Positions 1 to 6,413 of a stretch of 6,413 nucleotides of DNA are shown in pieces. Under the pieces are notes generated by a model. It did no database searches and was not told where the DNA came from. It saw only the letters and a program-made list of their open reading frames with translations. The position numbers and the translations under genes were made by a program. Source of the DNA: Xanthobacteraceae bacterium (GTDB lineage Bacteria > Pseudomonadota > Alphaproteobacteria > Rhizobiales > Xanthobacteraceae); assembly GCA_030043285.1 (NCBI GenBank), contig JASHXZ010000333.1:1-6413 (forward strand), in the 5' to 3' direction. The stretch's first letter is position 1; each line of letters begins with the position of its first letter.

Positions 1-1
1 T

Positions 2-289
2 CGGATTTTCAAGATCGCGGCGAAAACCCGATGTGCAAAGCGCGCTAACGAATTGCTGGTGCTGGTCGCAACGGTGATCGTTGCATTGGAAGTATTGACG
101 CGCGATTACAGCGGCTGGGGCAAGCGATTTCCGGCCGCAAAGCGCGAAGCCGAAGCGATGTTGGTCGATTTCCGGCAGCGATCCCGCAATTGGTTTATGG
201 ATCGATATCTCTATCCCTCCCTCAGTTTGAATCGCGATCTTAGCGGCATTCTCAGTCGCGCCGCCGAAGAGACAGTTGTTAGTTTCTGA
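2..289 (+). CDS. 3' end of an unidentified protein gene (5' end outside window)
   Basis: The reading frame is open from base 2 to the TGA at 287-289, so the gene may begin before the window. The visible part is about 95 residues. It has one hydrophobic stretch (ELLVLVATVIVALEVL, coded about 50-97) followed by a basic and aromatic tail (Trp, Tyr and Arg rich) that looks cytoplasmic or membrane-associated. Codon choice is GC-biased like the other genes. A TTG at 53 could start a 78-residue protein, but no clear ribosome binding site precedes it, and the frame stays open upstream. I do not recognise the family. The stop lies 8 bases before the ATG of the tiny lipoprotein gene, so the two may be co-transcribed and translationally coupled. 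Confidence 0.5.
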   Translation, partial: RIFKIAAKTRCAKRANELLVLVATVIVALEVLTRDYSGWGKRFPAAKREAEAMLVDFRQRSRNWFMDRYLYPSLSLNRDLSGILSRAAEETVVSF

Positions 290-297
290 TCGGCGCC

Positions 298-429
298 ATG
301 AGACCTCTGCTATCGCTCGGTGTTGTGCTGTTTGGCGCGATTGTGTTGTCCGCCTGTTCGGATACGCGCACGCACCAATCGTGCGATTGGGTTGGCCCAG
401 GCGGCAGAGCCGTATACCGCTGCCAGTGA
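298..429 (+). CDS. Tiny lipoprotein with one Cys-bounded CDWVGPGGRAVYRC motif
   Basis: This encodes 43 residues: MRPLL, a hydrophobic core, then a lipobox LSAC with the lipidation cysteine at residue 20. The mature peptide would be only 24 residues, and most of it is the motif C29-D-W-V-G-P-G-G-R-A-V-Y-R-C42 (bases 382-423), ending CQ. By family rules for bacterial lipoproteins it should be exported by Sec, lipidated and anchored in an envelope membrane; Ser follows the lipidated Cys. Cys29 and Cys42 could form a disulphide hairpin. The same motif recurs twice in the secreted protein at 879-1169, and a decayed copy of this lipoprotein lies at 3384-3497. No strong ribosome binding site is visible; the start is 8 bases after the preceding stop, so coupled translation is likely. 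It is shorter than most annotation cut-offs. Function unknown. Confidence 0.72.
   Translation: MRPLLSLGVVLFGAIVLSACSDTRTHQSCDWVGPGGRAVYRCQ
382..423 (+). repeat. CDW-GPGGRA motif, copy A
   Basis: This codes CDWVGPGGRAVYRC. Its protein sequence is identical to copy B1 (1014-1055), yet 8 of 42 bases differ, all silently. It shares the AGA arginine and CCA proline codons with copy C (3450-3491), from which it differs at 6 of 42 bases. A and C are therefore the closest pair. Confidence 0.8.
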
Positions 430-642
430 CAACTGCTGGACGAGCACGAAAGCCCTGTTCAGGTTGCGAGCGCCCAACCGCGCACACGACGAACCGAATC
501 TGGTAGTCGTTACCAAACAACGAACGGCAATAATCACGTTACGCGATCGGTCGGATATTAAAATGCTATTTGACGCGGCGCGGCGTAACAATAGATTCGA
601 ATTGCTGGTGATTGATGAGTGTCATGTTGGCGTTCATCGGGA

Positions 643-669
643 GGGGTCGGATCTGGCAAGTCCGACCCT
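643..669 (+). terminator. Stem-loop, possible transcription terminator or RNA end
   Basis: GGGTCGGA (644-651) pairs perfectly with TCCGACCC (661-668) around a 9-base loop, and a G-T pair (643/669) extends it to 9 bp. No T run follows, so it is not a textbook intrinsic terminator. It could end transcription of the lipoprotein unit with help, protect an RNA 3' end, or be an operator. The structure is certain; the role is inferred. Confidence 0.4.
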
Positions 670-810
670 AACCGTCAGATAGCGCCTGTCAGTATTAGGA
701 CGTTTATTGGTGGTTATCTGATTGACTTCGATCGAAAACGGAGCGCTGCCGGATTATAAAGTTTCGATTTTTTTATCGTCGTCTTTATCATTATTGGTCA
801 AAAAGTCTCC

Positions 811-829
811 GGTTTCAATTGGCGAAACC
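811..829. promoter_or_regulatory. Inverted repeat upstream of the secreted-protein gene
   Basis: GGTTTC (811-816) and GAAACC (824-829) form a perfect 6-base inverted repeat with a 7-base centre, 49 bases before the ATG at 879, inside the AT-rich leader. The position suits a regulator binding site for the secreted protein/kinase unit. A short arm like this can also arise by chance. Confidence 0.25.
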
Positions 830-878
830 CGATTTTAATATTCGCCAGCGCGGGCTTTGATCAAATGAGGTAACAGAA

Positions 879-1169
879 ATGAACCGTCTGATATTTTTTA
901 TTGCTGCGATGGAATGCGCCGTTGCCGTTGCGGCACCGACGTTTGCGGCGAGCCACGGGCACAAACACCCGCGCGTTCGAGTGAAGGCTGTCGTCGCTGT
1001 GCCCCATAGGCTCTGCGATTGGGTCGGGCCCGGCGGCCGCGCGGTTTATCGCTGCACCTTGGTCGATCCACCCCAACAACGGGCGGCCGATCCACCTGCC
1101 GACAGAACGCCGCATCGGGTCTGCGACTGGGTCGGACCCGGAGGCCGCGCCTTATATCTTTGCCGCTGA
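879..1169 (+). CDS. Secreted protein with two CDWVGPGGRA repeats
   Basis: This encodes 96 residues. Residues 1 to about 24 look like a Sec signal peptide (MNRLIFFIAA, then an Ala/Val core, then PTFAA), with cleavage probably near residues 22-24. The mature protein starts with a His-rich stretch (SHGHKHP) that could bind metal. Two motif copies follow: C46-DWVGPGGRAVYR-C59 and C82-DWVGPGGRALYL-C95, separated by a Pro/Gln/Asp-rich linker of about 22 residues; the protein ends one residue after the second Cys. Each Cys pair has 12 residues between, which would suit two disulphide loops. The start is supported by TGAGG at 866-870, 8 bases upstream. The TGA is only 2 bases before the ATG of the sensor kinase, so the two genes should be translated together. 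It shares its motif with the tiny lipoprotein at 298-429. Function unknown; an envelope partner of the kinase is my inference. Confidence 0.8.
   Translation: MNRLIFFIAAMECAVAVAAPTFAASHGHKHPRVRVKAVVAVPHRLCDWVGPGGRAVYRCTLVDPPQQRAADPPADRTPHRVCDWVGPGGRALYLCR
1014..1055 (+). repeat. CDW-GPGGRA motif, copy B1
   Basis: This codes CDWVGPGGRAVYRC, the first of two copies within the 879-1169 gene. It differs from copy B2 at 8 of 42 bases. Four of the six changed codons are silent; the other two change Val to Leu and Arg to Leu near the C-terminal end of the motif. Confidence 0.8.
1122..1163 (+). repeat. CDW-GPGGRA motif, copy B2
   Basis: This codes CDWVGPGGRALYLC, the second copy in the same gene, one codon before the stop. 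Both cysteines and the whole DWVGPGGRA core are kept. Confidence 0.8.
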
Positions 1170-1171
1170 GA

Positions 1172-2782
1172 ATGGCGGTAATCGCGAACTTCATCAGCGG
1201 ACTCGCCAACGGCGTTCGCCGCTTACTGACCGTTCGCGGTTTGGCTGCACCATTTACCGCATCGAGCCCGCGCGGCAGCGATGATGCGGCGCGCCGGAGC
1301 GTTTCCGTTTGGCGAAATTATCTGTGGCCGGCCTTGGCAACGCTGCTGCTGACGGCGTTGGCGACGGCTATCCTGTTTAGCCTCAGTGGCGTGCTTGCCT
1401 CGATTAATCTCGTTTCCGTCGTTTATCTGCTTCCGGTTTTGATAGCCGCGCTGCGCTGGGGCATATGGGCAGCGTTGCTCGCGGCGATTGCCGGTGCGTT
1501 GGCGGCCGATTTTTTCTTTTACCCGCCGATTTACAGCTTCCGCATCGATGACCCGCAAAATGTCGCCGACCTCATCGTCTTCCTCATCGTCGCGGTGGTG
1601 AGCGGAGAGATGGCGGCACGGTTGCGCCGGCGGGAGCAGAATATCCGCGAACTATACGCGTTCTCGGAACGGCTGGCGCAGTGCTTCAACAAATCCGACT
1701 TGATCCGGGCAGTGCAGGATTATCTGTCGCAAACTCTGGGCCGGCCGACGGCTTTCGTCGAGGCAGATGTGGCTCAGAGCGAAGAGCTCAATGAGAACTC
1801 CGTGCCAATGACGATTTGGCAGGCCGCGACGGCTGCCACTCCGCGTGACGATGTCACGCCGTGCACGCTATTTGACCGCGCAACAAGGCATTTCTGGCTG
1901 GCGCGTCGAATGTTGGTGGGTGCGATCGTTTACGTCGCGTTCGTCGATCTCGGCCTCAGCACTACCGCGAGCGGGAACAAGCTTAATCGGCGCATCGAGC
2001 GCGCAATCGCGGAAGCCGCTGAGAACTTCGCGCGCCTGGATCTGGCCAAGGCGATCGAGGACGCCAGACTGCAGGGCCAGGAGGCAACGCTGAAGAACGC
2101 CATCGTCGCCACGATGTCGCACGATCTGCGCACGCCGTTGGCGTCGATCCTGGGAGCAGCCAGCGTACTCGATCAGGTCCCGGCGATCGCTGCCGATGCT
2201 CGGGCGCGCTCGCTGGTGAGTACGATGCAAGCGGAGGCCGCGCGGCTCGACGGCGACATTCAAAATCTGCTCGAAGCAGCACAGATCGCCGCCGGTGTCG
2301 AACGTCGCATACCGGAACTCGTCGATCCCGTCGACATAATCCACGAAGCAATCAGCCGAAGAAAAAATCAGCTCGCGGGTCATCGGTTGGAGGTTTCCAT
2401 CGTGCCCAATCTGCCGCTGATCGAGGTCCAGCCCCAACTCGTGGAGAATGCGTTGGCCCAGTTGCTCGACAATGCGGCAAAATATTCGCCGACCGGATCG
2501 AGGATTGAGATCAACGGCTCTGTCGATGGAAATTACATCGTCTTGTCGGTGACGGATCAAGGGGCTGGTCTTACGGCACCCGAATCGCACCGTGTCGGGC
2601 AACGCTCGTTTCGCGGCGCACGGCATGCCGGCACGATTAGCGGATCGGGCTTAGGCTTATGGATCGCCAGTACCTTCGTTGCCGCCAACGGCGGCAAGCT
2701 CGAAGCTGAGAGCGCAGGCGCAAATCGCGGAACGACGATCCGCATTCGCTTCCCCACACGCTCGGCCAATGGTCAAGGCTAA
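1172..2782 (+). CDS. DUF4118 (KdpD C-terminal-like) sensor histidine kinase
   Basis: A membrane sensor kinase of 536 residues that should autophosphorylate on His and pass the phosphate to a response regulator. A basic N-terminus of about 50 residues precedes four hydrophobic segments at roughly 51-72, 77-95, 96-115 and 131-146, the DUF4118 arrangement of KdpD. A linker of about 165-290 occupies the place of KdpD's GAF domain but is poorly recognisable. The kinase core follows: H-box MSHDLRTPL with His317, N-box LLDNAAKYSP with Asn434, G1 DQGAG at 462-466, G2 GSGLGL at 491-496. KdpD's N-terminal sensor-kinase and USP domains are absent, so the name kdpD is not justified. I chose ATG 1172 because it follows the upstream stop by 2 bases; an in-frame ATG at 1019 would overlap most of the upstream gene with a low-complexity Arg-rich extension. 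No response regulator gene is in the window. The signal is unknown. Confidence 0.9.
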   Translation: MAVIANFISGLANGVRRLLTVRGLAAPFTASSPRGSDDAARRSVSVWRNYLWPALATLLLTALATAILFSLSGVLASINLVSVVYLLPVLIAALRWGIWAALLAAIAGALAADFFFYPPIYSFRIDDPQNVADLIVFLIVAVVSGEMAARLRRREQNIRELYAFSERLAQCFNKSDLIRAVQDYLSQTLGRPTAFVEADVAQSEELNENSVPMTIWQAATAATPRDDVTPCTLFDRATRHFWLARRMLVGAIVYVAFVDLGLSTTASGNKLNRRIERAIAEAAENFARLDLAKAIEDARLQGQEATLKNAIVATMSHDLRTPLASILGAASVLDQVPAIAADARARSLVSTMQAEAARLDGDIQNLLEAAQIAAGVERRIPELVDPVDIIHEAISRRKNQLAGHRLEVSIVPNLPLIEVQPQLVENALAQLLDNAAKYSPTGSRIEINGSVDGNYIVLSVTDQGAGLTAPESHRVGQRSFRGARHAGTISGSGLGLWIASTFVAANGGKLEAESAGANRGTTIRIRFPTRSANGQG

Positions 2783-2813
2783 AAAGGCAGGTCTCGAGTG
2801 AAACGCGACGCGT

Positions 2814-3170
2814 TCACCAAGTGCCGACGATGCACACGATCAAAAACGGCGTTCCGGCGAGGCCGAGATAGAGCCACGTTCGGTAAGCGTGGGCGTCGCG
2901 CGGCAGGACAAACAATTGGACGGCGGTCCAGGCGAATGCGGCCAAGCCGAGACTCAGCCGAATAAGATCCGACGGAGCATCGTAAACCGTCCAGAAGCTC
3001 TGGGTCTGGGGCATGCTCGCATGGCCAACGAGGATCAGCAGCGTGACAATAAAACTCGTTCGCAGAACCATGCTCGCGATCCACAGAGATTTTGGTATCG
3101 CTAATCTGGCTTGTTCCGGCCGAGCTTCGCCAGGCTCCGATTGAGTCGAGGCACCAAGCGCCCGCAACAT
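2814..3170 (-). CDS. Small three-helix membrane protein, function unknown
   Basis: This encodes 118 residues. A polar N-terminus of about 27 residues precedes three hydrophobic segments at about 29-49 (IASMVLRTSFIVTLLILVG), 69-89 and 97-117, and the protein ends VGTW right after the last helix. The loop between helices 1 and 2 is polar with aromatic residues (TQSFWTVYDAPSD); the second loop is LPRDAHAYRTW. It should sit in the inner membrane. The start is supported by TGGAGGGA (3183-3176 on this strand) 5 bases before the ATG. An internal Met34 is possible but has no such support. The gene converges on the kinase gene with 31 bases between stops, and I see no hairpin terminator there. The arrangement looks like that of conserved hypothetical proteins of Bradyrhizobium relatives, but I cannot name a family. 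Confidence 0.75.
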   Translation of the reverse strand: MLRALGASTQSEPGEARPEQARLAIPKSLWIASMVLRTSFIVTLLILVGHASMPQTQSFWTVYDAPSDLIRLSLGLAAFAWTAVQLFVLPRDAHAYRTWLYLGLAGTPFLIVCIVGTW

Positions 3171-3175
3171 GGCGG

Positions 3176-3183
3176 TCCCTCCA
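3176..3183 (-). promoter_or_regulatory. Strong ribosome binding site of the small membrane protein
   Basis: On the minus strand this reads TGGAGGGA, 5 bases from the ATG at 3170-3168. It decides the start in favour of the 118-residue form over an internal Met. Confidence 0.7.
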
Positions 3184-3383
3184 AATCGAATTTTGGGCTC
3201 TTCCCAAGGCCCTTGCGTCTGAATATACGCTTTGGCCTGTAGAAATAAAGATTGAATATAAATATTAGGTGCAGTGCATATAAATCCGTGGTGGAGAGAG
3301 GACGATTTTTATAAATCTGCTGACGGCATCTGCATTTGCATAGCCAATTGCCTAATATCTCGGCATCATTTCTGTCAGCCTGA

Positions 3384-3497
3384 ATTCGCAGCGGAAACGG
3401 CCGTCGCGCGCTGGTGTCCGCTTGCACGGATACGCCCAGCAAGCCCTCGTGCGATTGGATCGGTCCAGGCGGCAGAGCCATATACCGGTGTCGCTGA
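3384..3497 (+). pseudogene. Decayed paralogue of the tiny lipoprotein
   Basis: The frame from 3384 to the TGA at 3495-3497 reads, at its end, LVSACTDTPSKPSCDW and then IGPGGRAIYRCR. This matches the intact lipoprotein at 298-429 from its lipobox onward (LSACSDT...SCDW, then VGPGGRAVYRCQ). DNA similarity starts near TGTCCGC, just before the lipidation Cys codon (3423-3425), and runs to the stop. Upstream, no usable signal peptide exists: the frame is closed by TGA at 3381-3383, there is no ATG, and the residues where the hydrophobic core should be are SGNGRR. It therefore looks like a copy that lost its 5' part by deletion or rearrangement. A GTG at 3414 could in principle start a cytoplasmic peptide, which I think unlikely. 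A frameshifted but functional gene, or a sequence error, is the alternative. Confidence 0.6.
3450..3491 (+). repeat. CDW-GPGGRA motif, copy C
   Basis: This codes CDWIGPGGRAIYRC. All core residues are kept; the two changes relative to copy A are conservative (Val to Ile, twice). The motif itself is undamaged although the rest of the gene is degraded. Confidence 0.75.
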
Positions 3498-3536
3498 CTA
3501 AGGAGTCGCGGTCCGACCTGTCGGTTTGCCGAGCGA

Positions 3537-4898
3537 CTATCGCTGCAATGCCAGATCCGCCGCACCGTTGAGCCGGTCGAAGATCATCAGCTTCTCGAAC
3601 GACGAGGATTTTCTGGCCGGCGCGTAGTCGTCGCCGAGGCAGTCGGCGAATTTGGCCCACAGCTCTTCGCGCGAGAGCGGGGACTGGTGGCTGCCCTTGG
3701 CGTATTCGACCGGATCGCTCTTGAGCGTTGCGCCCGATGTGGTGGTGATTTCCACCGCGTCGGCCGGGGCGAAGGCGGAGCCGGGCATGGTTGCGTCCGT
3801 GGTCGTGAAAAGGACGCGTGGGAAGATCGCCTGCACGTCCGCGCGGCGCACGAACGCGTCGGTCAATTCGGCGAGCCCGACTTTGCGCGCAACCAGCGCC
3901 GCCGCCATCGCGAACTGCATGGAAAATTTCGCTTCGAGCCCGGTCTGCGGCCGCGCGTTGCGTAGCATGACGAGTTGCGTCTTGCCGGTCGAGACGTGAA
4001 TATGTTCGACTTTGTCGGCCGACAGATCGTAGCGTTCCACCAGGCCGAGCGCCGCGTCGATCGAGCGATGCGTCGCATAGCAGATCGGATAGCGTTTGAT
4101 GTTGAGGCCTTCGCCGACGATATGCCACTCCTTGCGCGCCGCATCGAACGGCCGGTCGCGCTCGACCTTGCCCTCCGGCGACAGCGCCGTGAGCAGCCCG
4201 GAGGGATGCTCCAGCGCATCCAGCGAAGCGGTCAGCCCGGCTTGCGCCAGGCGTGCCGCGATCAGCCCGGATTGCGCGGCGCGGCCGACCTGGAATGATT
4301 TGGTCATCGTTCCGAAATTGGCGACCAGGCCGGACGCCATCGACGCCGCAATCGCCATCGCGGTTGCGGCGCCGCGCTCATCGAGGCCCCGCAGCTTGGC
4401 GCATGCTGCGGCAGCCGCAACGGTGCCGAGCACGGCGCTCGGGTGCCAGCCCTTGCGATGCAGCGGCGTCGGCTCGCGCGCCAACAGCTCCGCCCAGACT
4501 TCGAAGCCGGCGACGTAGGCGGTGAGCATCTCCGCGCCACTCGAGGCGCTGGCCTCACCTTGGGCCAGGATCGCCGGCACCAGCGCCGCGCTCGGGTGGC
4601 CGTCGAGACTGACGTCGTCATAGTCGAGCACATGGGCGGCAACGCCGTTGACCAAGACGGCGCTTTCGACGCTGCGCCGTTCGCCTGACGGAATAAGCGA
4701 TGCGGAGGCCGCACCGGCAGCCGCGCCGTTGCCAAGCTCACGGTCGACCAGCGCGATCTCCGGATCGCGCGCGCCCGCGACCAGCACGCCGAAACAATCG
4801 GCGATGCCGGTGCGCGCGATGGCGCTGCCCTCCGCTGGAATCTGCCGCAAGGAAAGATCGGCGACGAAACGGCCGAGCTGCAAGGTCAGCGAACTCAT
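3537..4898 (-). CDS. MmgE/PrpD family protein
   Basis: A cytoplasmic protein of 453 residues, normal for the family of 2-methylcitrate dehydratase, cis-aconitate decarboxylase and related lyases/isomerases. Family landmarks visible in order: AHVLDYDD (88-95), GHPSA (100-104), GWHPSAVLG (150-158), KSFQVGRAAQSG (200-211), KRYPICYATHRSID (268-281) and EAKFSMQFA (322-330). The first 260 residues form the Ala-rich helical domain, and the rest the smaller lid domain. The start at 4898 is supported by CGGAGA on the minus strand, 5 bases upstream. No methylcitrate synthase, PrpB or propionyl-CoA gene is next to it, so the substrate cannot be told; many family members act on other hydroxy-acids, and prpD would be over-precise. 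The gene is divergent from the ferritin-like gene, with 197 bases between starts. Confidence 0.92.
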   Translation of the reverse strand: MSSLTLQLGRFVADLSLRQIPAEGSAIARTGIADCFGVLVAGARDPEIALVDRELGNGAAAGAASASLIPSGERRSVESAVLVNGVAAHVLDYDDVSLDGHPSAALVPAILAQGEASASSGAEMLTAYVAGFEVWAELLAREPTPLHRKGWHPSAVLGTVAAAAACAKLRGLDERGAATAMAIAASMASGLVANFGTMTKSFQVGRAAQSGLIAARLAQAGLTASLDALEHPSGLLTALSPEGKVERDRPFDAARKEWHIVGEGLNIKRYPICYATHRSIDAALGLVERYDLSADKVEHIHVSTGKTQLVMLRNARPQTGLEAKFSMQFAMAAALVARKVGLAELTDAFVRRADVQAIFPRVLFTTTDATMPGSAFAPADAVEITTTSGATLKSDPVEYAKGSHQSPLSREELWAKFADCLGDDYAPARKSSSFEKLMIFDRLNGAADLALQR

Positions 4899-5008
4899 GG
4901 CATCTCCGATCGGGTTGGGCGCGCACCCGCGCGATTGAGCAAAAGCTCCGCCACCAGCATGATGAGTTCCCTCTCGGCGTCAAGATGGTGCGTGGCAGCC
5001 GTTCGCCC

Positions 5009-5034
5009 GGAACCGGCCGCGCGGATCGTACGTT
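5009..5034 (+). promoter_or_regulatory. EcfG-type general-stress promoter for the ferritin-like gene
   Basis: GGAAC (5009-5013), a 17-base spacer, then CGTT (5031-5034) fits the known consensus of the alphaproteobacterial general-stress sigma factor EcfG exactly. It points towards the ferritin-like gene whose ATG is at 5096, implying a leader of roughly 50 bases. Members of the DUF892/YciF family are commonly stress-induced, which fits. The sequence match is direct; use by EcfG is inferred. Confidence 0.75.
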
Positions 5035-5084
5035 GCAATCGAGAGTCGGGCCCGCACGCCCGGCCTTCCGTACCGAAAGAAGAA

Positions 5085-5089
5085 AAGGA
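5085..5089 (+). promoter_or_regulatory. Ribosome binding site of the ferritin-like gene
   Basis: AAGGA lies 6 bases before ATG 5096. It settles the start: the frame is open far upstream (in-frame ATG at 4700), but that extension would overlap the divergent gene and include the promoter. Confidence 0.7.
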
Positions 5090-5095
5090 TGGAAC

Positions 5096-5599
5096 ATGGG
5101 ACTGTTCTCCAAAGACATAAAGAACATGGACGACCTGTTCGTGCACACCTTGCGCGACATCTACTATGCCGAAAAACAGATCGTGAAAGCGCTGCCGGAC
5201 ATGATCGAGAAATCGACCGATCCGCAGCTCAAGCAGGGTTTCCAGAACCATTTGCGCGAGACTGAAAATCACGTGAAGCGGCTCGAACAGATCTTTCAAA
5301 TGGCCGGCAAGAAGCCGCAGGGCGTGGATTGCCCGGCGATCGACGGCATCATCGAAGAGGCGCAAGACGTCGCCGGCGAGGTGGAACAGAAGCCGGTTCT
5401 TGATGCCGCCCTCATCGCCGCCGCCCAAGCGGTGGAGCACTACGAGATCACGCGTTACGGGACCCTGATCTCCTGGGCTAACCAGCTCGGCCGCAGGGAT
5501 TGCGTGACGCTGTTGCAGCAAACCCTTGACGAGGAGAAGGCGACCGACAAGAAGCTCACCGCGATGGCGGAATCCCAGGTCAACCGCAAGGCCGCCTGA
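5096..5599 (+). CDS. YciE/YciF-type ferritin-like protein (DUF892)
   Basis: This encodes 167 residues, the usual length for this family of four-helix-bundle, ferritin-like stress proteins found in the cytoplasm; a di-iron site and a role in oxidative, osmotic or other stress are proposed for the family. The N-terminal signature is MDDLFVHTLRDIYYAEKQI (11-29). Candidate metal ligands in the four helices are Glu26, Glu55/Glu57 with His59 (ETENH), Glu114/His115/Glu117 (EHYEITRYG) and Glu146/Glu147 (LDEEKATDKKL). The YGTL and ANQLG segments (121-132) are also typical. The start is fixed by AAGGA 6 bases upstream and by the MGLFSKDI start that precedes the family signature. It has its own EcfG-type promoter, so it is probably induced as part of the general stress response. 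The actual activity of such proteins is poorly established. Confidence 0.92.
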   Translation: MGLFSKDIKNMDDLFVHTLRDIYYAEKQIVKALPDMIEKSTDPQLKQGFQNHLRETENHVKRLEQIFQMAGKKPQGVDCPAIDGIIEEAQDVAGEVEQKPVLDAALIAAAQAVEHYEITRYGTLISWANQLGRRDCVTLLQQTLDEEKATDKKLTAMAESQVNRKAA

Positions 5600-5729
5600 A
5601 CGACCGGCGCACTCTCCACATGGGGGAAGGGCGCCGCGCGCTTGTCCGCTCCCGGGACTGCGGCAGATGGCTTCCTCGGTCGCTTGGCGGACGGCCCATA
5701 AGGCTGTGACGCGGCATCGCGCCTAATGC

Positions 5730-5755
5730 CCCGCGGAACTAAAGCGTTCCGTGGG
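5730..5755. repeat. Inverted repeat overlapping the EcfG-type promoter
   Basis: CCCGCGGAAC (5730-5739) pairs with GTTCCGTGGG (5746-5755) around a 6-base loop TAAAGC: a 10-bp stem with one G-T pair. It contains the GGAAC box. It could be the terminator of the ferritin-like gene (no T run follows), an operator, or a coincidence of the promoter box with its reverse complement. Confidence 0.45.
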
Positions 5756-5759
5756 CGTT
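5735..5759 (+). promoter_or_regulatory. EcfG-type general-stress promoter for the PAS sensor gene
   Basis: GGAAC (5735-5739), a 16-base spacer, then CGTT (5756-5759) fits the EcfG consensus exactly. It lies 43 bases before the ATG at 5803 and points towards it. The -35 box and spacer are embedded in a perfect inverted repeat (5730-5755). The sequence match is direct; use by EcfG is inferred. Confidence 0.72.
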
Positions 5760-5802
5760 GGCGTGGCCGGATGCGAGGCGACTGGAGGGGCGCGTAAGCA
5801 AA

Positions 5803-6413
5803 ATGAGTAGAATACGCTCGAATCTGGCCGAAGCCGCAGCTGCTGTCGGTGCGGATGCGCCTTGCCGCATGCCGGCGGTGCGCGCTCCCACGATCGCGCC
5901 GAGCCAGGTTCTCGATCAACTGCCGGCAGCCGTGTACATCACGGATGCCGCGGGGAGAATCACCTACTTCAACGAGGCTGCGGTATCGCTGTGGGGGTGC
6001 CGCCCGAAGCTCGACAGCGATCAGTGGTGCGGCTCCTGGCGACTCTATTGGCCGGACGGCAGGCCAATGCGGCACGACGAGTGCCCGATGGCAGTAGCGG
6101 TCAAGGAGCAGCGCACCCTGCGCGGCGGCGAGGCGATCACCGAGCGGCCGGACGGCACGCGCGTGCCGTTCATGGCGTTTCCGACGCCGCTCTACGATGC
6201 ATCCGGCGCCATGATCGGCGCAGTCAACATGCTGGTCGACACGAGCGACCGACAGCGCGGCGAGCGTGCGGCGCACCAGCTCGCCGCCATCGTGGAGTCG
6301 AGCGACGACGCCATCGTCAGCAAGGACCTCAATGGGATTATCGCCACCTGGAACAAGGCAGCCGAGCGACTGTTCGGCTACTTCGCCGAAGAAGTCATTG
6401 GCAAGCCGATCAC
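5803..6413 (+). CDS. Two-PAS sensor protein, N-terminal part; probably a sensor kinase (3' end outside window)
   Basis: 203 residues are visible, and the frame is open to the window end. A short Ala-rich N-terminus precedes a first PAS domain at about 36-148, with [22 protein letters not shown] at its start (36-57), GCRPKL, a WPDGRPM segment and [21 protein letters not shown] at its end. A short linker [12 protein letters not shown] (149-160) leads to a second PAS domain, [22 protein letters not shown] (163-184), then [17 protein letters not shown] at the cut. No signal peptide or membrane segment is seen, so it should be a cytoplasmic sensor. In rhizobial relatives this arrangement is usually followed by an HWE or HisKA kinase core, which lies beyond the window; a cyclase or response-regulator output cannot be excluded. 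GGAGG (5784-5788) is 14 bases before the ATG, rather far. The EcfG-type promoter upstream suggests it is itself under general-stress control. Confidence 0.85.

Follow-up and report, generated by a model that had tools for sequence, protein, structure and literature searches.

What does a cysteine-bounded loop of 14 residues do that occurs four times in 6,413 nucleotides of DNA from Xanthobacteraceae bacterium (the whole of the stretch analysed, hereafter the window), and what has it to do with the sensor histidine kinase, HK1, encoded between its copies? Translation of the window places the consensus CDW[VI]GPGGRA[VIL]Y[RL]C four times on the plus strand: copy A, at 382..423, and copy B1, at 1014..1055, are both translated as CDWVGPGGRAVYRC, copy B2 (1122..1163) reads CDWVGPGGRALYLC, and copy C (3450..3491) reads CDWIGPGGRAIYRC. 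A is carried by a 43-codon ORF, B1 and B2 together by one of 96 codons, and C by a truncated remnant; a six-frame scan of the window for C.W.G returned none beyond these four. Of the 42 bases, 8 distinguish A from B1, every one in a synonymous codon, and 6 distinguish A from C, of which three fall in replaced codons. The four copies, their positions and these base differences are as the initial annotation had given them, and its description of the three carriers as a lipoprotein, a two-copy signal-peptide protein and a decayed lipoprotein holds as well: the first ORF has a lipobox-like LSAC, the second a signal-peptide-like start, and the third looks like a truncated relative of the first (a 64% match). 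Recent DNA duplication or gene conversion was considered as the origin of such similar loops and rejected, the silent divergence among the window loops being 0.41-0.81.

The window opens inside a gene. By homology, orf95 (2..289, plus strand) is the C-terminal part, cut by the contig end, of an unnamed gene of the orf176 family that flanks the cassette of loop genes and HK1; over 94 residues it shares 57% identity with the ORF that precedes the lipoprotein gene of G003, and it is 53% identical to that ORF's relative in G012, these being the two other genomes of the genus in which loop genes were found. The lipoprotein gene itself, taken from the ORF list (298..429, plus strand; 43 codons, one loop), has a relative at the same place in G003 (L044:9003-9128, 49% identical), and none was found in G012; used alone as a protein query, it returned no relatives and no candidate sharing three words. 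Comparison with the same two genomes revealed a GC-rich inverted repeat at 643..668 (plus strand; GGGGTCGG...CCGACCC), with counterparts at L044 9296-9321 in G003 and L045 4892-4916 in G012, which occupies the gap between the lipoprotein and two-loop genes in two of the genomes, the window's and G003, and precedes the two-loop gene in G012. The RNA fold of a 49-base stretch has a z of -3.4, folding is stronger than in shuffled sequences for the copies of the window and G003, and the repeat may be a terminator or a dispersed repeat.

The two-loop gene, defined by its ORF and homologues (879..1169, plus strand; 96 codons), encodes a signal-peptide-like start, a short His-containing stretch and both loops, and its relatives are 42% identical in G012 and 41% in G003. 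Only two bases separate its stop from the start of HK1 that we chose in this analysis, the ATG at 1172; HK1 (1172..2782, plus strand) has DUF4118, HisKA and HATPase_c domains in Pfam. On the other side of the cassette is orf118 (2814..3170, minus strand), an unnamed gene of 118 codons known from its homologues, by eye a membrane protein, which adjoins the cassette in G003 and G012 and also a cassette-less site in a fourth genome, G011; since homologues occur in 16 of the 20 genomes of the genus, it is independent of the cassette. Copy C belongs to what homology identifies as a truncated remnant of a second lipoprotein gene (3411..3497, plus strand), of which 3411-3494 gives a 64% match to lipoprotein residues 16-43. 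Between the preceding stop and the lipobox Cys of the remnant the sole common start is a GTG three codons before that Cys, and no start that would leave a signal peptide was found in 3411..3497. The rest of the window holds ordinary neighbours recognized by Pfam: an MmgE/PrpD protein (3537-4898, minus strand), a DUF892 protein (5096-5599) and a PAS-domain protein (5758-6411).

As a query with an E limit of 10, the two-loop protein found 70 proteins, itself among them, and a profile built from 29 of these matched 162 protein clusters at E up to 0.001, scoring being confined to the 7,992 candidates with the most words in common. Among the 120 matches listed of the 162, every name given was "hypothetical protein" and none had a precomputed Pfam domain. 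The combined set from both searches comprised 130 proteins, chiefly from the sources jgi, lgn and ena and mostly from short contigs, which we read as metagenomes. A pattern for the 14-residue loop occurs in 128 of the 130, in 209 copies of which 58 are distinct, although the search was biased toward proteins with the loop in common. Because the pattern presets Cys1, Gly5 and Tyr12, and nearly residues 3 and 14, only the remaining positions are informative; among these, Asp2 is found in 180 of the 209 copies, Pro6 in 206, Gly7 in 208, Arg9 in 207 and Ala10 in 207, while residue 8 (Gly in 166, Ala in 41) and residue 4 (Val in 103, Ile in 97) vary. By the pattern, 81 proteins have two loops and 47 have one, with at least six of the latter (P0036, P0043, P0045, P0046, P0047 and P0107) carrying a divergent second loop that the pattern misses. 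One distant relative, P0068, has a CDWVGPGGRATRQC loop and a second, degenerate loop, CFFTGPGPRGSRVC; a search of 61 genomes with it, to an E limit of 0.01, led back to the loops of the window's genus, apart from two weak matches in G002 and G040.

No known name could be attached to these proteins. The best matches were DUF4106 in Pfam (E 0.16, two window loop proteins), NF040554 in NCBIfam (E 0.0015, 29 members and some others scanned, found in three of the 29), phrog_1455 in PHROGs (E 0.038) and, by sequence in the PDB, one at E 0.53, a saposin at E 0.5 being taken as chance; PADLOC gave no match for the two loop proteins tried. A Foldseek comparison of the predicted model against the PDB gave nothing better than E 7.4, a silence that says little since the pTM of the model is 0.28. 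A known domain or structure for the loop was thus rejected, there being nothing credible in these five resources, the PDB by sequence and by fold, and the initial annotation's statement that it knew of no named domain with this motif stands. Neither motif string occurs in the literature searched. A plasmid or phage origin was likewise rejected (tblastn of P0009 gave 1 and 2 records, all at E 0.9), as was a viral one, for which 2 stretches in viral contigs matched a pattern and none was confirmed. The existence of homologues, together with the matches in two further genomes of the genus, excludes a chance origin of the motif, and on the sequences compared here the loop proteins form a real, unnamed family under strong constraint.

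That constraint falls on the loop. In three genome pairs, pN over the loop codons of the two-loop gene is 0.09, 0.09 and 0.05 and pS is 0.69, 0.69 and 0.60; for the other codons of the same gene, pN is 0.42, 0.53 and 0.44 and pS, similar to that of the loop, is 0.60, 0.74 and 0.71. Comparing all nine loops, that of the remnant among them, gives 36 pairs with an overall pN/pS of 0.14, and such ratios are rough because silent sites are near saturation. The contrast between the loop and the rest inside the two-loop gene is nonetheless plain. With so strong an excess of silent over replacement changes, selection, as judged from these codons, is acting on the loop, and the initial annotation's proposal of selection at the level of the peptide is borne out.

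By a simple rule, 127 of the 128 proteins have a hydrophobic stretch followed by a cleavage-like site; the lipobox or cleavage-like site after the hydrophobic start of the loop proteins was assigned by simple rules only. AlphaFold2, run with 81 sequences, predicts a helix at residues 3-17 and hairpins at 43-62 and 82-95, with a pLDDT of 84-87 for the block and a whole-chain pTM of 0.28. Each predicted hairpin is tipped by a short helical turn, which in the first comprises residues 52-54, Gly-Gly-Arg. The loop is accordingly modelled as a beta-hairpin, with the two cysteines predicted to close it by a disulphide, which supports the initial annotation's idea of a small disulphide-hairpin family of the envelope.

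Within the genus, where every candidate was scored, the profile finds the family at E up to 0.001 in 3 of 20 genomes, and the search, run to E 10, matched seven others at E 0.05 or weaker; these genomes are 60-99% complete, so that not all absences are firm. With at most 12 to 17 candidates scored per genome, 3 of 391 genomes were positive at the level of the taxonomic family (3 of 296 in a second set), 1 of 397 in the order and 1 of 385 in the class, the single positive in each of the last two being the genome of the window itself. A broad distribution among named genomes was also considered and rejected: 30 pattern matches in genome contigs yielded none confirmed as a locus. A shorter exact pattern, blind to Ala-type loops, found no match in named-genome contigs, a collection that may omit records close to the window's genome. 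The loop family is narrow in the genomes searched, and its protein clusters far outnumber the genomes in which loop genes could be placed.

In all three genomes in which the gene context was read (the window's, G003 and G012), the two-loop gene lies directly before HK1 on one strand. HK1 has no response regulator gene beside it. Its orthologues within the genus are confined to the window genome, G003 and G012 (54% and 59% identity), the other kinases found in the genus being at most 45% identical to it, and the HK1-bearing genomes are exactly the 3 of 20 with loop genes. In G003 (L044), the order is regulator, HK2 and BBP2 porin on the minus strand, then orf176, lipoprotein, two-loop gene and HK1 on the plus strand, followed by orf116, orf289, an AcrB-type pump and HlyD, all on the minus strand. 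The block is almost unchanged in G012 (L045, reversed), apart from a missing lipoprotein and a second beta-barrel gene at a different position, the contig ending inside the pump gene, and the window reads orf95, lipoprotein, two-loop gene, HK1 and, on the minus strand, orf118. A different arrangement is found in G011 (L092), where HlyD, the AcrB-type pump, orf289 and orf118 are followed by orf176, BBP2, HK2 and the regulator; the matches to orf118 and orf176 lie 118 bases apart, and neither a loop gene nor HK1 is present. G011 is thus a matching site without the cassette, in which the loop gene and HK1 are absent together. An association of the loop genes with the porin, the pump or HK2 can be rejected because G011 keeps all of these; the loop genes go with HK1 and not with their porin and pump neighbours.

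In a kinase tree, the three HK1 proteins cluster (100/99) beside a kinase of G022 (97/93) and apart both from the HK2 of the four genomes and from the kinases of nine other members of the genus, the latter forming their own clade. Gain and loss of the cassette are not told apart, as the position of G011 relative to the others is not firm (81/61). There is no loop motif within ~1.5 kb of the related kinases of G022, G121 and G135, and the profile finds no loop anywhere in the G022 genome. By eye, an orf176-like ORF precedes the HK1-like kinase of G135 (L078, another genus), without loop genes, as if these had come in between the ORF and the kinase. A further member of the genus (L128, G001:C182) has orf176, BBP2, a match to a DUF4118-type kinase and a regulator together, the profile giving no loop gene anywhere in its genome. 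The kinase link of the loop genes is clear in the few genomes available.

How might such proteins act on HK1? The kinase has hydrophobic segments at 74-92, 98-116 and 131-149, a weaker one at 247-265 and another at ~50-72 by eye; Pfam shows no extracytoplasmic domain, and HK1 seems to have about four membrane helices joined by short loops. Sensor kinases that lack an outside domain are known to rely on sensing within the membrane or on accessory proteins, and HK1, seemingly of this kind, would need one or the other. Analogy with MgrB, and the fact that the loop genes travel with HK1, point to an accessory role. We therefore favour, tentatively and at somewhat less than an even chance, a reading in which the loop would be the contact surface through which exported small envelope proteins regulate HK1, encoded directly after the two-loop gene. 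A lipid-anchored one-loop form and a soluble two-loop form, both predicted to be exported, would touch the membrane part of HK1 and report to it the state of the envelope, which could mean how oxidising it is or whether a ligand or metal is bound close to the His-containing stretch. HK1 would then pass phosphate to a response regulator whose gene lies elsewhere, for which the OmpR-type regulator paired with HK2 nearby may be a candidate. As an alternative to regulation, the loop genes may only be carried along with the kinase.

One position varies in step between the loops of a two-loop protein. Residue 8, Gly or Ala, is the same in both loops of 78 of the 81 two-loop proteins, against a mean of 49.3 and a maximum of 61 in 5,000 shuffles. 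Positions 2, 4, 11 and 13 agree 64, 45, 35 and 39 times (shuffle means 62, 38.0, 32 and 38), so that position 4 is somewhat above its mean and the others are near theirs. The genomic loops are uniform as well, all four in the window having Gly, all three in G003 Ala and both in G012 Ala, and with silent sites diverged this uniformity is not due to recent gene conversion. On a tree of 83 proteins, made with residues 4 and 8 masked, residue 8 undergoes 8 state changes per copy, and the starred branches force at least 4 label changes; they contain three independent pairs, which change in the same direction in 2.9 on average and in opposite directions never (median p 0.25), a number of pairs with which the sign test is unable to reach significance. 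Positions 4 and 11 show no comparable tie between the loops on this tree. Although the agreement may reflect few events, its presence at residue 8, with little at the other variable positions, is suggestive of one partner shared by both loops of a protein. An improbable extension would make this a form of Gram-negative loop-and-kinase signalling, in which each genome would use one residue-8 dialect, Gly or Ala, on all its loops and on lipid-anchored and soluble carriers alike; both loops would switch together because HK1 is the single reader, and the carriers would be displayed ligands or precursors of disulphide-looped peptide signals.

A shared partner need not be the kinase. The loops could instead bind an envelope component such as an outer-membrane porin, lipopolysaccharide, peptidoglycan or the neighbouring efflux pump, with the kinase a neighbour or the gene's controller and not the target: a BBP2 porin, another beta-barrel protein and an AcrB-type pump are encoded within ~10 kb in G003 and G012, one loop is common to lipid-anchored and soluble forms, and a common partner of that kind would also explain the agreement at residue 8. 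We consider this unlikely, if still a serious contender, in view of G011, which retains BBP2, the pump and the flanks without the loop gene and HK1.

Quite improbable is a peptide signal, in which cleavage of the two-loop protein would release near-identical disulphide-looped peptides that have HK1 as their receptor. Tandem loops joined by fast-evolving linkers of 15-55 residues would suit a precursor, the consensus has an Arg two positions ahead of each loop at which cleavage could occur, the Gly and Ala variants resemble specificity types, and the adjoining kinase lacks an extracytoplasmic domain, as AgrC does according to PMC8534201. No protease or peptide-modifying gene was recognized, however, among the chosen ORFs (nine in L044 of G003 and ten in L045 of G012), where the only export-like genes are those of the HlyD/AcrB-type pump, and a lipid-anchored form would not diffuse. 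Very doubtful in turn is a metal or redox buffer, in which the His-containing stretch and the cysteine pair would hold metal or carry electrons in the periplasm, with the pump and the kinase taking part in metal homeostasis. In the 24 residues that lead up to the first loop, two-loop proteins do average 3.1 His, and genes for a HlyD_D23/CusB-type protein and an AcrB-type pump are nearby in G003, but proteins counted as one-loop average 1.7 His there, the window lipoprotein has one, and the conserved Asp, Trp, Arg and Tyr are in our judgement unlike a metal site. Most improbable of all is a toxin peptide, antibacterial or acting by contact, that is paired with a kinase for immunity or sensing: the proteins are very small, predicted to be exported, cysteine-paired and present in several copies, but no immunity gene was recognized among the adjoining ORFs scanned, PADLOC matched neither of the two loop proteins tried, and the close similarity of the loops from protein to protein is not what diversifying toxins show.

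Very small proteins such as these readily escape annotation, and here a loop far more constrained than the rest of its proteins recurs in more than 100 clusters without a functional name. If the loop does regulate the kinase, it would represent a further small protein with a cysteine pair, unrelated by sequence to those known, that controls a two-component system, and the switch between Gly and Ala would offer a natural experiment for mapping the contact. Such a role, if true, would also show which input is sensed by a DUF4118 kinase that has no outside domain.

Several known systems bear comparison with this arrangement. The resemblance to NF040554, the model of an HHHH-motif protein, is weak and limited to 3 of 29 members (best E 0.0015), and our guess is that it reflects the His-containing stretch, the model name not describing a cysteine loop. 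HK1 shares DUF4118, HisKA and HATPase_c with KdpD, its best NCBIfam match, but scores 186 bits against a cut-off of 1123, covers only model positions 388-883 of 895, the C-terminal half, is 536 residues long and has no adjoining regulator gene. The peptide of AgrC is closed by a thiolactone, whereas closure by a disulphide is predicted for the loop, and no peptide-processing gene was recognized among the ORFs scanned beside the loop genes. The likeness lies in the pairing of a small looped peptide with a kinase that has no extracytoplasmic domain, AgrC being described in PMC8534201 as binding a macrocyclic peptide in its membrane part.

No match to the MgrB model was found among the loop proteins scanned with Pfam and NCBIfam. 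MgrB has a membrane helix, whereas the loop proteins seem, by simple rules, to have a lipobox or a cleavable signal, and they carry up to two loops. Yet MgrB of E. coli and Salmonella is likewise a very small envelope protein with two conserved extracytoplasmic cysteines, and the loop proteins carry two cysteines with 12 residues between them at a site predicted to lie outside the cytoplasm. PMC8534201 gives MgrB 47 residues and two redox-responsive periplasmic cysteines and has it repress the sensor kinase PhoQ; MgrB and DsbA are also treated in PMC11825808. By analogy, and with no relationship by descent implied, the loop proteins would most likely work on HK1 as MgrB does on PhoQ.
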